64,000 bases of DNA from Limnothrix sp. RL_2_0 (GTDB taxonomy: Bacteria > Cyanobacteriota > Cyanobacteriia > Cyanobacteriales > MRBY01). Numbering within the stretch: the stretch's first letter is position 1; each line of letters starts with the position of its first letter. The notes under the pieces were generated by a model. The model made no database searches. It worked only from the letters and a program-made list of their open reading frames with translations, and was not told the origin of the DNA. The position numbers and the translations under genes are program-made. The stretch lies in NCBI GenBank assembly GCA_012033055.1, contig JAAUPR010000012.1, forward strand, positions 1-64,000, in the 5' to 3' direction. Positions 1 through 64,000 of the stretch are shown piece after piece.

Positions 1-1
1 A

Positions 2-3000
2 TCCTCGGTAAGTTTTCGCACCCAAAAAGATCCCTCCCAACCACACTTTAATAAGGGGGGAGAAGAAAATATGAATATGGAAGTCCCCCTTACAAAGGGG
101 GATTTAGGGGGATCTTCAGTCATCTCCAGTCGTAAAGAGGATTCCCCCCAGCCCCCCTTTTTGAAGAAGGGGAGAGAAGAGGAGCAAATCAATTTGATGT
201 TTATGCAGTCCAACGGCGGCTTAGTGGATGCAAGTCAGTTTCAAGGCAAAGACAGCATTTTATCTGGCCCCGCAGGCGGGATTGTCGGCGCGGTAAAAAC
301 TTCGGCGATCGCCGGATTTTCCAAAATTATCACCTTCGACATGGGCGGCACTTCCACCGATGTAGCCCATTACAACGGCGAGTACGAGCGCAGCTTTGAA
401 ACCGAAATTGCCGGAGTACGACTGCGAACCCCAATGATGGCAATCCATACCGTGGCGGCGGGGGGCGGTTCCTTGGTGCGTTTCGATGGCGCAAGATTTC
501 GGGTGGGGCCAGAATCCGCTGGGGCAAATCCAGGCCCCGCTTGTTACGGCAAAGGCGGCGAACTCACGGTGACCGACTGCAATGTGATGCTCGGCAAAAT
601 TCAACCGGAGTTTTTCCCGCAGGTTTTTGGGCACAGCGGCAAAGAAAAATTAAACGCAGACATTGTGACCGAAAAATTCCAACAATTAGCCGCAGACATC
701 GATCAAACCCCCGAAGAAATTGCCTCTGGTTTCTTGGCGATCGCCGTAGAGAATATGAGCAATGCCATCAAACAAATTTCATTACAGCGGGGCTACGATG
801 TCAGCGATTATGTACTGTGCTGTTTCGGTGGGGCGGGGGGACAACATGCCTGTGCGATCGCCGATACATTGGGCATGAAACAGATTTTAATTCACCCATT
901 TGCCGGGGTTTTGTCAGCCTACGGGATCGGTTTAGCAGAGATAAGAATTCTCAAAGAAAAATCCGTTGAGTCTTTGTTAAATGACGAACTTTATGTTCAG
1001 CTAAAAAATAATTTTACAACCTTAGAAAAGTTAGCTCAAACCGAATTACATCAGCAAAGTGAAACCGACAGTTCAGTAACAGAATTATTGCCCAAAGCTC
1101 ATCTCAAATATCAAGGCACAGATTCTAGTTTAATTGTCGATTTTGATGATATCGCTTCGATGCGTAGACAGTTTGAAACACTGCATCAACAGCGTTATGG
1201 ATTTACCCTATCAGAAAAACCTTTAATTGTTGAACTAATCAGCCTCGAATTAATTTGCGATACCCAAAAATCTAGCGAGAGAACTTATCCTAAGCGAGAA
1301 TCGATAAAACTAGAACCTGTGGCGATCGCCCAAATGTTTTGTATAGATAAATGGCAGGATACCCCTATTTATCAACGCGCTGACTTAATGCCCGGTGATC
1401 TTATTTCTAGCCCCGCATTAATCATTGAAAAAACAGGCACAAACGTTATTGAAATGGGTTGGCAAGGTAAAGTTACCTCACACAATCATCTCATTCTCGA
1501 AAAAGTTGCCGTAACTCAAACTGCCTCAAAAATCACGACCCCAACATCCCAACCGAATCCCGTGATGTTAGAAATTTTCAATAATCTTTTTCGGGCGATC
1601 GCCGAACAAATGGGAGTCACATTACAGAACACCAGCTACTCCGTAAACATTAAAGAACGCCTCGATTTTTCCTGCGCCATTTTCGATGCCGATGGTCACC
1701 TCGTCGCCAATGCCCCCCACATTCCTGTCCACCTAGGATCCATGAGTGAAAGCATTTACAGCCTCATCCAAGCGAAAGGGAAACAGCTCCAACCCGGCGA
1801 TGTTTATATGCTTAATAATCCCTACAACGGCGGCACACATTTACCCGATGTCACCGTAATCACCCCAGTTTTTAATACCTCGAAACATATTGCCTCCCTT
1901 TCAAAGGGAGGTGGCGAAGCCGGAGGGATCAAAAATTCAAAGCCCCTCTTTTATGTCGCTTCCCGTGGACACCATGCGGATCTCGGCGGTATCACCCCCG
2001 GATCAATGCCTCCCCAAAGCGCCCACATCGACGAAGAAGGTATTTTAATTGATAACTTTTTATTAGTCAAAAATGGTGTTTTTCAAGAAGAATCTGTTGC
2101 CAAACTTTTCACCAAGGCAAAATATCCTGTCCGCAATTTGATCCAAAATATTGCCGATCTCCAAGCCCAAATTTCTGCCAATCAAAAAGGGGTTGAAGAA
2201 CTTCATCGCATGGTCAAAAATTATAGTTTGAATGTTGTGCAAGCCTATATGTTTCATGTGCAAAATAATGCGGAAGTTGCCGTTAAAAATATCATCAAAA
2301 ATCTCACCGATGGAGAATTCAAGCTTGAACTAGATAGCGGTAGTTTTATTATGGTGAAAATCAGCGTAAATCAAACAGAGCAAAATATTATTGTTGATTT
2401 TACTGGTACATCTCCCCAATCTAAAACGAATTTTAATGCTCCCCAAGCGGTTACCCAAGCGGCAGTTTTATATGTGTTTAGAACCTTGGTTGAAGATAAT
2501 ATTCCTTTAAATTATGGTTGCCTAAAACCCATCAAAGTTATCGTACCAGAAGGCTGTTTACTTAACCCGAAATATCCAGCGGCAGTGGTGGCGGGAAATG
2601 TTGAAATTTCCCAAAATATAACCGATTGTCTCTATGGTGCTTTAGGGGCGATCGCCGCCTCTCAGGGCACAATGAATAACTTCACTTTTGGCAACGAAAA
2701 ATATCAATATTACGAAACGATTTGTGGCGGCTCTGGGGCGGGCAAAACCTTTAACGGAGCCGATGCCGTACAGACCCACATGACCAATTCTCGACTCACC
2801 GATCCAGAAGTTTTAGAGTGGCGTTTTCCCCTGTTGTTAGAAGACTTTTCAATCCGTGAAAATAGTGCTGGAAAGGGAGAATTTTCTGGGGGCAATGGGG
2901 TAAATCGCCGCCTAAAATTTCTCGAACCGATGACCGCAGCCATTTTATCGAGTCGTCGTTTGGTAGAGCCGTTTGGGTTAGCGGGAGGCCATGCAGGGCA

Positions 3001-3142
3001 AACTGGTGTAAATAAGTTGATCCGAGCGGATGGAGCCGAAACAGTTCTTGCGGCAACGGTGGAAGTAGAAATGGAGACGGGCGATCGCCTACAAATTAGT
3101 ACCCCCGGCGGCGGTGGCTATGGCACTCCGAAACAAGACTAA
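2..3142 (+). CDS. 5-oxoprolinase / hydantoinase, fused A and B parts (5' end outside window)
   Basis: The frame is open to the window edge, so the ATG at 71 is almost certainly internal and the true start lies upstream. The visible part begins inside the HyuA-like half: LMFMQSNGGL, then the ATPase-type motif FDMGGTSTDV and AGGGS. The HyuB-like half follows from about residue 500 (counted from 71), with VHLGSMSES, NNPYNGGTHLPDVT and ASRGHHADLGG, ending in a glycine-rich STPGGGGYGTP tail. Family members hydrolyse 5-oxoproline to glutamate with ATP, or related hydantoins; the substrate cannot be chosen from sequence. Two stretches have no counterpart in the family as I know it: about 55 residues just before LMFMQ and about 15-20 residues before ASRGHH. 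Both coincide with C/G-run repeat elements read in frame. The stop codon overlaps the 3' end of the convergent J-domain gene by 4 bases. The enzyme family call is firm; whether this allele is active is open. Confidence 0.88.
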   Translation, partial: SSVSFRTQKDPSQPHFNKGGEENMNMEVPLTKGDLGGSSVISSRKEDSPQPPFLKKGREEEQINLMFMQSNGGLVDASQFQGKDSILSGPAGGIVGAVKTSAIAGFSKIITFDMGGTSTDVAHYNGEYERSFETEIAGVRLRTPMMAIHTVAAGGGSLVRFDGARFRVGPESAGANPGPACYGKGGELTVTDCNVMLGKIQPEFFPQVFGHSGKEKLNADIVTEKFQQLAADIDQTPEEIASGFLAIAVENMSNAIKQISLQRGYDVSDYVLCCFGGAGGQHACAIADTLGMKQILIHPFAGVLSAYGIGLAEIRILKEKSVESLLNDELYVQLKNNFTTLEKLAQTELHQQSETDSSVTELLPKAHLKYQGTDSSLIVDFDDIASMRRQFETLHQQRYGFTLSEKPLIVELISLELICDTQKSSERTYPKRESIKLEPVAIAQMFCIDKWQDTPIYQRADLMPGDLISSPALIIEKTGTNVIEMGWQGKVTSHNHLILEKVAVTQTASKITTPTSQPNPVMLEIFNNLFRAIAEQMGVTLQNTSYSVNIKERLDFSCAIFDADGHLVANAPHIPVHLGSMSESIYSLIQAKGKQLQPGDVYMLNNPYNGGTHLPDVTVITPVFNTSKHIASLSKGGGEAGGIKNSKPLFYVASRGHHADLGGITPGSMPPQSAHIDEEGILIDNFLLVKNGVFQEESVAKLFTKAKYPVRNLIQNIADLQAQISANQKGVEELHRMVKNYSLNVVQAYMFHVQNNAEVAVKNIIKNLTDGEFKLELDSGSFIMVKISVNQTEQNIIVDFTGTSPQSKTNFNAPQAVTQAAVLYVFRTLVEDNIPLNYGCLKPIKVIVPEGCLLNPKYPAAVVAGNVEISQNITDCLYGALGAIAASQGTMNNFTFGNEKYQYYETICGGSGAGKTFNGADAVQTHMTNSRLTDPEVLEWRFPLLLEDFSIRENSAGKGEFSGGNGVNRRLKFLEPMTAAILSSRRLVEPFGLAGGHAGQTGVNKLIRADGAETVLAATVEVEMETGDRLQISTPGGGGYGTPKQD
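29..174. repeat. Cluster of three C-run/G-run palindromic repeats inside a reading frame
   Basis: Three related elements lie head to tail or inverted: about 29-62 (GATCCCTCCC...AAGGGGGG), 84-114 (CCCCCTTACAAAGGGGGA...GGGGGATC, opposite orientation) and 140-174 (GATTCCCCCCAGCCCCCC...AAGGGGAG). Each can fold by pairing its C run with its G run. All are read through by the oxoprolinase frame without a stop, giving low-complexity peptides such as LTKGDLGG and SPQPPFLKKG. They look like a dispersed cyanobacterial short repeat inserted into the gene. Confidence 0.7.
1893..1930. repeat. Further copy of the palindromic repeat, in frame inside the HyuB half
   Basis: CCTCCCTTTCAAAGGGAGG is a perfect short inverted repeat, followed by GCCGGAGGGATC. 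It matches the orientation of the element at 84-114. It encodes ASLSKGGGEAGGI, placed between PVF and LFYVASRGHH, segments that are normally almost adjacent in this family. The frame is kept. Confidence 0.65.
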
Positions 3143-4683
3143 ATTCCCTTCGCACCAGTGATATTCGTGTGGCTATCCATGTGGGCAAAGTAAAAACGAG
3201 TACCCGTCAAATCCGCATCCCGCAGATTGCAACCCACAAAACTCGTATTGCTAATAAGGGCATTTTGTAAATTGCTCCCCCCCAAATCGGACTGATCAAA
3301 CTTAGTATTTTTGAGCGTTGCCGCCGAAAAATCCGACTTACTCAAATTCACCGTCACCAATGTGGCGCAGGACAAATCCGCCCCCGCAAAATCAATCCCG
3401 ACATGGTGAATATAAGAATAATTTTTGCCCATACAAGTCGTACTTTCGTTGAAATTTGTCCCGAATAATCTCGCCTTCGTGAACTTCACCCCATGGAGAT
3501 TCGCCCGAGATAAATCGACCCGTTCCAAATTCGCCCCAGAAAAATTCGCATCCGTGAGATTCGCCTCTTCCCAATGGGCATTCGTGAAAGTTGCTTCGGT
3601 AAACTTGCCTTTTTTCGCCTTCGTTTGCGTCAACACCGCCCCAGAAAAATTCGCCAAATTACAATCTGTTTCATCCAGATTTCCGGCTATCCATTCAATA
3701 CCAGACAAATTTGCCCCAACAAATAACGAATGCTGTCCATGGGAATGGTTAAAGTTGGCTTTACTCAGATTTGCGTTAGAAAAATCAACTCCTTTACAAC
3801 TGCCATCCACCCACTGCACCCCTTCAAGTTGCGCCCCGACAAAACTGCCATGATCGGCGATCGCCCCCATCAGATCCGCCCCATTAAGATTCGCCTGATC
3901 AAAAATCGAGCCACTAAGTTGAGCATTAATCAAAGAAGCATGACTAAGATCCACCCCCTGCAAATTAGTCTGAGTCAGATCCGCCCCACTCAAATCCACC
4001 CCCGCAAGACTCGGCACATAACTTTCACATTGCCGGAATTGATTCCATGCCCGAATCCCCGCCTTCCCCGCCTTCAGTAATCGCACCGCCCGATCCGTCG
4101 TAATCACGTCATTTTGTGAAGATTCCGTATCAACGTTGTAATTATTGTTGTAATTATTTTTAGGTGAATTGGGTTGCCCTAATAGCTCTAAATCAGCCCG
4201 AATTTTTTTCTTCAAATCTGGTCGATTTGCCAATTCCAGCGCCCGTTGCAGATAGAGTTTTACCTGCTTTTTAGACGCATCCCCCACCTTCTCCGAGAGG
4301 TCAATCGCGAGGGTGTATAGAACTTCAGCATAAATATTCTGACATTCCCGATCATCCGTAAACAAGCCATATAACGTTTCCGCCAAATGCATCGCCTGCT
4401 CCAAAGCCCCAGCATCACGAAGCTGGTTGATTTCTTGGATCAGATTATATTTACGCCCTTCCGTTAACTCTTGGTTATAAGTTTTTCGCTCTCCCGGCTC
4501 CGACAGCACTTCGTAAATATGATTAAGTTCCTTAAAACGCTCCTCTGCCAAATGCTTTAGTGAAGGGGCAGAGTCTGGAGATAGAGTGTCGGGATGGAGT
4601 TCTGTTGCTTTTTGACGATAGGCTTTCTTTATTTCTTTCTGCGTCGCATCGATGGTAACGCCCAAAATCTCGTAATAATTCAT
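3139..4683 (-). CDS. J-domain protein with C-terminal pentapeptide repeats
   Basis: The 514-residue protein starts MNYYEILGV and has a J domain over about residues 1-70, with the HPD tripeptide (LHPD) that stimulates Hsp70 ATPase activity. A helical, TPR-like stretch follows (about 80-170), then an Asn/Ser-rich spacer. From about residue 225 to the end there are roughly 25-30 pentapeptide repeats of the A(D/N)LXX type (GADLTQTNLQGVDLSHASL and similar), expected to form a right-handed quadrilateral beta-helix. There is no signal peptide, so a cytosolic co-chaperone bringing DnaK to a target bound by the helix is a reasonable inference. The zinc-finger and C-terminal substrate domains of classical DnaJ are absent. 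It is convergent with the oxoprolinase gene (4-base overlap), and the ATG is the natural start because the J domain begins there. Confidence 0.85.
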   Translation of the reverse strand: MNYYEILGVTIDATQKEIKKAYRQKATELHPDTLSPDSAPSLKHLAEERFKELNHIYEVLSEPGERKTYNQELTEGRKYNLIQEINQLRDAGALEQAMHLAETLYGLFTDDRECQNIYAEVLYTLAIDLSEKVGDASKKQVKLYLQRALELANRPDLKKKIRADLELLGQPNSPKNNYNNNYNVDTESSQNDVITTDRAVRLLKAGKAGIRAWNQFRQCESYVPSLAGVDLSGADLTQTNLQGVDLSHASLINAQLSGSIFDQANLNGADLMGAIADHGSFVGAQLEGVQWVDGSCKGVDFSNANLSKANFNHSHGQHSLFVGANLSGIEWIAGNLDETDCNLANFSGAVLTQTKAKKGKFTEATFTNAHWEEANLTDANFSGANLERVDLSRANLHGVKFTKARLFGTNFNESTTCMGKNYSYIHHVGIDFAGADLSCATLVTVNLSKSDFSAATLKNTKFDQSDLGGSNLQNALISNTSFVGCNLRDADLTGTRFYFAHMDSHTNITGAKGI

Positions 4684-5957
4684 GACTTACTTTCGGTAAT
4701 AGGGGATGCCCTTACTGATGTCAGGCGAGTTGGGATTCCCTGGTGATCCGCATATCCTTTATTTATAAATTTTTTTTGAAGGAAGGCTTCGTTGATGGAC
4801 TGCTTGCTTACAAATATTAATTTTCTGAAACGCCCATCGGGAAAAGATCTTTACTTTATCTTGCACGGTAGGTACATCAAAAGACTCATATCGACAAACT
4901 TGTATGTAAAAACCCTTATAACTTGCCGATTAAACTTCCCAGAGAATACGTAGATTTCACCTGCCCTTTCCCTATAGAGCTAAATATCTAAGTGATGTAA
5001 ATGTCTGTGGGCAAACATCTCTACAGAGCCTGTGAGCTAGGTGTTACAGCCTACAATGCATCCATCTCAGCCAGTGATACGTACGAGTGATACATACTAT
5101 TTATGAATAGGTGTAGCTAGACTTCATCTTTTGAAACAATTTGAGTTAGAGAATGTTCATTACTCTCTGTTATCAGCCCTTAATATTCACCACAAAAGTC
5201 ATTGTCAATCACATCATTTTTTTGCCTAGCTTTTAGTATTTTATTGACTGGTCGTAGCTCAATTTTTTAGAGGAAATAATAAAATATTATTTTTTTATGC
5301 AAAGTGGGAACTAATTCTTGTGAGTGTCGTCTGACATCAAAATCGAATTAAAAATATCTTCCTGAAAGCTTATACAAGTCAATTGTTAATAGTATTCAAA
5401 TCTTTACTAGAACTTTATTTGTTTTTCCTTGCCGAATAAGATGTTCCGCAGATATGCCGATCCGGTTTGTTCAATGTTAATTGTAGAATTCAGGATGATG
5501 ATTAAGTAAAAAGAAAGAGCCTGTGATCACCCATTCAAAATTTTCTGTTTATGGTGAAGTTGTGAATTTCTTGAAAAATGGAGGTTCTCTAAATGCATAA
5601 TTTTAAATCTCAGCTTGAAATTTTATGTTAACGTTCGGTGATCCGGCAAGAACTGTTTCAATACTGTGGCATTTTGCTAGAAATCCTTACGTATTGATGA
5701 TCAAATAATGCTTAATGATATTTTTCTCTAAATAAGGGGCAATATATATTGACAGAACAGTTTTTTGAGGTCAGAATCAGTCGAATTTGCTCTGTGCATC
5801 GATAATCTACTAAGAACATCCACTATTTTATTTGTTACTGCGGTCATCTGCGTATTAACTGACCACATGCCCTAGGCTCTAGTTTTGCGAAAGTTGGCTT
5901 TTTTCCCGTTTGTCCATCATCACGATCTACCCCTACTGAAAAGTGAGGAATTTTATT
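4684..5957. other. Long AT-rich non-coding region upstream of the surface-protein cluster
   Basis: About 1.27 kb with no credible ORF on either strand and no HIP1 palindrome until 5978, just inside the next gene. The J-domain gene and the surface cluster diverge from here, so it holds both promoters. I see no convincing terminator, repeat or RNA gene. The length suggests a long leader or several regulatory inputs for the surface cluster. Confidence 0.5.
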
Positions 5958-8636
5958 TTGTCTAATCCATCCCAGCGATCGCCCCAAATTATGACGATGC
6001 TTCGCCCTGTTATTGCCGTCGGGCTAGTCACAGGCGGTCTCTTCCAAATGGCATTGCCAGCTCTTGCTTTAGGCACAGCAGCAGGGGCAATCATTCGTAA
6101 CACCGCGACTGCCACCTATCAAGACGAAGATGGCAACAATTTTGAAGCCGAGTCGAACGAAGTGACTGTGACCGTTGCGAAAGTTGCTGGTATCACCAAC
6201 GAACCAAGTAACTTTAATAACCTAGGTACCGGCGGTACATCAACTACTCCTGGTACTGGTGCTGGTGGCACACTCTTGACCGGCCAGAACGCAGAATTTA
6301 CTTTTACCGTTACCAACACAGGTAATGATCTGGCGAATATCGTCATCCCAGCGGCGTCAGAGCTTACCCTCCAAGGTTTGAGCACGGCTGGTCTTGTGTA
6401 TGAGGTGAGTACTGATGGTGGAACAACCTTCGTTGATGCTACTGCCGGTACAACGATTCCTGATGTTGCCGTTGATGGCGAAGTGCTAGTTCGGGTTGTC
6501 GGCACTGTAACGGCAACTGCTGCTGGTGCTCCTGTCTCGGTTCGTTTAGGAAACACTGGTAGCAATGGTGCTCCTAATATCCCTGCCGCAGATACCCAAA
6601 ACCAGCCTGATATTGGTGGTAATGGTGATGTTGGTGGTGAAGCTGAGGATGTTCGAACAGAGAATGCCGCTGGCGCTGCGGTAACTGGTAACCCGGCGAA
6701 TGATCAACGTGAAGCAAGTGCTCTAGCTCAGCAATTTTTGGGTTCTAATCCTTTAGCCTTGGCTCGTATCGAGAAAACCAATGCCGGTTTCGTTGATCCC
6801 ACTCCGGGTGTTGGACCGAACGATCTGGCTGATGCAACGATCACTTACAACCTTGAGTTGGATGTTGAGACAGTCAGTCCTGACCCATTGTTTACGCCGG
6901 CAGATTTGGAAGGTCGAAATCTTACTGTCACCGGTATTGTAGATACAACTAACTTGGTGTTGGTTTCGGATGCAATTCCCGCTAATACAGCACTGAATGC
7001 TGCGAGTGCCGTTTCACCTACTACTGGTTCAACAGCTGGACAATGGACGCTAGTTTTCACAGGTGATGACCCAAATACGATTGATGCCGATGATGCAACT
7101 TGGAATACTAATGACGCAGCCGTAGGTACTGTTACTCGTATCGGTTGGGTTTATGACGCTGAAGCTAATGGGGCGATCGCCAGAGGAGAAACTGTTACCG
7201 GTTTCGCATTTACCGTAACGACTTCTGGTATCACAGATGCAGCCTTCCCTAATGGGACAACCATTGCAAACATTGCCCAAGTCTTTGGTTCTACCGATGA
7301 TGGAGCTGCTGGAGTTTCAGGCACACCGATCTTTGATGAGTCTGGTGACCAAGACCCCTCTAACTTTAACGGTAATACCCCCGGCCCCAATGAAGATGAC
7401 CCTGAGTCCAATGGTGTCGCCGACCCAGCCAACCATAATACCGACGCGAACAATGACAACAGCGTTGTTGGCGATCCTGGTGGTGAAGATAACGTTGTTT
7501 CTGTGATTCCCGCTGGAACACTACTCAACGGTCCCGACGGTGAACCCGGCGCTGATGGCAATATTTTTGGTGTTGGTCCAGACAACAACCACGACTTCCA
7601 GAACAAAGCCACACTGCCTACGGGAACTAACGTTACGCCAGATCAGAACACATTAGTTAATCCAGATCAAGTCCAATTCGACAATACTTTAAGTAACCCT
7701 GACCCGACTAATCCTCTGACAGGTGTACTTCTTCAGCCCATTCAGCCTAGCTTTGCGGGGGGTGATGACACCGATATCCCCGTTGGTACAACGGTGAGAC
7801 TTGACATTTTCATTAATGGAACTCCAACGTCTGCTCAGTATACCTACGATGGAACTAACTTCAATATTACAGCTGGAACACCGATTCTCATCCCAAGCAT
7901 CAGTCCGGGCGTTGAATTGGACTATGACGTCACTGTTGACTTGCCTGGGACCACTCCCCTTTCGACAGATCAAACAGGTGGTGGTACTGGTGATGACCTA
8001 GTGGGTGGCTTCCCAATTCCTATCATTGCTTTTATTGACGGTGATTCTGACGGTACTCCGGATCCTGGTGAGACATCCAATATCACGGTCAACCAAGTCT
8101 ATACAGGCTTCGTACGGCTAGTGAAGCAGTCTCGTATCCTTCAAGGTACAGGCCCCGCTGTTGCTGCTGGACAAGGAGATTTCAGCATTGCAGATAAAAC
8201 GCCAGCACCCGGCAATATCATTGAGTATCGAATTGTTTACCGCAATATTTCCGAAGCGCAAGCTGGTAGTGGAACGAATGATACTCTTATTGCCACTAAT
8301 ATGGTGCTGACTGAGGATGGAACAACAGGAACAGCGACCACCTCGAATAATTGGGCCCTTGATTTAAGTCCAGCTGATGGCACATTGGACACTGTTAACG
8401 TTCCAGGTTCTGCCGATGACACTAGTACGGGGTCCATTGTCAATTACGCTACTGGAAACCCCGCTGTTGTTGGTGGAACCATTGATCCGGGCGTTACGAC
8501 AACTGGTTATCAAGTAAATATTCCGTCTGTTCCTCCTACAGGTACAGCGCCAATTAGTGCGTTCAATGTAACAACGGCTCCTGTTCCAGCTGGATTTTTC
8601 CAATTTACTTTCCAACGGACCGTTAGCAGTCAATAG
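5958..8636 (+). CDS. Exported DUF11-type repeat surface protein
   Basis: A large secreted protein of nearly 900 residues, rich in Thr, Ala, Gly, Asp and Asn and poor in Cys and Lys. A signal peptide is visible (LRPVIAVGLVTGGL...ALPALALG), followed by AIIRNTATATYQDEDGN, a start typical of cyanobacterial proteins with the conserved repeat domain DUF11. Several immunoglobulin-like modules follow, each with the pattern of a conserved-repeat domain (FTFTVTNTGNDLANIVIP; ITYNLELDVETVS; IEYRIVYRNISEAQAG). Asp/Asn-rich loops in the middle (about 470-540) could bind Ca2+. Start choice: TTG at 5958 lies 9 bases after GAGG. The frame also allows GTG 5943 and ATG 5991, and the signal peptide is intact with all three. 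It is first in a co-directional set of five surface genes. The exact role (sheath, S-layer-like or fibre) is unknown. Confidence 0.75.
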   Translation: MSNPSQRSPQIMTMLRPVIAVGLVTGGLFQMALPALALGTAAGAIIRNTATATYQDEDGNNFEAESNEVTVTVAKVAGITNEPSNFNNLGTGGTSTTPGTGAGGTLLTGQNAEFTFTVTNTGNDLANIVIPAASELTLQGLSTAGLVYEVSTDGGTTFVDATAGTTIPDVAVDGEVLVRVVGTVTATAAGAPVSVRLGNTGSNGAPNIPAADTQNQPDIGGNGDVGGEAEDVRTENAAGAAVTGNPANDQREASALAQQFLGSNPLALARIEKTNAGFVDPTPGVGPNDLADATITYNLELDVETVSPDPLFTPADLEGRNLTVTGIVDTTNLVLVSDAIPANTALNAASAVSPTTGSTAGQWTLVFTGDDPNTIDADDATWNTNDAAVGTVTRIGWVYDAEANGAIARGETVTGFAFTVTTSGITDAAFPNGTTIANIAQVFGSTDDGAAGVSGTPIFDESGDQDPSNFNGNTPGPNEDDPESNGVADPANHNTDANNDNSVVGDPGGEDNVVSVIPAGTLLNGPDGEPGADGNIFGVGPDNNHDFQNKATLPTGTNVTPDQNTLVNPDQVQFDNTLSNPDPTNPLTGVLLQPIQPSFAGGDDTDIPVGTTVRLDIFINGTPTSAQYTYDGTNFNITAGTPILIPSISPGVELDYDVTVDLPGTTPLSTDQTGGGTGDDLVGGFPIPIIAFIDGDSDGTPDPGETSNITVNQVYTGFVRLVKQSRILQGTGPAVAAGQGDFSIADKTPAPGNIIEYRIVYRNISEAQAGSGTNDTLIATNMVLTEDGTTGTATTSNNWALDLSPADGTLDTVNVPGSADDTSTGSIVNYATGNPAVVGGTIDPGVTTTGYQVNIPSVPPTGTAPISAFNVTTAPVPAGFFQFTFQRTVSSQ

Positions 8637-8770
8637 AACATGTTTTGAATTTTTGGCTAGAGTAGTTGGTCATAGATTCAAAAACGACTAAGGGGGCAGA
8701 ACGCTCGCTCCCTTGTATGAAGACTGTCTTCGACAAATCAATTTGAATTTTTAAGAGGTTGAGTTTACCC

Positions 8771-9370
8771 ATGAAACGTCTACATAAATATTTGGGCTTC
8801 GGTGCTCTCGGAATTGCTCTCACACTACCTTTGCTAGGTAATACTCCAGTACTTGCCAATTTACAAGAAGTTGGTGCGAACATTGCTCAGATTATCAACC
8901 GCCCAAAAGTTGAGCTGAATCTGTCTGCCCACAAGAAAATGGTTAAAACGGATCAACTAGGTAAAGAGGTTGTCACATACCAAGATCTTGGTGCGCAGGC
9001 AACTGTTCTCCCGGGCGAAACCTTGCGGTATCAGTTGGAGAGCAAAAATGAGGGGGATGTTGCGGCTGGCAATCTTACTTTAAGTCAGCCAATTCCGAGT
9101 GGGATGACCTATCTCATCGGATCTGCCGCAAGCAACAATAATTCCGTCATCACTTATAAGCTCAATGATGGTTATGAGCGCCCTGCCGATAGTCAGGAAT
9201 TTGAAGCTGAGCCTCAAATTCTAGTGGAAGTTCTTCAGGACGATGGTTCTGTAGTGAAAGAGATTCAGGCTGCACCTGCTGAGGCGTATGCTCAAGTCCG
9301 TTGGGAATTTGACACGAACCTCAGTCCACAGAGTAGTCTCAAAGCAACTTATGAAGTTGTAGTGAATTAG
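8771..9370 (+). CDS. Small exported DUF11-domain protein
   Basis: About 199 residues from the ATG at 8771. An N-terminal signal peptide (LGFGALGIALTLPLLG...VLA) is followed by one conserved-repeat module: VLPGETLRYQLESKNEGDVA, LTLSQPIPSGMTYLIGSA and a closing WEFDTNLSPQSSLKATYEVV. This is the usual DUF11 order (an LRY...N.G strand, a P.P.G.TY turn and a C-terminal strand). An in-frame TTG at 8759 would sit directly on the AAGAGG ribosome-binding sequence, so the ATG is preferred. It lies 134 bases after the large DUF11 protein and 159 bases before the next gene. It may be a minor subunit or cap of the same surface structure; that is inference from context only. Confidence 0.75.
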   Translation: MKRLHKYLGFGALGIALTLPLLGNTPVLANLQEVGANIAQIINRPKVELNLSAHKKMVKTDQLGKEVVTYQDLGAQATVLPGETLRYQLESKNEGDVAAGNLTLSQPIPSGMTYLIGSAASNNNSVITYKLNDGYERPADSQEFEAEPQILVEVLQDDGSVVKEIQAAPAEAYAQVRWEFDTNLSPQSSLKATYEVVVN

Positions 9371-9529
9371 GAACCTTAGTCACAGCAATCACTAGAGGGA
9401 TGCTCTGTCATCTCTCTAGTAATCTCGATTAGCTAATTGCTAACTATTTTTTTGGTAGAAAGTAGATGGACTTACCACTATCTTCAACCATCTTCTACTG
9501 GTTTTATCGTATTGGATTAGGGAAATTAG

Positions 9530-11149
9530 GTGCTTTTAAAAAATTCCAAATACAAATTAAATAAGCTTCCCAATTTCCGGACTCCGAAAAACTTTTTTAG
9601 TTGGGGAACTTATCTACCTTTAACATGCCGCTCTGCCACTATATTTGGGCTTATCTTTAGTTTGGGTCAGCCAATGGCGATCGCCCAGACAGGTGTGGAT
9701 GAGAATGAGATTACTCGGCTATTCAACGAAGCAGCAGCAATATATTCAGACCAAGACAATCCGGGATCACCACCACTTAATGCAATCAGTAATACCGTGG
9801 AGACAAATTCCGATAGATTAGTTGACCCTTTTGGGCGGATCATTGGCTGCGATGGTAATGTCTTTGACAGCTACGAAGGGTTTACTGTTGGCTTGTATGA
9901 AGCGACAGGAGTAACAGGATCTGATTTAGGTCCATTAGTTACGCTACCTAATGCTAGTGCGGCCGACATTATTTCCTTGGGCAATCAAAATGTAAACGCC
10001 AATAATGATAACCCCTTCTCTTTAGGATTGACTGATGGGCTTGACCCCTCACAGCGAGGCCAATTTAATTTCCTTCTTACTCCAGATCAGGTGACTCCGG
10101 GTAGCGCTTATATCATTGTGATTAGTCCTCCCCCAGAATCATTTTTGGATGCCCGTCGTATTCGGATTTCGATTATTGCATTGCAAGGGGATCAATTGTC
10201 CTATTTAGCGACGTCCCTTGATGGACTGCCATTGGGTCTTGATAATACAGTGCCTGTTGGTCAACAACTGACTTTGGAACAAGGACAAAATACTGCTGTT
10301 GTTGTGTTTGCGTTCCCCGGCAATGCAGATATTCCGGTATGTCAGAGCCAATCTATTCGCATCGAAAAAACTGCTGACCGCGTGACCACTGAGCCGGGTG
10401 GATTTGTTATTTACCGGTTGAATGTGACAAACCTCAGTACGACTACCCTCAATAATGTTGAGATCAGCGATCGCCTGCCATTCGGTTTCACCCTCCTCGA
10501 AGATTCAGTACAGGCTGTGATCGGTGATCAACCTGCGGATCTAACCACAACTGCCGATGGGCGTAATATCACTTTCCGTTTTAATGAAGGTCTTCCCGGT
10601 GGTACGCCGCCGAGTAATAATCCCCTTGCCAGAATTGTCTATGCTACCGAAGTTACCCCCGATGCCATACGAGGTGATGGTCGTAACTTTGCCCTTGCGT
10701 CCGGCGGTAGAGCCGATAGTAATTTTGTGGTTAACGATGGTCCAGTTGTTTTCCGGGTCAATATTCGTGAAGGACTACTGTCCGATTTGGGAACCTTAAT
10801 TGGTCGAGTTTTTGTCGATAAAAACTTTGATGGGGAACAGCAATATGGTGAACCCGGTGTGCCTAATGCGGTGGTCTTTTTGCAAAACGGCAATCGCATT
10901 GTTACGGATAGAGATGGGCTTTTCTCTGTTGCCAATGTGCGACCCGGCTGGCATGTCGGCGTGTTGGATCTGACGAGTGTTCCCGGCTATACGATGGCGC
11001 CTAATCCCTACGTTCTGAGATCTGAAACCCAGAGTCGAGAGGCACGCCTAGAACCGGGTGGTTTAGCTCGGATGAATTTCGCTGTAACTCCCGTAGCAGA
11101 GGATTTGACCAAAGACCAAGGGGAGAAGCTCGACGGAGGGGGTAAGTGA
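9530..11149 (+). CDS. Exported protein with DUF11 and SdrD-B-like domains
   Basis: 539 residues from GTG 9530, which has AGGGAA five bases upstream. The N-terminus is long and basic before a hydrophobic segment (ATIFGLIFSLGQPMAIAQ) that looks like a signal peptide. Residues about 60-275 form an uncharacterised region containing VDPFGRIIGCDGNVFDSYEG. A DUF11 module follows at about 277-400 (RIEKTADRVTTEPGGFVIYR, VEISDRLPFGFTLLEDS). An SdrD-B/prealbumin-like module at about 421-515 has VFVDKNFDGEQQYGEPGVPN and DRDGLFSVANVRPGWH, a classic Ca2+-binding DxNxDGxQ turn. Its TGA overlaps the ATG of the outer-membrane barrel gene by one base (TGATG), so the two are probably translationally coupled. 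Acting as a plug, adaptor or substrate of that barrel would fit, but this is inference. Confidence 0.78.
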   Translation: MLLKNSKYKLNKLPNFRTPKNFFSWGTYLPLTCRSATIFGLIFSLGQPMAIAQTGVDENEITRLFNEAAAIYSDQDNPGSPPLNAISNTVETNSDRLVDPFGRIIGCDGNVFDSYEGFTVGLYEATGVTGSDLGPLVTLPNASAADIISLGNQNVNANNDNPFSLGLTDGLDPSQRGQFNFLLTPDQVTPGSAYIIVISPPPESFLDARRIRISIIALQGDQLSYLATSLDGLPLGLDNTVPVGQQLTLEQGQNTAVVVFAFPGNADIPVCQSQSIRIEKTADRVTTEPGGFVIYRLNVTNLSTTTLNNVEISDRLPFGFTLLEDSVQAVIGDQPADLTTTADGRNITFRFNEGLPGGTPPSNNPLARIVYATEVTPDAIRGDGRNFALASGGRADSNFVVNDGPVVFRVNIREGLLSDLGTLIGRVFVDKNFDGEQQYGEPGVPNAVVFLQNGNRIVTDRDGLFSVANVRPGWHVGVLDLTSVPGYTMAPNPYVLRSETQSREARLEPGGLARMNFAVTPVAEDLTKDQGEKLDGGGK

Positions 11150-14100
11150 TGAAAATCCTTCAGTCCCCTGTATTAGTTTGTGCCCTTGTGTTAGCTAGCA
11201 CTTGTAGTGCTTTCACTGCTCAGGCAGAAGAGCCATTGCTAATTGCCCAAGTACCTGATGCTTCGGCTGGGATCAGTGGCGATCGCCAGATGGCAGTCCA
11301 GTTTCTCAGCCCAGTGATGGATGCTGTGTTGGAGGACAATTCCGCGACTGTCGTTATCGAAGCCCCCATGGGGAGTCGCGTTGAGTTAGAAGTTAACGGA
11401 GTTGCGGTTGATCCCGGTCAAATTGGGCAGCTTGAAACCAATCCCAGCAAAGGTACCATGCGTCAACTTTGGTATGGTGTCATTTTTAGCGCAGAGGATA
11501 ATACCCTAAAGGCGATCGCCACCCTTGATGGCAAGAGTGTCACCACAGAAATCAAAGTCCAAGCCCCGGGCTTAGTAGCCGCATTGCGCCTAGGAACCAT
11601 CGAACAACGGGTTCCCGCTGATGGCCGATCCACTGTTACAGTCCAAGGTTTTTTATTAGACAAAAACGGCAACGTTTCCAACCGAAGCGGGCGCGTTACC
11701 TTAGTGCCTTCCTCCGGAGAATTTATTGGGGTTGATGTTTATCCCGATATCGAAGGTTTCCAAGTCGATGCCCGCGACGGACAATTTACCGCCACATTGC
11801 AGACCTCCCTCGATAGCGGTTTGGTGCAAATTCGTGCCGATCTTTTTGAGCTAGAAGCCTTCACCCAAGTTCAATTTGAAACCGCTTTACGCCCCAGCTT
11901 GATGACTGGTGTGCTTGATTTACGCATTGGCGCAGAAAATACCAACTATTTCGGGAGCTTCCGAGATTTCCTAGACCCTGATTCCGATGGTAGTACGGAC
12001 GTTGATTTTAATGGCGCGGCTTTCGCCACTGGCGCTATTGGTGATTGGTTATTAACCGCCGCGTTTAATTACGATCGCCCTTTGAATGAAACCTGTGAAA
12101 CTTGTACCAGTCGTCTTTACCGCGCGGATCAACAATCAGAAAAGCCCTATCCGGTGTACGGCGACGAATCTACAGTCACTAATATCACTCCATCCCAAGA
12201 CCAACTCTATTTCCGCCTCGAACATTCCCCCAATATTATCGGCGCTGATCCCGATTATGTAATGTGGGGGGACTACAGTACAAACCGTGAATTTGCGACT
12301 TCATCCCAAGAATTTAGTGCTTTCAGCCGTCAACTCCATGGCGCGAAGATTAACTACAATCTCGGCAATTTACAGCTGTCTGGCCTATTTAGTCAGGGGG
12401 GCGAATCCTTCCAGCGCGATACGATTTTGCCGGATGGGACAACTGGATTTTATTTCTTGACTCAGCGGTTGGTTGTTCCCGGTAGTGAAGAGATTTATTT
12501 TGAGTTAGAAGAGCTAGAACGTCCCGGTTCTGTTGTGCGTCGCGATCGCCTGCAACGGGGTACAGATTACGACATTGATTATGACCGTGGCAGTATTGTT
12601 TTTGTCGATCCAGTCCTCCGTACCGAACTTGGTTTAGAAGGGGAGCTTTTGGTACGTCGGGTGGTGGTGGCCTACCAGCATGAAAGTGCCTCAGAAAATA
12701 AGGTCTACGCTGGTCGTGTCCAATACCATTTCAACCGTGAGCAAAACCAGAAGAGTTGGATTGGTAGCACCTTTTTTCAAGAAGATAAAGGCGATCGCGA
12801 CCTGCAAGTGTATGGCGTTGATGCCCAGTTTTTCCTCAGCGAAAATTATAAATTCCAAGCCGAATATGCCCACAGTAACAACGACTCTTCCGTACTGGGT
12901 AATGTATCCGGGAGTGCCTACCGCCTAGAATTTAACGGTAAATTTTCCGATTCGATCACCGGTCGCGCCTACTATCGCCATGCCGATACCGAATTTGCCA
13001 ACCAATCAACCGTTAGCTTTGTCCCCGGTCAAACCCGCTATGGTGCGGAGCTAGATGCCAGCATTACCCCTACCACGCAATTCCGTTTCCGGTACGACCA
13101 TGAAGCTAACAACGGCGCAAGTATTCGTCCCATCATTAGCCTAGGGGATTTGCTCGCAGCAGAAGATGAAGGCATTCCCGAAACCCTTGTTGACAGCACT
13201 TTGACCACCGTTTCTGCTGGGGTTGTCCAGAAGCTCGGCAAGTCTAATCTCACCCTTGACTGGATTTACCGCGATCGCCAAGATGATTTCAACCCCAATA
13301 ACAGCACGAGTTCTAGTCAGTTACGGACTCGCTTTACCACGCCCCTCACCCAGAATCTAAGGATCAGTCTCTCCAATCAAACGACCCTTTCTGCAAATAC
13401 CGACGCTATTTATAACGACCGTACCCAAGCCAGTCTCGATTGGCGCTTATTGCCCGGCCTGAATCTCGCCCTTAACCAAAACTGGTACACCAGAGGCAGC
13501 CTTGCCGGACAGTCCACTACCAGCATTAACCTAGGGGGCGAATATCGTCTCTGGAAAGATGCTGTGTTTGTGGGTCGCTACGGTGTAGAAACTTTCAATA
13601 CTGGCCTCCAAGACACTGCCGCCTTCGGGGTGAAACAGCGCTTGACCGTGTTACCCGGTTTACATATCGATACAGCCTATGAGCGGGTGTTTGGTAATCT
13701 TTTCGTTGGGGCTGATGGTGGTGTTGGTCAAGGGGTCTCACGGGCGGCTCAATCCCGCAGTGGTGACAGCCTCAGTGTGCGGGCAAGCTACACAGACAAT
13801 CCCAACTTTAAAGCCCAAATGTTGTACGAATATCGCACAACCAATGATAGTAAAACCTCTAATGTTTCTGGTTCCCTCCTCGGCAAACTATCCCCTGCTG
13901 TAACTGCGCTGTTTAATTTTGACCGCCGCTTTGCTGCTGGAGCTGCCAACAGAGGTTTACCGGCTTCTAGTAATATTCGTCTTGGTTTAGCCTATCGCAA
14001 TCCCCACAGCGATCGCCTCAACGCTTTATTACGCTATGAATATCGTCGCAACCCCGATACGATTCCCGACAGTCTGCTTGTAGGAACTGGCATCGGCACC

Positions 14101-15846
14101 AAAGAACATTTATTAGCCGGGGAAGCCATTTATTCTCCTAACTGGCAATGGGAATTTTATGGCAAGGCTGGTTTCCGCCACAGCACCGTTGATCTTGCAG
14201 ATACCTTTAGTGCTCGCAGTACCGTCGGTTTAGCCCAGTTTCGCGCAAGATATCAGCTTAACCATCGCATTGATTTGACTGGTGGTATTCGCTGGATTGG
14301 CCAGCCGACAGCAGGCTTTAATGAAGTGGGTTTCCTTGGGGAAATTGGTTTCCAAGCGACTCCCGGTCTCCGCCTAGCCGTGGGCTATAGTTCCGGTGAA
14401 GTGAACAATGACCGTGATTTTAGTGGTAGCCGTTCCGATGGTGGTGTCTATTTCGGAGCTATGCTCAAACTGGATAACTTGTTTGAAGGTTTTGGTTTGC
14501 AGCAGCCGGTGGGACAGGAAAAAATTCGTCGCCAAATTGTTGTGGACAATCCTGATGCGGTGGATGATGGCACATTACAAGCTGTTGCGCCTCAGCCTTT
14601 ACGGTTAGATGTTTCCCAGACCATTGATTTCACTTCTGCTAGTGCGGCTTTATCAACGGAAGGTCGGGTTGTGCTCGATAGTTTGGCGACAGTCATGCGG
14701 CAATATGATGACTTGACCATTGATATTCAAGGGGTACTTCCTCCTCTTGCTGAATTGACACCGGATAATCTTGATGCTCAACGGCTCCAAGCGGCAAGGC
14801 AATATCTTCTCAGTCGTGGGATAACTGGCGATCGCATCGTTATTCGTTCATTGGGTCAAGTTGAAACCCTTGAAGTTGCTCAAGTTAAGCGTACTCCTCC
14901 AGTCACATTTGCGCTGAATGCTCCGGCTGATACGTTCCAATTATTGTCTTCCCAGTTAGGGGGAGAGGGTTTGGTCAGTAGTCTGATTGGTCAGGAGTTA
15001 CCGGAATTGGCAACTTTGCCGCCGTTGGCTGATGAAACTGTTGAACGCGATCGCCAAACAACTCAAGCATCCAGAAATGGTGCAACTACTGAGGCTTGGG
15101 GTCAGCAACCTGTGGCGATCGCCCCCACTGAGCTAGAAGCTGTGCCTATTCGTGTACCGCTGCTCTCCTTTGTGCCTGAGTTAAATGAGCTGAATCTATC
15201 GAATGAATCCCTAACGATTAATTTAGAAACGCCAGATTTTGATGAGCTGAGTTCTGAAACAACAGATTCATTTACTACAGGCTTTTCCTTCTCCGATACA
15301 CCAGAATGGATTCTCGGTTTTGCGCCAGTGGAAGGTCAGCTAGAAGAACCTTTGGCGATCGCCCTCCGAGCCAACCCAGAGACCCCAGAACAACTGATTT
15401 CTTTCCTCTCGGAACCCACCGAAGCACCTGAGACGATTGTCGGCGATCGCCGCATTGGTGGAGAGAATGGCACAGACGAAACCCTCACCTTTGGCGAACA
15501 ACCCCTGTTAACCAGCCTGTTAGATTTCGCCAATATTCAGGCGAGCGATTTCAGCTTCCCCGTATCACCGACCGACATTGCCCTCAACTCCACCGGGGAA
15601 AATCCTTTGATCCTGAGCCAAGTCGTTACACCAAACCCACCTTTTGCCTTGAACTCTGCCATGCCCAATTCTCGACAAGTCCGCCGTTTGGAAGCCGCCC
15701 TTACCTTCCTGCTTAGCGATGATGTGGATGCCCTTGATGCGTTGCTATTACAGGCAACTGGCAACCGCGCCCCAGAGGTGCAGGGACAACTGGTTGATTT
15801 GGATCGCGTGATGCAACTCAACTCCGCTACGGAGGGAACGCTATGA
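11149..15846 (+). CDS. Very large outer-membrane beta-barrel protein with OmpA-like domain
   Basis: About 1565 residues. The ATG at 11149 follows GGAGGGGG with good spacing; GTG 11146 is also in frame. A signal peptide (VLVCALVLASTCSAFTAQA) is followed by periplasmic immunoglobulin/Big-like modules (about 40-250), then a region rich in alternating aromatic strands (about 260-1120) with YPVYGDEST, QLYFRLEHS and YVMWGDYST. These motifs occur in large Gram-negative surface barrels associated with DUF11/SdrD-B proteins. Many segments read as barrel strands (RVQYHFNREQ, SITGRAYYRHADTEF). At about 1150-1250 there is an OmpA/MotB-like peptidoglycan-binding fold (IDFTSASAALSTEGRVVLDS, DAQRLQAARQYLLSRGI). 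The last 300 residues are acidic, Pro/Leu-rich and unassigned. It overlaps the next gene by 4 bases (ATGA). It could be the exporter or anchor for the neighbouring surface proteins. Confidence 0.72.
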   Translation: MKILQSPVLVCALVLASTCSAFTAQAEEPLLIAQVPDASAGISGDRQMAVQFLSPVMDAVLEDNSATVVIEAPMGSRVELEVNGVAVDPGQIGQLETNPSKGTMRQLWYGVIFSAEDNTLKAIATLDGKSVTTEIKVQAPGLVAALRLGTIEQRVPADGRSTVTVQGFLLDKNGNVSNRSGRVTLVPSSGEFIGVDVYPDIEGFQVDARDGQFTATLQTSLDSGLVQIRADLFELEAFTQVQFETALRPSLMTGVLDLRIGAENTNYFGSFRDFLDPDSDGSTDVDFNGAAFATGAIGDWLLTAAFNYDRPLNETCETCTSRLYRADQQSEKPYPVYGDESTVTNITPSQDQLYFRLEHSPNIIGADPDYVMWGDYSTNREFATSSQEFSAFSRQLHGAKINYNLGNLQLSGLFSQGGESFQRDTILPDGTTGFYFLTQRLVVPGSEEIYFELEELERPGSVVRRDRLQRGTDYDIDYDRGSIVFVDPVLRTELGLEGELLVRRVVVAYQHESASENKVYAGRVQYHFNREQNQKSWIGSTFFQEDKGDRDLQVYGVDAQFFLSENYKFQAEYAHSNNDSSVLGNVSGSAYRLEFNGKFSDSITGRAYYRHADTEFANQSTVSFVPGQTRYGAELDASITPTTQFRFRYDHEANNGASIRPIISLGDLLAAEDEGIPETLVDSTLTTVSAGVVQKLGKSNLTLDWIYRDRQDDFNPNNSTSSSQLRTRFTTPLTQNLRISLSNQTTLSANTDAIYNDRTQASLDWRLLPGLNLALNQNWYTRGSLAGQSTTSINLGGEYRLWKDAVFVGRYGVETFNTGLQDTAAFGVKQRLTVLPGLHIDTAYERVFGNLFVGADGGVGQGVSRAAQSRSGDSLSVRASYTDNPNFKAQMLYEYRTTNDSKTSNVSGSLLGKLSPAVTALFNFDRRFAAGAANRGLPASSNIRLGLAYRNPHSDRLNALLRYEYRRNPDTIPDSLLVGTGIGTKEHLLAGEAIYSPNWQWEFYGKAGFRHSTVDLADTFSARSTVGLAQFRARYQLNHRIDLTGGIRWIGQPTAGFNEVGFLGEIGFQATPGLRLAVGYSSGEVNNDRDFSGSRSDGGVYFGAMLKLDNLFEGFGLQQPVGQEKIRRQIVVDNPDAVDDGTLQAVAPQPLRLDVSQTIDFTSASAALSTEGRVVLDSLATVMRQYDDLTIDIQGVLPPLAELTPDNLDAQRLQAARQYLLSRGITGDRIVIRSLGQVETLEVAQVKRTPPVTFALNAPADTFQLLSSQLGGEGLVSSLIGQELPELATLPPLADETVERDRQTTQASRNGATTEAWGQQPVAIAPTELEAVPIRVPLLSFVPELNELNLSNESLTINLETPDFDELSSETTDSFTTGFSFSDTPEWILGFAPVEGQLEEPLAIALRANPETPEQLISFLSEPTEAPETIVGDRRIGGENGTDETLTFGEQPLLTSLLDFANIQASDFSFPVSPTDIALNSTGENPLILSQVVTPNPPFALNSAMPNSRQVRRLEAALTFLLSDDVDALDALLLQATGNRAPEVQGQLVDLDRVMQLNSATEGTL

Positions 15847-17528
15847 AATCCTTCAACTTACTAACATTCCGTGCCAATAGCCTCGGCGTGAAATTACTCG
15901 CAGTTACGCCCCTGATTGCAACTGCCATCGTCAGCGCAGATATCCAATCTGCACAAGCTGAAGTGCCGATTCGTCCCGCCAGTGATCAGATGTTTAGCCT
16001 CACTGTAAATAGCGAACTCGATGGGCCGATTACGCCGGATGCGTTGCTTACACTCCGGGAGGCGATCGCCTTAACCAATGCTGATATCACGTTAGAAATG
16101 TTGTCCGATGTAGAACGGAGCCAAGTAGCAATATTGCCCGATGTCAGTGGTTCTAGCATTACTTTTGCCATGCCCCTAGGGAATACGATTCGTCTGAAAT
16201 CCCTGTTGCCCCCCCTCCGCCAAGCAGGACTTCGTTTAGACGGCACAAATTCCGCTAGCGAAGATTCTACAGCGATTACCCTGATGCCCGATGACTCCGT
16301 GAGCATCCCTATGGGTTTCCTCGCCATGGCCGATAATCTCAGCATTCAAGGCTTCAATTTTCATGGCTTCCATAGTGACATCAATAATTTCTACGCCGAC
16401 TATCCTTTCGTGGGTTCTGTGGTTGTGAGTACCGGACAGATGCTCTATGACTTGGGTCGTTTAGTAGATATTGTCCAACTGGAAGCGCCGCGTAATGTGT
16501 TGATCGAGGCGAACCAATTTGGTGACGAAACTTCTGCGGAAGATGCCTCGGCTTTTGGGGTGGTGCTATTTGAGGCTGACCAAGCGACGATTCAGCAAAA
16601 TCAATTTTTCAATCAAAGTAGCAGTGCTATTCTCACAGGCAAAATCGCCCATAATTTCACCGTCAGCGACAATTTATTTATCGGCAATGGTCGGGAAGGT
16701 TTAGGCAATGCGATTCACCTCGGCGGCAATATTGATCAAGGAATGGTGCGGGGTAATCAGTTTTGTCGGAACTACGGATCTGGGGTGTTTATGTTTAAGC
16801 CGCAGGGGGCGATCGCCATCGAGAATAATCAGTTTTACGACAACGGTTTACCAGCCGTCCCCCTCGGCATTGATGACACAGCAACCCAAACTAAGACCGC
16901 CGCTGTATATCTCATGGGCGTGAAACATCGGGTCATTAATAACCAATTTCTCAAGCAAAACGGAGCTGGAGTGGTGGTGGCAGCCTATCCCCGCACCGAA
17001 GGCATCATGATTCTGGATAATACTTTTGCGGAACTACAGGGTCTGAGCATCGATCTGGTGACCCGCGAATCTACTGGAATTTATGATTATTTATCCGGTG
17101 ATGGCGCTAATCCCCTGCGTAACTTCCGTCACCGCCGCACAGAAACGGGTAACAGTGCCGTGGATGCCCCCCAGTTTGCTGGCTCTGAGTTTTTTCCCTT
17201 CGGCGATCGCGTTTTGGTTTCCGGCACAGCCGATCCCGGTGTGACCATTGATCTCTATCGTGTATTGGAAGGTGGTAGTTATTTCGGCCCTCTTAACGAA
17301 CTTGTCTTACAAACTGTCGCCGATGCCGAAGGCAAATTTGAGGTGTATTTAACCGACTGGGAACTAGGCGAAACCCTATCGGCGATCGCCACCGATTCCT
17401 ATTACGGCACATCTGAAGCCGCCGAAAACGCTATTATCCGTTCCTACAATGATTCGATGACAGCAGTCGAATGGGATGAAGCCTTGAATATTGTTATTCC
17501 GGAAGAGTGCAAACCTCCCAGCCAATAA
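15843..17528 (+). CDS. Exported parallel beta-helix (NosD-like) protein
   Basis: 561 residues with a probable signal peptide (LGVKLLAVTPLIATAIVSADIQSAQA). After ITPDALLTLREAIALTNAD, a start common in cyanobacterial surface beta-helix proteins, right-handed beta-helix coils run over about 140-400 with repeated asparagine-ladder coils such as VLIEANQFGDET, ATIQQNQFFNQSSSAI, FTVSDNLFIGNG and IAIENNQFYDNGLPA. A C-terminal beta-sandwich-like domain follows (VLVSGTADPGVTIDLYRV, GKFEVYLTDWELGETLSA). The start ATG overlaps the stop of the barrel gene (ATGA), so it is made together with it. I see no lyase or hydrolase catalytic signature, so a structural or glycan-binding role is as likely as an enzyme. 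Confidence 0.75.
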   Translation: MKSFNLLTFRANSLGVKLLAVTPLIATAIVSADIQSAQAEVPIRPASDQMFSLTVNSELDGPITPDALLTLREAIALTNADITLEMLSDVERSQVAILPDVSGSSITFAMPLGNTIRLKSLLPPLRQAGLRLDGTNSASEDSTAITLMPDDSVSIPMGFLAMADNLSIQGFNFHGFHSDINNFYADYPFVGSVVVSTGQMLYDLGRLVDIVQLEAPRNVLIEANQFGDETSAEDASAFGVVLFEADQATIQQNQFFNQSSSAILTGKIAHNFTVSDNLFIGNGREGLGNAIHLGGNIDQGMVRGNQFCRNYGSGVFMFKPQGAIAIENNQFYDNGLPAVPLGIDDTATQTKTAAVYLMGVKHRVINNQFLKQNGAGVVVAAYPRTEGIMILDNTFAELQGLSIDLVTRESTGIYDYLSGDGANPLRNFRHRRTETGNSAVDAPQFAGSEFFPFGDRVLVSGTADPGVTIDLYRVLEGGSYFGPLNELVLQTVADAEGKFEVYLTDWELGETLSAIATDSYYGTSEAAENAIIRSYNDSMTAVEWDEALNIVIPEECKPPSQ

Positions 17529-17652
17529 TTCGCAGCACCCGCCAATTTGAGTGAATTATCCTTTTGTTACTTGAATTTGCATGACCATATCGTTATTGAC
17601 TCCAGAAGAATCTTTTAGTAGTATATTTGTAGTGTGAGCGAAGAGAAAGAAG

Positions 17653-18834
17653 ATGCCATATCAAAATTTACCGTTTAAAACAGAAAAGCCAATCTATTCT
17701 TGGGCTGGTCATGATTTAGGTTCCAATGAAATACACATGGCAAAAAATGTCGCATCACTGCCATTTGTGTTCAAGCATGTTTCATTAATGCCCGATGTCC
17801 ATTTGGGTAAAGGAGCCTTAGTCGGTTCCGTCATTGCGACGAAAAATGCAGTGATTCCAGCAGCAGTCGGTGTAGATATTGGCTGTGGCATGGCAGCAAT
17901 GCAATTACCTTTTAAAGCAGCTCAGCTCGAAGGTAAGTTAAAAAAAATTCGTAATGACATCGAAGCCGCAATTCCAGTCGGTTTCAATCAAAATACTGAT
18001 ATCGACAAAACCGTGAGCAATTGGCAGGGGTGGCATAGCTTTAAAGACTTGCACAAAGGAGTCAAAAACCTAGAAGGCAAAGCCCTGAAACAGCTAGGCT
18101 CCCTCGGTGGTGGCAATCACTTTATCGAAGTTTGTCTCGATGAAGATCAGAACGTTTGGCTGATGCTCCACTCCGGCTCCCGCCATATCGGCAATAAGCT
18201 CGCCCAATGCCACATCGGCACAGCAAAAGAGTTGATGAAACTAGCCGAAGCGAAACTTCCCGATCCAGATCTCGCTTATTTCGTGAAGGGAACGCCCGAA
18301 TTCGATGCCTATTGGCGCGATCTACAATGGTCTCAAAACTATGCTCGTTTTAACCGCGACGTAATGATGGATCGTTTTAAAAAGATCATCGAACAACATT
18401 TAGCTGGCGGCAAACCGACAAAGCCTTTGCTGTCCGTAAATTGCCACCATAATTACGCTGAAAAAGAGACTCATTTTGAAGAAGAAGTCTACGTGACGCG
18501 GAAAGGGGCTGTGCGCGCTCAGGAAAATGATTATGGGATTATTCCGGGTTCGATGGGGGCAAAATCCTTCATTGTCAAAGGCAAAGGTAACCTCATGAGT
18601 TATTGTTCTTGTTCCCATGGGGCAGGGCGTTTGATGTCTCGCACTAAGGCGAAAAAGCAGTTTACGGTAGATGATCTTGTGGCTCAAACAGCAGGGGTTG
18701 AATGTCGCAAAGATGGCGGTGTGCTGGATGAAATTCCGGGCGCTTACAAACCTATTGAACAGGTGATGAAACAGCAGGAAGATCTGGTGGAAATTATCGC
18801 AACCTTGAAACAAGTACTTTGCGTCAAAGGCTGA
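17653..18834 (+). CDS. rtcB: RtcB-family RNA-splicing ligase
   Basis: 393 residues, within the family range. RtcB joins RNA 2',3'-cyclic phosphate or 3'-phosphate ends to 5'-OH ends using GTP and Mn2+. Seen here: LMPDVHLGKGALVGSV, VDIGCGMAA with the Mn-binding Cys, GSLGGGNHFIEVC, MLHSGSRHIGN, VNCHHNYAEKE, GSMGAKSFIV and SCSHGAGRLMSRTKAKK, which includes the guanylylated-His loop. All the metal and catalytic segments look intact. The ATG is preceded by a purine-rich AGAAAGAAG. No RtcA or archease gene is adjacent; the gene stands alone and is convergent with argB across a bidirectional terminator. The substrate in cyanobacteria (tRNA or mRNA repair) is not shown by context. Confidence 0.93.
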   Translation: MPYQNLPFKTEKPIYSWAGHDLGSNEIHMAKNVASLPFVFKHVSLMPDVHLGKGALVGSVIATKNAVIPAAVGVDIGCGMAAMQLPFKAAQLEGKLKKIRNDIEAAIPVGFNQNTDIDKTVSNWQGWHSFKDLHKGVKNLEGKALKQLGSLGGGNHFIEVCLDEDQNVWLMLHSGSRHIGNKLAQCHIGTAKELMKLAEAKLPDPDLAYFVKGTPEFDAYWRDLQWSQNYARFNRDVMMDRFKKIIEQHLAGGKPTKPLLSVNCHHNYAEKETHFEEEVYVTRKGAVRAQENDYGIIPGSMGAKSFIVKGKGNLMSYCSCSHGAGRLMSRTKAKKQFTVDDLVAQTAGVECRKDGGVLDEIPGAYKPIEQVMKQQEDLVEIIATLKQVLCVKG

Positions 18835-18862
18835 CCGTTTTGCCTCTTCTCTATTCATAAAT

Positions 18863-18904
18863 AAAGGACGCTTATGCAATAAAACACTGAGCGTCCTTTT
18901 TCTT
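18863..18904. terminator. Bidirectional hairpin terminator between rtcB and argB
   Basis: AAAGGACGCT (18863-18872) pairs perfectly with AGCGTCCTTT (18890-18899), followed by T-rich sequence on the plus strand and preceded by an A-rich stretch that serves the minus strand. It sits exactly between two convergent genes. Confidence 0.85.
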
Positions 18905-18931
18905 TATTGGTGATTAATCACGGGATTCGAT

Positions 18932-19843
18932 TTATTCAAATGGTGAAAATGGGGCTTGGTAAACGTAGTCTGATGCGACAATCATTGTGCCAATACCGTC
19001 ATTGGTAAAGATTTCGAGGAGTAGGGCATGGGGGATTCTGCCGTCGATGATATGGGCGGCTTTAACGCCTTGGGCCAGCGATCGCACACAACAACTCACT
19101 TTAGGAATCATGCCACCAGAAACAATGCCATCATCCATTAATTTCCGGGCTTCTTGTAAATTCACTTTCGGGATCAGAGTCGCAGGGTTATGATAATCTT
19201 CCAAAATTCCGGCGGTGTCGGTGAGCAGAATCATTTTTTCTGCCCCAAGGGCGGCGGCTAATTCTCCGGCAACGGTGTCGGCATTGATGTTGTGGGCTTG
19301 GCCAGTTTCATCGGCAGCAACACTGGAGATGACAGGTACATAGCCATTTTCCACGAGGGATTGGATTAATTTGGTGTCGATCGCCGTGACTTCACCGACA
19401 AAGCCAACGCCTTCTTTGCCAACGGGGCGGGCTTGGATCATATTGCCGTCTTTACCGCAGAGTCCGACAGCAGAACCTCCCGCTTGATTGATGAGGGAGA
19501 CGATTTCTTTGTTGACGCGCCCGACTAAAACCATTTCGACGACATCCATGGTGTTTGCATCGGTGACCCGTAAGCCATCTTTAAATTGGGGTTCAATGTT
19601 TAGCTTGGCAAGCCATGTATTGATTTCGGGGCCGCCGCCATGGACAACAACAGGGCGCATGCCGATACAAGAAAGGAAGACTATATCGCGGATAACTTTA
19701 TCTTTGAGTGTGCTATCTTTCATTGCTGCGCCGCCGTATTTAACAACGATGGTGCGCCCAGCGAATTGCTGCATGTAGGGGAGGGCTTCGCTAAGGATCC
19801 GCACACGGGTGGCGTCGGCTTCTCTGATGTATTCGCTTTCCAT
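18932..19843 (-). CDS. argB: N-acetylglutamate kinase
   Basis: 303 residues, the usual length. It phosphorylates N-acetylglutamate, the controlled step of arginine synthesis, in the cytosol. Seen: [10 protein letters not shown] near residue 35 (nucleotide and substrate binding), [48 protein letters not shown], and GMIPKVSCC near the C-terminus. The N-terminal helix before the kinase fold ([20 protein letters not shown]) is the extension found in hexameric, arginine-sensitive, PII-binding forms of oxygenic phototrophs. PII control is therefore likely by family knowledge, not shown here. aroK lies about 100 bases upstream on the same strand. Confidence 0.95.
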
Positions 19844-19944
19844 GAATATTTTTTAGTTTTTTTATAACGGACTTGAGATTGCGATGTATTTTACGGGATT
19901 GGCGATCGCCTCTGATGTTCCCGATTAGCAATTTGAAAAAATTT

Positions 19945-20505
19945 TCAGTTTTTGTCACCAATATATTCTGGTGGTTTGCGAAGTACGGAAGGAATGGTTG
20001 CAATAATATCCTCGGCTACAGCGCGCGGGGGACGGGCAGTACTAATCTGCATCTGTAGGTCGGACTCGGCATAGAGCGATCGCCGTTGCTGCATTAGTTG
20101 ACTAAGCTTTGTATCGAGATCCACATTTTGTAAAAGCGGTCGGGAGGTGTCACTTCTGAGGCGATCGGCCAGTAGCGGGGTGGGCACATCCAGCCAAATC
20201 GTTAGCCCCTGCCGCAAGTAATACCAATTCGCTTGGGACAAAATAATACCGCCGCCCGTCGCCACAACAGTACGAGTTTGCACCGCCACCTGCTTCAGCA
20301 CTTGAGTTTCGAGCTGACGAAATTCCGCCTCGCCCATTTCCGCAAAAATTTCACTAATGGATTGGCCCGCGAGCTGTTCAATAATACTGTCGGTATCGAG
20401 CACCCGATAATTCATCATCTCCGCAATAATTTTCGCGAGGGTACTTTTGCCAGTCCCCATCATGCCGACGAGGTAAATATTTAAACCTTTGAGTAGATCA
20501 TCCAT
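19945..20505 (-). CDS. aroK: Shikimate kinase
   Basis: 186 residues from the ATG at 20505; an in-frame TTG at 20526 would add seven residues unlike the family. It makes shikimate 3-phosphate in aromatic amino-acid synthesis. Seen: the Walker A loop LVGMMGTGKSTLAK, the shikimate-binding DTDSIIE, ATGGGIIL, IWLDVPTPLLADRL and the lid RPLLQ. The final 20 residues (PSVLRKPPEYIGDKN) are a short extension. It lies between argB and an ExbB-like gene, all on the minus strand and probably independent units given the gaps of 72-102 bases. Confidence 0.94.
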   Translation of the reverse strand: MDDLLKGLNIYLVGMMGTGKSTLAKIIAEMMNYRVLDTDSIIEQLAGQSISEIFAEMGEAEFRQLETQVLKQVAVQTRTVVATGGGIILSQANWYYLRQGLTIWLDVPTPLLADRLRSDTSRPLLQNVDLDTKLSQLMQQRRSLYAESDLQMQISTARPPRAVAEDIIATIPSVLRKPPEYIGDKN

Positions 20506-20576
20506 GGATAAACTGAGTACGAACAAGACCCATTTATCATAGTGGTTTTCCTGTAGTACATGACAGCAGCTCGGTC

Positions 20577-21221
20577 TTAATGACTTCGGTCTGAATGACT
20601 ATTGTTTGAGAGACGACGATGGAGGAGTTCTAAATGACCACCATATTCTTGGATCAGGGTAATTTGTCGGACGTAAAAGCCTCGAAAGCTATTGGCAAAA
20701 AGTAGGGTCACAATGGCAATGATTAACCCGGCAGCGGTGGAGATCAAGGCTTCGCTAATGCCGGCGGTGACGTTAACGGTTTCGGTGCTGCCAACATCGC
20801 CAATTTTTAACGCGCTAAAGGAATTCATCAGCCCTAAAATTGTGCCCAGCAATCCCAGTAGTGGGGCGACGGCAATGATCGTTTCAAAGACGGTGTTAAA
20901 TCGTTTGAGTAGGGGGATTTCGGCTTTGGCTGCGGTTTCGAGGGCAAGGGTAAATTCGGCGAGGTTGGGTTCGGGCAGACTGAGGGCTTCTAGGTAAATG
21001 CGACAGATGGGTAGGTGTTTATTTTTTTTGAGGAGGGCGATCGCCTGAGTGGGATCATCCCGGTAGAGGGCGAGTACCTGAGACATTAAACGCCGCTGAC
21101 CCCGGTTGAGTTGGATCCAAAAAATGAGCCGTTCTGCGATGAGGGTGACAGAGACTAATGAGCACAGCAGTAGTGGGATGGTGACAAACCCGCCCGTCAT
21201 AAAAAGTTCAGCCCAATCCAT
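20577..21221 (-). CDS. MotA/TolQ/ExbB proton channel family protein
   Basis: 214 residues with three membrane segments: near residues 12-34 (GGFVTIPLLLCSLVSVTLIA), 110-130 (TVFETIIAVAPLLGLLGTIL) and 155-175 (LISTAAGLIIAIVTLLFANS). The signature PLLGLLGTILGLMNSF and the third helix with SEALISTAAGLIIAI are those of ExbB/TolQ, the pentameric stator that uses proton flow with ExbD/TolR to energise outer-membrane transport or envelope integrity. No exbD/tolR or tonB gene is next to it here, so the partner must be encoded elsewhere. It may serve TonB-dependent iron uptake, but nothing in the context proves it. Confidence 0.88.
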   Translation of the reverse strand: MDWAELFMTGGFVTIPLLLCSLVSVTLIAERLIFWIQLNRGQRRLMSQVLALYRDDPTQAIALLKKNKHLPICRIYLEALSLPEPNLAEFTLALETAAKAEIPLLKRFNTVFETIIAVAPLLGLLGTILGLMNSFSALKIGDVGSTETVNVTAGISEALISTAAGLIIAIVTLLFANSFRGFYVRQITLIQEYGGHLELLHRRLSNNSHSDRSH

Positions 21222-21262
21222 AGAATGCTCCGGAGATACCGCTTTTGAGGATACGCGATTTT

Positions 21263-21472
21263 TTAACGCTTTTGTCCGACTGGGATAAAACTCCCCACCA
21301 TTAAACCTAAGCCCACGGCGAAGGCGAGAAGTACGCCAAAGGGTAAGCGCACGGATTCCCAGAGTAAAAATTTGATCGAAACGATTTCAATATTCTGGAT
21401 CGACATGATGGCGATCGCCCCTAATAATGCCGCGAGTAAGGTCATGGCGATTAAAGTGCCTAGGGTTCTCAT
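21263..21472 (-). CDS. Small two-helix membrane protein, LapA-domain type
   Basis: 69 residues with two hydrophobic helices (about 5-25 and 43-63) separated by IQNIEIVSIKFLLWESVRLP. The phrase NIEIVSIKFLLW...LPFGVLLAFAVGLGLMVG is typical of the LapA/DUF1049 family, in which a short strand pair lies between two helices. Its start overlaps the stop of the upstream hydroxylase/SDR gene (ATGA), so the two are translationally coupled. E. coli LapA acts in lipopolysaccharide assembly control; whether that holds in cyanobacteria is not known to me. Confidence 0.75.
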   Translation of the reverse strand: MRTLGTLIAMTLLAALLGAIAIMSIQNIEIVSIKFLLWESVRLPFGVLLAFAVGLGLMVGSFIPVGQKR

Positions 21473-22704
21473 GGAGTTTTCCCTTTACTAAACAACCGAA
21501 AATAATTGGCGACCAAAAATTCTTTAATCGGAAAAAATAGGTAAGTGAAAGGGTTAATCGTCACAATAATATTGCGAAAATCTCGCCGCGCTCCGCCCAC
21601 AATGCGTTTTGCTATCCACGAAGCTGACATCACACCGAGAGGATTGAGGGGACTCTTAAAAGGGCCGAGAATGAGTTTGCGGATCACAATGGGCGCGTCT
21701 AATCGCTGCAAAGTTACCAGATCGCCGAGGGCACGTTTGCTTAATTCGTACAAAGGGCTAACTGCTGGATTTACTTCAGCTTCGGAGGTATTGACCCAAA
21801 TTTCTTTGCGGACACGGTCTTGATTTGTGGTGATGGTGCTGAGGAATAATTCGATTAATCGTTGCTGGGAAAAAGTATTAATTTCGTAGGATTTGTGAAT
21901 GGCTTCGGGATGGCGATCGCCGTGGACATTGATGCCATGATTTAGCACGAGAATATCTACTTTTTTCAAATCTTCGAGAATTGCCGCTTCGTTGCCCACC
22001 TGCCAAGCCAACGTTTTTAACGGTACGATTTGCCCCTGAATATCGAGGCTTAATTCCTGTGTGCTAGAAGTGAGGGCGATCGCCTTTGCACCTGCCTGAT
22101 GTAATTCTGTCAGCAACGCCTGTCCGAGTGTCCCCGACGCGCCAGTCACTGCAACCCGTTTTCCTTTCAATGACAACGCCGTCCCCATAACCTTATCTAC
22201 CAAGGTGAATGTGCCACAATAATACGCCTCTTGGTTATCAAAATGATGTCGCCAATGGTAAGGACGATTCACAAACCAGTCACCGGGTAGTTTCTCGAAC
22301 GCACCGGGACGATGGGTAATATCCGTTAGCTCTTCCGCGTAGGGCACACCAAAACCACGGGCGATCGCCGCCCCCATGAACGACAAAGTATAGAGACAAC
22401 CCGCCAGACCTAACCAAGCCATATTGACCTGAAATAGACAGAGCGTCACCCAGAATAACAGCCCAAACCCCAACATCACTCCCGCTTCCGGTAGGTCGTT
22501 ATACCAGTGGGCTTTTTTGTAAATGTCCTCGTCAATGACCGTCAGATCCCGCCGAAAAACCTTGTGATGCCAAATATGTAAACGGTTGAGCGGCTCCCAA
22601 ATGTGGGCGAGGACATGGTAAATATCCCGCACCAGCTCGACCCAAAAGACCGACCCCAAAACCGTGGCACTACCAAGGACAAGTTGGCTACTGCTGATCA
22701 TCAA
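21469..22704 (-). CDS. Fused sterol-desaturase-like hydroxylase / short-chain dehydrogenase
   Basis: 411 residues. The N-terminal half is a membrane protein of the fatty-acid hydroxylase superfamily, with hydrophobic helices and His-rich boxes that would bind a di-iron centre: HVLAHIWEP, HIWHHKVFRRD, AHWYND, and HRPGAF with HWRHHFDN. The C-terminal half, from about residue 180, is an SDR domain: GKRVAVTGASGTLGQALL (the Rossmann TGxxGxxG), LVLNHGINVHGDRHPEAI, and SPLYELSKRALGDL with the catalytic-type YxxxK arrangement. A combined hydroxylation and oxidation of a lipid or carotenoid is an inference; the substrate is unknown. It overlaps the LapA-like gene by 4 bases. Confidence 0.82.
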   Translation of the reverse strand: MMISSSQLVLGSATVLGSVFWVELVRDIYHVLAHIWEPLNRLHIWHHKVFRRDLTVIDEDIYKKAHWYNDLPEAGVMLGFGLLFWVTLCLFQVNMAWLGLAGCLYTLSFMGAAIARGFGVPYAEELTDITHRPGAFEKLPGDWFVNRPYHWRHHFDNQEAYYCGTFTLVDKVMGTALSLKGKRVAVTGASGTLGQALLTELHQAGAKAIALTSSTQELSLDIQGQIVPLKTLAWQVGNEAAILEDLKKVDILVLNHGINVHGDRHPEAIHKSYEINTFSQQRLIELFLSTITTNQDRVRKEIWVNTSEAEVNPAVSPLYELSKRALGDLVTLQRLDAPIVIRKLILGPFKSPLNPLGVMSASWIAKRIVGGARRDFRNIIVTINPFTYLFFPIKEFLVANYFRLFSKGKTP

Positions 22705-22862
22705 AGAACCTAAGACTGTTATCGCGAGTTTTATCTTAATTTATCTTAAATGGTTGTAACATCCTTCCTCTAGCTTCAGGCAAAAGCCACATCCTCTGGG
22801 ATACGGGCTACCGGCGATCGCCCTCTCACGATTCATACAAATTAACCGCAGCAATTTCGTTG

Positions 22863-22912
22863 AAATTGAGGGGAGCCACACCATGAAAAATTGAGGGGAG
22901 CCACACCATGAA
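22863..22912. repeat. Two perfect tandem copies of a 25-base unit
   Basis: The unit at 22863-22887 (starting AAATTGAGGGGAGCC, ending ACACCATGAA) is repeated exactly at 22888-22912. It lies in the gap between the hydroxylase/SDR gene and the restriction-modification island, just where HIP1 sites stop. No protein is credible here. Confidence 0.9.
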
Positions 22913-23149
22913 AATCCGAGTAAATCTCTGGGTGACAAGAAATGAATTCATGAGTTATCGAAAATTTAGTTGAGCTAAGGCAAAGTGGGATTTTGAGTTG
23001 TAAACTCTTGAAAGGAAATGCTTTTTTCCTGAAATGATGTTACTACTGCTAGCGCAGGTAAACTGTACTACTAAGTCTTGAACCCAGAAAATCTAAACTA
23101 ATGAAAGTTTTCATCCTTCTGATTTATTTCCAGGAATTTTTGTTACTCT

Positions 23150-23155
23150 TATAAT
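23150..23155 (+). promoter_or_regulatory. Probable -10 box of the methyltransferase gene
   Basis: A perfect TATAAT lies 24 bases before the ATG at 23180. The -35 region 17 bases further up (TTTCCA) is weak. If real, transcription would start near 23162. That excludes the in-frame TTG at 23156 and favours the ATG at 23180. Confidence 0.55.
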
Positions 23156-23179
23156 TTGGCATTCAGTTCGTACAAAAAT

Positions 23180-24364
23180 ATGAGTAGACTTAAACTATTT
23201 TCATTTTTCTCAGGAGCTGGCTTCTTAGATTTAGGGTTTGAATTAAATAGTTTTGATATTGTCCGTGTCAATGAAATTCAAAATTCTTTTTTAGAAGGAT
23301 ATAAATATTCTCGACAAAAGTTAGGTATAAAAGAACCCATCTTTGGTCATTCTACATGTAGTATTGAGGACTTTTCTCATGGAGAGAAATCTCTCGAACT
23401 TTGGCATTCAGTAAATTCTTTAAAAAAGCAAGCAAACTATGTTGGTTTTATTGGAGGCCCTCCCTGTCCTGACTTTTCTGTAGGAGGAAAGAATAAGGGT
23501 CGGCAAGGAGATAAGGGTAAACTGAGTGAATCATATATTGATTTGATAATTCAACATCAACCTGATTTTTTCATTTTTGAAAATGTAAAAGGTTTATATC
23601 GAACAAAAAAACATAGAGATTTTTTCGAATACTTAAAGAAAAAACTCCAGTTCAACAACTATTTAATGACAGAAAATCTACTGAACTCTTTAGAATATGC
23701 TGTTCCTCAACAACGGGAAAGAATATTCTTAATTGGATTCAAGAAAGAATTACTACAAAAGAAATTTGATTTACCTTATTTGAATCTCGAAGAATCTCTA
23801 AATCTTTATTTCCATGAAAAATACGCAACATATTCTACAAAAGAAGTGCATGAATATCCATGGAATTCTACTGAAGAGTTTGTCGAAAAATCAGTAAAAC
23901 TATGCCCCTCCAATATCCCTAAAGAATTAACAGTGAATTATTGGTTTGAAAAAAATGAGGTAGATACTCACCCTAATGCTTCACATTATTTTAAGCCTCG
24001 TGCAGGTTTACCGAAATTCCAAACAATTCAAGAAGGTGATGATTCAAAAAAGTCATATAAACGCCTTCACCGCTGGAGATATTCTCCAACAGCTTGCTAT
24101 GGGAATAATGAAGTTCATTTACACCCATATTTGGCAAGAAGGATATCAGTATCAGAAGCATTAGCAATTCAATCATTGCCTAAAGAGTTTCAGCTTCCTA
24201 ATACGATGAGCTTAACAGCAATGTTTAAAACAATTGGCAATGGAGTACCGTTTTTATTGTCACAATCATTAGCTCAAAGTATTTATGATTTCCTCATATT
24301 CGATAATGACGAGAATATTTCAACCAACATAAATTATAATCATCAACTAACTCTAAGTTTGTAG
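23180..24364 (+). CDS. DNA (cytosine-5) methyltransferase of a Type II R-M system
   Basis: 394 residues from ATG 23180. It transfers a methyl group from S-adenosylmethionine to C5 of cytosine in a specific site. The ordered motifs are present: motif I LFSFFSGAGFLDLGFE (about 6-21); motif IV GGPPCPDFSVGG with catalytic Cys about 96; motif VI FENVKGL (about 133-139); motif VIII QQRERIFLIG (about 177-186); and motif X TIGNGVPFLLSQSLA near the C-terminus. The variable region between VIII and X, which reads the target, does not let me name the site. The region is AT-rich, lacks HIP1, and uses AAA, TTT and ATT codons heavily, unlike its neighbours, which suggests acquisition. It is convergent with the endonuclease gene, two bases apart. 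Confidence 0.93.
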   Translation: MSRLKLFSFFSGAGFLDLGFELNSFDIVRVNEIQNSFLEGYKYSRQKLGIKEPIFGHSTCSIEDFSHGEKSLELWHSVNSLKKQANYVGFIGGPPCPDFSVGGKNKGRQGDKGKLSESYIDLIIQHQPDFFIFENVKGLYRTKKHRDFFEYLKKKLQFNNYLMTENLLNSLEYAVPQQRERIFLIGFKKELLQKKFDLPYLNLEESLNLYFHEKYATYSTKEVHEYPWNSTEEFVEKSVKLCPSNIPKELTVNYWFEKNEVDTHPNASHYFKPRAGLPKFQTIQEGDDSKKSYKRLHRWRYSPTACYGNNEVHLHPYLARRISVSEALAIQSLPKEFQLPNTMSLTAMFKTIGNGVPFLLSQSLAQSIYDFLIFDNDENISTNINYNHQLTLSL

Positions 24365-24366
24365 GC

Positions 24367-25248
24367 TCAGTTTTGCGCTGTTAGTTCTCTGAAAATATGG
24401 CTTAGTGAGTCCTTATCTTTGTATATATAGGTTTGATCAACAAAGCGAGTTGAAACGTTTTTGACTTCTAAATATTTCATCACAATCTCGTGAGGTGAGA
24501 TAAGGTTATTAAATAGTATTTCATCAGAAGTCGATACTTGAGATGCAATCATGTAATATTTCCAGTTTTGTTCTAAGCCATATGTAATAGCCTTTATCAT
24601 CGCAGTTTCAAATAGAGGTTGATATCTTCTATCGGGACGATAAGATGTTTTAAGTGAGGCAACTGACAAAATATTTGAGGCTGTGATTTGGCCTTCCAGT
24701 TCTGGATATAGATTTGACTGATATGGAGTTCGTGCCTGTTGATCTAAAAGATCCACAATATTATGCAATTTATAGAATGATTTATTTAAACTTAAAACTA
24801 TTAAATCTGGACTAGGAAAAAATATTTGTTTTTTTATTTCTTTCAATGGATGTAAAGATTGACCCGGCTCAAATTCTTCATCACGAAATAATTTCAAGAA
24901 TGTGGATCCATTTTTAACAACGGTTGCAGGTAAATCAGTTATTATCGCAATTTTCGATTCAGAAGATTTATTAAACTTCAAAGAAAAATAGGTTAGATAA
25001 CTAGCAGCTATATACTCATTCCAAGCTCCACTACAGTTGTTTAGTGCACCATCAGTTAATTTTTTAGTACTTTTTTTGAATATTCTTGGCAAACTTCTGA
25101 CTTGATCCAAGTGATCACATCTGCAATGCCAAAACCATCATCAAGCTTTTTGATAATTTCAGAAGACAAATCTTTATAAACTTCTTTTCTATCAATTTGA
25201 CCTTTTGATTTAAACCATTTTTTTCAACACTCTGTGTTTTTTACTCAT
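24367..25248 (-). pseudogene. Type II restriction endonuclease gene, frameshifted at two A7 tracts
   Basis: An open frame of 247 codons (24367-25110) lacks a good start; its first usable codon is TTG. Upstream, a different frame encodes WFKSKGQIDRKEV...DDGFGIADVITWIKSEVC, clearly the missing N-terminus. The natural start is ATG 25248, overlapping the stop of the controller gene, with GGAG upstream; it reads MSKKHRVLKK and then hits a stop after two codons. Restoring both A7 runs (one A fewer at 25218-25224, one more at 25071-25077) gives one protein of about 293 residues. The body has features of PD-(D/E)XK nucleases: GAWNEYIAAS, FFPSPDLIVL and SVASLKTS. I cannot name the enzyme family. Position in a C-R operon convergent with M supports the call. 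Phase variation, decay or homopolymer sequencing error are all possible. Confidence 0.65.
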
Positions 25249-25489
25249 CATCTTCTACTCCATATTCTGAAAGAAGCTGTGATACAGAAATTTCTAAAGC
25301 TTTTGCAATCTTAAAAATGTTTTTAAGCGATGGATTCCTCGACCCACGTTCAATATCTGAAATGTAAGTTCTGTGGAGATTTGAGCGAAAAGCAAGTTCT
25401 TCCTGAGACAAAGCAAGCTCTGTTCTACGCTTTTTGACTGCGCACCCAAACTTTTTTTCGAGGCTGTTTTTTAATGAATTATTTATCAC
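25241..25489 (-). CDS. Controller (C) protein, XRE-type helix-turn-helix regulator
   Basis: 82 residues from a GTG start at 25489. An HTH of the Cro/C1 type spans about residues 15-72: VKKRRTELALSQEELAFRSN, LHRTYISDIERGSRNPSLKN, IFKIAKALEISVSQLL. Size, sequence and position directly upstream of an endonuclease gene are those of C proteins, which delay endonuclease expression until methylation is complete and regulate their own promoter. Its stop overlaps the natural start of the endonuclease gene by 8 bases, so the two are co-translated. A candidate operator lies about 30 bases upstream. Confidence 0.88.
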   Translation of the reverse strand: MINNSLKNSLEKKFGCAVKKRRTELALSQEELAFRSNLHRTYISDIERGSRNPSLKNIFKIAKALEISVSQLLSEYGVEDDE

Positions 25490-25520
25490 AGAGCTGATTC
25501 TGGATGTTCACCTTTGAAAG

Positions 25521-25542
25521 CGTCTACAGACTATGAGTGACA
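25521..25542 (-). promoter_or_regulatory. Candidate C-box operator of the controller/endonuclease operon
   Basis: On the minus strand the sequence reads TGTCACTCATAGTCTGTAGACG. The ACTCATAGTC half with a GTCTGTAGAC centre resembles the published C-box pattern (ACT-ATAGTC-centre-GACT). It sits about 32 bases upstream of the controller GTG, where such operators lie. The second half is weaker. Confidence 0.45.
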
Positions 25543-25589
25543 TTTGACTTTCTGTATCTATTCCTTAGTGAAAAATATGACTTGGCGGA

Positions 25590-25793
25590 GTGCTAAATAA
25601 GTTACGTCCCAAGGGACGGGGAATGAACCCAAGAGAGATTCAAACTAAATCGGATAAGTTAATGTTCCCACGTAGAAAATTTCGGCGATCGCAATGGGAA
25701 AAGCCCAAAGAAAAATTCTGTCACCGAGACTGTAGTTTTCTGTTCCGCTCACAATCCAAACCATTTACAAAAACAAATCTTTTTCGGAAGTGA
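25590..25793 (+). other. Possible scar of an IS200/IS605-type element
   Basis: The stretch near 25605-25632 (CGTCCCAAGGGACG followed by GGGGAATGAACCC) is a small hairpin plus a sequence I associate with the 3' ends of cyanobacterial TnpB genes. The plus-strand peptide RPKGRGMNPREIQTKSD also resembles a TnpB tail. No transposase body is present. It would mark the right edge of the restriction-modification island, because the first HIP1-like site reappears at 25684. This is recognition from memory and needs a search. Confidence 0.3.
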
Positions 25794-26020
25794 TTCAACT
25801 CAATTCAAATGCTTGGTTGGTCGTTTCACTTCAGTTAATACAAAAATATTTTGGCTGTCATTAATGTCATGTAGCCAAGACAATACAGCAACATTCAAAA
25901 ACAACATGAATAGCATTTTCTTTAGGCATTCGCGTAGCACTTACGTAGTTTTAGCTACCTTAATTCGATGGTTGCATCGATAGGATTACAGCGTACTGAA
26001 AGCCAACAAGATGAATTCCG

Positions 26021-27397
26021 ATGACCATCATTTCAGAAGATTTTGAACCGCGTGTTTCTGCCTCGGAAGGCCCTAGCTTTCCTCAAAAACTCACTTATTT
26101 TCGCACTCTTTTTTATGCCGGGATTGTAGGTGTCGCCGGGGGAATTGTCGCCACCATTTATTATTTTGTTCTAGAGGGTTTTCTGGAATTCGTGTGGGAA
26201 ACCGGACGAGAGGCTGTCGTGCCATTATTTCCAGTGTGGCTGCCTGCATGGCATTTCACTTGGATCGTCGCGACAGTGGGTGGTCTCGGAGTGGGTCTTT
26301 GTTTGTATTTCTTTGGTTTACCGGGAGAGATGGCTCTCGTTATTGACCAAGTACATGATGCCGGTCGCCTAGAACCAGAACAAACGCCCGGTATGGTGGC
26401 GACTTCTCTGGTTTCGATTACGGCTGGGGGTAGTTTAGGCCCGGAAGCACCGCTGGTACAGATTAATGGGAGTTTGGGTAGTTGGCTCGCTGATAAGTTG
26501 AATTTGACCATCGAAAGCACCCGCATTCTGACTTTTTGTGGCATGGGTGCTGCCTTGGCGGCTTTCTTTGGTGACCCGATTGGTGGCCCTTTATTTGCCC
26601 TAGAGATTCCTCACCGTAGAGGTTTGGAGTATTACGAAGCGATTATTCCGGCGATGGTGGCGGGAATTTGTAGTTTTGGGGTATTTCGTTTGGGCACGGG
26701 GCTTGAGGGGGGAGGCATTTACAATTTTGGTCGTTTTGGTGATTTGCCGAGTTTGAGCTGGCTAAATTTGATTGAAGGTGTTGCCTTGGGTGTGGTCGGT
26801 GCGATGGCTGGCATTCTATTTATCGGTATTTTTCGGGCGATGAACTGGATGATTCACAAGATTGAACATCGTCATATTTTGTTGGCAATGATGGGCGGTT
26901 TTGGCATTGGTTGGATCGCGATTCTTTATCCACCGACGCTTTTTTTTAGTGAGCAACAGATTGAGTCTGAGTTGTTAGCGCAATCGGCTTCGTTCGGATT
27001 AGTGACTCTATTAGGGATTTGCCTCGCAAAAATGTTTGCAATTTGTTTCACGATTCATGGGGGATTTCGTGGGGGATTTATTTTTCCATTATTTTTCACC
27101 GGGGCGAGTTTAGGGATGGCGATCGCCGTGGGTTTGCCCTCGATACACCCAACGATTGCAATTTTATGTTGTATGGCGGCTTTGAATGTAACCATCACGA
27201 AAACGCCGATTAGTACCACGATTATTTTGACAGTGTTGTCGGATACGACGATTTTGCCCATTATCGCAGTAGCTAGTTTCACGAGCTTTTTACTGACGAG
27301 CAATATTGGTCTGTTGAAAACCCAACGGGCAAGATCGACGAGTACAATCTCTGGTCTGAGCGCCACGACTGAGCCGGAAGTCGCTGTTTCGGCTTGA
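26021..27397 (+). CDS. ClC-family anion channel or transporter
   Basis: 458 residues with about ten to twelve hydrophobic helices. ClC selectivity-filter segments are visible: SITAGGSLGPEAPLVQI (about 138-154, equivalent to the GREGP region), the membrane segments around LTFCGMGAALAAFFGDPIGG, and GGFRGGFIFPLFFTGASLG (about 345-363, the GxFxP segment). The protein would move chloride or another anion across the cytoplasmic membrane. If GSLGP aligns with GREGP, the gating glutamate position carries Leu, which would point to a channel-like or altered transport mode. No regulatory CBS domains are attached. It is convergent with carB over a hairpin built from HIP1 sequences. It is a member of the family without question; ion and mechanism are open. 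Confidence 0.85.
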   Translation: MTIISEDFEPRVSASEGPSFPQKLTYFRTLFYAGIVGVAGGIVATIYYFVLEGFLEFVWETGREAVVPLFPVWLPAWHFTWIVATVGGLGVGLCLYFFGLPGEMALVIDQVHDAGRLEPEQTPGMVATSLVSITAGGSLGPEAPLVQINGSLGSWLADKLNLTIESTRILTFCGMGAALAAFFGDPIGGPLFALEIPHRRGLEYYEAIIPAMVAGICSFGVFRLGTGLEGGGIYNFGRFGDLPSLSWLNLIEGVALGVVGAMAGILFIGIFRAMNWMIHKIEHRHILLAMMGGFGIGWIAILYPPTLFFSEQQIESELLAQSASFGLVTLLGICLAKMFAICFTIHGGFRGGFIFPLFFTGASLGMAIAVGLPSIHPTIAILCCMAALNVTITKTPISTTIILTVLSDTTILPIIAVASFTSFLLTSNIGLLKTQRARSTSTISGLSATTEPEVAVSA

Positions 27398-27419
27398 AAT
27401 TAAAATCAAGCAAAGAATA

Positions 27420-27464
27420 AAGGCGATCGCCCCTTGAGAAAAATAATCTGGGTGCGATCGCCTT
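27420..27464. terminator. HIP1-based inverted repeat between the ClC gene and carB
   Basis: AAGGCGATCGC (27420-27430) pairs perfectly with GCGATCGCCTT (27454-27464), with a 23-base loop. It lies between two convergent genes with A/T runs outside the stem, so it can serve both strands. Each arm contains a full HIP1 octamer. Confidence 0.65.
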
Positions 27465-27524
27465 AAAAATGTATTGTTATTGGAACCAGAAAACAGCCTA
27501 AGCCAGAGGAGTTAACCCTTAACC

Positions 27525-30500
27525 TTAAACATTGAGATATTCCTGAAGGGGCTTCACATCAAGGGGAGCCTCTTGGAGCGAGCGAATTGCAGCAGCCGTT
27601 GCCTTAGCTCCGGCGATCGTCGTGATAATCGGCAATTTATAATCCAGCGCAGTACGGCGAATCATCCGACCATCCGTTTGAGACTCCTCACCAGAAGGCG
27701 TGTTGATAATAAATTGAATCCAGTTATTCTTCATCCAGTCCACCACGTGGGGACGACCCTCATGGAGCTTCAGCACCAATTCCACATCCTCCAAACCGTG
27801 AGCCATCAACACCTTGCGCGTACCGTAGGTTGCCACAATGCGGAAGCCCAGATCAATCAGATCCTTCACCACCGGCACAGCAGCTTCTTTATTACGATCA
27901 TTCATCGAAACAAAAATTGTTCCCTTTGTCGCCAGCTCAACACTAGCCCCCAGTTCAGCCTTCGCAAAAGCCTTACCAAAGTCCATATCGATACCCATCA
28001 CTTCACCTGTCGAGCGCATTTCGGGGCCAAGCAACGTATCAGTTCCTTCAAACTTGTTAAACGGTAGCACCGCTTCTTTCACAGCTACATGCTTCGGTAT
28101 GATTTCGCCGTCTACCCCTAATTCATCAAGGGTTTTACCAGACATCACCAAAGAGGCAATTTTCGCGAGGGAACGCCCCGTGGCCTTGGACACAAACGGC
28201 ACAGTACGGGAGGCGCGGGGATTTGCTTCAAGGATATAAACTTGGGTGTCCTTCACGGCATACTGAATGTTCATCAAACCCACTACTTCCAAGCGTTTAG
28301 CGAGCTTAGTTGTCCATTCGCGGATGGTATTGACCACCTCTTCCGATAGAGAAATGTAGGGCAGAGAACAAGCGGAGTCCCCAGAGTGAATACCAGCTTC
28401 TTCGATGTGCTCCATAATGCCGCCGATGACGACTTTGCCTGTTTTGTCGCAGAGGGCATCCACATCTACTTCAATGGCATTCACAAGGAATTTGTCTACC
28501 AAAATCGGGTGGTCTGGCTCCACTTGTACCGCGTAGACCATGTAATGTTCTAGCTCTTCGTCGGAGTAAACAATTTCCATGGCGCGACCACCGAGCACGT
28601 AGGACGGCCTCACCACAACGGGGTAACCTACACGGTTTGCTACTACTCTGGCTTCTTCGTAATCGCGGGCAATGCCGTTAGCGGGCTGAACAATGCCGAG
28701 ATCGTTGAGAATTTGTTCAAAACGCTCCCGGTCTTCGGCGGTATCGATGGCGTCGGGTTGTGTGCCCCAAATTTTAGTTTTGACGGGGCAATCGTCGCTA
28801 TTGAGGTAAGTCTCAAGGGGCACAGCCAATTTCAGGGGAGTCTGTCCGCCAAACTGAATGATTACGCCTTCGGGATTCTCGGCCTCGATAATGTTGAGTA
28901 CGTCTTCTTTAGTTAGCGGCTCGAAGTAGAGGCTATCGCTGGTGTCGTAGTCGGTGGAGACGGTCTCAGGGTTGGAGTTGACCATGATGGTCTCGTAGCC
29001 TGCATCGCTGAGGGAGTAGGCGGCATGGCAACAACAGTAATCGAACTCGATTCCTTGGCCAATACGGTTGGGGCCACCGCCAAGGATCATCACTTTCGGT
29101 TTGTCGGAGGGGATAACTTCTGACTCTGTGTCTTCGTAGGTGGAGTAGTAGTAGGGGGTTTTGGCTTCGAATTCGGCGGCGCAGGTATCAACTAGTTTGT
29201 AGACGGGGGTAATGCCGAGGGCTTTACGGTAGGCGCGAACGGCGTCTTCTTTGGTTTTGGTGGCGAAGGCAATTTGGCGATCGCTGAAACCTTGTTGCTT
29301 GATGATCCGCATATCTGCCGCTTCGATGTCGGTGAGGGCTGTCTGCTTCATAAAGCGCTCGGTGACTAGCAATTCCGCCATTTTGTCGAGGAACCAGATA
29401 TCGATCGCCGTCAAATCATGGATTTCTTCGACGGTCATGCCGAGCTTCATGGCTTGGTATATCGTAAAAATTCGCTCAGGGTTGGGAGTCCGTAGGCTCG
29501 TGGAAATTTGGCTGAGGTTAGGTAATGTTTCTTGGCGATCGCAGCCAAAGCCAAAACGACCAGTCTCAAGGGAGCGCAACGCCTTTTGGAAAGACTCTTG
29601 GAAGGTGCGACCAATGGCCATCGCTTCACCCACAGACTTCATTTGGGTCGTTAGCGTGGACACAGAACCGGGGAATTTTTCGAAGGCAAAACGAGGAATC
29701 TTCGTCACTACATAATCGATGGTCGGTTCAAAAGATGCTGGAGTTTGCTTGGTGATGTCGTTGGGAATTTCATCAAGGGTGTAGCCCACAGCTAACTTCG
29801 CCGCAAATTTCGCAATGGGGAAGCCTGTTGCCTTTGAAGCCAGTGCCGAAGAACGAGAAACACGGGGGTTCATCTCGATGACAATCACTTCGCCATTAAG
29901 GGGGTTAACAGAAAACTGAATATTAGAACCACCAGTTTCAACACCAATTTCCCGAATGATTTTTAAAGAATAGTCCCGTAGCCTTTGATATTCCTTATCT
30001 GTGAGGGTTTGGGCTGGCGCAACGGTAATGGAGTCGCCGGTGTGGACACCCATGGGATCAATGTTCTCGATGGAGCAAATAATCACAACATTATCTGCAA
30101 GATCTCGCATCACCTCTAGTTCGTACTCTTTCCAGCCGAGGAGGGATTTTTCAACGAGAATTTGGGAAACAGGGGAAGCCTCTAGACCAGACTTACAGAT
30201 TTTTTCGTATTCTTCTTGGTTGTAAGCAATACCACCACCACTACCGCCCATGGTGAATGCGGGACGAATAATTAGGGGGTAACTGCCGATTTGTGCGGCA
30301 ACTATTTTGCCCTCTTCCATCGTGCTCACAATACCGGAGGGACAGACGGGAACGCCAATCCGCGCCATGGCTTCTTTGAAGAGATTACGGTCTTCTGCCA
30401 TTTCGATGGCTTCAAGTTTGGCACCAATTAGCTCGACATTATATTTTTCTAATGCACCGCTTTTGGCGAGGGAAACGGCTGTGTTGAGGGCTGTTTGACC

Positions 30501-30773
30501 ACCCATGGTGGGTAGTAGGGCATCGGGGCGTTCTTTAGCGATGACCTTTTCAACCATTTCGGGGGTGATGGGTTCGATATAGGTGCGATCTGCCGTTTCT
30601 GGATCGGTCATGATCGTAGCCGGGTTTGAATTGACCAACACCACCTCGTACCCTTCCTCGCGCAAGGCTTTGCAGGACTGAGTGCCAGAATAGTCAAATT
30701 CACAGGCTTGTCCAATTACGATGGGGCCAGAACCAAGGATCAGAATCTTTTTAATGTCTTCGCGGCGAGGCAT
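27525..30773 (-). CDS. carB: Carbamoyl-phosphate synthase large subunit
   Basis: 1082 residues, full length. With the CarA glutaminase it makes carbamoyl phosphate from glutamine, bicarbonate and 2 ATP, feeding arginine and pyrimidines. The two homologous halves are clear: first [42 protein letters not shown] and [20 protein letters not shown]; second [43 protein letters not shown] and [18 protein letters not shown]. The C-terminal allosteric domain (about 940-1082) includes [10 protein letters not shown] and IINTPSG. carA is not in the window. It sits alone on the minus strand; argB and argH, other arginine genes, lie within 12 kb but are not in one operon. Confidence 0.97.
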
Positions 30774-31232
30774 AGGGCTTTTCGATGTAGTTTTCGCAAT
30801 TTAGTCTAAATCATTCTATCGGTTCCCATGACGATTCTTCTTTCTCTTCTCAGGGCTTGTGGACATAAGTGAGATTTAGCTGACAATCCCCTGGGTGATT
30901 GGGGCGATCGCCGCCATTTTTCGTCCTAAAAAATCACTAATTTGTTACATTCAGCACAGCATTTAGCCCCAGTCATTGTGAAAGGGGATCTTGGCATACA
31001 GCCCTTCCGCGCAATTCCTAAGTGGAACACAAGGAAGGATATTTTATAAAATGCTACAGTAAGCACGTAAGTTGATTTGCTCCATTGAAAGCCCATTACA
31101 ATTTCAAGCATTGCAGTTGTCTCAGAAGCCCCAGAAGCCCCAGCCAAAATGTCAGAATTGTAAATGCAGATCAACTTTTAATCTAGTTTCCAAGTCTTAG
31201 CGTCCAGTATTTACGGAGAATTCACAGGGGTA
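30774..31232. other. Gap between carB and the TIR-WD40 gene
   Basis: 459 bases between divergent genes, so it must hold both promoters. A HIP1 site occurs at about 30903. A short CAGAAGCCC direct duplication is seen near 31124-31141. An 82-codon minus-strand frame looks non-coding. No clear terminator or RNA gene is visible. Confidence 0.4.
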
Positions 31233-34200
31233 ATGGAAAGTTCAAGTCCCTTCTTTGACGCTTTCATTTCCTATGGAAGAGCGGACAGTAAATCTTTTGC
31301 AACAAAACTCTTCGAAAGGTTGGAGGCGATCGGCTTAGATGTTTGGTTTGACCAAGAAGACATTCCTTTGGCCGTAGATTTTCAAGAACAGATTAATAAC
31401 GGCATCGAAAAAACACACAATTTTATTTTTGTCATTGCGCCCCACTCCGTCAATTCTCCCTATTGCCTCAAAGAAATTGAATTAGCGATCAAATTAAACA
31501 AACGCATTATTCCAATTCTTCATGTCGAAGAAATCACGCGGGAACTGTGGCAGTCGCGAAATCCTGATGGCTCAGATACAGATTGGGCAAACTATCAAGA
31601 ACAAGGCAAACATACTAGTTATGTTCATATCCATCCCGTCATCAGTAAGATCAACTGGATTTTTTTTCGTGAGGCTTTAGATGATTTTGAAGTTTCCCTT
31701 GAAGGACTAATTAGTGCGATCAAGAAACATGAAGATTATATCCATAAGCATACTGAATATCTCAACAAAGCACTGGAATGGTCCCGTAATCAAAAGCGAA
31801 ATCAGTATCTTTTAAAGGAGGAGGAGAAAAGACAGGCTGGCACTTGGTTGAAATACAAGTTTGTTGATGAGCAATCCCCCTGTTTGCCAACGAGTCTCCA
31901 CAGTGAATTTATCTGTGAAAGTATTAAGCAAGCCCAAGGTTTAATGACCCAAGCTTGTCTCTGTTATGTGCGGCAACCTTTTAGGGAGCAAAAGGAGCTG
32001 AGCATTACGGAAAAAATTCGTGATGATTTGTTAGCGAACTGTATTGTGACTGCAGACAATTGTGCCAATTTTCAGACGGCCCAAGATTTTGATGCGGCGA
32101 CGCGACGGAATATTGAGTTAGCTGATAATTTTATTTATTTTGTCTCACCAAAATCTCTACAAAATGACTATTGTCAATTGCAGTTTCAGTATGCTTTTCA
32201 ATATAATAAAAGGCTGATTTTTTTGCTGATCAAGGATACGCCCAGTGAACTTTATCCTGGTACGTTAGATGAAATCAATGTGATTGATTTTTCTGATGTG
32301 GAAACTGCGGAAAATTATCGGTTAAGTCTTGATGCTTTACTGAATCTTTTGGGAGAGGATGAATATTATCACGAATGTCATAAACGTCTTTTCGTTAAGG
32401 CTTTGAAATGGCAGGAACAGCGACGAATCGATAGTATGCTCTTGCGGGGCCATCAGCTAGATGTCTTTGAGGATTTACTGAAGATTTCGAATCAGCGTAA
32501 ATTTCAGCAGTTTATTCATCTTCAAAAGGAGTTTTTAGGGGCGAGTGCTGAACAGGTTTCCCAGGCGGAAATCGAGATTTTTATTGCTTATGATCTGACG
32601 AATATTGATTTCGCAACCAAACTAAATGAAAGCTTAGAATATCAAGGTAAAATTACTTATTTTGCCCATGATCATGCGGATCTGTCTGGAGATTTTCAGG
32701 GGGATGTTCACCAAGGAATTGTGAGTGGGGCGAATTTTTTGTTGGTGATTTCTCCGGCGGCGATCGCCTCGTCCACTTGTGTGTCTTATCTAGAACATGC
32801 CAAAAGTTTAAGTAAGCGTCGTTTAGGGGTGATGTGCCAGCCGACAGAGCTATCCCAGGTCGAAGCTGTGTTTACGGATGAGCAGTGGGTTGATTTTAGT
32901 CGGATTAATTCTGATTTTTATGCCGATTTTAGTCAACTAATTCGATTACTGGATACGGATAAAGCCTATGTCCAAAGTCATACAAAATGGTTGCAAAGAG
33001 CCCTTGAATGGGAGCAAAAGTATAAAACGCGAGATCTATTGTTGCGGGGGAATGAGCTGGCGATCGCCCAATATTGGCTAAAGGAAGCGGAGGAAGAAAA
33101 TAAGCGTCCGATACCAACAGATTTACAGCGAAAATTTATCCAGAGCAGTATTACCGAAAGCCTAAAAAATAAACGACGGCAAAAGTTTTTGTTTGGGGCC
33201 GTGAGTGTGGGCTTTGTCATCTCGACAGTTTTGGGGATTATCGCGTCCCGTAAATCCTATGAAGCTGCCGTGAATGAACTGAATGCTGTCACCAGTACTT
33301 CAGAAGCTCTTTTTTATTCCGGCAATATTCTTGAAGCTTTTGTGGAATCCATATCTGCTTGGACAAAGGAAAAAAAAATTAACCTCAATCGTGATGATCT
33401 CTATATCCAACAAGAAATTCGCCGCGTCATTAGCCAGTCCGTCTATCAGTTAAAAGAATCCAACCGTCTCATCGATCACGAAGCCGCAGTAAATGCAATC
33501 GATTACAGCACCGATGGCCAGCTACTGGTCTCTGGGAGCGCCGATAAATCAATTATCCTCTGGGATGAAAATGGTAACTATCTGGAAACCCTCGGTGAAA
33601 TTGGCCCCATTCGTAAAGGACATACGGCTAGTGTCAATACCGTTGCCTTTAGTCCCAGTGATGAATATATTGTGTCTGGTAGTGCTGATAGCAGTATCAA
33701 AATTTGGAAACGAGATGCAGATGGAGGATATCAATTTCGTCGGACAATTTATGGCTGTACCAGCAATAACTCCTGGTGTCATGGCCATAGCGACAGTATC
33801 AACTCAGTGGCCTTTAGGTATGACGGTCTAATCGCTTCTGCTGGCGCTGATCGAACTATTAAACTTTGGAATCTAGAAGGCGAGTACCAAGGTTCTGTTG
33901 GCGACGCAGCGAGTCAACATCAGGAGGCTATTAATTCCATCATCTTTAGTCCTGATGGTGGACTGATCATTTCAGCGAGCGCAGACGGCAGCAATTAAAT
34001 TGTGGAAAAAGCAGGCTTCCGGTAATAGCTTTAGTTTGTTCGATACCTTTGAAAGCTGTGACAATCAATTGTTGGACGATTGTCCGGGACATAGTGATGA
34101 TGTGAATGACGTGGCGATTACCCCCGATGGTCAAACCCTTATTTCGGCGAGTGATGACCAGACAGTGAAAATTTGGCAGCTTGATGGGACGCTCCTCAAT

Positions 34201-35559
34201 ACGCTGACAGGGCATCTGGATGATGTGGAAGCTGTGGACATTGATGATGCTATTCGAGGCGGCAAAATGATTGCTTCTGTGAGCCGTGATAAATCGATCA
34301 AGCTTTGGCATATAGATGGTTCGTTGTTAAGCACTCTCTCTGGTCATACAAGTCGTGTATATGATGTGGCTTTTAAGCCGAATGCAATGGCGATCGCCTC
34401 CGCTAGTCGAGACAAAACCATCAAACTCTGGCGTTTGAATAACGACATTGTTACCCCCTTTTATGGCCACAGTAGTCGCGTATACGACGTGACCTTCAGC
34501 CCGAACAATGAAATCATTGCTTCCGCCAGCCGCGATCAAACAGCGAAACTGTGGGATCACGAGGGCAATCTTCTCAGAACCCTCGTAGGACATACTGCCG
34601 AAGTCGAAAAAGTGACCTTTAGTCCCGATGGTCAATTGCTGGCTACCGGTAGTTGGGATTACACCATTAAGCTATGGCAAACGGATGGTGTGCAGATCGC
34701 CGATCTGCTCGGGCATACGGGGTCGATCGCCAGTGTTGACTTTAGCCCTAAGGAAGCAATTATTGCCTCCGTCGCCGCTGATAAAACCCTACGGCTATGG
34801 GATTTTGCTGGCAACCTAATTCAGACATCCCAGCTGAGTGGCGGCAGAGCTTACGATATCGAATTTAGTTCAGACGGACAATTAATTGCCATTGCCGTTG
34901 GCAACAGTGTTCAAATTTGGGAGCGGTTATCAACGGGGCAATATCGCATCATTCACAAAATAGGGGGTTGTCAACTACTAGACAGCAGTTGTAATAGCCA
35001 TACCGATGATATCGAAGAACTTTCGTTCAGCCCCGACAATTCGATAATTGCTACTGGTAGCCGGGATTCGACAGTCAAAGTGTGGGATTTAGAAGGTACA
35101 TATCTCTATACATTAAGCGGTCATGATAGCGAAGTAGAAGGGGTTGATTTTAGTCCCATCGGCAACCAACTTGTCTCAGCCAGTCGGGATGGAACATTAG
35201 TTGTCTGGCAACACCTACCGAGTTTAACGGCGGCGATCGCCAGCATTGCCCATGGCAAAAGAACAGAATTTGATCTAGACAGCCCCCCACCGATCACTAG
35301 TCACGTTTTAAAAGGACACAGTGCCGAAGTCTATGCCGCGACATTTAGTTCAGACGGCAAACAACTGGTCTCATCAAGCGCGGATAAAACAATTATTTTC
35401 TGGGAGTTGGACGCAGCTTTAAACTTAGATAGACTGATCGCGTACGGGTGTAATTGGACTCAGGACTATCTCAAGACCCCCGAAGTAGAAAAATCACGAC
35501 CACATGTTCACACGCTTTGTCATCACAAGAAGCACGAATCTCCAGAAGAAAAACCCTAA
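31233..35559 (+). pseudogene. Membrane-anchored triple-TIR / 14-repeat WD40 protein, split by a frameshift
   Basis: Two frames (31233-33998 and 34000-35559) are one gene. Removing G33991 turns ADGSN-stop into ADGTIKLWKK, the exact end of a WD40 repeat, and joins them into about 1440 residues. Order: TIR1 about 8-165 (FDAFISYGRADS, VWFDQEDIP, FVIAPHSVNSPYCLKEIELA); TIR-like 2 about 236-370 (ACLCYVRQPF, FVSPKSLQNDYC); TIR-like 3 about 445-570 (IEIFIAYDLTN, LVISPAAIASSTC). Each is followed by a similar helical segment with a W and an LLxxxxL pattern. A single membrane helix lies at about 650-672 (FLFGAVSVGFVISTVLGIIA). Fourteen WD40 repeats follow (four before or at the break, ten after), enough for two seven-bladed propellers, then a C-terminal GCNWTQDYL segment common in cyanobacterial WD40 proteins. 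TIR domains can cleave NAD+ or act as scaffolds. The ATG has AGGGG upstream. TIR1 looks most canonical; 2 and 3 look diverged. Possibly defence or stress sensing. Confidence 0.82.
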
Positions 35560-35589
35560 CAATTTCTTCGGGCGTCTACCTACCAAGCT

Positions 35590-37451
35590 ATGACACTTAC
35601 CAATATCAATACAATTCATCACCTCCAGACTGCACCGGTACTGGGTGATTGTTCTGTTCAGGATCTATCCCGTTTAATTCCTTTTATTTCAGAACGTTTC
35701 ATTAAAGCCGAAGAGATTTTATTCGAGTCAGAGACCCCAGCAGATACTTTGTATTTGATCGTAGAAGGGAACCTAAAACTCATGTCGGGTAAACGGCAAG
35801 TGGATCTTGTGACCCAAGCTTTTCTCGGTGAAGAAGCTGCGATTGGCTACAAAGAATACACGCTTACAGGTGTTGCTGTAGAAGATTCGACCGTTTTAGC
35901 TATTGATAAAGATGCATTAATTAAGATCACATCTTCCAATCCTAATTTGGAAAAAGGCCTATATCAATCTTTTGTTAAACACTATTTATATCGAAAGCCA
36001 GAAATTGATCAGACTAATCGAGACCTCAGGATTTTAGGACTGTCCGATAATCCTAAAACCAAAGTAATTATTGGTTGGATTACGGCAATTATTTTACCTA
36101 TTATTGTTGCTCTAGTGGCAGCTCGTCCAGCTTTTGAAATTTCAGAAAGTATTCAGCAATTTTTAACGGTCTTTTCGCCCGCTTTAATCCTTTGGACTTT
36201 TGATTTAGTTGCAGCTTTTATTCCCGCAGTCATCATTGTATTTTCGCTACTTGTCCTTGATATTGCCCCCTCAAGTTTGGTGTTATCGGGATTTTCCTCG
36301 AGTAGCTTTTTTCTGGCTTTAAGTATTTTTGCTTTGGGAGCTGTTTTATCAAGTTCTGGACTTACCTACCGTTTGGTCTTGATTATCTTGAAAGCTGTGC
36401 CCCAGTCGCAGTTCTCCTATAGTGTGACGCTATTTCTGATTGGTCTATTGTTAACGCCGGTTCTACCTTCTGCTAATGGTCGTACCCAGTTAGTCGCGCC
36501 ATTGCTCGTCGATATGGTCGATGCGCTACAACTCAAGCCCTCTGGTAAGGGATCTACCCGCTTGGCTTTTTCGGCTTTTAGTGGGACGACATTTATGTCT
36601 TTTCTGTTTCTGAGTAGTAAACCGATTAATTTTGTATTGGTTGGTCTCTTACCGACTCAGGTGCGAGATCGATTTAGCTTGCCCTATTGGACATTGGCTG
36701 CTGGGGTTGCGGGATTGGTGGCGATCGCGGATTTATCATCATATCGAGTCTGCTCTTTCGTAATACAGAAGAAACCTCCCTGTCAAAACAAAACCTAGAA
36801 GCCCAACTAGATATCTTGGGGCCAATGAGTAACCTCGAATGGATGGCTTTAAGTAGTATCAGTATTTTTCTGATCGGAGTACTAACAGCCTCGATTCACG
36901 GCATCGCTATTCCTTGGGTTGGGTTACTCGTCTTCTGCTTTTTACTATTAGGAAAAGTGATCCTCAAAAGTGATCTTCGCACAAGTATTGACTGGCCATT
37001 TTTGATTTTATTAGCATCCTTAATTGGCCTATCCGAATCCATCGCTTAGATTGGTTTCGATGACTGGGTCAGTGAATATTTAGGCTGGTTAGGGGACTCG
37101 ATGAGGAATAACTTTTCCTTATTTGTGTTGCTATTTTCCGTTGCTATTTTTGCTGCAAGATTACTACTGCCGATGGCCTTGGTAGTTCCGCTGTTTGGCA
37201 CAATTTTCATACCCTTGTCAGAGGCAAATGGTGTAAATGCATGGTTGATTGCTTTTATTATTTTAGTTATTAGCGACGGCTGGTTCTTCCCTTACCAATA
37301 TTCTCCCAAGTTACTATTCTCGTCGATTACAGAAAACCTTGGATTTTTTAACGAAAAACTTTTGAATCAAGGTAATATGCTAATGAATATCATGCGCCTC
37401 TTCGTGATTTACACCTCCTTTTTCTACTGGAAATGGTTAGGGATTTTGTAG
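35590..37451 (+). pseudogene. Cyclic-nucleotide-binding domain fused to an SLC13/DASS-type permease, two lesions
   Basis: The first frame (35590-36798) starts MTLTNINTIHHLQ and has a CRP-like cyclic-nucleotide-binding domain over about residues 10-125 (ISERFIKAEEILFESETPAD, LYLIVEGNLKLM, FLGEEAAIGY). Membrane helices of a sodium/anion symporter follow from about 155 (FLIGLLLTPVLPSANGRTQL, FSGTTFMSFLFLSS). At about 36727-36731, inside a GCGATCGCGG sequence, one base is missing; the permease continues in another frame (FIIISSLLFRN, then LEWMALSSISIFLIGVL). That frame meets TAG at 37047-37049 and continues without shift to 37451 (DDWVSEYLGWLG, ISDGWFFPYQYSP). Repaired length is about 620 residues. 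It lies 30 bases after the TIR-WD40 gene, suggesting one operon. The ligand of the binding domain and the anion carried are unknown. Confidence 0.78.
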
Positions 37452-37565
37452 GAGATAAAATCTTTTTCAATGATGGCCATTGGACATAGGAAAAATCTCT
37501 AGATAACTTGGCTAAAACTGACAGAAAATTCTCTTCAAAACCATAATTTTAATATTTAGCTGACC

Positions 37566-38747
37566 ATGTTTAACAACATTGACTTCTTTCATAATCTTTT
37601 AAACTCATTTGGAGCTATCTCTCCATTTCACGCTTCCCTACCCATTTTTAGCTTGTTACTACTAGGAATGACTACAACGCAAAATATGCCTATGTTCAAG
37701 CGAAAGATTGTACGTTTGATTAGCAACGAACGTACTTTTGCAACAATCTTTTTGATTATCCTATCGATTTTTATTGTGAGCCACAATTTAGAGAAACCTC
37801 GTTTACTCTTTGTCCATAGTTATGAGAGAGACTACAGTTGGACAACGGAACAAATTGATGGGATTAATCGGATCTTAGAAGGCAAAAATAATTATATTAT
37901 TCGTGAGCATTTTCTGGATACAAAGAAGAAGGACTATGACGAATATCTAAAACGTTCTGAGCGGGAAGTTAGAGCCTTAATTAAGCAATGGAAGCCAAAT
38001 GTGATTATTGCCACTGATGATAATGCCCAGATTTTAGCGGGAAAATATTTTGTTGATGATCCTAAAATCAAGATTGTTTTTACGGGGGTACAAGGTGATC
38101 TTTCTGAGTATTATTATGCTTCTGCTGATAATGTGACGGGTATTACGGAACACGTTCCTCCTCAGGCAATTAAGGAAACATTAAATGAGATTAATCGATC
38201 TTTGGATTTGGATTTGAAGCGAATTTTTTTTGTGACCCACAGTACTTCTCACTCTCGTTTTGTTGTGGAAAATATGCAAAATTTTGCTTGGGGTGATTAT
38301 GAAATGGTGAGTGCGGCGGAGTATAAAACGTTTGAGGATTGGAAGGCTGCTGTTCGTGAAGCAGAAGAGACGGCTGACATTTTGTTGATTGGAGGCTATA
38401 AATCTTTGGATTATGAGGATAGTTCTTTAAAGGTTCCTTATGAGGAGGTTTTGCGGTGGACTGATGAGAATTCGAGTTTGCTTAAGATTGGGGCGCGGGG
38501 TGTTTATGTTGAGGATGGTGGCATGATTGCGGTGGGTGTTTCTCCTTATGAGCAAGGGGAAGTGGCGGCAAAAATGGCGATCGCCTTATTAGAAAATCAT
38601 AAAAAAATTGAGGATCTTCCAGTACAAAAAAGTCAGCAATATTTGATCTATATGCGACAGAGCAAAATGGATGAATATAGTCCTTTCTTGAAAATGCCAA
38701 CAGTCTATGAAGCCTTTGCTCGGGCGACAAATCACTATTTTGATTAG
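37566..38747 (+). CDS. Membrane-anchored ABC-type substrate-binding-like protein
   Basis: 393 residues from ATG 37566; ATG 37686 (MPMFKRKIVRL) is an alternative start. A hydrophobic segment near 59-73 (TIFLIILSIFIVS) anchors the protein. The rest is a periplasmic-binding-protein fold of the kind annotated as ABC transporter substrate-binding protein (PF04392-like): RLLFVHSYERDYSWTTEQID, NVIIATDDNAQILAGKYF, IVFTGVQGD, DNVTGITEH, RIFFVTHSTSHSR, ADILLIGGYKSLDYED and IAVGVSPYEQGEVAAKMA. Such domains often sit on sensor kinases; here there is no cytoplasmic output domain and no adjacent permease or ATPase. It follows the broken permease gene by about 110 bases on the same strand and may be part of the same transport or sensing set. 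The frame itself is intact. Ligand unknown. Confidence 0.72.
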   Translation: MFNNIDFFHNLLNSFGAISPFHASLPIFSLLLLGMTTTQNMPMFKRKIVRLISNERTFATIFLIILSIFIVSHNLEKPRLLFVHSYERDYSWTTEQIDGINRILEGKNNYIIREHFLDTKKKDYDEYLKRSEREVRALIKQWKPNVIIATDDNAQILAGKYFVDDPKIKIVFTGVQGDLSEYYYASADNVTGITEHVPPQAIKETLNEINRSLDLDLKRIFFVTHSTSHSRFVVENMQNFAWGDYEMVSAAEYKTFEDWKAAVREAEETADILLIGGYKSLDYEDSSLKVPYEEVLRWTDENSSLLKIGARGVYVEDGGMIAVGVSPYEQGEVAAKMAIALLENHKKIEDLPVQKSQQYLIYMRQSKMDEYSPFLKMPTVYEAFARATNHYFD

Positions 38748-38999
38748 TGTTGGATGATGGGTTGGTGGTTAACGGTTGCATTTGGCAATGATGGCAATAA
38801 GTCGCATTTCTCGTAATAGGATATTCTCAAAACTAATGGGGCATAGGTAATTACTAGATCTCCTATTGTTCAAAACAGCAAATATCGTAGCCGTAAATCC
38901 TGCGGGAAATGTATGGATTGTTGACATGTTTGGATCACCGATGCACTAAGATTTACCGAGAGTATAAAGATCAAGACCTTCTTCGAGGGTAGCTACGCA

Positions 39000-40385
39000 A
39001 TGACACAACCAAAGAAAACATGGAGTGACCGCTTCGAAACCTCCCTTCATCCGGCGATCGCCATATTTAATGCCAGTATCGGTTTTGATATTGAACTCAT
39101 TGAATACGACCTCACCGGTTCCGTTGCCCACGCCACCATGTTGGCTCACACTGGCATCATCTCCTCCGAAGAAGGGGACACCTTGGTTAAAGGTCTCGAA
39201 CAAATTCGCCAAGAATACCGCGATGGTAATTTCAATCCGGGCGTAGACGCTGAAGATGTACATTTTGCGGTAGAACGCCGTCTGACTGAATTGGTGGGCG
39301 ATGTTGGCAAAAAGCTCCACACAGCCCGTTCTCGTAATGATCAAGTCGGCACCGATATTCGCCTCTATTTGCGAGATAAAATCCGCGATATTCAGCAGCA
39401 AGTACGAGACTTTCAAACGGCTCTCCTCACCCATGCCGAAAATCATGTTGAAACCCTCATCCCCGGTTATACCCACCTCCAGCGGGCGCAACCCATTAGC
39501 CTTGCCCACCATTTGATGGCCTATTTCCAGATGGCCCAACGGGATTGGGAACGCCTCGAAGATGTGTTTAAGCGTACGAATATTTCTCCCCTCGGCTGTG
39601 GCGCGTTAGCCGGAACGACATTTCCCATTGATCGCCATTACAGCGCTGAGTTATTGAATTTTGATCGCCCGTACCAAAATAGTCTCGATGGGGTCAGCGA
39701 TCGCGATTTTGCCATTGAATTTTCCGCTGCCGCCAGTTTAATCATGGTGCACCTCAGCCGCATGTCCGAAGAAATGATCTTTTGGGCCTCGAAAGAATTT
39801 AGCTTTATTACCCTCAAAGATAGCTGTGCCACCGGGTCGAGCATTATGCCCCAGAAGAAAAACCCCGATATTCCTGAGCTAGTGCGTGGCAAAACGGGTC
39901 GAGTATTTGGTAATTTGCAAGCTTTGCTCGTGTTAATGAAAGGGTTGCCTTTGGCCTATAACAAGGATCTTCAGGATGACAAAGAGGGTCTATTTGATAC
40001 AGTAAAAACGGTGCAAGGTTGCCTCGAAGCAATGACAATTTTGCTGTCGGAAGGCATTGAGTTTAAGACGACTCGCCTTGAGGAAGCGGTGAACGAGGAT
40101 TTCTCGAATGCGACGGATGTGGCGGATTATTTGGCGGGTAAAGGCGTGCCATTCCGGGAGGCTTATAACCTCGTGGGGAAGGTCGTGAAAACGAGTATTG
40201 CGGCGGATAAGTTGCTCAAGGATTTGACTATGGATGAGTGGAAGGCGTTGCACCCAGCTTTTGAGGAAGATATCTACGCGGCGATCGCCCCTAAACAGGT
40301 AGTAGCAGCCCGTAATAGTTATGGGGGCACTGGTTTTGAACAAGTAAGATTGGCGATCGCCGATGCAAAAAAAATAATGGATTAA
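39000..40385 (+). CDS. argH: Argininosuccinate lyase
   Basis: 461 residues, full length. It splits argininosuccinate into arginine and fumarate, the last step of arginine synthesis. Seen: [54 protein letters not shown], the signature loop [20 protein letters not shown] with the catalytic Ser, and the C-terminal [21 protein letters not shown] diverged second copy of that C-terminal segment is found at 41184-41285. The start ATG fits the family ([20 protein letters not shown]). Confidence 0.96.
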
Positions 40386-40479
40386 TTTCTAGATTGAGGG
40401 GGTATCGATAGGGTACTCCCCTGTTTAGTGATGCATGGTGGCGATCAATATCTATTGAACGTTATGCGGCGGTCTTGCA

Positions 40480-40812
40480 CTATGCCAACACTAAAATACT
40501 TTCTAATTTTCCAGCTTCAAACTGACTGATCGTGCCAAAATTATCTCTCAAAATCTGAACGATCTTTGACGTTGAACTGTTGCCAATCCGAAGATAAACA
40601 AACTTGGGTGGATGACCATAAAGTAAACTGCGCTGATGGAAATCAGCATCTTTGGAAACAATGACAAAATCATTCGCCCTAGCATATTCCCAAATAATGC
40701 CATCATCAGTATTCGTAAGTGCTAGGGTTTTGACATGCTCAGAATCAGGATACAGGTCGATAATCCTGTGAACAATTCGGTCTGAGAGGTTTTCATCCAA
40801 AAGCAGTTTCAC
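40480..40812 (-). CDS. DUF5615 PIN-like toxin
   Basis: About 110 residues from a GTG at 40812, giving VKLLLDENLSDR, the standard start of this family; longer versions back to 40851 would begin in sequence unlike it. Seen: LLLDENLS, TDDGIIWEYARANDFVIVSKDADF and PKFVYLRIGN, the PIN-like acidic residues D8, E9 and the DAD group expected to bind Mg2+ or Mn2+ for RNA cleavage. It overlaps the 3' end of the DUF433 gene upstream by about 20 bases, the typical antitoxin-toxin arrangement. The RNA target is unknown. Confidence 0.85.
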   Translation of the reverse strand: MKLLLDENLSDRIVHRIIDLYPDSEHVKTLALTNTDDGIIWEYARANDFVIVSKDADFHQRSLLYGHPPKFVYLRIGNSSTSKIVQILRDNFGTISQFEAGKLESILVLA

Positions 40813-41032
40813 AGCGATGCACAAATAACTTTTTCTCACGAGCGGCTGCAAAAGTAAGACAAGCTTTGATGTCTTCTAAGGTAAGTTCAGAAAAATCTTC
40901 TAGAATTTCCGCTTCGGTCATTCCACCTGCTAGATATTCCAAGATGTCGTACACAGTTATGCGCATTCCCCGAATACAAGGCTTACCACTGCGTTTTCCC
41001 GGTTCAATTGTAATGATGTCTTGATAGCTCAT
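40793..41032 (-). CDS. DUF433 antitoxin
   Basis: 79 residues. The small winged-helix DUF433 family is recognised by ITIEPGKRSGKPCIRGMRIT, VYDILEYLAGGMTEAEILED, and FSELTLEDIKACLTFAA. It is the partner of DUF5615 PIN-like toxins and would both neutralise the toxin and repress the pair's promoter. The promoter would lie at 41033-41100. The pair sits between argH and a partial second argH end, which suggests arrival by recombination. Confidence 0.87.
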   Translation of the reverse strand: MSYQDIITIEPGKRSGKPCIRGMRITVYDILEYLAGGMTEAEILEDFSELTLEDIKACLTFAAAREKKLFVHRCETAFG

Positions 41033-41183
41033 AACGTGGCACTTGGTAAAAAGATTCGCTTACATTCACTATAATCTTCGATAGCTAGAGGGGCGTTGAA
41101 ATCTACCGATAGTTTGATCGATTTTATGAGCGATCGCCAACAACTTCATGTCTCGCCAACGCTTTCCGACTACCTGTATCTTG

Positions 41184-41285
41184 ATCGCCCCCAAACAAGT
41201 TGTTGCAGCCCGAAATAGTTACGGTGGTACAGGGTTTGAGCAAGTCAGACTGGCGATCGCCGATGCAAAGAAAGTGCTCAGCTAA
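41184..41285 (+). pseudogene. Fragment: second, diverged copy of the argH 3' end
   Basis: 34 codons including the stop read [20 protein letters not shown] and then [13 protein letters not shown]. The first 30 residues are identical to the end of the intact ArgH at 40282-40373, while many third codon positions differ (for example CCC AAA CAA against CCT AAA CAG). Only the last residues differ in protein (VLS against IMD). No argH sequence precedes it. The many synonymous differences mean it did not arise by recent local duplication; a homologous-recombination junction with DNA of a related strain is more likely. Confidence 0.85.
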
Positions 41286-41367
41286 AACAAACTGATTTCG
41301 ACAAAAAATCCACCCTGACTAATTAATTGTGTCGCGGTGATTTTTATTGGTCTTTATAACCGAAAAA

Positions 41368-41817
41368 TTAGCTTTCCGTTTTCGCCACAAGATCGTTTTT
41401 ATTGCGGAAATATTCTGTCAGCCAAGCCGTAATCCCGTGGGAGAGTAAGCCCGTTGGCCCCGCAAACAAACATAGTGCGAGAGAATGTCTTGTGAAAATT
41501 TGCTTCTCTAAACCCTGCTGATAAATCCAGCGCCCGACAAATAAATCCATCACTAGGTAATGTACCCACCCCGTCGCCATCACTTTTGGGATAGAAAATA
41601 GCGAGGCTAAATCATTGAGAGTCGGGTTTGACCACACCGCAGCTTGGTCTGGATCGATTGAGTAAATAAATAATCCCAAATACACACAAGCCAATAATAA
41701 AAAAGGTAGTAAAGAACCCATTACTTTTTGAGTTCCTTGCCAACCCGGCAGTAAAATCATTAACCCCCAGAAAGGAAGCACGAACAAATTTGTAATATTA
41801 AATACGATTTCAATCAT
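41368..41817 (-). CDS. ABA4-like (DUF4281) membrane protein
   Basis: 149 residues with four hydrophobic helices. The pattern NPTLNDLASLFSIPKVMATG, WVHYLVMDLFVGRWIYQQG and FAGPTGLLSHGITAWL is that of the DUF4281/ABA4 family. In plants ABA4 is needed for neoxanthin formation; the cyanobacterial relatives are membrane proteins of unproven function, possibly linked to carotenoids. It stands alone between the argH fragment and the DUF1815 gene. Family call good, role open. Confidence 0.82.
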   Translation of the reverse strand: MIEIVFNITNLFVLPFWGLMILLPGWQGTQKVMGSLLPFLLLACVYLGLFIYSIDPDQAAVWSNPTLNDLASLFSIPKVMATGWVHYLVMDLFVGRWIYQQGLEKQIFTRHSLALCLFAGPTGLLSHGITAWLTEYFRNKNDLVAKTES

Positions 41818-41974
41818 GATCTAGCCAAGAACAAAGGTTTATTATAAAGCCTTGAAAATATAACGAAGTCTGATAACTTCACCATATCAATTGTCTATGC
41901 AAAGGATGGCAAAATTAAATATTAAAAAACTATTAATAGGTTTAGAATAGATTTGTCACTATGGAGACAATAAG

Positions 41975-42343
41975 GTGTTTACTCGGCTAGCTCAACAACA
42001 TCGCGATTTTGTACAAGACCTCGTCATGAGTCTACAAGCTCTGGCGATCGCCTTGGAAAATAGGGGTTACTTAGCCTCCTGCTACACATGTGGAACAGAA
42101 CTGAACAGCGCATCCTTTATGGTGAGCCTAGGCGAAAATCATCTGATTCGTTTTCTCGTCTCAGACTACGGCATCACTTGGACAGAAATGCGTGACGAAC
42201 GGGAGCTCATGAAGCTGGAAGGGGCAGAAGCCATCAGTCAACTACAAGAACTTGCCAACATGATTAAATATCACCGCGAACTACCCAGAGACTTTTCCTA
42301 CAAGCGTCTCGATTCCGAAACAGCCGCTGCATCTACTATCTAG
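41975..42343 (+). CDS. DUF1815 family protein
   Basis: 122 residues from GTG 41975, preceded by GGAGACAATAAG. The sequence FVQDLVMSLQALAIALENRG, CYTCGTELNSASFMVSLGEN and FLVSDYGITWTEMRDERELM matches the DUF1815 family, which as far as I know is confined to cyanobacteria and plastids and has no established function. No signal peptide or membrane helix. A strong hairpin terminator follows 40 bases after the stop. Confidence 0.82.
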   Translation: MFTRLAQQHRDFVQDLVMSLQALAIALENRGYLASCYTCGTELNSASFMVSLGENHLIRFLVSDYGITWTEMRDERELMKLEGAEAISQLQELANMIKYHRELPRDFSYKRLDSETAAASTI

Positions 42344-42382
42344 TCGCATTTTTATCGATTAACTCAATCCAAATAATCCAAA

Positions 42383-42412
42383 AAAGATCTCTTCGGTAAG
42401 GGATCTTTCTTG
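42383..42412 (+). terminator. Terminator of the DUF1815 gene
   Basis: AAAGATCTC (42383-42391) pairs with GGGATCTTT (42400-42408), one G-U pair, loop TTCGGTAA, followed by CTT. It is 40 bases after the stop codon. Confidence 0.7.
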
Positions 42413-42539
42413 ATGTAAGATCTATGCGTTGTAGGCTATAGTCATGGCTAGCAAGCTGGTAGGGTTAACATGTTAAACCCCTGCAGAATAAGGCTTTGAA
42501 GCGTACTTGATGTCTTAATCTTGATAGCTTTGACTATAT

Positions 42540-43418
42540 CTAGCCGACAAACATTGGCAAACAAATAGTGACAAACAAATAAACTAGAGGTGCGGTAAAA
42601 ACATAGCTGTCCGTACGGTCTAAAATGCCGCCATGACCTGGAATCAGCTGGCCAGAATCTTTAAATCCTGCATCCCGTTTCATAATCGATTCCGTCAGAT
42701 CGCCCAGCAAAGTAGTCACACTAATCAATGTCCCTAAAATTGCCCCCGTAATCGGCCACCAAGACCAGCCAAGGAACCATGCCCCTGTCACCGCAACCAT
42801 GACTGTACCAATCGATCCAAACACTGCGCCTTCCACTGTTTTCTTGGGGCTAATGGGTGAAAGCTTTGTTTTACCGAGCCATTTCCCCATAAAATATGCG
42901 CCGATATCCGCTGCCCAGATACAAACCATCACAACAAATGTCAGTTTGAGGGCTTGGGGTAAATGAAACCAGTCTGCCCAAGATTCGGGTAAATAGCCGT
43001 ACAAGGGTAAATTACTCACGGCTTCTGTTTCAGCGAGGCTTCCCATCCTTAACCTGACCCAGTAGCTGGGCATGTAACCGCCGTAAAATAAGCCCAAAAT
43101 TGAGGTGGACATGTCGGCAATGGTCGCCATTTTCGGTTGGAACAGGAGGTAAAAGCAGATAAATGTCCCGGCGAGGGGAAACAGGGCATCGGTCAAACTG
43201 GGGCTGAGGGTGGAGATAATCAGCAATAGTTGGGAAATAATCAGGGTTATTTTTGCGGCGGGGGCTAGTCCTTTGGCCGTCACCATGCGGAAATATTCCT
43301 GCTGTCCAAGGAATACTAGGATCCCCATGCCAATGGTAAAGTACCACCCTCCTAAGACGATAAGGGTTAGGGCAAGGGCGATCGCCACTACTCCACTGAT
43401 GATGCGTGACAAGGACAT
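42540..43418 (-). CDS. cdsA: Phosphatidate cytidylyltransferase
   Basis: 292 residues, integral membrane protein with about eight helices. It makes CDP-diacylglycerol from phosphatidic acid and CTP, the branch point for phosphatidylglycerol, an essential thylakoid lipid. The C-terminal signature is complete: SIMKRDAGFKDSGQLIPGHG, GGILDRTDSYVFTAPL, and the preceding DIGAYFMGKWLGKTKLSPIS, PKKTVEGAVFGS segment. The ATG start gives the usual short N-terminus. No partner genes are adjacent. Confidence 0.93.
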   Translation of the reverse strand: MSLSRIISGVVAIALALTLIVLGGWYFTIGMGILVFLGQQEYFRMVTAKGLAPAAKITLIISQLLLIISTLSPSLTDALFPLAGTFICFYLLFQPKMATIADMSTSILGLFYGGYMPSYWVRLRMGSLAETEAVSNLPLYGYLPESWADWFHLPQALKLTFVVMVCIWAADIGAYFMGKWLGKTKLSPISPKKTVEGAVFGSIGTVMVAVTGAWFLGWSWWPITGAILGTLISVTTLLGDLTESIMKRDAGFKDSGQLIPGHGGILDRTDSYVFTAPLVYLFVTICLPMFVG

Positions 43419-43798
43419 AATGTTTAGGACTCGTTGTTTGAAAGCACAGATAAAAAAAGTAAAGCTTAAAAAAATTCACTTATTAAAGAAAATTTTATCA
43501 AACGTTAACAAGTCCCATCATTTTTTCACTACGCATATGGATTGATCTCTTGGCCAAAACCACCATGGACTGGGGCCTTTATGCCGTGAATTGTGGCAAG
43601 CAAAATGGTGTGATAGGACAAAAATGAGTTTGCGTCAAAGCTTGAAGTTTAAGTCCAATAGCTTGAAAAGTACTGTACTAAAGGCATGCTAACACGATAC
43701 TTCTGGTCTATGGGGTGGGGACTAGGAGTACTGTCTTTATTCTGCTCGGATTGTTGGGGTTGGTGGCGAAAGGGGGTGTTCTGGTTGTGATGTTGTGA

Positions 43799-44971
43799 CT
43801 ATCTTTCTATTAAAACTGGCGAGGGGCTTTCGCGTTGCGGTTTATGTGGCAGAGACTTTTTTGCGGTATTTCTTACCTCATACAAATCGATGGCCTGCTG
43901 CTTCCCTCTGGGTTTAATCTGGTCGAGCAAATGCCAATCGAGGAGATTTTGATCTGTCAGGCGATCGCGGGTTTGGCCACTGGCAATAATGCCGCAATTA
44001 TAAGTTTTTGTGAGTTCTTCTAGGCGAGAAGCGGTATTGACAACATCGCCGATCACTGTCGAGTCCATGCGTGATGAAGAACCAACAGTGCCAATGACTG
44101 CCATGCCAGTATGAATACCGATGCCCATACGGATTGGTTGGCGCAGGAGGCCATCTTGGTGATATTCATTGAGGGTGTTCAGGTTCTGTTCCATCAGCAG
44201 AGCTGCCTGAATCGCATCTTCCGGGTGGCTGGTGTCGCGGTCAAAGACTGCCATGATCGCATCCCCCAAAAATTTGTCGATAAAGCCGTGGTGGGTCGTG
44301 ATGGCTTGGTTCATCTGCTCAAAAAAGTTGTTCAGCCAGACGAATGTTTGTTTGGGATCTTGTCCTTCGGCGATCGCCGTAAACTCGCGAATGTCACAAA
44401 ACAAGATCGTCAACTCTTCTTCCCTCGCATTCCCTACTTGGATCGATTCGAATCCACGGGGGGCAATACGTTGTAAAAATTGGTCTGGTACAAATAGCCG
44501 GAATTTTTCGGTCAGATTGGCGCTAACGTTCCAAGCGGCATCCACTTGGGCTTGGACAGATCGTTGAATCTTTTGTTGGCGCAGCTGGTGTAAACGCAAA
44601 ATACTACGCACCTTTGATAGCAGTATTTCGCTACGGATGGGCTTTGCGAGATAATCGTCCGCCATCATCTCAATGCCCGTAAGGCGAGATTCATCGTCAT
44701 CTAGAGCGGTTAGAAAAATTACTGGAATGGCCTGCATGGTCTCGCTTTCACGCAGATGCTGACAGACTTCAAAACCATTGAGACCCGGCATCATCACATC
44801 CAACAGGATTAGATCTGGGCTTTCTACTTCTGCTGCGGCTAGGGCTTCAATACCAGAGCTGGCAGAATAGGTACGATATCCCTCGCTGCTCAGTAGCTCT
44901 TCGAGTAGTAGTAAATTATTTGGTTCGTCATCCACCAACAAAATATAGGGTTGGGAGGAATATGTTGGCAT
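43799..44971 (-). CDS. Response regulator with class III nucleotide cyclase output
   Basis: 390 residues. A receiver domain covers about 8-125 with the acidic pair DD14-15, phospho-acceptor Asp58 (LILLDVMMPG) and Lys111 (YLAKPI). A coiled segment (125-165) leads to a class III adenylate/guanylate cyclase domain, about 175-370: LTILFCDIREFTAIAE with the first metal Asp, GFIDKFLGDAIMAVF with Lys and the second Asp, and MDSTVIGDVVNTASRLE with the transition-state Asn/Arg. The Lys and Asp at the base-recognition positions favour cAMP over cGMP by family rules. The input histidine kinase is not adjacent. It is the one clear cyclic-nucleotide source in the window, but nothing connects it to the nucleotide-binding permease at 35.6 kb. 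Confidence 0.92.
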   Translation of the reverse strand: MPTYSSQPYILLVDDEPNNLLLLEELLSSEGYRTYSASSGIEALAAAEVESPDLILLDVMMPGLNGFEVCQHLRESETMQAIPVIFLTALDDDESRLTGIEMMADDYLAKPIRSEILLSKVRSILRLHQLRQQKIQRSVQAQVDAAWNVSANLTEKFRLFVPDQFLQRIAPRGFESIQVGNAREEELTILFCDIREFTAIAEGQDPKQTFVWLNNFFEQMNQAITTHHGFIDKFLGDAIMAVFDRDTSHPEDAIQAALLMEQNLNTLNEYHQDGLLRQPIRMGIGIHTGMAVIGTVGSSSRMDSTVIGDVVNTASRLEELTKTYNCGIIASGQTRDRLTDQNLLDWHLLDQIKPRGKQQAIDLYEVRNTAKKSLPHKPQRESPSPVLIER

Positions 44972-45237
44972 AGTGTTAGGGCTTTACACAAAAACGGTTG
45001 CGGTGACACACTCTGCAAGGCTAATACCTGTTCTCAATAAAAAGGCTGTCTGTAATGTAATGCACATTAATGTGATTTTTTATTACTACATTCTAGCAAG
45101 ATAAGTTCTGCTTCTTTAGATTTTGATCAGATTTCAGATCAGATTTCACCCTAGGAGAGGCTTGGGCGCGGGAGAATTTTTGAGGCTGGTGTTAGGCTAA
45201 GAAAAATTTTGATACCTTCTGCTAAGGGATTTTTGTC

Positions 45238-46719
45238 ATGGTTCAAGCTCCTCCCAAATTGGTGAATATTCAAGGTCTGGCCCAGGCGGCGATCGCCACA
45301 ATTCAACAACTCGGCTGTGAATATGGCGAAATCCGTCTTTGTACTTACCGCCGCCAAAGTCTCTGGGCACAGGATTATTCCCTAAAACGCCTGAGTGATA
45401 ATGTCAGCTCTGGGTTTGGGGTAAGGGTTCTCTGGCAAGGGTCTTGGGGCTTTGCAGCTAGCCATCGCAAAACATCGGAAGAGGTACAACGGGTGGTGCA
45501 ACTGGCGGTAGATATTGCCAAAGGGAGTCATTTGAGCCAACGGGAACCGGTACGTCTTGCCCCAGTCGCTGCCTATCAAGATCGCTATGAAACCCCCATT
45601 GAAGTTAACCCGTTTGATGTGCCGCTCACGGAGAAGACGGAACTGTTGTTGGATCTCACTAGCAAATTTTTAGCCCATGGAGACCAAGGTATTAAGAAAG
45701 CTTACGCTTATCTCAGCTTTACTCAGGAAGATAAGTTATTTGCTTCGACAGAAGGCTCTTTGATTGAACAGTGTATTTATCGTAGTGGTGGTGGTATGGG
45801 TTGCACGGCGATCGCCAATGGGGATGCCAAAAGTCGGAATTTTGAGCGATCGCCCCTCAATAAAGGGTATGAACATATTCAACCGGCATTGTTTTATGAA
45901 AATCTAGAACGGGTAGCCACTGAGGCGATCGTCAAGGTTCATGCCCCCGAAGCACCAAGCGGTGTAACGACATTGATCCTTAAACCCAATCACCTCTGGT
46001 TACCAATCCACGAATCCGTCGGCCACCCCACAGAACTGGATCGTGTTTACGGCTATGAAGCGAATTTTGCTGGGACGAGCTTTGCCACCACAGATAAATT
46101 GAATAATTTGCAATATGCTGCGCCATGGGTAAATTTCAAAGCAGATCGCACCCAAGCGGGAGGGCGCAGTACCCTCGGTTATGACGATGAAGGGGTAAAG
46201 GCGGAGGAATGGCATGTGGTCAAAGATGGCATGCTCGTGGACTATCTTACCGACCGGGAAACGGCTCACCGCCTTGGACGATCCACCAGTAACGGCTGCT
46301 CCTATGCGGATAGTTGGTCGAGTGTACCGATGGTCAGAATCCCGAACCTTGGCCTCGAACCCGGTGAATTAGGTGGCGATCGCACCGCGACTTTGGACGA
46401 AATGATTGCCGACACGAAAGACGGTTATCTCATTGATGGCACCGATACTTTTTCCATCGATCAACAACGGCGCAATTTTCAATTTGGCGGAGATGCGGTG
46501 TGGCATGTGAAAGATGGCAAACTCAACGGCATGGTCAAAAACCTCACCTACCAAAGTATGACCACCGATTTTTGGAATAGTGTACAGGCGATCGCCCCAG
46601 AAACAGAACGGGAGCAACAAGGCACTTCCATGTGCGGCAAAGGAGAACCGATGCAGGTCGCTCAAATGACCCATGCATGTGTACCCATCCAAGTAAGCAA
46701 CGTTAAAATCGGACGCTAA
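45238..46719 (+). CDS. tldD: TldD-type metalloprotease
   Basis: 493 residues. TldD with TldE (PmbA) forms a heterodimeric zinc protease that trims unfolded peptides or toxin/bacteriocin precursors. The zinc site HESVGHPTELDR (HExxxH) lies near residue 260, with CSYADSW and PNLGLEPG further on. It ends in the family's C-terminal beta fold (TMCGK-like TSMCGKGEPMQVAQMTHACV). The tldE/pmbA partner is not next to it. The ATG at 45238 gives the expected N-terminus; the first domain has SLKRLSDNVSSGFGVRVLWQ. Substrate in this organism is unknown. Confidence 0.92.
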   Translation: MVQAPPKLVNIQGLAQAAIATIQQLGCEYGEIRLCTYRRQSLWAQDYSLKRLSDNVSSGFGVRVLWQGSWGFAASHRKTSEEVQRVVQLAVDIAKGSHLSQREPVRLAPVAAYQDRYETPIEVNPFDVPLTEKTELLLDLTSKFLAHGDQGIKKAYAYLSFTQEDKLFASTEGSLIEQCIYRSGGGMGCTAIANGDAKSRNFERSPLNKGYEHIQPALFYENLERVATEAIVKVHAPEAPSGVTTLILKPNHLWLPIHESVGHPTELDRVYGYEANFAGTSFATTDKLNNLQYAAPWVNFKADRTQAGGRSTLGYDDEGVKAEEWHVVKDGMLVDYLTDRETAHRLGRSTSNGCSYADSWSSVPMVRIPNLGLEPGELGGDRTATLDEMIADTKDGYLIDGTDTFSIDQQRRNFQFGGDAVWHVKDGKLNGMVKNLTYQSMTTDFWNSVQAIAPETEREQQGTSMCGKGEPMQVAQMTHACVPIQVSNVKIGR

Positions 46720-46936
46720 TATCTTTGTCTTTTCCCGCTCGCCGCACTTAAGTACAAATAACTTAGTTTATCTGTATATTCGTACGTGTATTCTAAAAGA
46801 GTACCCCTTTTAATAAATAAACCTGTCATTTCTTGGCTGTGTTACATATGTATTTCATTTTGTATCAAAAAAGATGACGTAAGGATTTTCATGGAATATA
46901 ACGGGTATTAACTGAACTATCGGGGTTGAAGAACAA

Positions 46937-47248
46937 ATGGTTTTTCATTTTCTCGGCACATCTAAAGATCGCAGGTCAAATAGTCAAAAATATGCTCAAG
47001 TGACCAAAGCCATTTCTCGACATGGATGGGGGCAAATTCTATTTTGTGGTCGCTATTACCAAGCAGAATTGAATGATTCTAGCGAAGGTACATTGCCTGT
47101 TGGGGTAAGGGTCATAGTCTATGCGGAGAGGGATATTTCGCTATTAGTAGGACTAGATGTCAGCACAGTGATGCCACACCATATTTCGCGGACACCTCCT
47201 GATAAAGCTGTGATCTCCCAGAGTCTGATCCCTGTTTTTCCGGGCTGA
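46937..47248 (+). CDS. Small NfeD-like (OB-fold) protein
   Basis: 103 residues, no membrane helix or signal peptide. The segment GWGQILFCGRYYQAELND, LPVGVRVIVYAERDISLLVG resembles the OB-fold C-terminal domain of NfeD proteins (GxVxxxGxxWxA, GxxVxVVxxxGxxLxV). It lacks the membrane and protease parts. The family link is moderate. It stands alone, 217 bases after tldD, and is followed by a terminator. Function unknown. Confidence 0.6.
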   Translation: MVFHFLGTSKDRRSNSQKYAQVTKAISRHGWGQILFCGRYYQAELNDSSEGTLPVGVRVIVYAERDISLLVGLDVSTVMPHHISRTPPDKAVISQSLIPVFPG

Positions 47249-47283
47249 AAACCTAGCTAGAGTATTTTGTTTGAATCGTAAAT

Positions 47284-47330
47284 AAAGGCGATCACTTTCT
47301 GCAATAATCTCGGTGGGCGATCGCCTTTTT
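47284..47330. terminator. HIP1-containing bidirectional hairpin terminator
   Basis: AAAGGCGATC (47284-47293) pairs with GATCGCCTTT (47319-47328), followed by a T run. It lies between the convergent NfeD-like and pentapeptide genes. The right arm is part of a full HIP1 site. Confidence 0.7.
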
Positions 47331-47410
47331 ATAGGTTTAGAAAATTTGTTTTGGTGGTAGACTGTCGCTAATTTTCTTGCAGGTTGATTAAATACAAAAA
47401 CACCATTTTG

Positions 47411-48670
47411 CTAGCGTCCCAATTTATTGGGAATACCGTCACAACCACCCGGAATTGTGTTGCGGCTATTCTCCCCACACCATGAACAACAATAATATCT
47501 TTGCTCTTCGCTCATGCGTTTCACATAAGAGAAATCAGCATTTTCCACCACTGCCCCGGTATATTCCCCCGTTGTGTAGTTGGGAACCTTGTGTTTTATC
47601 CGTGGGCTTGCGGTTTCCAAACGACCGTAAAAGAGGGTTGTTCCCTTAAAATCGGCATGTTGAAGATTGGCTTCCACAAGGATTGTCCGCGATAAATTCG
47701 CCCGTACCAGATCGCAATTTTTTAAGTTTGCCCGCAACATATTGGCTTCACTTAGCTCTGTCCATCGCAAATCCATCCCTTCAAGATTCGTTCCAGCTAA
47801 CATCACCCCTAGATCCACCACTCGGATACCCCGGAGACGATCTTCTAGATAGCTACCGTTGCCATCAAAAATAGGGCGACCTAGATGGCCATCCCGTCGT
47901 AGGGGTGTGAGTAATCTGGATTGGGAGAGGAACCGTAAGATTTTTGCTTTACCACCAGCATCGACACTGCTTAAAATCGCGGCGGTACGCCCTTCGGCGA
48001 TGGATCGCTCTTGGGGCCAATCTTCGAGTAGACCTTCTGCGTTGAGGGCGAGTTCTGAGATGCCCTGAAAATAGGTGTCAATGGTCTGCTGCTGGGTAAT
48101 GCGGTTCTGCTGGATGGTCAGGTCACGGGAAATCACATATTGTTCCCAAGCGACATAAACGGCCAAGACGGCTATCATAATTTGACCCAGTGCTCCGACC
48201 CAGTCTGCCCACGAGCCGAATTCATCCCACTTAATTTGATTTAACCAATAGCCGATGGTGTCGTATACACCGACAAATTTAAATAATCCGGCGATCGCCA
48301 CCCCGAAGCCAACAAAACCAATGAGGGTACTGCGTTCGTTTGCCGTAAGAAAAGTGCTTAGCCATGCCTTGATCGACGGCAAAATAATTTTGAGCGACAG
48401 CAGCAAAGTGACCAATGTGCCCGATAAACCGAGCCATGCCCATTGACTCAATAAGCCGATCACCATCACCCCGATGGCCGTAAATAATAACCAAGGGCTG
48501 CTCGAATTAATTTCCTTTAGATAAAATCGCTTTTCCCCCTCCGGTCGTGGTGGTGGAATAACGAGAGGCGATCGCCCGGTCGGCAGCGGCAGAATGCCAT
48601 TGGTTTCATCAGGATGCTGAATATCTTCTGGAGACTTGTCGGACAGTGGATTGGGCTTCGTTTGACTCAT
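47411..48670 (-). CDS. Pentapeptide-repeat membrane protein
   Basis: 419 residues. The N-terminal 45 residues are Pro-rich and polar. Hydrophobic helices follow at about 58-75, 78-95, 115-135 and 155-175. The region 180-260 is helical (YVISRDLTIQQNRITQQQTI, YFQGISELALNAEGLL), and pentapeptide repeats cover about 285-345 (AGTNLEGMDLRWTELSEANM, LRANLKNCDLVRANLSRTIL). The C-terminus has a Cys cluster (YYCCSWCGE, GGCDG) unlike the rest. Proteins of this layout (helices, a linker with QQQTIDxYF, then pentapeptides) are common in cyanobacteria with no known function. The soluble part is probably cytosolic. Confidence 0.8.
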   Translation of the reverse strand: MSQTKPNPLSDKSPEDIQHPDETNGILPLPTGRSPLVIPPPRPEGEKRFYLKEINSSSPWLLFTAIGVMVIGLLSQWAWLGLSGTLVTLLLSLKIILPSIKAWLSTFLTANERSTLIGFVGFGVAIAGLFKFVGVYDTIGYWLNQIKWDEFGSWADWVGALGQIMIAVLAVYVAWEQYVISRDLTIQQNRITQQQTIDTYFQGISELALNAEGLLEDWPQERSIAEGRTAAILSSVDAGGKAKILRFLSQSRLLTPLRRDGHLGRPIFDGNGSYLEDRLRGIRVVDLGVMLAGTNLEGMDLRWTELSEANMLRANLKNCDLVRANLSRTILVEANLQHADFKGTTLFYGRLETASPRIKHKVPNYTTGEYTGAVVENADFSYVKRMSEEQRYYCCSWCGENSRNTIPGGCDGIPNKLGR

Positions 48671-48730
48671 AAACCTTAGGCAGCGGCATATTCCGGCAAT
48701 TGTAACGAATTCTCTAGGAAAACTTGCGAC

Positions 48731-48760
48731 AAAAAACCCCTTTCCGTAGTGAAAAGAGGT
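48731..48760 (-). terminator. Terminator of hemL
   Basis: On the minus strand ACCTCTTTTC pairs with GGAAAGGGGT (G-U pairs included) across ACTAC, followed by TTTTTT. It lies 75-100 bases after the hemL stop. Confidence 0.7.
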
Positions 48761-48834
48761 GTGGCACTTTTATTCAAAAATCAAATTTAGACAAGCAACT
48801 GCACATAAATTCAACAACCAGCAGTAAGTTCAAC

Positions 48835-50133
48835 CTAGAGATTATTGAGCACAATCTTTGCAGCCGCTAGAGTTTGGTCAATGTCTTCGTCAGTGTGGGC
48901 AAGGGAGGTGAATCCCGCTTCGAATTGAGATGGCGCGAGGTAAACTCCCTGCTCCAACATGCCACGGTGATAACGGCTAAATTTGCTGAGATCAGATTTT
49001 TTCGCACCATCGTAGTTATGGACAGTATCTCCAGTGAAGAACATGCCGAACATACCGCTAATGCTTCCTCCGGAGACCTCGTGGCCTGCCTCTTTAGCAA
49101 TATCAAGTAAGCCATGGATCAGCTTGCTGGTGACTTTTTCGAGGTGTTCGTAAGTGCCGGGACGTTGTAACAACTCCAATGTTTTAATGCCAGCGGTCAT
49201 GGCGAGGGGATTACCGGAGAGAGTCCCGGCTTGGTACATAGGGCCAGCAGGGGCAACCATGGACATGATGTCTTGACGTCCACCATAGGCGCCAACGGGT
49301 AAGCCACCACCAATGACTTTGCCGAGGGTCGTGAGGTCTGGGGTTACGCCAAATTTTTGTTGGGCACCACCGTAGGAGATGCGGAAACCGGTCATCACTT
49401 CATCGAAGACTAATAAAGCTTCGTTTTCTTTGGTGATTTCTCGGAGACCTTCAAGGAAACCTGCGTCGGGGGTGATAAAACCGGAGTTACCGACTACTGG
49501 CTCTAAGATTACGCCGGCGATCGCCCCCGGATTTTCTGCAAACAGCTTCTTGACCGCTTCCAAATCGTTGTAGGGCGCCGTAAGAGTGGATGCAGTCGTA
49601 CTCTTCGGTACACCGGGAGAATCAGGCAAACCGAGGGTCGCAACCCCAGAACCCGCCTGTACCAAAAACATATCCGCATGGCCATGGTAACAGCCCTCGA
49701 ACTTGATGATTTTTTCCCGGCCAGTAAAAGCCCGCATGAGACGGAGTACCGACATACAAGCTTCCGTGCCAGAATTCACAAAGCGCACCATTTCGATGCT
49801 AGGTACCGCAGCAATAACCATTTCCGCCAAAATATTCTCTTTGAGGCAGGGGGCACCGAAACTTGTCCCTTTCTCTAGGGTTTCTTTGAGGGCTTCATTA
49901 ACCTCGTCGTTAGCGTGGCCACAGATGGCTGGCCCCCAAGTGCCGACATAATCAATGTACTTATTGTTATCTACATCCCACACATGGGAACCTTTGACAT
50001 GGTCAAAGACGATGGGCTGGCCGCCGACAGACTTAAACGCACGCACAGGGGAGCTAACGCCACCAGGCATGAGCTTTTGAGCTGCATTAAAAATTTCGTC
50101 AGATTTGCTTGTGTTTAAAGCTGTAGTAACCAA
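48835..50133 (-). CDS. hemL: Glutamate-1-semialdehyde 2,1-aminomutase
   Basis: 432 residues, full length. The PLP enzyme converts glutamate-1-semialdehyde to 5-aminolevulinate, feeding chlorophyll, heme and bilins, including the chromophore of the phycocyanin encoded nearby. Seen: [75 protein letters not shown] and the PLP-lysine segment [16 protein letters not shown]. The ATG at 50133 follows a purine-rich GGAGAAAA sequence. Single gene with its own terminator. Confidence 0.96.
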
Positions 50134-50317
50134 ACTTTTTCTCCTTATAACAAGTTCTTTATAAAGTTAGTCTATGGAAATATTGAGTATTTTTTTTCTT
50201 GTGCAGAGAGCCATTATAGCGACTTATTATTCTACGAAATAGTGGTTGTTTGGGCATTTTCCATAGATTAATTCACAATGGTTGTGATAACTTCTCTGCG
50301 GAGATTTGAGCAACGAA

Positions 50318-50578
50318 ATGGAGATTTCACCGAAGATGTCAGCGATCGCCGTCCGATTTTTACCTAACGATGTCACTACCACTGCCGAGGCTGGAGAACC
50401 CATGATCGAAGTGGCCCGACGCGCGGGGGTCATCATTCCCACCGGATGCCTAATGGGGTCTTGTCACGCCTGTGAAGTGGAACTAGATGATGGCTCGAGT
50501 GTTTGCGCTTGCATCTCCGGTATTCCCGGCGATCGCCCAGAAATTAGCATCAATCTTTTTAGCGACCCAGTTTGGTGA
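50318..50578 (+). CDS. Small 2Fe-2S ferredoxin-fold protein
   Basis: About 86 residues. The plant-type 2Fe-2S fold is seen in VRFLPNDVTTTAEAGEPMIE, VARRAGVIIPTGCLMGSCHAC and EVELDDGSSVCACIS: CX4CX2C plus a distal Cys, enough for a cluster. It is shorter than photosynthetic ferredoxin (97-98 residues), and the C-terminus ends INLFSDPVW, so it belongs to the small ferredoxin-like group of unknown partner. Start is uncertain: TTG 50306, ATG 50318 and ATG 50336 are all in frame; the fold begins at AIAVRF, so all keep it. It diverges from hemL. Confidence 0.8.
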   Translation: MEISPKMSAIAVRFLPNDVTTTAEAGEPMIEVARRAGVIIPTGCLMGSCHACEVELDDGSSVCACISGIPGDRPEISINLFSDPVW

Positions 50579-50704
50579 ATTATCCATTTCTCGACAAAAA
50601 TCGGCAAATTTTAGCAAAAGTCTACATTTCCTCACAAATCCCCGTAAGTGTAAGCCTTAAGCTATTTTGAGTCCTACTTAGGTAAAGTGACACCAAGACA
50701 TTTC

Positions 50705-50718
50705 GTATCATCCGCTAC
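50705..50718 (+). promoter_or_regulatory. NtcA-type binding site upstream of the ammonium transporter
   Basis: GTATCATCCGCTAC is an exact GTA-N8-TAC, the consensus of the global nitrogen regulator NtcA. Twenty-two bases further down, TAGAAA (50741-50746) is a partial match to the TAN3T -10 box used with class II NtcA sites. The next gene downstream is the ammonium transporter, a known NtcA target in cyanobacteria. The predicted leader would be about 350 bases. Confidence 0.65.
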
Positions 50719-51098
50719 AGAATCTTGGTGATAAACGGATTAGAAAGCAGAGTGCCTTGGGATCACCAAAGTCAATTCTTATCACTTCCATAAGCGGTTG
50801 ATTTCGAAAGACTAAATTTTCTGACGTCAGGAGATTCTAAATGCAATTTTTGGCGATCGCCGAGTCCCAACAATGGTCAAGGTTAAACAGTCAAACTATT
50901 GCGATTCAGAATCTTCGATGAGAGACCAGAGTATTGATAGTCTTTCCATAACTTTAGAGATCGTTAGCAAAAACAGTTAATTCCGCTACCGTTCCCTAGT
51001 TTTGCCTGTGTTATTCCATTGGTTACTTGCCTAAACAACATCTCAAACTAATGCCTAAGTCAACCTTTCAACAACGTGGAATGGCGGGAGCACCAGCG

Positions 51099-52565
51099 AT
51101 GTACCAACCTGTTGAAGACAGCAGTGTCGTACTTCGTTTCGCCCGTAAAATTTCCCGAAACTTTTCCCCTGTTTGGCTAGCTTGTATTCCCTTCGCCGCG
51201 ATCATCACCATCGTTTGGAGTACAGCCGCATCTGCACAAGACTCAGCCGTTGATGCTGCCGGTCAAGTCCAAATTATTTTGGACACAATCTTTCTACTTA
51301 CCTCCTCTGTGCTCGTCATTTTTATGAACGCAGGCTTCGGTATGCTCGAAGCAGGTTTTTGCCGTCAGAAAAATGCGGTTAACATTCTTGCGAAGAACCT
51401 CTTCGTCTTTGGTGTTGCAACAATCGCTTATTGGGCAATTGGCTATGCTTTCATGTACGGCGATGGTAATACTTTTATCGGATTGAAAGGATTCTTCTTC
51501 TCCGGTAGTAGCGTTCCTTACAGTGGTGATGGCAGTGAGTGGTACACCATGGATGGTGAGACTCAAATCCTCAACTTTGTACCTGAAAGTGTATCCTTCC
51601 TATTCCAAGTTGCCTTCGCCGCAACTGCAGCAACCATCGTTTCTGGAGCTGTTGCTGAAAGGATCAAGTTCGATGCATTTCTGATTTTCAGCTTCCTTCT
51701 TGTTGCTATTTCCTATCCCATCACCGGTCACTGGCAATGGGATGGTGAGTGGTTAAGTCAATTTGGCTTCTATGATTTTGCTGGATCTACAGTAGTTCAC
51801 TCTGTTGGTGGTTGGGCTGCACTTGTTGGTGCTGCGATTCTCGGCCCCCGTCTTGGTAAATATCGTGATGGCAAAGTTAATGCTATTCCCGGTCACAACA
51901 TGAGTATTGCAACTCTCGGTTGCCTGATTCTCTGGATTGGCTGGTTTGGTTTTAATCCGGGTTCTCAACTTGCTGCTGATGCTGCAGTACCTTACATTGC
52001 TGTAACAACGAACCTTGCTGGTGCTGCTGGTGCTGTAACAGCTACAGCCACATCTTGGCTTAAAGATGGCAAGCCTGATTTATCAATGATTATCAATGGC
52101 GTCCTTGCCGGTCTTGTTGGTATCACTGCTGGTTGTGACAGCGTTAGTATGCTTTCTGCAGTCATCATTGGAGCGATCGCCGGTGTTTTGGTTGTCTACT
52201 CAGTTGCTTTCTTTGATGCCATTAAAATTGATGACCCTGTCGGTGCAACCTCTGTTCACCTTGTCTGTGGTATTTGGGGAACCTTAGCCGTCGGTCTTTT
52301 CCAGATTGACACAGGCTTGTTCACTGGTGGTGGAATCCAACAATTAATTGCTCAGATTGTCGGTATCCTCTCCATTGGCGGTTTCACTGTAGCGTTCAGT
52401 TTTGTTGCTTGGTACGCTATCTCCGCAGTTCTCGGTGGCATTCGTGTCGACGAAGAAGAAGAATTACGCGGTTTGGATATCAGTGAGCACGGTATGGAAG
52501 CTTACAGCGGATTTGTTAAAGAATCTGATGTTATCTTCAGCTCATCCTCTGATTCTGAAGGCTAA
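51099..52565 (+). CDS. amt: Ammonium transporter, Amt family
   Basis: About 488 residues. Amt proteins are trimeric channels that take up ammonium. Seen: a signal-peptide-like start ([24 protein letters not shown]), [57 protein letters not shown] with the pore-lining Trp, [20 protein letters not shown] with the pore His, NPGSQLAAD, and [16 protein letters not shown] with the second pore His. The C-terminal tail has the regulatory [16 protein letters not shown] helix that meets PII (GlnK) in relatives. Start: the frame opens at TTG 51027, but ATG 51099 has GGGAG eight bases upstream and begins just before the signal peptide. A strong terminator follows, and an NtcA site lies upstream. Confidence 0.94.
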
Positions 52566-52605
52566 AATTTACAATCATTTTGGTCTTTTGACCTTTGTTT
52601 TCGAA

Positions 52606-52630
52606 AACCCTCTTAGCAGAGGGTTTTTTT
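52606..52630 (+). terminator. Rho-independent terminator of amt
   Basis: AACCCTCT (52606-52613), loop TAGC, AGAGGGTT (52618-52625), then a run of T. It begins 41 bases after the amt stop. Confidence 0.92.
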
Positions 52631-52631
52631 G

Positions 52632-53881
52632 CCTTACCCGAAATGGGCGAATAAATTCAGCGGGTATTCTCCCTTCAAATGCTTGCCTATAAGCACTTGT
52701 CGCCTGACAGAGTTCTCGGAAATAGCCCATGCCACATTGAGTTAAGCCAATCCAGAAGAATGATGGGCAGTGGCGGCGATCGCCAGTTGATCGATTAATC
52801 CCCAGCAAAAATAAACGCACCTCACCAAATAATCAAGCACTGATTGAGCATAAATACTCCTAAAAAGATTTCCATTGCACGTCACATGAAACGCGATGCA
52901 AAAAAACAATAGTCACAGCAATTGATCGCTATGAAGCCTACTTTTTTCTCGAACAGACATAACAGCTTCTAGTAAGAAAAACCTAGAGAATACACTTCAC
53001 CCCTTACTTCATCCCGATGCCTTACCATTACATGCCTAGATCTCAAGTTTATTCAAATCTGACGTAGTATCAAACGATGTTGAGCAAACATCAAATGAAA
53101 CTCTAAATCGCTTATAGAACAATGATCTCAGCTCCCTTATTCGCACTTCTGAATTTTAGAAGCGATTATAGACCCTCCCACTAGACCAAAACCCTGATAG
53201 ATGACAATTATCAATCGCCCCAATCATAAAAATCAAAACAAAGAAAAACCCAAAACCAAAGGCCAAAAATCTTACCGAACTGCAAAAACTAATACATTCA
53301 ACATTCCTGCTTGAGATTTATTTCAACCCTATATTGAGCTTTAAACGATATTATTTTTCCCAGTTCATAATTAATAAAATCCAAAATTATAGATGCAAAT
53401 ATTGCACTGAGCAAAAATACTTATGTTGGATTTGTCCTTTATATTTACTTAAGAATTGGCGTAGGAGCTGAATGCTGCACCCAACTCAAAACAAATACCG
53501 TAATTGTTTTAACAAGACTTAATAATCAGAAGCCAGAGTACGTTGTATAACTTTTATCTAAGAACTAAGAGCTATCAGTGTTCTGTCACTGAACGCCTGC
53601 CAAAACAGGATTCAATGGCACTTGTTTCTTTCTGCAGAGAAAGATACTGAGCAATTTAAAGATTGTAAAGTTTTCTGAATACTGCGGTCAAAAAGAAGCA
53701 AAAATACATCACACTCTTAATTGTCTTTGGGGATACTTTGCTGCTTCAGAGAATGCTAGGTTTAGATGATTCTTAATCTTGCTTCTTCAATTCAGCCCCC
53801 TAGGCCGTTGCTTAGAAAAAAACTAAGCACCGCATAATCAAATAAATCCCGCTCATCAATTTTAAGTAGGAGATAAAAAAC
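52632..53881. promoter_or_regulatory. Long leader/promoter region of the cpc operon
   Basis: 1.25 kb without a credible gene. After a HIP1 site near 52776 it is AT-rich with no HIP1 palindrome. A perfect palindrome TCAGTG-N6-CACTGA lies at 53575-53592, about 290 bases upstream of cpcB; it could be an operator or an RNA hairpin. A good ribosome-binding sequence (AAGTAGGAGATAAAAAAC) precedes the cpcB ATG. Strong cpc promoters with long untranslated leaders are known in related cyanobacteria; the exact start site cannot be read from sequence. Confidence 0.5.
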
Positions 53882-54400
53882 ATGTTTGATATTTTTACTC
53901 GGGTTGTTTCCCAAGCTGATTCCCGAGGTGAGTTCATCTCTGGCGACCAGCTCGATGCACTCAAGAAAGTTGTTTCCGAAGGAACCAAGCGTTCTGATGC
54001 TGTTAGCCGCATGACTAACTCCGCATCTGCGATTGTTACTGATGCTGCTCGTCAACTCTTTGCTGATCAGCCTCAACTTATCGCTCCCGGTGGTAATGCT
54101 TACACTAACCGTCGCATGGCTGCTTGTCTTCGCGACATGGAAATCATCCTACGTTATGTAACTTACGCGACTTTCACTGGTGATGCTTCTGTCCTTAATG
54201 ATCGTTGTTTGAATGGTCTTCGTGAGACTTACGTTGCTCTCGGCGTTCCCGGCGCTTCCGTTGCTGCTGGTGTTCGTGCAATGGGTAAAGCAGCTGTGGC
54301 GATTGTTAACGATCCCACTGGTATTACTCAAGGTGACTGTAGCTCTCTTGTTCAAGAGATCAACCTCTACTTCGAGACTGCTGCACAAGCTGTCGAATAA
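53882..54400 (+). CDS. cpcB: C-phycocyanin beta subunit
   Basis: 172 residues, the family length. It is the beta chain of the phycobilisome rod protein that absorbs orange-red light. Chromophore cysteines are Cys82 (MAACLRDME) and Cys153 (GDCSSL), both for phycocyanobilin, and Asn72 (GGNAYTN) is the residue normally gamma-methylated. The start follows a strong AGGAG. First gene of cpcBACDEF. Codon choice is strongly biased (GGT, GCT, CGT, CTC), typical of very high expression. Confidence 0.98.
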
Positions 54401-54507
54401 GTAACCTCTTTTTTGAACTTCCAATTTTTCATGCCGTCTCACAGCCAATTTTGCGAGACAACCTTTTAAAGATAATTATTGATAACCCATAGGGAGATAA
54501 TTTGACA

Positions 54508-54996
54508 ATGAAAACCCCTCTTACCGAAGCAGTATCCATCGCGGATTCTCAAGGACGTTTCTTGAGCAGCACTGAGCTCCAATATTTGTATGGTCGCCTA
54601 CGCCAAGGTGCTTTTGCTCTTGAGGCTGCTCAGACTATCACTTCTAAGGCTGATAGCCTTATCAGTGGTGCAGCTCAAGCTGTCTACTCTAAATTTCCTT
54701 ACACTACTAGTACTCCTGGTGCTAACTTCGCTGCTGATCAACGCGGCAAAGACAAGTGTGCTCGTGACATCGGCTACTACCTCCGTATGGTTACTTACTG
54801 CCTCGTTGCTGGTGGTACTGGTCCTATGGATGAGTATCTCATCGCTGGTGTTGATGAAATCAACCGCACATTTGACCTCTCTCCTAGCTGGTATGTTGAA
54901 GCTCTCAAGAGCATCAAAGCTAACCACGGTTTGAGTGGTGATGCTGCGACTGAAGCTAACAACTATATCGACTATGCAATTAACGCTCTTAGCTAA
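54508..54996 (+). CDS. cpcA: C-phycocyanin alpha subunit
   Basis: 162 residues from ATG 54508; TTG 54502 is in frame but the mature family start is MKTPLTEA. It binds one phycocyanobilin at Cys84 ([19 protein letters not shown]) and pairs with CpcB to form rods. Expression bias is as for cpcB. It lies 107 bases after cpcB and is followed by a hairpin that may lower read-through into the linker genes. The lyase subunits that attach its bilin (CpcE/CpcF) are encoded at the end of the operon. Confidence 0.98.
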
Positions 54997-55009
54997 ATTT
55001 GCCTAGTCT

Positions 55010-55076
55010 AGACCCGGACGGGTAAGCGGTTTTCAGCTGTATTGTTGATGTCTGCTTGCTTCTCCGGGTCTTGTTT
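55010..55076 (+). terminator. Hairpin after cpcA, probable partial terminator
   Basis: AGACCCGGA (55010-55018) pairs perfectly with TCCGGGTCT (55063-55071), followed by TGTTTT. The 44-base loop may fold further. Its place between the abundant subunits and the linker genes suits attenuation, giving more CpcBA than linkers. Confidence 0.6.
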
Positions 55077-55118
55077 TATCTAGATAAAATTACTGATTTA
55101 ACAAGGAGTATTAGGCAA

Positions 55119-55997
55119 ATGGCTGTTACCGTTGCTGCGTCTCGCTTGGGAACTGCTGCTTACGACGACCAATCTCCGATTGAGTTGAGAGCAAATTATT
55201 CTCGAGAAGATGCTGAAATTGTGATTCGCGGAATTTATCGTCAGGTTCTAGGCAATGACTATGTCATGTCTTCTGAGCGATTGGTTGCTGCTGAATCTTT
55301 ATTCGTCAATGGCTTTATTTCTGTACGGGATTTAGTCCGGGCGATCGCTCTTTCTGAGCTTTACAAAGAAAAATTTTTATATCCCAATTTTCAAACTCGT
55401 GTGATCGAGCTAAACTTCAAACATCTTTTGGGTCGTGCGCCTTACGATGAATCTGAGGTTATTGAGCACCTTGATCGCTACCAGAATGAAGGCTATGAAG
55501 CTGACATTGATTCTTTTATTTACAGTGAGGAATACACTGAGAATTTTGGAGACAATGTTGTGCCTTATTGCCGTGGTTTTGCGACCCAGCGTGGTCAAAA
55601 GACTGTAGGCTTCACTCGCATTTTTAGCTTGCAACGGGGTTATGCAACTTCTGACCGAGCAAAAGGTGGTGTGGGTGGAACGTCTCGTTTGGCTCAAGAG
55701 CTAGCGCGCAATAATGCTTCTGCAGTGGTAGGACCTTCTGGTTCTAATGCTGGTTGGGCTTATCGTACGCCTGAGGATTCTTATGTTCCTCGTCAGTCCC
55801 TCGGTGGTGCTACTGGTCTTAATGCAGAAGATGCCATTGTACGGATCGAAGTTTCTTCGCTATGTATGCCTCGCTATCCTCGGATTCGCCGTAGCAATCG
55901 GACTTTCTTTGTGCCGGTATCTCGCTTATCTCAGAAGATGCAAGAAATTCAGCGGATGGGTGGCAAGATTGCCAGCATTACACCTGCAGGTAACTAG
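55119..55997 (+). CDS. cpcC: Phycobilisome rod linker polypeptide
   Basis: 292 residues from ATG 55119, which follows ACAAGGAG; the upstream in-frame codons back to 55056 overlap the hairpin and lack family similarity. The N-terminal linker domain (about 15-160) has [37 protein letters not shown] and [16 protein letters not shown] CpcD-like domain closes the protein ([40 protein letters not shown]). It joins phycocyanin hexamers within a rod. There is only one such rod-linker gene here, as in Synechococcus PCC 7002, where other cyanobacteria have two. Confidence 0.96.
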
Positions 55998-56173
55998 AGA
56001 ACCACTCCTTAATTAGGTAGTAATTCTCTAATGGTTACCAACTGGTGATTGTGTAAAGTCAGGGGCAAAGATAGAGAGGGGCTCTAATTCTTCTCAGCTT
56101 TGTTCCTGATTTTGGTTACTTTACTTTAAGCGTTTATTTTACATAAATCTTTTACGGAGTTTCAAGAAGAATA

Positions 56174-56425
56174 ATGTTAAGTCAATTTGCTAGTGGCTCG
56201 GAAACGGAAGCGGCTTCGCGGGTTTTTACTTACGAGGTTCAGGGTTTACGCCAATCGGATGAAACGGAGAATCAAAGTTATTCTGTGCGTCGTAGTGGGA
56301 GCGTTTTTATGAATGTTCCTTATGGTCGGATGAATATGGAAATGCAGCGTATTCTGCGGTTGGGTGGCAAAATTGTTTCGATTAAACCTTATGATGGTGC
56401 GACGGCTAGCTCTGATGAAGAGTAA
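56174..56425 (+). CDS. cpcD: Small rod-capping linker
   Basis: 83 residues, the usual size. The CpcD domain is seen in FTYEVQGLRQSDE, NQSYSVRRSGSVFMNVPYGR and MNMEMQRILRLGGKIVSIKP, closely related to the C-terminus of CpcC. It caps the distal end of phycocyanin rods and limits their length. It lies 176 bases after cpcC with a purine-rich ribosome-binding region. Confidence 0.95.
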   Translation: MLSQFASGSETEAASRVFTYEVQGLRQSDETENQSYSVRRSGSVFMNVPYGRMNMEMQRILRLGGKIVSIKPYDGATASSDEE

Positions 56426-56532
56426 GGCTTATGGGTTGTGATCATATTTTTTGTTTGGTGTAGGGTAGCAGTGTTCTGGTTTTGAGCTGTTGCCCTAATT
56501 TATTTTTTGAGCAGGATTGATTGGGTGTTGGG

Positions 56533-57339
56533 ATGAGTGATTGGACGATGGCTGAGGCTTGGACGTTGGAGCAGGCGATCGCCAGTATTCAGCAAACTGA
56601 GGATGCAAGCCAGAGATATTATGCGGCATGGTGGCTAGGGAAATTTCGGGTTGAGGATGAGCGGGCGATCGCCGCGTTGTTGGATGCATTAAAGGATGAA
56701 GTGGATCGCTCACCGGATGGAGGCTATCCATTACGGCGCAATGCAGCGAAGGCTTTGGGTAAGCTCAATAATCCGGCAGCGGTGGAGCCTTTGATTGACT
56801 GTCTGAGTAGTGATGATTATTATGTGCGGGAGTCGGCGGCACAGTCTTTGGAGATGTTGGGCGATCGCCGTGCCATTCCAGCGTTGAGATTGTTGCTTGC
56901 TGGTGGTATTGCCGCCGCAGTAAAAGCAGAAGGAAAGCCCCATCTAGTACAGCCCTACGAAGCAGTTATTGAAGCATTGGGGACATTGGGTGCAACGGAA
57001 GTAGTGGAAGAAATTCAGCCGTTTCTGGAGCATGATTTTGAGAAAATTCGTTATGCAACGTTACGGGCTTTGTATCAGCTCACCCAGGATGCTAGCTACG
57101 CCCAAAAATTAATGGAAGCATTAAAAGGGGACAAATTGCAGTTACGTCGCTCGGCATTATTGGATTTGGGGGCGATTGGTTATGTGCCCGCTGGGACGGC
57201 GATCGCCAATTGTTTCGCCGAAAACAGTTTAAAATTAATTGCCCTAAAAGGCATTTTAGAATCCCAGTTACAACGCAGCAGCGAACAGCTCGATGCCGAT
57301 AGCCAACAGTTGATGACGTTGATGGATAATTTACTTTGA
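56533..57339 (+). CDS. cpcE: Phycocyanobilin lyase subunit, alpha-phycocyanin specific
   Basis: 268 residues from ATG 56533; TTG 56521 is also in frame. It is built of HEAT-like repeats ([60 protein letters not shown]). With CpcF it attaches phycocyanobilin to Cys84 of CpcA. HIP1 sites return in this gene after being absent from cpcBA, and codon use relaxes to that of moderate expression. cpcF follows after about 40 bases. Confidence 0.95.
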
Positions 57340-57379
57340 ACTTACCGCATCTGAATATTGTTATTTTTTGCCTGAAACC

Positions 57380-57997
57380 ATGACCGTTGAAGCATTAATT
57401 CGCGCCGTTAATAATCCTGAATCTGCCCAAGGATTAGTCAGGAATGTCGCAACCCTAGCAGCCACCAAAGATCCCGCAGCAATTCCGACCCTTGTGGAAG
57501 TTTTGAAATTTAATAATCCCGGTGCTGCCGTTGCCGCAGTGAGCGGCTTGATTGAAATCGGTGAAGCTGTTGTGCTCTATCTGCTCGAAAATATTGACGG
57601 TTACAATTATGGTGCGAGGGCTTGGATGGTGCGAGTTTTCGCTGGCATTGGTGATCCGCGAGCGATAGATGTTTTGATTGAAGCCGCTAATACGGACTTT
57701 TCCCTCAGCGTTCGTCGTGCGGCAACTAAAGGATTAGGATATCTGCAATGGTCAAAGGTGAGTGAGTCAGAACGGGAAGGGCAACAGGCAAAAGTCCGTG
57801 ATTCCCTTTTACTAGCATTGCAAGATGGGGAATGGGTGGTGCGCTATGGGGCGATCGCCGGATTAGAAGGTTTATCCCGTGATGTTTCCAGTGAAAGCAA
57901 AACTTTGATCCGAGAAAAACTGCAACTATTCCTGACTGAAGAAGCAGAATTAGCCGTTAAAGCCCGCTGCCAAAAAGCGATTCAAACCTTAGCTTAA
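57380..57997 (+). CDS. cpcF: Phycocyanobilin lyase subunit, partner of CpcE
   Basis: 205 residues from ATG 57380; TTG 57368 is in frame. HEAT-like repeats are seen in [40 protein letters not shown] and [20 protein letters not shown]. It forms the heterodimeric lyase with CpcE, and close spacing suggests co-expression. Last gene of the cpc operon; the next gene is on the other strand. Confidence 0.95.
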
Positions 57998-58071
57998 ACC
58001 GCTTTTTTATAACACCTAACCTTTCGAGATCGTCGATCTTTTACAACGAAGTATGATTACTCGCAGGGTGG

Positions 58072-59058
58072 TTATTTAACGAATTGGGGCATCATTTCTG
58101 CTGCTGTAAAAATACCACTTAAACCTTGCTTCTGGAGCCAAACCCCAGTTTTGAGATAACCAAACGCAGGGCCGCAGACATTAGCCGCCATACTTGTTTC
58201 ATCGCCGAGGGTGAATGTATGCGTAGAAATTTTTCCTTCAAAGGTGCGCCCTGTAATTTTTACATTGGTGCTTAGGGGCTTTTTCGGGTTGCGGGTATCA
58301 ACAATGCCGCCAACAGTCACTTGATCGCGGGAACAAATGCCTGCCAATTCCAGCATTAAATCATCGGCATGTTCCATATTTTCAAGGGCAATAATACCGT
58401 TGGTTTGATCCAAAAGTGCCTCGACTTCCGCATCGCTCATGGCGCGGGCTTTTTCCACATCAAATTCGGGCATATGGGCAATGTCTTCGCGGATAGTGGC
58501 GCGGTAAGCTTCCCAATTGGCAATGCCTACTCCAAAAGTAATTTTGACGTTGTGAATTTCGGCATAGCTCTGGGCGGCGATCGCCGCAGCGGCAGTCAGT
58601 AATCCGGGAGTTGCACCACAGCCCGTCATGTAGGTAATGCCCGCATTTTTAACATCACCGCGTAGGGCTAAAATTTGCTCCATCGCGCTAGTACGCTTGA
58701 GGGCATCAACAAGAACCCCTTGCCAACCGGAGGCCACAAACTGCCGGGTCACATCCGCCATAAAAGTGTTGGGCAAATTGGGGAGCGCGAGGAAAAAACC
58801 ATCCACATCAGCGTTGGCGATCAGATCGGCAATACTGTCATTGCTCAACACACCATATTCAGCGACATGACCGACGGAACCGCTTTGGTTATAGGCAGAA
58901 ACACAGTTTTGGGTGTCTAAACCCGCTGGATTATAGACGTAACCTTTTTTATCGGCGGCGGCGACCAAGACCATTTCCGATTTGGGTGCAAGGATGCGGG
59001 CTGCGGCTTGACCTAACCCCCCAAAGCCTAGGACACCGACACGAATTGCATTACTCAT
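58072..59058 (-). CDS. Saccharopine-dehydrogenase-like NAD(P) oxidoreductase
   Basis: 328 residues. An N-terminal Rossmann fold ([20 protein letters not shown]) is followed by VVDA-type strands and [15 protein letters not shown], and a C-terminal substrate domain. The family is usually annotated as saccharopine dehydrogenase-like oxidoreductase in cyanobacteria. Its length equals that of biliverdin reductase, which would suit a place beside cpc, but the sequence (GFGGLGQAA rather than the BvdR start) does not match that family. The substrate is unknown. It is convergent with cpcF. Confidence 0.75.
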
Positions 59059-59129
59059 AATTGATTTTCTCGATAGTTATATAAATGTTTTAGCGGGTAG
59101 CAGACTGTTTATTATCGGTAGAAATGGGG

Positions 59130-59615
59130 CTAAATCCCACGAATTTTCTTGAAGGCTGCGGCGACGGCGGGGGGAAGTTGGCGCATAATTTTGCCTTTTT
59201 CGCGATCCACACTCACGAGGACGACTCGCCCGGTCATGTAGAGTTCTGTGCCGTCTCTGGACTCGATGCGACATTCCCATTCCATACGCACGCCTTGCAT
59301 TTCTTCCATGCGTACTTTGGCGATCGCCTGCATTCCCATGCGTAACGGTTTGTGATAACGAGTAGCCAGTTCCACCACGGGCAGATCACAACCGAGTTTA
59401 ACCAGATCGGCAAAATCGATGCCGATGGAATTGAGACAAGCCACCCGCGCCTCTTCCATCCAGTTGATATAAGTGCCATGCCAGACAATTCCAGCATAAT
59501 CCGTGTGGTGGGGATAAACGGTAATGGGATAGTCAAACCATGGTTCGGTGGTGGCATGGAGATCGGGGGAACGGGCGATCGCCATCGTGGGGAGTTCCTG
59601 AGCATCTGTGGTCAT
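59130..59615 (-). CDS. Acyl-CoA thioesterase, hotdog (4HBT/YbgC-like) fold
   Basis: 161 residues. The hotdog signature YPHHTDYAGIVWHGTYINWM with the catalytic Asp (TDYAGIVWH) and EEARVACLNSIGIDFADLV is that of YbgC/FadM-type thioesterases. These cleave short-chain or aromatic acyl-CoA thioesters in the cytosol. It differs in sequence from the DHNA-CoA thioesterase of phylloquinone synthesis as I recall it. The first 25 residues are outside the fold, so the true start could be internal (MAIARSPDL). Confidence 0.83.
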   Translation of the reverse strand: MTTDAQELPTMAIARSPDLHATTEPWFDYPITVYPHHTDYAGIVWHGTYINWMEEARVACLNSIGIDFADLVKLGCDLPVVELATRYHKPLRMGMQAIAKVRMEEMQGVRMEWECRIESRDGTELYMTGRVVLVSVDREKGKIMRQLPPAVAAAFKKIRGI

Positions 59616-59666
59616 CGATTTAGTCCAGAAAATACAACATCAATAAAAAATCAAGCAAAAATTCAA

Positions 59667-60227
59667 TTAAAAAGTTTGCCCTCGCTGTAGACGCTTCATG
59701 TGATTAAACAAGCGCCAAGAATAATCCCGCGACAGCCCAGAAGTCATCGCCCCCCGCATCACCACATAAAAATACCAATCATCCGGCGGCACTTCCTGCG
59801 GCGTTTTTTCGACAACCACATAGGTGCGCACAGCTCCATAACGCTGTCCCAAACAATCCACCGTAATCAGCTCCTGACGATAGCCATTATTCGGCACTTC
59901 CTCCCGCACATCCAGCTTGTCACTTACCGACCAAGGCAAACGATACAAAACGCCTTCCACATGGCTCCCTTGATGAGGCACGACATCCAGCACCCCACAA
60001 CTTTTTCGTTTCGGTGCTTTGCGATTAAACGCGAACCGGTAATTTGGTAAAATTCCTGTCCCAATGACCATCGCGCTCGCCTCTTCGCCAATTGTCCGCG
60101 TCAGATCGACCGGGCACATACAAGAACCGTAGGCAAAATAATAAAAAGAAGCAGTCTGATGGCTCAGGGAAGGAGATTCCGTAATTGTCTTAATTGAAAA
60201 AGTCGTCTCGGCAGGATCAAAGGACAT
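59667..60227 (-). CDS. Gamma-glutamylcyclotransferase-like protein
   Basis: 186 residues. The GGCT fold is recognised by the phosphate/substrate loop FYYFAYGSCMCPVDLTRT (YGS motif), RFAFNRKAPKRKSCGVLDVV and VEGVLYRLPWSVSDKLDVRE; the Glu pair in DVREEVPNNGY fits the catalytic position. Such enzymes release 5-oxoproline from gamma-glutamyl compounds, which links in principle to the 5-oxoprolinase at the window start, though the genes are 57 kb apart. It lies 52 bases upstream of the thioesterase gene on the same strand. Confidence 0.8.
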   Translation of the reverse strand: MSFDPAETTFSIKTITESPSLSHQTASFYYFAYGSCMCPVDLTRTIGEEASAMVIGTGILPNYRFAFNRKAPKRKSCGVLDVVPHQGSHVEGVLYRLPWSVSDKLDVREEVPNNGYRQELITVDCLGQRYGAVRTYVVVEKTPQEVPPDDWYFYVVMRGAMTSGLSRDYSWRLFNHMKRLQRGQTF

Positions 60228-60283
60228 CGGCAGATCAGGAGATAAAAAAACTTGGGGGGGGATTCAGAGACAGCGATCGCCCA

Positions 60284-61282
<999 letters not shown>

Positions 61283-61480
61283 ATGACTCAGATTACCTAC
61301 CTTAAATTTATTAGCTTCTTGCAAGAAGAGCTGTCTCTGCCGGGAGAATCTATCTCCGTAATGGATCGTCATTGGCAGAAAAACTCGATGCTGTCCCCTT
61401 TGCCGATGATTCTTTGGCAGTATGGTTTAGTTACCCTTGAGCAACTAGATCGTATCTATGACTGGCTGGCAACGGTGTGA
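61283..61480 (+). CDS. DUF2949 family small protein
   Basis: 65 residues. The C-terminal half LSPLPMILWQYGLVTLEQLD, RIYDWLATV is the hallmark of DUF2949, a short protein family that I know only from cyanobacteria. The N-terminal part (FLQEELSLPGESISVMDRHW) also fits. No membrane helix. Function unknown. A terminator follows about 115 bases after the stop. Confidence 0.82.
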   Translation: MTQITYLKFISFLQEELSLPGESISVMDRHWQKNSMLSPLPMILWQYGLVTLEQLDRIYDWLATV

Positions 61481-61594
61481 AGATTGACGCGGACATTTAA
61501 CGATATGCGTCGATAGTTTTGTCCTGAAGATCAAGGGTTATTTATGAAATATTCAAAGAAATTTCTATTGCCAAAATTTGGATTATTTAACGCG

Positions 61595-61627
61595 AAAGGA
61601 TGACTAACTGGGTCATCTTTTTTTGTG
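61595..61627 (+). terminator. Terminator after the DUF2949 gene
   Basis: AAAGGATGAC pairs with GTCATCTTT (one G-U) across TAACTGG, followed by a run of T. The stem starts 115 bases after the stop. Confidence 0.8.
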
Positions 61628-61749
61628 GCAATGGTGCATTGCGATGTCTAATGAACGATGGTTTTTGATGCTGTTTCAATTTTGTAACTCCGCTGATATT
61701 TTTGGGGATGAATGGTTAAGCTGGGAGCAAATCTATTCAGGATAGGCGG

Positions 61750-62727
61750 ATGACCTCAAAGCTTGCTTCTCCCCCAGTGGTGGATACTATGGCGATCGCC
61801 ACGTTTAATCTCACGAAACAATTTGATCGTCATGTGGCGGTAAATGATGTCGAGTTACAGGTGCAGCCCGGCGAGGTGTATGGCCTGATTGGCCCGAATG
61901 GTGCGGGCAAGACGACTTTGATTCGGATGTTGGCGACGGCGGAAGAGCCGACTTTTGGGGAGATTTTTATTCATGGCGATCGCCTGATGAGGGACGACAG
62001 CAATCCCCATCTCAAACAGCGCTTAGGCTATCTGCCCGATGATTTCCCCCTGTATGACGACCTCACCGTATGGGATTATCTCGATTATTTTGCGCGCCTC
62101 TACAATTTGCGCCAACCCCGTCGCCGTCGCCGTTTAGGGGAAGTTTTAGAATTAGTCCAGCTCACCCACAAGCGGGAAGACCGCATCGCCACCCTCTCAA
62201 GGGGGATGAAACAGCGATTGAGTCTTGCCCGGACGATTATTCACGAGCCATTATTGCTATTACTAGATGAACCCGTGTCGGGGTTAGATCCCATCGCCCG
62301 GATGCAATTCCGAGAAATCATCAAAGTCTTGCAGGAAGCGGGGATGACGATCCTGATTTCTTCCCATGTGCTGAGTGATTTGGCAGAATTGTGCTCCTCG
62401 GTGGGCATTATGGAGTTGGGTTATCTTGTGGAAAGTACCTCCCTCAAGGATTTGTATCAGCGTCTATCCCGCCAGCATCTCGTGATTGGTACATTAGCCC
62501 ATCTGGATGCCCTCGAAAGTGAATTACGGCATTATCCTCTGGTGCGGGGTTGGGAAAAAATGCAGGAGGGCGATCGCCTAAAATTAGAATTCGATGGCAC
62601 ACCCGAAGAAAGCACCACCTTACTAAAAAACCTAATAGAAGCCGGGATTCCTGTGTCAGAATTTTCCGCCAAAACCGAAGATTTGGAGAGTATTTTCCTC
62701 AAATTAGGCCACCAACAAACTAGCTAA
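61750..62727 (+). CDS. ABC transporter ATP-binding protein (ABC-2 type)
   Basis: 325 residues. Ordered motifs: Walker A GLIGPNGAGKTTLIR (about 45-60), a Q-loop region around GYLPDDFPLYDDLT, signature LSRGMKQRLSLARTI, Walker B LLLLLDEPVSGLDP and the H-loop SSHVLSD. The last 90 residues are the extension seen in ABC-2 exporters (STTLLKNLIEAGIPVSEFSA). It powers the permease encoded 62 bases downstream. Possible cargo includes a lipid, polysaccharide or drug; not determined. The start could also be the second Met (MAIATFNLTKQF), where the domain begins. Confidence 0.92.
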   Translation: MTSKLASPPVVDTMAIATFNLTKQFDRHVAVNDVELQVQPGEVYGLIGPNGAGKTTLIRMLATAEEPTFGEIFIHGDRLMRDDSNPHLKQRLGYLPDDFPLYDDLTVWDYLDYFARLYNLRQPRRRRRLGEVLELVQLTHKREDRIATLSRGMKQRLSLARTIIHEPLLLLLDEPVSGLDPIARMQFREIIKVLQEAGMTILISSHVLSDLAELCSSVGIMELGYLVESTSLKDLYQRLSRQHLVIGTLAHLDALESELRHYPLVRGWEKMQEGDRLKLEFDGTPEESTTLLKNLIEAGIPVSEFSAKTEDLESIFLKLGHQQTS

Positions 62728-62789
62728 TCGCACTTATTGCCTAACCTTTTTTAACCTTACTATCAGCCCTCTTTTTTCTAGATAAAATC

Positions 62790-64000
62790 ATGATTCTCAA
62801 TCAATGGATCGATCAACTCGGTGACTGGAATCCCCAGCTCTTTCGCGAATTAAAAGGCAGATTGACGGTCAAATCTATGGCTTTAATGTTCCTTGTCTCT
62901 ATGGTGGGGCAAAGTTTGGTCTATATGAATTTTGAGAGTTCTTTACCTTACTCAGAGAATAGTGCGAGCCATTATTGTCTTGGCGGGTCTAATGTGAACC
63001 TCAGTTCTAACTATGCTTGTTCTGCGGATGCTGCTGGCAATGTTGCGTTGAATTGGCCCCTGTGGTGGGCAGAAATATTTCTCACGCTGAGTCTGATCGG
63101 CTTTTTTGTTTTGCTGTTGGGGGGAACTTATCTCCTCATCCAAGATTTAACGAAGGAACAAAAACAAGGCACGTTGAACTTTGTCACCCTCAGTCCGCAA
63201 TCGGCTACGGCGATCGCCCTCGGTAAAATTCTGGGTGTGCCAATCTGGATTTACGGGTGTATTGCCTGTGCGCTGCCTCTACATTTGTGGTCGGGCATTA
63301 GAGGCGGCATTCCTGTTTATTTAATCTTGATGTTTTATGTCGTAACGGCGACCTGTTTGTTGTTCTTTTATGGTGGCGCTTTACTTTTTGCTCTCGTGAG
63401 TGGGGGAGGCGCATCAAAAGCTTGGTTGGGTACTGGCGTACTGTTTTATGCGTCTGGGATGACAACGTTATTGATTATCCATGAACGGATTCATCTGGCG
63501 AATGTGATGGATGGGGTGCTATTGCTCAATCCGATTCATATGCTGGTGTTCCTGGCGCGATCGTCACCCGTCACGGAAAAGATGTATTGGTTTCAGTCGG
63601 ATAGTTTCGGCGATATGTCTTTTTTTGGGGTTCCTATTGTTGGGGGAGCGGCGATCGCCACCTTGTCCCATCTCGTGATTTATGGCATCGGTACCTACTG
63701 GTTTGCTCAGGCATTTAAGCGCAAATTTCACAATGCCCACAGTACGCTGATCACGAAAAAACAGAGCTATATTCTGACGATTTTGCTAACCGTTTTTGCT
63801 GTTGGTTTCACGGTGCAAGAACCCTATCAATATTCCTCGGACTACAATAATTGGCTCTTGAATTTCACACTAGTCTCTATCTGCGCCATCTTTTATTTAC
63901 TGATCTTGATCGCGGCATTATCGCCCTCCTATCAGTCGATTCAAGATTGGAGTCGCTATCACAACCATAAACCCAAGGAATGGATCTGGGGTGAACGGAG
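62790..64000 (+). CDS. ABC-2 type permease (3' end outside window)
   Basis: An open frame from ATG 62790 (MILNQWIDQLGDWNPQLFRE) to the window edge, 403 codons so far and no stop. Several membrane segments are seen: about 30-48, 90-118 (LTLSLIGFFVLLLGGTYLLI), 145-170, 180-205, 215-230 and 330-350. The phrase NPQLFRELKGRLT and TKEQKQGTLNFVTLSPQSAT, AIALGKILGVP are those of ABC-2 permeases paired with cytoplasmic ATPases. It follows the ATPase gene by 62 bases on the same strand and almost certainly forms its exporter. Confidence 0.85.
   Translation, partial: MILNQWIDQLGDWNPQLFRELKGRLTVKSMALMFLVSMVGQSLVYMNFESSLPYSENSASHYCLGGSNVNLSSNYACSADAAGNVALNWPLWWAEIFLTLSLIGFFVLLLGGTYLLIQDLTKEQKQGTLNFVTLSPQSATAIALGKILGVPIWIYGCIACALPLHLWSGIRGGIPVYLILMFYVVTATCLLFFYGGALLFALVSGGGASKAWLGTGVLFYASGMTTLLIIHERIHLANVMDGVLLLNPIHMLVFLARSSPVTEKMYWFQSDSFGDMSFFGVPIVGGAAIATLSHLVIYGIGTYWFAQAFKRKFHNAHSTLITKKQSYILTILLTVFAVGFTVQEPYQYSSDYNNWLLNFTLVSICAIFYLLILIAALSPSYQSIQDWSRYHNHKPKEWIWGER

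What the first reader, a model, noticed from the sequence alone, without database searches (positions are those of the whole stretch)
5958..17528. Five-gene surface cluster: DUF11 proteins, giant barrel, beta-helix protein
Three exported DUF11/SdrD-B proteins, a ~1565-residue outer-membrane barrel with a periplasmic OmpA-like domain and an exported beta-helix protein lie co-directionally; the last three overlap by 1-4 bases. The set looks like a self-contained system for building or displaying a fibre, sheath or adhesin, with the barrel as anchor or exit pore. This is the best candidate here for an undescribed intact system.
Basis: partly seen in the sequence, partly recalled or inferred. Interest (0 to 1): 0.75.

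Follow-up and report, generated by a model that had tools for sequence, protein, structure and literature searches.

The report
Donor-strand fibre cluster with giant barrel
A widespread but unnamed set of bacterial genes that appears to build a surface fibre from Ig-like proteins that complete, and perhaps covalently lock, one another, held in the outer membrane by an exceptionally large beta-barrel; nothing of the kind is described in the papers I could search.

Summary
Five exported proteins (A-E) lie head to tail at 5943-17528, with 4-nt overlaps at C/D and D/E. A-B-C-D order is conserved in 70 of 72 cyanobacterial loci. C occurs in the same genomes as the barrel D (44 of 45), and so does a sixth protein, F, which is unlinked in this genome. 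E and the OmpA domain are accessory. AlphaFold2 supports D as an outer-membrane barrel with up to 42 strands (the widest known has 36), at moderate confidence.

The main new result is a donor/acceptor logic. A, B and F end in one C-terminal motif, [FY]xxx[VIL][KRNQD], where a DUF11 (Ig) domain would still need its last strand. A and C start, just after the signal peptide, with what looks like that strand, carrying an invariant Asn. C is donor only, and fused to the barrel in Acinetobacter. A is donor and acceptor. F (variable N-terminus) and B are acceptors only. This predicts a fibre D-C-(A)n-F/B built by donor-strand complementation, possibly sealed by Lys-Asn isopeptide bonds.

No usher or PapD chaperone is in the genome, and D does not match SprA. 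Thermus and Acinetobacter plasmids carry relatives. Fibre and covalent link are inferences; nothing was tested at the bench.

The parts
5943..8636 (+). Protein A (897 aa; likely start ATG 5991): signal peptide, N-terminal donor segment, DUF7925, C-terminal DUF11-like acceptor domain; proposed shaft subunit
6069..6200 (+). A donor segment (residues 43-86, GTAAGAIIRNTATATYQDED...SNEVTVTVAK); Asn53 invariant in 93/93
8100..8633 (+). A acceptor domain (about residues 720-897): K728 in 92/93, E/D791 in 93/93, ends FTFQRTV-SSQ
8759..9370 (+). Protein B (203 aa; likely start ATG 8771): single DUF11-like domain that stops at the penultimate strand (ATYEVVVN end); acceptor without the catalytic acid; proposed cap or minor subunit
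9530..11149 (+). Protein C (539 aa): signal peptide, donor segment, complete DUF11 domain, SdrD_B domain; proposed base subunit next to the barrel
9695..9829 (+). C donor segment (residues 56-100); Asn66 invariant in 94/94
10331..10774 (+). Complete DUF11 (CLIPPER) domain of C with K280, D314 and N386 invariant in 94/94
10787..11104 (+). SdrD_B domain of C
11146..15846 (+). Protein D (1566 aa): signal peptide, Ig domains, giant barrel, OmpA domain, C-terminal tail
11290..11886 (+). Ig domains of D (residues 49-247; invasin/intimin/GH2-type)
11899..14472 (+). Predicted outer-membrane barrel of D (residues 252-1109), up to 42 predicted strands
14596..14874 (+). OmpA-like peptidoglycan-binding domain of D (in most relatives it is on E or absent)
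15843..17528 (+). Protein E (561 aa): exported right-handed beta-helix plus Ig (Big_6); accessory, in many relatives carries the OmpA domain

Best explanation
The cluster makes an outer-membrane-anchored surface fibre assembled by donor-strand complementation of split DUF11 (CLIPPER) domains. D is the giant outer-membrane barrel, here fixed to peptidoglycan through an OmpA domain, and serves as platform, exit pore or anchor. C is the base: its DUF11/SdrD_B body sits at the barrel, and its mature N-terminus carries a beta-strand or hairpin with an invariant Asn, the donor. A is the shaft: the same donor at its N-terminus and, at its C-terminus, a DUF11-like domain that stops before the last strand, the acceptor. 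F is the tip: a lineage-variable N-terminal part ending in an acceptor. B is a single acceptor domain, a cap or minor subunit. Subunits join head to tail (donor of n into acceptor of n+1) with F's variable region outermost. Where the acceptor keeps Lys plus Asp/Glu (A, F) and the donor brings Asn, a spontaneous Lys-Asn isopeptide bond may seal the joint. SHOWN: gene order, co-occurrence, motifs and their invariance, C-D fusion in Acinetobacter, barrel-type sequence and model. INFERRED: strand exchange, covalent bond, fibre, subunit order, and export through D.
For: Order A-B-C-D in 70/72 loci, C/D overlap of 4 nt in 58. In 386 cyanobacterial genomes C co-occurs with D in 44 of 45, F's C-terminal domain in 44 of 45 and A in 40 of 45, including genomes where F is unlinked (this one). 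C-terminal motif [FY]x3[VIL][KRNQD]-COOH: A 84/99, B 97/100, F 92/101, against C 1/111, D 0/123, E 0/44, other ORFs 1/589. Donor motif near the N-terminus: A 98/99, C 95/111, against B 0/100, D 1/123, E 1/44, F 7/101, other 22/589. A-Asn53 93/93, C-Asn66 94/94, A-K728 92/93, A-E/D791 93/93, F Lys 96/101, F Asp 100/101. Profiles of the A and C N-termini are homologous (E 1e-9). The A-N-terminus HMM hits Thermus A (E 2e-10) and the Acinetobacter C-D fusion (E 4e-7) just after their signal peptides. The alignment of C's complete DUF11 with B runs out at B's last residue, before C's Asn strand. C's DUF11 superposes on CLIPPER 9ifr (Z 14.8, rmsd 2.4, 121 residues). C and D are one polypeptide in Acinetobacter (E 1e-40 and 3e-95). 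Barrel. The set without A (C'-D'-E'-F') still has donor and acceptor.
Against: No structure of a donor-acceptor complex was computed or seen. The match of the donor to a canonical DUF11 last strand rests on the N-x-A register, and profile comparison of those short segments alone is not significant. B mostly has Gln where the catalytic acid should be, so a covalent joint is unlikely there. The motifs were found by inspection of the same families, although Thermus and Acinetobacter are out of sample. This genome's A carries SSQ after the motif, and 15 of 99 A proteins lack it. The barrel model has mean pLDDT 74 and pTM 0.64, and closure of a single barrel is not shown. D's role as pore, as opposed to passive anchor, is not tested.
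Confidence: 0.6

Rival explanations
1. A T9SS-like secretion and display system: D is a protein-conducting translocon and the C-terminal DUF11-like domain of A, B and F is an export signal, like T9SS CTDs; no polymer forms.
For: F has a conserved C-terminal domain behind a diverse N-terminal part (blastp hits between 495/595 pairs of C-terminal domains against 142/595 pairs of N-terminal parts), restricted almost entirely to genomes with D. T9SS substrates are targeted by a C-terminal beta-sandwich bound inside 36-stranded SprA (PMC10994853, PMC10418385). SprA appears among the structural matches (Z 10.4, rmsd 17).
Against: It does not explain the invariant Asn segment at the N-termini of A and C, or why C has donor but no acceptor and F the reverse. 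No TIGR04189 match in D or 37 relatives. The match of D to SprA is no better than to usher, SlpA or porins.
Confidence: 0.2
2. A passive anchor and sheath: C-D-OmpA (and E) form an outer-membrane to peptidoglycan anchor on which A, B and F sit as a non-polymeric surface coat or S-layer-like cover; export uses another route.
For: OmpA domain in D or E; invasin/intimin-like Ig domains in D and a structural match to the Deinococcus SlpA barrel (Z 13.1); C resembles Gram-positive basal and shaft pilins.
Against: Most loci have no OmpA domain at all in D or E, so peptidoglycan anchoring is not the conserved core. The donor/acceptor split points to chain-like linkage.
Confidence: 0.13
3. A is a closed monomer in which its own N-terminal strand completes its own C-terminal domain; the motifs reflect intramolecular folding, and the cluster is a set of ordinary fibrillar adhesins.
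For: A carries both halves in one chain.
Against: C has only the donor (its one DUF11 is complete, K280/D314/N386 all present), while B and F have only the acceptor, so at least these must pair between molecules.
Confidence: 0.05

Closest known systems
Chaperone-usher pili (type 1, P pili)
   Same: Ig-like subunits lacking the last strand, an N-terminal donor strand in the next subunit, a tip subunit without donor, a large outer-membrane barrel encoded beside the subunits; FimD is among the best barrel matches (Z 13.4)
   Different: No usher (PF00577) or PapD-type chaperone (PF00345) in this genome; barrel predicted much larger than the 24-strand usher; subunits are DUF11-type with isopeptide residues; the base (C) is fused to the barrel in Acinetobacter
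Type 9 secretion system (SprA and CTD cargo)
   Same: Giant barrel plus diverse cargo with a conserved C-terminal beta-sandwich domain
   Different: D does not match the SprA model; donor segments at N-termini have no T9SS counterpart known to me; other T9SS parts not searched
Archaeal threads (Saci_0406, PMC9715654)
   Same: Head-to-tail donor-strand filament with a proposed isopeptide link between subunits
   Different: Non-canonical bond between Asn57 and the alpha-amino group of Asp24; archaeal, no outer membrane or barrel; no sequence relation shown
DUF11/CLIPPER fibrillar adhesins (PMC12617251) and grappling hooks GhpA/GhlA (PMC13319060)
   Same: DUF11 Ig domains with Lys/Asp/Asn isopeptide triad; 9ifr superposes on C's DUF11
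   Different: Those are long chains of complete domains; here domains are split between proteins and a dedicated barrel is encoded
Gram-positive sortase pilins (SpaD, EbpB, BcpA)
   Same: C has the CnaA-like plus CnaB-like arrangement of backbone/basal pilins
   Different: Subunits there are joined by sortase; here the C-termini end with the last strand, with no sorting tail

Membership tests
Chaperone-usher pathway | Usher family protein (PF00577) | tested here: not met
   No match in the whole genome, E. coli control rings
Chaperone-usher pathway | PapD-type periplasmic chaperone (PF00345) | tested here: not met
   No match in the whole genome, E. coli control rings
Chaperone-usher pathway | Subunits with an Ig fold lacking the last strand and an N-terminal donor strand | tested here: inconclusive
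   Supported by motifs and profile alignment; no complex structure
Type 9 secretion system | SprA translocon (TIGR04189) | tested here: not met
   No match in D and 37 relatives; genome search also negative, but its controls held no positive
Type 9 secretion system | Cargo with conserved C-terminal beta-sandwich domain | tested here: inconclusive
   F, A and B share a DUF11-like C-terminal domain with a common end motif; relation to T9SS CTDs not tested
Type 9 secretion system | PorV carrier and GldLM/PorLM motor | not tested
   -
DUF11/CLIPPER isopeptide domain | Lys, Asp and Asn triad in a CnaA-like fold | tested here: met
   C: K280, D314, N386 in 94/94; model superposes on 9ifr, Z 14.8. 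Bond formation itself not testable here
Grappling hook proteins (GhpA/GhlA) | A single chain of several thousand residues with dozens of DUF11 domains | tested here: not met
   A is 897 aa, C 539 aa; this genome's F is 1651 aa with ten DUF7933 repeats
Outer-membrane beta-barrel | Signal peptide plus transmembrane antiparallel strands closing a barrel | tested here: inconclusive
   Barrel family matches in relatives and AF2 model with up to 42 strands; closure and membrane location not shown
Archaeal threads | Saci_0406 homology and Asn57-Asp24 link | not tested
   -

The most novel reading that the evidence does not exclude
A new class of Gram-negative surface fibre that polymerises by self-ligating split CLIPPER domains: the N-terminal Asn strand of one subunit completes and covalently locks the Lys/Asp-bearing C-terminal domain of the next, a natural counterpart of SpyTag/SpyCatcher, assembled on a single-chain barrel larger than any described, with a swappable tip protein, shared by Cyanobacteriota, Deinococcota and Pseudomonadota.
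Probability: 0.4. Interest if true: 0.9.

Novelty: new variant of a known kind. Interest (0 to 1): 0.78.

Why it matters
It would give a function and a name to one of the commoner conserved gene clusters of unknown function in filamentous and some unicellular cyanobacteria (about one sampled genome in nine), add a donor-strand fibre without usher or chaperone, possibly set a new record for barrel size, and supply a family of natural split-domain ligation pairs. The donor/acceptor prediction can be tested with small recombinant fragments.

Tried and rejected
Searching other phyla with the genome search is not possible, since 'of' takes only genome handles; breadth outside cyanobacteria rests on plasmid records. 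Papers on cyanobacterial exoproteomes hold no mention of these proteins under the terms tried; the DUF11 signal peptide tested in Synechococcus PCC 11901 (PMC13297417) could not be matched to this family. PADLOC gave nothing, Rfam nothing in the window, promoter/terminator scans no better than shuffles. A lead that a conserved DYDIDYDRG stretch of D resembles SprA (from memory) was not borne out by a sequence search against solved structures. hhalign of the donor segments against C's own last hairpin gave only the expected register, not significance. PDB profile searches with B and F gave no meaningful relative. The NosD/copper-maturation label of E was rejected: far below NCBIfam's cut-off.

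Full report
WHAT IS THERE. The five ORFs are present at the stated place: A 5943-8636, B 8759-9370, C 9530-11149, D 11146-15846, E 15843-17528, all on the + strand, with C/D and D/E overlapping by 4 nt. All begin with signal-peptide-like sequences (read from sequence). Domains: A DUF7925; B DUF11; C DUF11 and SdrD_B; D an invasin/Big_1-type Ig domain and OmpA; E right-handed beta-helix and Big_6. The host is a cyanobacterium. A genome listed as the same genus (G058) has a contig of 3,087,720 bases, the length of the chromosome of Picosynechococcus sp. PCC 7117.

CONSERVATION. A D search of 386 cyanobacterial genomes gave 47 matches. I fetched 40 neighbourhoods and 80 further loci that carry organism names (where 414 stretches encoded relatives). 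In 70 of 72 named loci with enough upstream sequence the order is A-B-C-D, and in 58 the C stop overlaps the D start by exactly 4 nt (maps). A further gene, F, follows D or E in 55 of 72 loci, and E in 19. Some genomes have a second, shorter set C'-D'-E'-F' without A and B.

CO-OCCURRENCE. Across the same 386 genomes, counting 45 with D, C is found in 44 and one other; F's C-terminal domain in 44 and two others; A in 40 and three others (counted; Fisher p from 1e-55 to 3e-45). The genomes are related, so these p values overstate independence, but the set spans many families and the agreement holds where F is unlinked. The four well-supported D genomes without A have only the short C' type.

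THE BARREL. AlphaFold2 on residues 30-1140 with 51 relatives (pLDDT 74, pTM 0.64) gives Ig domains and then 42 strands of seven or more residues between D residues 252 and 1109. Some may belong to loops or a plug, so I read it as roughly 36-42 strands. Barrel-family matches in relatives (DUF2490 in 24 of 38, Porin_4 in 5) agree independently. Structural comparison places usher FimD (Z 13.4, 301 residues, rmsd 8.0), SlpA (Z 13.1, rmsd 13.9) and SprA (Z 10.4, rmsd 17.0) among the matches; these are large barrels in general and do not name a relative. SprA, with 36 strands, is given as the widest single-polypeptide barrel known (PMC10418385). The OmpA domain moves between D (Picosynechococcus type), E, a separate protein (Acinetobacter) and absence.

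C IS A PILIN-LIKE BASE. The AlphaFold2 model of C (pLDDT 76) resembles Gram-positive backbone and basal pilins; its DUF11 domain superposes on the solved CLIPPER domain 9ifr (Z 14.8, 121 residues, rmsd 2.4). The isopeptide triad K280, D314, N386 is invariant in 94 of 94. In Acinetobacter the C module and the barrel are one polypeptide (C profile 616-851, E 1e-40; D profile 912-2003, E 3e-95), so C and D very likely act together.

THE DONOR/ACCEPTOR LOGIC. A, B and F are different proteins, but they end alike: [FY]xxx[VIL][KRNQD]-COOH in 84/99, 97/100 and 92/101, against 1/111 (C), 0/123 (D), 0/44 (E) and 1/589 other neighbouring ORFs. Distant F-like proteins of Acinetobacter and Thermus end the same way. 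Aligned to the complete DUF11 domain of C, B ends at the strand before the one carrying the isopeptide Asn. So the terminal domains look like DUF11 folds without their last strand or hairpin. The missing piece appears elsewhere: A and C begin, a few residues after the signal peptide, with IxNxA...Y, in 98/99 and 95/111, against 0/100 (B), 1/123 (D), 1/44 (E), 7/101 (F) and 22/589 others. Asn53 of A is invariant in 93/93 and Asn66 of C in 94/94; acceptors keep Lys and an acid (A K728 92/93 and E/D791 93/93; F 96/101 and 100/101), while B mostly has Gln at the acid position. The N-termini of A and C are homologous (E 1e-9), and a profile of A's N-terminus finds the N-termini of Thermus A (E 2e-10) and of the Acinetobacter C-D fusion (E 4e-7), which were not used to build that profile. 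Hence C is donor only, A donor and acceptor, B and F acceptor only. The A-less C'-D'-F' sets still hold one donor and one acceptor.

MECHANISM. These roles fit a chain D-C-(A)n with F or B at the end, F's variable N-terminal region outermost, as in other donor-strand pili where the tip lacks a donor. Because the donor brings Asn and the acceptor (A, F) keeps Lys and acid, the joint may become a covalent isopeptide bond without an enzyme; that is the least certain step. Rivals are a T9SS-like translocon with a C-terminal signal, a passive anchor with a coat, and intramolecular closure of A.

COMPARISON. No usher or PapD chaperone family is in the genome, with E. coli controls positive, so it is not a chaperone-usher system although it may work like one. 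D and its relatives do not match SprA. Archaeal threads combine donor strands with a proposed unusual isopeptide link (PMC9715654) but have no barrel. DUF11 grappling hooks are single giant chains (PMC13319060). I found no description of this cluster in the open-access library; most subscription papers and all preprints were not searchable, so it may be described elsewhere.

LIMITS. Motifs were found by inspection and then counted. Short donor segments alone do not align significantly with C's own last hairpin. The models are of moderate confidence and no complex was modelled. Rows are related genomes, not independent events.

Noticed in passing
L156:8486-13441 (G000 contig C136): This genome's F lies alone, between leuS and the sbtA/sbtB bicarbonate transporter genes (read from the translations), far from the cluster.
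   Followed up: partly
L052, L055, L057, L058, L060-L066: A second, paralogous set with short C (about 310 aa), barrel, E and F but no A or B, often in genomes that also have the full set.
   Followed up: partly
G014, G045, G145: The C-terminal half of A (DUF7925 side) occurs in open frames of 1141-2711 aa in three genomes without D.
   Followed up: no
L072 (Acinetobacter haemolyticus plasmid), L073 (Thermus brockianus plasmid), L071 (Synechococcus NIES-970 plasmid): Relatives of the cluster sit on plasmids in three phyla, which suggests horizontal spread.
   Followed up: partly
L074 (Roseivivax plasmid): A DUF11 protein of about 6100 aa is followed directly by a D-like barrel, a possible one-chain version of the fibre.
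   Followed up: no
upstream of A in Nostocales loci (L077-L126): A divergently oriented gene of about 434 aa sits upstream of A in many Nostocales; not identified.
   Followed up: no
L159/L160 (G000 contig C27:37515-38081): Another large protein (open frame 1789 aa) with SdrD_B-like stretches in this genome.
   Followed up: no

What the first reader, a model, noticed from the sequence alone, without database searches (positions are those of the whole stretch)
31233..35559. Three TIR-type domains, one membrane helix and two predicted WD40 propellers in one protein
I count fourteen WD40 repeats after a single membrane helix and three successive TIR-like domains, each followed by a related helical linker. 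Only the first TIR looks canonical. Multiple TIRs in one chain could pre-assemble an active TIR array, with WD40 propellers as sensor. I know of no description of this arrangement.
Basis: partly seen in the sequence, partly recalled or inferred. Interest (0 to 1): 0.75.

Follow-up and report, generated by a model that had tools for sequence, protein, structure and literature searches.

The report
Triple-TIR membrane receptor with WD40 sensor
A cyanobacterial gene, here broken by a one-base frameshift, belongs to a widespread and apparently undescribed bacterial family that chains three immune-type TIR domains on the inner side of a membrane helix and, very probably, a large WD40 sensor on the outer side, a bacterial parallel to Toll-like receptors, often encoded beside predicted membrane-pore proteins.

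Summary
The gene (31233-35559, +) encodes three Pfam TIR_2 domains, each with a related helical linker, one membrane helix and exactly 14 WD40 repeats; a frameshift near 33990 splits it. It is not a one-off: 65 ORFs have three TIRs (mostly intact) and two have five, with relatives in Bacteroidota. TIR1, TIR2 and TIR3 each form one clade, so the triplication is old. The WxxxE-type glutamate is invariant in TIR1 (65/65) and present in all three TIRs in 53/65; the window (E/Q/Y) and its genus (E/Q/Q) lost it in TIR2 and TIR3. Positive-inside charges, paired cysteines and natural replacement of WD40 by CHASE2 put the TIRs inside and the sensor outside: a Toll-like topology. 21 of 69 triple-TIR genes lie within 5 kb of a DUF4231/SLATT membrane-protein gene (24 hits, 0.23 expected), some with a TRPM-type SLOG gene. 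Best model: a membrane receptor whose clustered TIRs make an ADP-ribose-type signal that opens a membrane effector. Enzyme activity and a defence role are inferred. No description was found in the searched papers. The window copy is probably dead; intact relatives should be tested.

The parts
31248..31607 (+). TIR1; Y77/E81 of the WxxxE-type motif (SPYCLKE), codon E81 at 31473-31475
   Evidence: Pfam TIR_2 83.9 bits; E81 aligns with the WxxxE Glu of AbTIR and Cat1; 65/65 conserved
31728..31937 (+). helical linker 1
   Evidence: homologous repeat in the family alignment; helices in the model
31938..32357 (+). TIR2; Gln at the Glu position (residue 317, 32181-32183)
   Evidence: Pfam 45.8 bits; family profile hits TLR6 2.9e-9 and Cat1 7e-8
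32361..32552 (+). helical linker 2
32553..32927 (+). TIR3; Tyr at the Glu position (residue 519, 32787-32789)
   Evidence: Pfam 41.3 bits; family profile hits BtTir 4e-8 and SARM1 1e-7
32961..33176 (+). helical linker 3, ending in a basic stretch (KNKRRQK)
33186..33242 (+). single transmembrane helix (residues 652-670)
   Evidence: hydropathy; N-in by positive-inside rule across the family
33477..33989 (+). WD40 repeats 1-4 (in ORF1), including a close Cys pair (GCTSNNSWC)
   Evidence: repeat HMM; sequence
33985..33999 (+). one-base frameshift inside WD40 repeat 4
   Evidence: absent from orthologs L041 and L042
34087..35403 (+). WD40 repeats 5-14 (in ORF2)
   Evidence: repeat HMM; Pfam WD40
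35449..35520 (+). C-terminal paired-cysteine motif GCxW..DYL...LC
   Evidence: sequence; family pattern
35590..37448 (+). next gene, 30 nt downstream: cNMP-binding domain + Na/sulfate-symporter-type membrane protein; broken here (frameshift at 36729, stop near 37049), intact in G089 at the same place

Best explanation
The gene is a recently broken member of a receptor family: [TIR + helical linker] x3 - one membrane helix - 14-bladed WD40 (two seven-bladed propellers). SHOWN by sequence: the architecture, its conservation, the old triplication, the invariant Glu of TIR1, and the linkage of part of the family to SLATT and SLOG genes. STRONGLY INDICATED: TIRs in the cytosol, WD40 outside the membrane with disulfides. 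INFERRED: ligand binding or clustering of the outer propellers brings together chains that already carry three TIRs each, so a small cluster suffices to build the head-to-tail TIR assembly that completes the NAD+ site; TIR1 (in most relatives all three) then makes an ADP-ribose-type signal, and where a SLATT 2TM protein, with or without a TRPM-type SLOG, is encoded next door, that signal opens it and permeabilises the membrane, killing or arresting the cell as defence or programmed death. In the window's genus only TIR1 would be catalytic and TIR2/TIR3 would act as scaffold; the adjacent cNMP-binding membrane protein may take the effector's place (weak).
For: Three TIRs. Conserved family; Bacteroidota and plasmid members. 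One triplication. E81 in 65/65, EEE in 53/65; alignment to AbTIR and Cat1. Topology: K+R before the helix exceed those after in 61 of 66, never fewer, and in 11 of 12 after thinning to <60% identity, p 5e-4; Cys after the helix even in 53/64 and 9/10 thinned; WD40 replaced by the extracytoplasmic sensor CHASE2 in L054, L070, L073, L088 and Kovacikia minuta. Partners: 24 of 53 DUF4231/SLATT hits in 32 genomes within 5 kb of a triple-TIR gene, 0.23 or fewer expected; 9 of 24 LSDAT, also found blind by clustering of flanks. SLATT as a predicted ADPr-responsive permeability effector: PMC7159879, PMC9503650.
Against: No activity was measured; TLR-type TIRs carry the same Glu (chicken TLR15 aligns), so Glu does not prove NADase. 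About two thirds of triple-TIR genes have no SLATT within 10 kb, the window's locus included (some lie at contig ends). A few members lack the membrane helix. The only useful structure model is shallow (3 sequences, pTM 0.53), so domain packing is unknown. No ligand or phage link is known. The window copy itself is split.
Confidence: 0.5

Rival explanations
1. Non-enzymatic scaffold: the three TIRs only recruit other TIR or SLOG proteins after outside sensing, as TLR TIRs do, and no NAD+ is consumed.
For: TIR2 and TIR3 lost the Glu several times; TLR TIRs with the same Glu act as scaffolds (established knowledge; alignment); TIR2 family profile is closest to TLR6.
Against: Glu invariant in TIR1 and kept in all three TIRs in 53/65; TIR3 profile close to BtTir and SARM1; linkage to SLATT and LSDAT genes fits a nucleotide signal.
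Confidence: 0.25
2. The WD40 part faces the cytosol: the hydrophobic helix is only an anchor and the propellers sense intracellular phage or stress products, as in STAND-WD40 proteins.
For: Related caspase-nSTAND1-WD40 proteins (L010) are usually thought to sense inside; three members have no helix.
Against: Positive-inside bias, even cysteine counts and CHASE2 swap; helix-less L066_12520 lost the second terminal Cys and has eight irregular ones.
Confidence: 0.2
3. The window gene is a dead remnant in a decaying locus, with nothing to explain beyond pseudogenisation, or its frameshift is an assembly error.
For: Frameshift here, and a frameshift plus stop in the next gene; draft genome in 200 contigs; degenerate TIR2/TIR3 motifs.
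Against: Both halves still align end to end at 60% and 55-56% with intact orthologs, with no other stop; the family itself is intact elsewhere.
Confidence: 0.05

Closest known systems
Toll-like receptors and mollusc Tolls with tandem TIRs (PMC4929906)
   Same: outside sensor, one membrane helix, cytosolic TIR(s)
   Different: opposite domain order (TIRs N-terminal), WD40 or CHASE2 instead of LRR, three TIRs, bacterial; likeness of plan, not shown descent
Thoeris (TIR ThsB + ThsA with SIR2-SLOG or TM-macro; PMC11204291)
   Same: TIR signal maker with a SLOG or membrane effector in some loci
   Different: no ThsA; the TIR protein is a large membrane receptor; partners are SLATT/LSDAT; no Thoeris model reached its cut-off
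SLOG/SLATT nucleotide-centred conflict systems and TIR-SLATT neighbourhoods (PMC7159879, PMC9503650)
   Same: TIR next to a 2TM SLATT pore candidate
   Different: the passages read do not describe a triple-TIR transmembrane receptor with WD40 or CHASE2
Cyanobacterial effector-TM-CHASE2 and STAND-WRAP proteins (metacaspase-TM-CHASE2, PMC3501461; 14-bladed WRAP with a TIR-STAND partner, PMC9218822)
   Same: N-terminal effector, membrane helix with outside CHASE2, or a 14-blade WD40 array
   Different: effector is three TIRs; no STAND NTPase
SARM1 / AbTIR / Cat1 NADases
   Same: TIR fold and WxxxE-type Glu
   Different: single TIR per chain; they oligomerise through other domains or ligands

Membership tests
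TIR domain superfamily (Pfam TIR_2) | profile match over the curated cut-off for each segment | tested here: met
   three stretches, 83.9, 45.6, 44.1 bits against 28; TIR2 and TIR3 alone
NADase-type TIR | catalytic Glu of the WxxxE-type motif in TIR1 | tested here: met
   E81, 65/65
NADase-type TIR | same Glu in TIR2 and TIR3 of the window | tested here: not met
   Q317 and Y519; met in 53/65 family members
NADase-type TIR | NAD+ cleavage | not testable with these tools
   needs protein
Thoeris | ThsA effector next to the TIR gene | tested here: not met
   window neighbours are carB and a cNMP-binding symporter
Thoeris | equivalog model score over cut-off | tested here: not met
   ThcB4 46.5 bits against cut-off 220; only partial PADLOC ThsB hits
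STAND/NLR | NTPase between effector and sensor | tested here: not met
   only linkers and a membrane helix lie between; Kovacikia and Bernardetia members show only TIR, ThsB_TIR and CHASE2
Toll-like receptor plan (works like) | TIR inside, sensor outside, one membrane helix | tested here: inconclusive
   three indirect lines agree; no experiment
TIR-SLATT/SLOG conflict system | SLATT or SLOG gene beside the TIR gene in the family | tested here: met
   21/69 with DUF4231, 9/69 with LSDAT within 5 kb
TIR-SLATT/SLOG conflict system | SLATT or SLOG gene beside the window's own gene | tested here: not met
   the genome's only DUF4231 and LSDAT hits are on another contig, C62

The most novel reading that the evidence does not exclude
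A bacterial transmembrane immune receptor with Toll-like topology: outside WD40 or CHASE2 sensor, three tethered cytosolic TIR enzymes, and a separate TRPM-type SLOG plus SLATT pore that reads the TIR-made ADP-ribose signal, an ADPR-gated permeability circuit like SARM1/TRPM2 in animals.
Probability: 0.3. Interest if true: 0.85.

Novelty: new variant of a known kind. Interest (0 to 1): 0.64.

Why it matters
Well-studied bacterial TIR immune enzymes are mostly cytosolic, with one TIR per chain. A receptor that senses outside the cell and carries three TIRs in one chain would show how a bacterium can preset the threshold for TIR assembly, would parallel Toll-like receptors in plan, and ties TIR signalling to SLOG/SLATT membrane effectors. 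Natural members with one, three or five TIRs, and with one, two or three intact active-site motifs, make the question of why TIRs must oligomerise directly testable.

Tried and rejected
Single-gene oddity: rejected. Chance or mis-called TIR2/TIR3: rejected. Programmed frameshift: rejected, as orthologs are one open frame. Phage or viral origin: no relative in viral contigs. Conserved partner in the window's own locus: only a cNMP-binding symporter, shared with G089 and G072. Histidine kinases beside 13 loci: judged background of a very common family. AlphaFold of the Cytophagales full-length relative: useless, pLDDT 37. TIR-TIR packing could not be read, as coordinates are not given. Literature searches for three, tandem or multiple TIRs with WD40 found only eukaryotic tandem TIRs.

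Full report
Observation. ORFs 31233-33998 and 34000-35559 are two halves of one gene: aligned with intact orthologs in the same genus (G072 1471 aa, G089 1469 aa), the first half ends and the second starts at the same residue, at 60% and 55-56% identity and with no other stop. The junction holds a one-base frameshift. Pfam finds three TIR_2 domains over the cut-off, also when TIR2 and TIR3 are scanned alone. Profiles of TIR2 and TIR3 with relatives match solved TIRs (TLR6, Cat1, BtTir, SARM1). AlphaFold with three sequences gives three five-stranded alpha/beta units, each followed by helices (pLDDT 73, pTM 0.53), and Foldseek ranks TIR-bearing structures first (SARM1, AbTir, TLR, SPARTA, Cat1). 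A repeat HMM counts 4 + 10 = 14 WD40 repeats; 42 relatives also have exactly 14. The genome is cyanobacterial (phycobilisome genes).

Family. A search of 245 genomes of the order gave matches in 156; in 32 of them (my count from the table) the match is strong enough to be a triple-TIR gene. Among fetched ORFs, 65 (the window included) have three TIRs, two have five, and a few have one or two. Three-TIR homologs also occur in Cytophagales (L008, L009; Bernardetia plasmid WP_338815537.1) and on a plasmid of Kovacikia minuta (WP_224346713.1). The domain tree puts all TIR1, all TIR2 and all TIR3 into separate clades: one old triplication. In the five-TIR proteins the order is TIR1-TIR2-TIR1-TIR2-TIR3 by tree position.

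Active site. Y77 and E81 of TIR1 fall on the WxxxE motif of AbTIR and Cat1. The Glu is present in TIR1 of all 65, in all three TIRs of 53, and is replaced in TIR2 or TIR3 in 12, never in TIR1. The window has E/Q/Y and its genus E/Q/Q, so the loss came before the frameshift. The Glu is necessary, not sufficient: a TLR aligns with it too.

Topology. Lys and Arg before the helix outnumber those after it in 61 of 66 proteins, never the reverse; after thinning to <60% identity, 11 of 12 (sign test 5e-4). Cysteines after the helix are few and even in number in 53 of 64; 26 proteins have just two, mostly about 20 residues apart at the C-terminus; thinned, 9 of 10 even, against 5 of 10 on the TIR side. 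Relatives replace WD40 by CHASE2, which the literature treats as an extracellular sensor and which has a precedent in a metacaspase-TM-CHASE2 protein with the same deduced topology (PMC3501461). CHASE2 forms often have a DUF928-like neighbour (annotated in Kovacikia; a sequence cluster that I read as DUF928 without a Pfam check). Together these favour TIRs inside and sensor outside.

Partners. Clustering of flanking ORFs, without prior expectation, found a DUF4231 family beside 13 loci, an LSDAT SLOG family beside 9 and a 359-aa SLATT protein beside 5. Pfam names them DUF4231 with SLATT_3 or SLATT_1, and LSDAT_prok, 'SLOG in TRPM'. Over 32 genomes, 24 of 53 DUF4231 hits lie within 5 kb of a triple-TIR gene, 0.23 or fewer expected; 21 of 69 triple-TIR genes in 15 genomes have one. 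The nominal p of 2e-42 ignores relatedness, but 15 genomes in several families remain. L097 reads LSDAT - SLATT - TIRx3 on one strand with short gaps. SLATT is predicted to be a nucleotide-responsive membrane effector, and TIR-SLATT neighbours are reported in phages of Firmicutes (PMC7159879, PMC9503650). About two thirds of the genes, including the window's, lack such a neighbour; the window's genus has a cNMP-binding symporter gene about 30 nt downstream.

Mechanism. Step 1, outside sensing: indicated by topology and sensor swaps. Step 2, clustering of tethered TIRs: inferred from known TIR assembly enzymes (SARM1, AbTIR, Cat1). Step 3, ADPR-type product: inferred from conserved Glu and fold. 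Step 4, SLATT pore: inferred from linkage and published prediction. None has been tested by experiment.

Novelty. The parts are known kinds; the combination is not described in the papers I could search. I rate it a new variant of a known kind.

Noticed in passing
window 35590-37448: cNMP-binding + Na/sulfate-symporter-type gene directly downstream is also broken (frameshift at 36729, in-frame stop near 37049), while intact in G089 at the same place; two neighbouring broken genes suggest local decay or poor assembly.
   Followed up: partly
L097 1-6282, L084 1265-12953: Operon-like LSDAT(SLOG)-SLATT-TIRx3, and alternating SLATT-TIRx3-SLATT-TIRx3 arrays.
   Followed up: yes
L061 1372-6834, L085 677-5944: Five-TIR proteins (1821 and 1756 aa) in the same genus as the window (G089); L085 lacks the membrane helix.
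   Followed up: partly
L053 6640-7299, L059 2269-2946, L044 4717-6939: Conserved Rossmann-like 220-aa neighbour without Pfam match between TIRx3 and DUF4231 (the L044 version has TPR-S); perhaps a new SLOG-like sensor.
   Followed up: no
L066 2484-16533, L069 2431-16203: Three triple-TIR genes in a row; the third lacks both the membrane helix and the second terminal cysteine.
   Followed up: partly
L109 5998-8505: Bernardetia plasmid form: TIRx3 - membrane helix - coiled coil with no WD40 or CHASE2, with transposase genes upstream.
   Followed up: no
G000 C62:5198-6284: The window's genome has an LSDAT-DUF4231 pair on another contig, which might serve the TIR genes in trans.
   Followed up: no
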